This document shows, piece by piece, positions 1 through 8,048 of a DNA stretch of 8,048 nt. Position 1 is the first letter of the stretch, and the number at the start of each line of letters is the position of its first letter. A model generated the notes under the pieces. It saw only the letters and a list, made by a program, of their open reading frames with translations, made no database searches and was not told where the DNA came from. Location: the NCBI GenBank assembly GCA_021798655.1, contig JAJZFE010000126.1, forward strand, positions 1-8,048, in the 5' to 3' direction. The translations under genes and the position numbers were made by a program. The DNA is from Acidobacteriota bacterium (lineage in GTDB: Bacteria > Acidobacteriota > Terriglobia > Terriglobales > Acidobacteriaceae).

Positions 1-800
1 CCAGGCGTGGGGAAGGCGGTGATCTCAACGTCTACGGCGAGGCCTTCGAGCGGGAGGTCGGGGTTGGCGGGTTGCCAGTCGCGCAGGGTGTGGCGAGCCT
101 CCTCGCCCAACATGCGGTGCGGGGTGTCGGCGGCGGCGGGGAGCTGCTCGTCGCCTGCTGCTATATAGATAGTGCCGGTGATGCGCTCGTCGAGCGGGGT
201 GACGTAGTTGCCGACAGGGGCGGCGGGGTCGCGGTGGTTGTGGGGGCGGGCGTAGTGGAAGATGCCGACGACGGTGGGGTTGCGGCGGGTGAGGACGCGG
301 GCGATGCGGCCGGAACGACGGCCGTCACGAGCGGGCGGAGCCTCGTCGACGAGGACGAGATCGCCCTGCATGGCGCCGTTCAGCTCGTTGGGGGGGATAA
401 AGATGTCGCCGTCGCGGGTGGTGGAGGCGGATTCCGGGCGAACAAAACCGAAGCCGTCGCGGTGGAGGTCGAGCTTGCCGCTGACGAGCCTGTCGCGTGA
501 CGACCTGACTGTGTCCTCCATGCCCCGGAAGGGGTGAAAACGGGGGGTACGTTGGTCGCTAGTGGCTACATCCGTCGGTTCATTGGGATTTCCCGGAATT
601 GCCCAGTGATCTTCGCCGGCGCGGCGGAGTTCGCCGCGGGCGACCATGCGGGTGAGCTGCTCGACGAGGAGGCGGCGCTCGCGGCCGCCGCCCAGGCCGA
701 GTTCGCGGACGAGCTGCTTGTAGCCGGCGCGTTGATTGGCGGAACGGGCGATTCTATTGAGCAAATCGCGGTCTGAGCGGGGATAGGGGGTTCGCGCCAT
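1..800 (-). CDS. rnr: Ribonuclease R (N-terminal 266 codons; 3' end outside window)
   Basis: Three-prime to five-prime exoribonuclease of the RNB family, which degrades structured RNA in the cytoplasm. The minus-strand frame is open from the ATG at 800 to the window edge. Residues about 10-69 fit the winged-helix domain found at the N-terminus of RNase R, ending EDHWAIP. After a linker, residues 106-215 look like the first cold-shock OB fold, with GFGFVRPE, GDIFIPP, GAMQGDLVLV and GRIARVLTR; the sequence then runs on into the second, with LEGLAVDVEI near the edge. The catalytic RNB domain and S1 domain would lie beyond position 1. The ATG at 800 gives the full winged-helix domain; its ribosome binding site is weak (AAGG about 12 bases upstream). 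Family recognition is by motif only, and RNase II-like relatives are less likely because of the N-terminal helix-turn-helix. Confidence 0.88.
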   Translation of the reverse strand, partial: MARTPYPRSDRDLLNRIARSANQRAGYKQLVRELGLGGGRERRLLVEQLTRMVARGELRRAGEDHWAIPGNPNEPTDVATSDQRTPRFHPFRGMEDTVRSSRDRLVSGKLDLHRDGFGFVRPESASTTRDGDIFIPPNELNGAMQGDLVLVDEAPPARDGRRSGRIARVLTRRNPTVVGIFHYARPHNHRDPAAPVGNYVTPLDERITGTIYIAAGDEQLPAAADTPHRMLGEEARHTLRDWQPANPDLPLEGLAVDVEITAFPTP

Positions 801-1104
801 CGGTTGAGTCTGCCTTGAGATGAGGATACGCGGAGCGGAGGCCGGTGGGGCGGATGCCGATGCTGAGGCGGTGTAACTGGGGAGTTAATGCCGGAAGAAG
901 GTGGTTACTAAAAGTGGTAGTGCTCTCCCTAAATGGGAAAGTGGCGTCCATGACATAGGTAATGGTTACGGAATGGAGTAGTCGTATCCTCTTCTGACAT
1001 ATGGACTTAGCTTTGTTTCGCCGATACCTTCATATCAGTCAAGCAACACGACGCGACATTCTGTACCACCTAAATCTGAAGTTACCTGCCAAGGAGAAAA
1101 TACC
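801..1104. other. Divergent intergenic region between rnr and the peptide gene
   Basis: This gap separates the minus-strand rnr from the plus-strand peptide gene, so it should hold promoters for both. I cannot name a convincing -35/-10 pair for either. A TTACTA at 905-910 followed by AAGTGGTAGT at 912-921 is the most structured piece; related elements lie in front of the membrane protein gene at 1336-1361. A 65-codon minus frame starting at 951 runs into rnr out of frame and has no family resemblance, so I do not call it. Confidence 0.5.
1091..1096 (+). promoter_or_regulatory. Ribosome binding site of the small peptide gene
   Basis: AAGGAG lies eight bases before the ATG at 1105. It is a near-perfect Shine-Dalgarno sequence and one of the best in the window. 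It is a main reason to accept the 58-codon frame as a gene. Confidence 0.8.
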
Positions 1105-1281
1105 ATGAAGAACAACCTCATCCGCCTCTTCGTCCTGTCCCTCACCGTTGCCGGTTTCGGCGCTGCCTCGGTTTCCGCTCATGCTCGGACGACGAACAAG
1201 GCTGCTGTTGCTCCGTCTGGGATCATGGGCTCTCAGCCTCTGTGCGCGCCCTGGGGTGGCAACACCTGCGGACTCGACTAA
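1105..1281 (+). CDS. Small secreted peptide with C-terminal cysteine pair (58 aa)
   Basis: I do not recognise a family. The 58-residue product begins with a textbook signal peptide: MKNN and an Arg at residue 7, a hydrophobic core to about residue 23, and a likely signal peptidase I site after A-H-A at residue 27. The predicted mature part is about 31 residues, basic at its start (RTTNK) and ending PLCAPWGGNTCGLD, with cysteines at 47 and 54 that could close a small disulfide loop. A strong AAGGAG site precedes the ATG. The next gene, 98 bases downstream on the same strand, encodes a seven-helix membrane protein. No obvious terminator lies between them, although the membrane gene may have its own promoter. 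Roles as a signalling, structural or toxic peptide are all open. That it is translated is fairly likely; its function is unknown. Confidence 0.72.
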   Translation: MKNNLIRLFVLSLTVAGFGAASVSAHARTTNKAAVAPSGIMGSQPLCAPWGGNTCGLD

Positions 1282-1312
1282 TCCCACCTGCTGAAGCCGA
1301 TTTTGATTCATC

Positions 1313-1342
1313 TTGCAATCCCTCGCCGATTACCATTACTAT
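1313..1342 (+). promoter_or_regulatory. Candidate promoter of the seven-helix protein gene
   Basis: TTGCAA at 1313-1318 and TACTAT at 1337-1342, separated by 18 bases, resemble a sigma-70-type promoter. The -10 matches four of six consensus bases and the -35 is partial. The -10 lies inside a perfect inverted repeat, which would suit an operator. Prediction by eye only. Confidence 0.35.
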
Positions 1343-1348
1343 GTAGTA
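1337..1348. promoter_or_regulatory. 12-bp inverted repeat TACTATGTAGTA, possible operator
   Basis: TACTA and TAGTA are exact reverse complements around a TG centre. The element ends 31 bases before the start codon of the membrane protein gene and overlaps its candidate -10. The half-sites recall the TGTAGTA-type half-sites of BlaI/MecI repressors, but the spacing here is shorter than in those operators, so that comparison is weak. Downstream, AAGTGGTAGTTACT (1352-1365) carries further TAGT/ACT pieces. Confidence 0.4.
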
Positions 1349-1366
1349 TGCAAGTGGTAGTTACTC

Positions 1367-1371
1367 GGGAG
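1367..1371 (+). promoter_or_regulatory. Ribosome binding site of the seven-helix protein gene
   Basis: GGGAG eight bases ahead of the ATG at 1380 supports that start. Confidence 0.6.
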
Positions 1372-1379
1372 ATTACGAC

Positions 1380-2324
1380 ATGAGCGTAAAGATGCTTCTT
1401 GAATGCGCAGAGATCGCTGGTATTGTGGTGTGCCTCTCTGTGCTATCGGTCATGTGGCGGACGAAGCAGATCTCTAAGTTCAAAGCGCTCGCTTTGTACG
1501 TTTTGTCACTCGCAGTTCTTGAGTCGATTCAAGTACCGCTTCTATTTTTTAGGGCAGAACTTGGCATCAGCAAGATGCTTGATTACAAAATACTCTTCTA
1601 CTCCTCAGAAGTTCTCTCGCTGGTCGGAGTGATTTTAGTGCTTGCAATCCTTTATGGGGTGTTTCACGAGGCAATGCGACCCTTGAAGGGTCTGCAACGC
1701 ATGGGCACGATGGTCTTCAAGTGGGTCATTGCGGTATCGAGTATTCTGGGTCTGGTTATCGCGTTTGGACCACATATCCTCTCTTCTGGCAGCACTGCGG
1801 ATGTTGCCTTGACTACGGTTATCGAGCGTGCACAGGAGGGCGTCAATGTTCTGATGCTTTGCCTCCTGCTGTTCGTGTGTGTAGCGATCAAGCCGCTTGG
1901 GATGACATACCGCAGCCACGTTTTCGGCGTGGCCCTAGCACTTGGCATCATCTCGGTGACGGAGTTGGTGCAGTCAGCATGGTTCTACACAGGTGCGGCT
2001 CACTCGGTCTATTCGCCGATCTACCTGTTTGGCACGGTTGGGTATCTGTGTGCGCTCGGTACGCTGGGTGTTTGGATGGCGATTCCGGAGCCGGAGCGGA
2101 AGATGATTCTGCTGCCGACGACATCGCCGTTCTTCCACTGGAACCGCATCTCCGAGGCGCTGGGTGATTCGCCTGGGCAGGTGGCGATTGGCTTCAAGCC
2201 GAGCATGATCTCGCCGATTGAGGTGAAGATGATGACCGCCATGAGCAAGGCGAAGCGCGAGCGCGAGAGTGCTGCCGCTGCTGCTGAGGTTCATGAGCAG
2301 ATGGAGTCGGTTGCGGTTTCGTAA
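1380..2324 (+). CDS. Seven-transmembrane protein of unknown function with cytoplasmic tail
   Basis: I do not recognise a named family with confidence. The 314-residue product has seven hydrophobic helices at about residues 6-26, 35-57, 74-95, 113-134, 153-171, 180-202 and 213-235. Basic residues cluster in the loops after helices 1 (RTKQISKFK), 3 (HEAMRPLKGLQR) and 5 (KPLGMTYRSH), which puts the N-terminus outside and the roughly 80-residue tail inside. The tail carries PTTSPFFHWNRISEALGD (246-263) and then a charged, Ala-rich helix (MSKAKRERES and on), possibly a coiled coil or docking segment. No histidine kinase, GGDEF or other output domain is present. The gene sits directly downstream of a secreted-peptide gene and ends at an intrinsic terminator. 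It could be a receptor, an export partner or something unrelated; only the membrane topology is visible. Confidence 0.85.
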   Translation: MSVKMLLECAEIAGIVVCLSVLSVMWRTKQISKFKALALYVLSLAVLESIQVPLLFFRAELGISKMLDYKILFYSSEVLSLVGVILVLAILYGVFHEAMRPLKGLQRMGTMVFKWVIAVSSILGLVIAFGPHILSSGSTADVALTTVIERAQEGVNVLMLCLLLFVCVAIKPLGMTYRSHVFGVALALGIISVTELVQSAWFYTGAAHSVYSPIYLFGTVGYLCALGTLGVWMAIPEPERKMILLPTTSPFFHWNRISEALGDSPGQVAIGFKPSMISPIEVKMMTAMSKAKRERESAAAAAEVHEQMESVAVS

Positions 2325-2345
2325 GCTGGTGATTTGTGTTTGAGG

Positions 2346-2381
2346 CGGACAGGGCGATGGTTGCCCTGTCCGTTTTCGTTT
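2346..2381 (+). terminator. Intrinsic terminator after the seven-helix protein gene
   Basis: A perfect 10-bp stem (CGGACAGGGC / GCCCTGTCCG) with a 7-base loop is followed by TTTTCGTTT. It starts 21 bases after the stop codon and closes the peptide/membrane protein unit. Confidence 0.9.
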
Positions 2382-2714
2382 GCGGGGGTGGTGTGGTTCC
2401 GGGCTGTAAGAAGATGAGAGCGGTTCACGTTCAGGTATGGATGTCGTCCTATGAGACGCGCTTACAGCGCTCTGGTTCTGCCTGCCTCCTAACCTAGGCT
2501 TACGGCCCAGGCTGGTATGTGCCGCGCCTTTGGCGCTGAAACCGTGACGCTGTAGGTGTATGAGAAATGTGCTCGTGCGAGGGTTTCTCCGCTGCGCAGC
2601 GCGGTGAAGCTGCGCTGCTTCGGTCGAAACGGCATTGTTGTGGTTTGTGGGTGTGTAAGTGTGATGGATGTCGGGGCGATGTACTCTTGAGGCTGGCGAG
2701 GTGAGGAGAGTGCG
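2382..2714. other. Intergenic region with a cluster of small hairpins, no gene
   Basis: No open frame here shows coding character. It holds a series of short inverted repeats: GCGCT-TAC-AGCGC (2458-2470), CCTAGGC/GCCCAGG with one mismatch (2493-2511), GCGCC-TTT-GGCGC (2524-2536), the palindrome CGCTGCGCAGCG (2590-2601) and GAAGC/GCTTC (2606-2621). The layout resembles a REP/BIME-type intergenic element. A single window cannot show that it is repeated elsewhere. Confidence 0.5.
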
Positions 2715-4025
2715 ATGGAGCCGGTGACGCATGTGTTGACGGGGGCGTGCCTGGCGCGGGCGGGGTTCAATCGGCGGGCGGCGTATGCGACGTTGACGAT
2801 GGCCATTGCGGCGGAGATGCCGGACATCGACACGCTGTGGGGTTTGCGCGGGCCGGTGGAAGGGTTCGCGCATCATCGCGGGATCACACACACGTTGGTG
2901 GGGGTGCCGTTGGAGGCGGCGGTGCTGCTGGGTGCGGTGTATGGGCTGCACCAGTGGCGGGTGACGCGGGCGGCGCGGCTGCGGATTGGGCCGAAGTTTT
3001 CGAACAGGCCGCTGACGAAGGCCCCGGTGCGTTGGGGGTGGTTGTATGGGTGCGCGGTGGTGGCGCTGCTGAGCCATCTGCTGCTGGACTTTACGAACAA
3101 CTACGGGGTGCGGCCGTTGTATCCGTTCGATACGCACTGGTATGCGGCGTCGATTGCGTTCATCTTCGATCCGGTGATGTTTGGTCTGCTGGTGCTGGCG
3201 CTGGTGGTGCCGTCGCTGTTCGGGCTGGTGAGTGCGGAGGTGGGAGCGAAGCGGCAGGTGTTTCGGGGGCGCGGGCTGGCGATTGCGGCGCTGGCGTGCA
3301 TCGGCTGCTGGTGGGGGCTGCGGTATGTGGAGCACGCGCGGGCGGTGGCGATTGCGATGGTGCAGAGCTATGAGCAGGCTCAGGCTCCGGTGGCGGCGCC
3401 GGTGGTTGCTGCGGAGACGCCGGCTGACGCTGCCGATGCAGCAGGCAGCGACGCGGCGACGACCGAGCCGGCGACGGCGACGGATGGAAGTGTGGCGGCT
3501 GCGAGCGGCGAGGCTGCGACTGCGACGGTTGCACAGCCCGCCGAGATGGTGCAGCCCGAGCCGGTGGTGCTGTCGGTGCAGCGGGCGCTGGCGAGCCCGT
3601 CTCCGGTCAACCCGTTTCGTTGGTCGGTGGCGATGGACTATGGCCCGTTGATCCAGCTGGCGACGATGGATGCGCGGTCGGGTGCGATGACGACGAGCGA
3701 GGTGACGTATACCAAGCCGCAGCGCGATGCGGTGATTGCCGCAGCGGAGGCGAGTTCGCTGGGGCGGGTGTACCTGGACTGGTCGGAAATGCCGATCGTG
3801 ACCGAGGAGGAGCCGGCGGTGGGTGCGACACCGGCGACGGCGCGGAAGGTGACGTTGCGGGATGCGCGATTTATGGGTGAGGACATGCTGCAGATGTTGA
3901 CCGGCACGACTCCGCTGACCGCAGTGGTGACGGTGAATGCGGAGGGCCGGGTGGTGCGGCAGGCGCTGGACGGGCGGGTGCAGCGGCACTTTCCGGTGCT
4001 GATGACGGACCTGAGCCGACCTTAG
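2715..4025 (+). CDS. DUF457/YdjM-type membrane-bound metal-dependent hydrolase with extra C-terminal domain
   Basis: A putative zinc-dependent hydrolase of the inner membrane; the physiological substrate of the family is unknown. The N-terminal half has the family signature: His6 in THVLTGACLA, PDID at 36-39, HHRGITH at 53-59, and HLLLDFTNNYG at 121-131 with FD at 138-139, all potential metal ligands. Membrane helices lie at about 61-80, 108-125, 148-172 and 187-203. After the last helix comes an Ala/Thr/Pro-rich linker (about 221-285) and then a roughly 150-residue domain starting near VNPFRWSVAMDYG that I cannot assign. The core family is usually nearer 200-350 residues, so 436 is long. A GGTGAGGAG sequence seven bases before the ATG supports the start. 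The next gene begins 66 bases downstream on the same strand. Confidence 0.85.
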   Translation: MEPVTHVLTGACLARAGFNRRAAYATLTMAIAAEMPDIDTLWGLRGPVEGFAHHRGITHTLVGVPLEAAVLLGAVYGLHQWRVTRAARLRIGPKFSNRPLTKAPVRWGWLYGCAVVALLSHLLLDFTNNYGVRPLYPFDTHWYAASIAFIFDPVMFGLLVLALVVPSLFGLVSAEVGAKRQVFRGRGLAIAALACIGCWWGLRYVEHARAVAIAMVQSYEQAQAPVAAPVVAAETPADAADAAGSDAATTEPATATDGSVAAASGEAATATVAQPAEMVQPEPVVLSVQRALASPSPVNPFRWSVAMDYGPLIQLATMDARSGAMTTSEVTYTKPQRDAVIAAAEASSLGRVYLDWSEMPIVTEEEPAVGATPATARKVTLRDARFMGEDMLQMLTGTTPLTAVVTVNAEGRVVRQALDGRVQRHFPVLMTDLSRP

Positions 4026-4032
4026 CTTCCGT

Positions 4033-4038
4033 TACAAT
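4033..4038 (+). promoter_or_regulatory. Candidate -10 element upstream of the DUF6580-type gene
   Basis: TACAAT matches five of six -10 consensus bases and lies just after the upstream stop codon. I see no good -35 at the expected distance, so this is a weak prediction. If real, the downstream gene has its own promoter. Confidence 0.3.
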
Positions 4039-4091
4039 GGCAGCAGGTGCTGCGTGCGCCGACTTTCTGCGTCAGTAAAGGCCCAACGATT

Positions 4092-4625
4092 ATGGTGGCA
4101 ATCCTCGTACTTCTGCTGGCTGCGCTGAGCCGCCTGATCCCGCATGTGAACCACGCGGTTGCGTTCAACTTTACGGCGGTGGGCGCGGGCCTGCTGTTCT
4201 TCGGGTCGCGGCGTCCGCGCTGGCAGGCGGTGCTGGCGGTGGCGGTGATGGCGACGATGGATGCCTACCTGACGACGCGGGTGTATGGCTACGCGTTCCA
4301 TGTGCGCGAGTACCTGGTGACGTGGGCGTGGTACGCGGGCGTGTGCCTGACGGGCAGCGCGCTGCTGCGCAAGGTGACGGCGCTGCGCGTGGCTGCGGGC
4401 GTGCTGACTTCGGCGACGAGCTTTTTTGTGCTGAGCAACTTTGCAGTCTGGGCCAGCGGCGGGATGTATGCACACAGCGCGGCGGGGCTGGTGAGCTGCT
4501 ATGTTGCGGCGCTGCCGTTCTATGCGAATGATCTGCTGTCGACGGGGATGGTGGCGGCGGTGCTGTTTGGAGTGCCGGTGCTGGCGGCGAAGATGAGCGA
4601 GACGGCGGAGCAGCCCGTCTCGTAA
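4092..4625 (+). CDS. Small integral membrane protein, DUF6580-like
   Basis: The 177-residue hydrophobic protein has five or six membrane helices. Motifs that I associate with DUF6580 are SRLIPH then FNFTAVGAGLLFFG near the N-terminus, an Asp at 57 in the third helix, and SNFAVWASGGMYAHSA through YVAALPFYANDLL at 115-148. The function of the family is not established; its compact, all-helical form has some resemblance to transporter substrate-binding components, but that is speculation. I chose the ATG at 4092, preceded by AAAGG ten bases upstream, because the first helix begins there. A GTG at 4047 would add 15 residues (LRAPTFCVSKGPTI and so on) that look like translated leader. It may be co-transcribed with the upstream DUF457 gene. 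Confidence 0.75.
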   Translation: MVAILVLLLAALSRLIPHVNHAVAFNFTAVGAGLLFFGSRRPRWQAVLAVAVMATMDAYLTTRVYGYAFHVREYLVTWAWYAGVCLTGSALLRKVTALRVAAGVLTSATSFFVLSNFAVWASGGMYAHSAAGLVSCYVAALPFYANDLLSTGMVAAVLFGVPVLAAKMSETAEQPVS

Positions 4626-4672
4626 GGGGCGCGGGTGGGAGTGGACGCAGGTCTGAGGTGCGTACGACGCTC

Positions 4673-4743
4673 GAACTTTCCTGACAAAGAGACCCTCGGC
4701 CGATGCTTGAGCGAGCGCGGCTAAGCTGTAGTCGGGAACTTTC
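4673..4743 (+). promoter_or_regulatory. Duplicated GAACTTTC element upstream of the DUF3738 gene
   Basis: GAACTTTC occurs at 4673-4680 and 4736-4743, followed by CTG and TG respectively. GGAACTT is the classic -35 of sigma-E-like ECF promoters, but I do not see a matching -10 at the usual spacing. The pair may be a promoter plus a relic, a regulator site or chance. The rest of the 178-base gap shows nothing clear. Confidence 0.25.
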
Positions 4744-4803
4744 TGGTATTGGCTTCGTATTCTTGATTGGCTGAATGTTCAGTCGAACCTTGGGGTGCCC
4801 GCT

Positions 4804-5592
4804 ATGACCGAAAGTCGCGTTTGTCGAAGTCTGTTTGTGTCAACTGTTCTATTTATTTCCGCGCTTGGCATTCGCGCGCAAACTGTAACGCCGCAGAATC
4901 AGCCGGACGCCACGATTGAGGTGGCTGTCGTAAGGCCCCATCCTGCAGCGGTGATGCATAACAACTTCAGCTTTAAGGGGAATAGCTTCGAATTGGAGGA
5001 TCAGCCCTTGCTGATGCTGATTGCGTTTGCGTATTCGCTGAACGCACGGCAGATCGTGGATGCTCCCGGATGGGTGGCAGAGAAGCACTGGGACATCAGT
5101 GGGACGACGAACCTGACTGCTGACGCAACGTTTCCGCAGGAGCAGCAACTGGTGCGTGAACTCTTGAAGGAACGCTTCGGGCTGCAATTTCATCGTGAGA
5201 AGCGTGAGATGTCAGCCTATGCGCTTCAGGTAGTCAAGGGGCGGGCAAAGTTGACACCTGCAGCAGATCCGAGTGTGCAGCCACTGGAGTGGACGCAGGG
5301 CCATGACGGGCAGAGAACCGAGAACTACAGAAGCAGTACGATGACGGATTTTATTCTGATTAAGCAGCTATTCATGGATCGGCCGCTAGTCGATCAGACA
5401 GGACTGACGGGGCGATACGACTTCAAACTGACATACTCCTTTGGCGATGCACCAAATATGGACGCCGATGCAGATGCGCCTCCGACGCAGTTCACGGCGA
5501 TCAAGGAGCAGTTAGGGCTACAGTTTGAGCCGGTAAAGGCACCGGTTGAGGCCCTTGTGATTGACACCATCGGCGCGCCGACAGCGAATTAG
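4804..5592 (+). CDS. Exported DUF3738 / TIGR03435 family protein
   Basis: A member of the soil-associated TIGR03435 (DUF3738) family, whose function is unknown and which is strongly expanded in Acidobacteriota. The 262-residue product has a signal peptide (hydrophobic core 9-22, likely cleavage after IRAQ at 26). Family landmarks follow in order: IEVAVVRPHP (38-47), DQPLLMLIAFAYSL (66-79), APGWVAEKHWDISG (87-100), LLKERFGLQFHREKREM (120-136), DRPLVDQTGLTGRYDFKL (192-209) and LGLQFEPVKAPVEALVID (237-254). The length suits a stand-alone member. It lacks the M56/BlaR1-type membrane peptidase domain to which this domain is often fused. The ATG at 4804 is preferred over the GTG at 4795, which would add three residues and leave the signal peptide unchanged. 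The gene is monocistronic, with a terminator 8 bases after the stop. Confidence 0.92.
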   Translation: MTESRVCRSLFVSTVLFISALGIRAQTVTPQNQPDATIEVAVVRPHPAAVMHNNFSFKGNSFELEDQPLLMLIAFAYSLNARQIVDAPGWVAEKHWDISGTTNLTADATFPQEQQLVRELLKERFGLQFHREKREMSAYALQVVKGRAKLTPAADPSVQPLEWTQGHDGQRTENYRSSTMTDFILIKQLFMDRPLVDQTGLTGRYDFKLTYSFGDAPNMDADADAPPTQFTAIKEQLGLQFEPVKAPVEALVIDTIGAPTAN

Positions 5593-5600
5593 TGCGAGTG

Positions 5601-5625
5601 GGCCGTCCGTTGGGGCGGCCTTTTT
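5601..5625 (+). terminator. Intrinsic terminator after the DUF3738 gene
   Basis: GGCCGTCC and GGGCGGCC pair through eight positions (one G-U) around a four-base loop, followed by TTTTT. It shows that the GTG at 5592, which would overlap it, is not the start of the next gene. Confidence 0.88.
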
Positions 5626-5626
5626 G

Positions 5627-5657
5627 TTGCGGTTCGGCGATGTGGTTCGGCTATCCT
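5627..5657 (+). promoter_or_regulatory. Candidate promoter of the mogA/moaB-type gene
   Basis: TTGCGG (5627-5632) and TATCCT (5652-5657) are spaced 19 bases apart, longer than ideal. The -10 ends six bases before the ATG at 5664, so transcription would begin at or next to the start codon, giving a leaderless or near-leaderless mRNA. Confidence 0.35.
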
Positions 5658-5663
5658 GATGAG

Positions 5664-6173
5664 ATGACGAGGGCTTTGCTGGCGGGGCGGCGCGCGGTGG
5701 TGGTGACGGTGAGCGACCGCTGCCATCGAGGGGAGCAGGTGGATGCGTCGGGGCCGGCGGTGGTGGCGGTGCTGGCGGAGGCCGGGGCAGAGGTGGCTGA
5801 GTTGCTGGTGCTGCCGGACGAGCGGCCGCTGCTGGAGGCTGCGCTGCGTGCGGCGGCGGCGCGGACGGATTTGATTGTGACGACGGGCGGCACGGGGCTG
5901 GCGGAGCGGGACGTGACTCCCGAGGCGACGCTGGCGGTGTGCGATCGGCTGGTGCCGGGGCTGGCTGAAGTGATGCGTCAGGATGGGATGACGCGGACGC
6001 CGTTTGCGGCGTTGAGCCGCGGTGTGTGTGGGGTGTGCGGGCGTGCGCTGGTGCTGAACGTGCCGGGGAGTCCGGCGGGGGCGCGGAGTTCGCTGCTGGC
6101 GGTGCTGCCGCTGCTGGGCCATGCGTTGGACCTGCTGGCGGGGAAGACGGAGCACGTGCCGGCAGTGGAGTAA
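5664..6173 (+). CDS. Molybdenum cofactor biosynthesis protein, MogA/MoaB family
   Basis: Likely molybdopterin adenylyltransferase, which activates molybdopterin with ATP before molybdate insertion; cytoplasmic. The 169-residue MoCF-binding fold is complete: AVVVTVSDRC (11-20) then GEQVDASGP (23-31), TTGGTGLAERDVTPEAT (73-89) as the nucleotide/pterin-binding loop with the conserved acidic residues, and LNVPGSPAGA (131-140). The family includes E. coli MogA and the closely similar MoaB, and sequence by eye does not separate them, so no symbol is given. I chose the ATG at 5664 because the first beta strand follows directly; an in-frame ATG at 5640 or GTG at 5592 would extend into the promoter or terminator. 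One oddity is VCGVCGR at 121-127, where relatives usually carry no cysteines. The DedA-like gene follows 12 bases later. Confidence 0.88.
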   Translation: MTRALLAGRRAVVVTVSDRCHRGEQVDASGPAVVAVLAEAGAEVAELLVLPDERPLLEAALRAAAARTDLIVTTGGTGLAERDVTPEATLAVCDRLVPGLAEVMRQDGMTRTPFAALSRGVCGVCGRALVLNVPGSPAGARSSLLAVLPLLGHALDLLAGKTEHVPAVE

Positions 6174-6185
6174 CGTGGCTGTCGC

Positions 6186-6860
6186 ATGAGTGGCGGTAGA
6201 ATGGAGTTACACGTGAAACTGGGACCTCTCGCACTACTGCACAAATTTTCGGCTACGTTGTTTGCTGTCCTGAAGCCCCTGGGGGTTTGGGGGGTGGGCG
6301 GGCTGGCGCTGCTGGACTCGGCGCTGATTCCGATTCCGGGGTCGATGGACAGCGTGATTGTGGGGTACGTCCACGCGCAGCCGCACAAGTTTCTGCTGTA
6401 TTGCCTGATGGCTGCGGGGGCCTCGACGCTGGGGTCGCTGGTGCCGTTCTACCTGGGGCGTGCGGGCGGGGAGTTGTTCCTGCTGAAGCGGGTGGATCGC
6501 GAGCGGTATGAGCGGATGCGCGACCGCTTTGAGCGGCAGGAGTTTTTTGCGATTCTGATTCCGTCGCTGGGGCCGCCGCCGACGCCGCTGAAGGTGTTTC
6601 AGTTTGCAGCTGGCGTGTTTGAGATGCGGACTGCGCCGTTTCTGCTGGCGACGTTTTGCGGAAAGGTGACGCAGTACACGGCGTTCGCGCTGCTGACGAT
6701 CTGGTTTGGGCCGGCGCTGGTGCATGAGCTGCGCGAGGCGGTGAAGGACCATCGGAGCGTGGTGGTGAGCGTTTCGGTCGCGGCGCTGCTGTGGCTGGCG
6801 TTCTATGTGGTGCGGAAGGTGTTCGACCGGCGCAAAGGCGAAGCGCTGCCGGGCGAGTAG
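6186..6860 (+). CDS. DedA / VTT-domain (YqaA-like) membrane protein
   Basis: An integral membrane protein of the DedA/SNARE-associated superfamily. Studied members are linked to lipid-carrier or phospholipid movement across membranes and envelope homeostasis; this member's substrate is unknown. Visible signatures are LLDSALIPIPGSMDSVIVGY (re-entrant segment, about 42-61), GRAGGE (91-96), and the IPSLGPPPTPLKVFQFAAG segment (125-143) with the proline-rich motif typical of YqaA-like proteins. A C-terminal helix (190-210) precedes a basic end. The start is uncertain. The ATG at 6186 gives 224 residues but has no ribosome binding site. The ATG at 6201 is similar. A GTG at 6213 has GGAG six bases upstream and may be the true start (215 residues). 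The 12-base gap suggests co-transcription with the upstream cofactor gene, although no functional link is evident. Confidence 0.85.
   Translation: MSGGRMELHVKLGPLALLHKFSATLFAVLKPLGVWGVGGLALLDSALIPIPGSMDSVIVGYVHAQPHKFLLYCLMAAGASTLGSLVPFYLGRAGGELFLLKRVDRERYERMRDRFERQEFFAILIPSLGPPPTPLKVFQFAAGVFEMRTAPFLLATFCGKVTQYTAFALLTIWFGPALVHELREAVKDHRSVVVSVSVAALLWLAFYVVRKVFDRRKGEALPGE
6197..6202 (+). promoter_or_regulatory. Candidate -10 element inside the 5' end of the DedA-like frame
   Basis: TAGAAT matches five of six -10 consensus bases. If used, transcription would begin near 6209 and only the GTG at 6213 could serve as the start, but the GGAG at 6203-6206 would then be outside the mRNA. The two readings conflict, so this is tentative. 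Confidence 0.25.
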
Positions 6861-6862
6861 CC

Positions 6863-7065
6863 GGGGTACCCCCTACCCCCCCCTATTTTTGCTTGATCTC
6901 TGGAATCAACGAGTTACGCGGTGTTGTGGCTGCAAAATATTGATTGCAGAGATTTTAGGGGCATAATATTCAAAAGATTGGGGTTACGGGTGGATTGGCT
7001 GTAAGCTGTTGATTGCAGATGGCTTACGGCTATAATATTCAAACGATTGGGGTTAGGGTCGTTTG
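6863..7065. repeat. Intergenic tandem repeat, 69-bp period, headed by GGGGTACCCC
   Basis: Three bases after the DedA-like stop lies the palindrome GGGGTACCCC (6863-6872), then a C-rich run and CTATTTTTG. Two well-matched 48-base blocks follow at 6942-6989 and 7011-7058, both opening GATTGCAGA, containing ATAATATTCAAA and GATTGGGGTTA, and differing at only about 11 positions. The bases before each block also align (GGCTG then AA, then TTGATTGCAGA), giving a 69-bp period from about 6928. Each unit seems to be two diverged halves of about 34-35 bases (AATATT ... GATT ... AGGG / TTACGG). A partial third unit (GAGTTACGCGG) precedes the array. A 69-codon minus frame over this array (6914-7123) only reflects the 23-codon period and is not called. 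Confidence 0.8.
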
Positions 7066-7098
7066 CTTTCCAAGGCCGTTGTGCCGAAGCGAGGAAGA

Positions 7099-7175
7099 CG
7101 CAGATTCCCTTCGGGAATGACAAGCAAAGGGGGATGAGTCCAAGCAGATTCCTCCGCTGCGCTACGGGATGACAA
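7099..7175. repeat. Two copies of a hairpin-forming dispersed repeat (GCAGATTCC type)
   Basis: Copy 1 (7100-7123) opens GCAGATTCCC and closes GGGAATGACAA, forming the hairpin ATTCCC-TTC-GGGAAT (7104-7118). Copy 2 (7144-7175) opens GCAGATTCCTCCGC and closes CTACGGGATGACAA, with a longer GC-rich insert between the arms. The shared ends and variable middle are typical of REP-like units. Two worse copies lie near 7500 and 7553. Confidence 0.65.
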
Positions 7176-7225
7176 GATCCTAAAGCATGGGCGACTAGAC
7201 CTTGGAGAAAACGGCTTTCGTGGTT

Positions 7226-7244
7226 GGGGTGGGCTGGGTTGGGG
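7226..7244 (+). other. Potential G-quadruplex 1
   Basis: Four runs of three or four G with loops T, CT and TT on the plus strand. The pattern meets the standard G-quadruplex rule; folding is not shown. Confidence 0.5.
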
Positions 7245-7250
7245 AGTCGG

Positions 7251-7292
7251 TTTTGAGTTTTGAGTTGCCAGTTTTCAGTTGCCCGTTGCCGG
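7251..7292. repeat. Short tandem repeat, 7-bp period, six units
   Basis: The units read TTTTGAG, TTTTGAG, TTGCCAG, TTTTCAG, TTGCCCG and TTGCCGG, without a break. All begin TT and end G, and vary between a TTTT and a TTGCC form. It lies in the gene-free region before the TonB-like gene. Confidence 0.75.
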
Positions 7293-7381
7293 TGCTTGCC
7301 CTATTTCTATTGTAGCGAGTGGCGTGGGGTGAATGTGTTTTTTGTTTTGAGGGGGTAAGGTGTTGGCGGGGAGTGGGTTAT

Positions 7382-7405
7382 GGGTTTTGGGTGAGGGGTT
7401 GGGGG
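7382..7405 (+). other. Potential G-quadruplex 2
   Basis: Plus-strand G runs of 3, 3, 4 and 5 separated by TTTT, TGA and TT. It also meets the standard pattern and lies one base before TTGACA. Confidence 0.5.
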
Positions 7406-7466
7406 TTGACAGGGGGAGTTTGGCGGGAAATTCGCGAGAAAAAAATCCAGGGGCTTGTTCAGCTAC

Positions 7467-7499
7467 GAGAGAGGAGATAGGGAGAGAGGAGAGAGCGGA
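7467..7499. other. Purine-rich tract
   Basis: GA-rich run of about 33 bases on the plus strand, interrupted only by a T and a C. It is a low-complexity sequence with mirror-like GAGAG blocks. Confidence 0.5.
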
Positions 7500-7578
7500 C
7501 GCAGATTCCCTGCCGGAGTGACGAACAAAGACAGGTAATAGCAAGTGAAAAGACGCTGGTTCCCTGCGGGTGAGAGGC
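7500..7578. repeat. Degraded copies of the GCAGATTCC-type repeat
   Basis: CGCAGATTCCC then GAGTGACGAACAAAG (7500-7530) matches the units at 7100 and 7144. ACGCTGGTTCCC then GGGTGAGAGG (7553-7577) is a weaker relative. The base pairing between the arms is partly lost. Confidence 0.5.
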
Positions 7579-7745
7579 CGTGGAAGGGCTGAAGGCGTCG
7601 GGTTTGCTTCGGTTGCACTGGGTTCGCGATGAGGGAGCTGTGGCGAGGCGGTTGTGATGAGAGAATGTGTTGAGCCGGTTTTGAGACTGAGACTGGTGCG
7701 GCGCAACATTCCTGCTGGAAGAAGCGTCAGAGACCCTAGTACCCG

Positions 7746-8048
7746 ATGCCGACGAGCACCCATCCGCCAGACCCAAATCGTATTGACGCAGAGACCGAGC
7801 CGCAGACGCAGCCGGTAGAGACGAGTTTTGCCGTGGCACCGCAGGGTGCCGACGGGCAGTTGCATGTGGTGCCGCCGACGCCGCAGCCGAGCGGGCCGGT
7901 GCGCATCCGCACGAGCCGCTACGGCGAGCTCGACGAGCATGAGCTGATACACATGCTCGACTCGATTGAGGACGAGCTGGCGCGGCGGCGGTTTCGCGAG
8001 TCGCTGTACATCTCGTTCTTCGTCTGCGTGGCGCTGGCGTGGATGCTG
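7746..8048 (+). CDS. Probable TonB energy transducer (N-terminal 101 codons; 3' end outside window)
   Basis: Likely an inner-membrane TonB-like protein that would pass proton-motive energy to outer-membrane receptors. Only the N-terminus is visible. It has a roughly 85-residue cytoplasmic, Pro/Gln/Thr-rich head, then SRYGELDEHELIHMLDSIED (57-76), a basic stretch ARRRFRES (79-86) and the beginning of a membrane helix (LYISFFVCVALAWML) cut by the edge. This head-plus-helix arrangement resembles acidobacterial TonB-like proteins, but the diagnostic Pro-rich spacer and C-terminal TonB domain are outside the window. The ATG at 7746 is forced from upstream by an in-frame TAG at 7737; no clear ribosome binding site precedes it. 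Another single-pass membrane protein cannot be excluded. Confidence 0.6.
   Translation, partial: MPTSTHPPDPNRIDAETEPQTQPVETSFAVAPQGADGQLHVVPPTPQPSGPVRIRTSRYGELDEHELIHMLDSIEDELARRRFRESLYISFFVCVALAWML

Follow-up and report, generated by a model that had tools for sequence, protein, structure and literature searches.

The findings in this study suggested that two adjacent genes in an acidobacterial genome form what is rather likely a peptide ligand and membrane receptor system, in which an exported and trimmed peptide would serve as ligand for the cognate seven-helix protein. The genes lie on the same strand (+), with 98 nt between them, in the window, the whole 8,048-nucleotide stretch of DNA that was analysed (Table 1), and both proteins are members of large unannotated families. 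Both genes, their joint conservation, the constraint on the peptide core, the tandem cores and the predicted topology were established by computation. Sequence comparisons supported the initial annotation, which had read the short exported peptide and the membrane protein as a functional pair.

The short gene encodes a precursor with a Lys/Arg N-terminus, a hydrophobic run, an A-x-A site, a spacer and a C-terminal core, the leader being judged by eye. As nine peptide relatives, 72-93% identical, all keep the leader and the Cys pair, the 58-codon ORF is real. The Cys pair was kept in 10 of 10 close peptide sequences, and a conserved leader with the Cys pair was found in 45 of 45 diverse peptides, a set chosen by a two-Cys rule. 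The mature window peptide may have perhaps 12-17 residues, both ends being predicted, and a disulfide between Cys47 and Cys55 probably closes its core. The initial annotation was borne out in its description of the short gene, its ribosome site and its signal peptide, and also in placing neither protein in a recognised family: searches of Pfam, NCBIfam, PHROGs and PADLOC gave nothing significant for the window peptide or the seven-helix protein.

Table 1. Features of the peptide/seven-helix gene pair and its divergent neighbour in the window.
Feature	Position	Strand	Basis
N-terminal part of RNase R-like gene (rnr), divergent neighbour, outside the pair, runs off the window	3..800	-	OB_RNB and CSD2 domains
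Promoter-like element of peptide gene: TGGACT (1002-1007), 17 nt, TACCTT (1025-1030)	1002..1030	+	aligned upstream regions
Shine-Dalgarno AAGGAG of peptide gene	1091..1096	+	sequence; present in aligned upstream regions
Secreted-peptide precursor gene, 58 aa	1105..1281	+	ORF list; relatives; profile family
Predicted Sec signal peptide MKNNLIRLFVLSLTVAGFGAASVSAHA	1105..1185	+	by eye, A-x-A rule; inferred cleavage after residue 27
Predicted core, residues 42-58, GSQPLCAPWGGNTCGLD, Cys47 and Cys55	1228..1278	+	Cys conservation, core constraint
Predicted hairpin, would mask the GGGAG ribosome site (1367-1371) of read-through RNA	1309..1382	+	folding
Promoter-like element of seven-helix gene: TTGCAA (1313-1318), 18 nt, TACTAT (1337-1342)	1313..1342	+	pattern in intergenic regions
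Seven-helix membrane protein, 314 aa, predicted N-out/C-in	1380..2324	+	ORF; relatives; two models; loop charge
Predicted cytoplasmic tail, residues ~236-314, conserved PEPxR and SPxxxWNxxxEALG	2085..2321	+	alignment
Intrinsic terminator after the pair	2342..2376	+	-26.2 kcal/mol, z -6.35

Tandem peptide genes indicated which part of the precursor is under selection for its protein sequence. Across the 24 loci with 2-4 detected tandem copies, the core regions had a pS of 0.306 against a pN of 0.017 (totals pooled over non-independent pairs), and the leaders differed at 24.0% of silent sites and 5.8% of replacement sites. The core was free of any replacement in 16 of these 24 loci; clear exceptions were L094 (0.27) and L150 (0.10), and the core of L067 had no silent difference. 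Up to six successive peptide matches occurred in one genome scan (G141). Judged from sequence, the core is the functional unit of the precursor.

Repetition was also found inside single precursors, as twelve precursors of relatives carried 2-5 repeated cores. The L102 precursor held four copies of AMPIPTCSPGAKC, L199 three copies of ADGGAPTPPLPPPSG and L221 five copies of NMPVFPTPPA, and those of L123, L133, L193, L194, L195, L196, L198, L205 and L206 held two cores each. Where counted, the copies differed silently only (7-12 nt of 45 in L199, 9 of 36 in L194); L221 was uninformative on silent divergence because its copies differ at 0-1 nt. From such multi-core precursors it would seem that the repeated segment is excised and put to use. 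The cores of the family formed a graded series, from the Cys-free DGGxPxPP through DGGPIPxCPP to the window-type CxPxxxxxCG, and the Cys-free ones were often proline-rich and repeated. An essential role of the Cys pair was rejected, as L123, L126, L133 and many relatives of ~260 aa have Cys-free cores. The C-terminal Cys pair that the initial annotation proposed to look for in neighbouring short ORFs was accordingly common but not universal. At L126, the leader-bearing ORF upstream ends in a Pro/Thr-rich C-terminus that lacks Cys, a degenerate or alternative core.

Both families are large. At least 1773 seven-helix relatives were found at E<=0.001 (7996 candidates scored), and a profile built from the 45 diverse peptides retrieved 2183 proteins at E<=0.01 from 4662 candidates; of the best 120 of these 2183, the named ones were 'hypothetical' or 'uncharacterized', except for one automatic label. 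The membrane protein, first termed an orphan, is thus a member of a large unannotated family instead, and the peptide was conserved far beyond a single strain. Seven-helix relatives were detected in 360 of 398 sampled genomes of the family, 171 of 200 of the order, 19 of 101 (narrow profile) or 143 of 250 (wider profile) of the class and 44 of 297 of the phylum, the ranks being those to which the Granulicella paludicola record (G002) belongs; the genome samples overlap. An acidobacterial-type pair was also seen beside rnr in L011, a record named Verrucomicrobia bacterium, whose name may be wrong.

The two genes were found together with great regularity. A single-sequence scan of genome contigs gave no seven-helix match, and an alignment-based scan found 17 loci, with a short ORF directly upstream in 13 of the 13 examined; the other four comprised L016 and L017, which reappear as L032 and L031 and each have a peptide, and L014 and L015, whose sequence begins at or within the gene. 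A strict rule (ATG, ribosome site, leader and two Cys near the end, <=700 nt upstream of the seven-helix gene), applied with a peptide finder tuned after examples had been seen, was satisfied at 102 of 130 seven-helix genes, compared with 22 of 2600 dinucleotide shuffles and 3 of 216 other long ORFs. By kinship, the counts were 55 of 62 among close relatives, 39 of 42 among middle ones and 8 of 26 among distant ones. A looser rule with inspection by eye gave a peptide at 126 of 133 loci with room for one, including by hand L047 (edge, partial), L054, L116, L117, L126 (no Cys), L131 and one partly masked locus. Repeated identical proteins and the contig-edge loci L029, L030 and L134 had been removed before counting, and the downstream candidates of L046, L047, L048 and L145 were discarded, being judged antisense artefacts. 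A short secreted ORF is therefore the normal neighbour of these homologues, as the initial annotation had anticipated. The seven loci that lacked their own peptide were L114, L145, L146, L148, L149, L151 and L152. In L114/L153 (G327), tandem seven-helix genes stand behind one peptide gene; L114 is the second of them, and the first has the peptide.

In ten distant loci of the 126, the peptide gene lay downstream rather than upstream. A supposed absence of the peptide from low-scoring homologues was rejected, as it turned up downstream. Under a loose rule with no control, a leader-bearing ORF stood upstream in 19 of 20 loci of the wider relatives of ~260 aa (none at L187), and up- or downstream in 12 of 15 further wider loci (none at L224, L235 and L236), these 15 being half of the 30 listed. 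L235 and L236, both distant relatives, share a ~70-aa ORF downstream that starts MDLVKA. In the reverse direction, the peptide profile matched in 40 of 40 genomes, with 80 of 88 matches <=2 kb from a seven-helix gene; these genomes had been selected for carrying that gene, and some of their peptides were in the profile. The remaining eight were three matches at L156, one at L155 and four weak partial matches. L156 was rejected as an 'orphan' peptide because it precedes a clear seven-helix relative (E 1.6e-22), and the L155 peptide precedes a similar-looking membrane gene that was statistically weak (E 0.41; 12.8 bits).

The linkage is more than inherited synteny. When the 133 seven-helix proteins were placed on a tree, 42 lay beside gyrB (36 with a peptide), 37 beside infC and/or rpsA, 20 beside rnr, among them the window's closest relatives, and 4 beside a detected CBS-domain gene, with 30 unassigned; the identities of the neighbouring genes were confirmed. 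The occurrence of the gene in at least four settings indicated that the pair was relocated during evolution. The ten downstream-peptide cases formed one tree group, in which the pair stayed unseparated. In three genomes with two pairs each (L096/L139, L135/L136 and L137/L138), the peptide type tracked the seven-helix clade and not the genome in our own reading, as expected if pairs duplicate as units.

Upstream regions suggested that the two genes are separately controlled. The motif T[AG]GAC[TC]T[AGT] occurred in 43 of 90 peptide upstream regions, some of which begin at an inner tandem copy (mononucleotide shuffles: mean 3.2, maximum 9), and the family form of the promoter-like element was T[AG]GACTTA-N-TAxxxT. 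Directly before the seven-helix gene, a second pattern occurred in 73 of 90 intergenic regions (mean 10.8 and maximum 18 in mononucleotide shuffles). Both patterns were picked after the sequences had been seen, and a sigma-70 consensus scan found no promoter at either element in the window. The seven-helix gene probably has its own promoter, and the pair would for that reason be no simple operon. Over 90 loci, the intergenic hairpin had a mean z of -2.77, with 55 of 90 below -2, and it paired the ribosome site in 63 of the 67 loci with a recognised site; the window hairpin (-19.0 kcal/mol, z -1.8) left the site 80% paired. The promoter-like element of the seven-helix gene is located within this hairpin. 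We suggest that little seven-helix protein would be translated from RNA that reads through from the peptide gene, and that the protein would instead be made from its own start. One intrinsic terminator closes the pair, as first annotated; a simple terminator scanner did not detect it, probably since G-U pairing carries the stem on into the T run. The available part of PMC7074687 contained nothing on expression of the pair.

Downstream of the pair, the window encodes YdjM, DUF6580, TIGR03435, MoCF and VTT-domain proteins; these, like the RNase R-like neighbour, are ordinary genes. Kinase, protease and ABC domains were absent from the seven scanned window proteins and the divergent neighbour, and the initial annotation was correct in reporting no such gene adjacent to the pair. 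Just past the terminator, an Acido-Lenti-1 RNA (RF01687) matched in Rfam at 2493-2537 (+) with 39.4 bits against a gathering threshold of 37. Two adjacent 69-nt direct repeats, 77% identical, follow the VTT-domain gene at 6920-7057, and a dispersed 33-nt repeat, GACGCAGATTCCCTTCGGGAATGACAAGCAAAG, occurs at 7097-7129 and 7498-7530 with 85% identity. Elsewhere, a conserved protein of ~180 aa is encoded directly downstream of one seven-helix subclade (L156:3180-3704 (-), L187-L191, L195 and, weakly, L155); two members tested had no real Pfam match, and this third gene is a possible candidate output partner in that one subclade. In the infC setting, a response-regulator receiver gene was seen in 17 of 21 cases (L057:2-340 (-) and 16 other loci), on the other strand and past infC, at a distance of 1.4-2.5 kb upstream of the seven-helix gene; it does not adjoin the pair. 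The receiver gene is absent from the window, and no argument was built on it.

AlphaFold2 placed helices at residues 3-27, 35-56, 65-98, 103-128, 138-173, 180-205 and 213-234, followed by the C-terminal tail. The first model had a pLDDT of 74.6 and a pTM of 0.67; a second, from 112 sequences, had 78.9 and 0.72. Mean K/R counts in loops 1-6 were 3.3, 1.3, 1.7, 0.5, 2.4 and 0.5 over 132 aligned seven-helix sequences, charges that fit an N-out/C-in topology, though loops 2 and 3 are nearly equal. These results agreed with the topology, tail and direction first assigned to the protein, and the models predict the seven helices, outside N-terminus and inside C-terminus that mark the GPCR superfamily. 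The predicted fold weakly resembled GPCRs and rhodopsins; the matches listed in the fold searches were mostly GPCRs, plus two microbial rhodopsins (rank 46 in one search, rank 40 in another). No SWEET, PAQR or kinase sensor was among the matches listed, from which no exclusion follows. At the sequence level, neither the window protein nor its wider relatives matched a GPCR family model significantly in Pfam, and a PDB sequence search gave matches at chance level only.

The conservation of individual residues bore on whether the seven-helix protein is instead a device for peptide export or maturation, trimming, folding, modifying or anchoring the peptide or carrying it across the inner membrane. 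At positions kept in >=70% of the 132 aligned sequences, the residues were mostly Trp, Gly, Phe, Leu, Pro and Arg; neither His nor Asp reached this level, and the family has no obvious active site. Since Glu237, Ser120, Ser249 and Cys161 were retained in 70-89%, there is still some room for a catalytic role, and the constant linkage would also suit such a device. N-out seven-helix transporters of the SWEET type exist as well; the window protein did not match the MtN3_slv/PQ-loop model, and 1 of 24 wider relatives matched MtN3_slv weakly (E 0.078). Against this reading, which we regard as unlikely, the peptide has its own Sec-type leader, and the window protein matches nothing significantly in the family databases searched. 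Signalling appeared to fit the pair better than export.

The Cys pair raised a further alternative, in which the seven-helix protein would read the redox, proteolysis or folding state of the peptide within the periplasm, acting as a gauge of envelope stress with no signal between cells. Most cores have the Cys pair, a dedicated outer-membrane route was not seen in the window, and 12 of 15 genomes had a single close seven-helix homologue, though the wider profile adds paralogues in many. Cys-free repeated cores and multi-core precursors better fit the release of a diffusible ligand, and we give an internal sensor little likelihood. That the core instead attacks competitors while the seven-helix protein shields the producer is very improbable. 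Bacteriocin loci also combine polytopic partners and tandem copies with small exported peptides rich in Cys or Pro, but they are patchy, whereas 360 of the 398 genomes sampled from one family carry this gene; its neighbours are often housekeeping genes, and its settings cluster on the tree. Neither an export nor a modification gene was found next to the pair in the window, all core copies were protein-identical in 16 of 24 multi-copy loci, and the cytoplasmic tail shows a strong conservation (W254 in 99% of the 132 sequences) that immunity would not need. Class II bacteriocins have a double-glycine leader and a dedicated ABC exporter, whereas the leader here is Sec-type, with no ABC gene among the scanned window proteins.

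For the ligand and receptor reading, we infer every mechanistic step after export, including processing, the disulfide, binding and output, and whether signalling would run between cells or within the envelope. The precursor of the short gene would be exported by Sec and then cut by signal peptidase, and a protease encoded elsewhere would trim it, releasing the C-terminal core peptide. The core would bind the cognate seven-helix protein from the periplasmic side, and the conserved cytoplasmic tail may relay the change to a partner encoded outside the pair. Such an arrangement resembles that of fungal mating pheromones. The yeast alpha-factor precursor has a secretory leader, a pro-region and several cores, and its receptor is the class D GPCR Ste2; the present family likewise has a secretory leader, a pro-region, several identical cores per precursor in relatives and a predicted seven-helix N-out/C-in partner. 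It differs in that no sequence relation was found, the Foldseek match to the Ste2 structure being rank 18 with an E of 0.19 and a TM of 0.34, the genes are adjacent here, and the window precursor, unlike those of twelve relatives, contains only one core, in which there is a Cys pair. We know of no heterotrimeric G proteins in bacteria. An acidobacterial pheromone system built like the fungal one, with 1-5 identical protease-released cores per precursor, each with a cognate GPCR-like receptor that lacks an enzymatic domain and signals through its tail to a partner, is conceivable at somewhat less than even chances.

Known bacterial systems share some of these parts. The sensors 7TMR-DISM, HisKA_7TM and MASE3 are seven-helix sensory units with a cytoplasmic C-terminus, as here, but the present protein has no output domain: Pfam and NCBIfam scans found no histidine kinase domain in it, and a MASE3 kinase match was non-significant (E 0.19). 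To our knowledge, no peptide partner is known for YqfA or YhhN, bacterial proteins with seven helices in a GPCR-like arrangement. According to the available text of PMC4602095, YqfA (CREST/PAQR) and YhhN have GPCR topology, and the CREST motifs are a conserved SxxxH, D and HxxxH; their conserved putative active-site residues include His and Asp, neither of which is kept in 70% of sequences here, and the present family has neither the CREST motif nor a Pfam match. In Agr-type signalling (AgrD-AgrB-AgrC), as presented in the available part of PMC13220807, a short exported peptide is likewise encoded beside a polytopic membrane protein. The present pair differs from Agr in having no kinase domain and a Sec-type leader, with no AgrB-type peptidase or response regulator among the scanned window proteins. 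In the accessible text of the same 2026 quorum-sensing review, the receptors of peptides are either membrane histidine kinases or RRNPP proteins of the cytosol, and 'seven transmembrane' and 'GPCR' occur 0 times in the review (PMC13220807). Among the open-licence papers that literature searches listed, titles and opening abstract lines contained nothing on such a peptide/seven-helix pair.

If the pair serves peptide signalling, the principle is known and the parts are new. A system that joins a peptide ligand to an enzyme-free seven-helix receptor would then add a new class to the receptors of bacteria, and would inform the question of how many times peptide/seven-helix signalling has arisen. 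Communication among acidobacteria is poorly known, with acyl-homoserine-lactone genes mentioned in the available text of one review. Acidobacteria abound in soil and are difficult to culture, and the pair itself is small and simple in genetic terms; if the reading is true, the communication of these soil bacteria would become directly testable.
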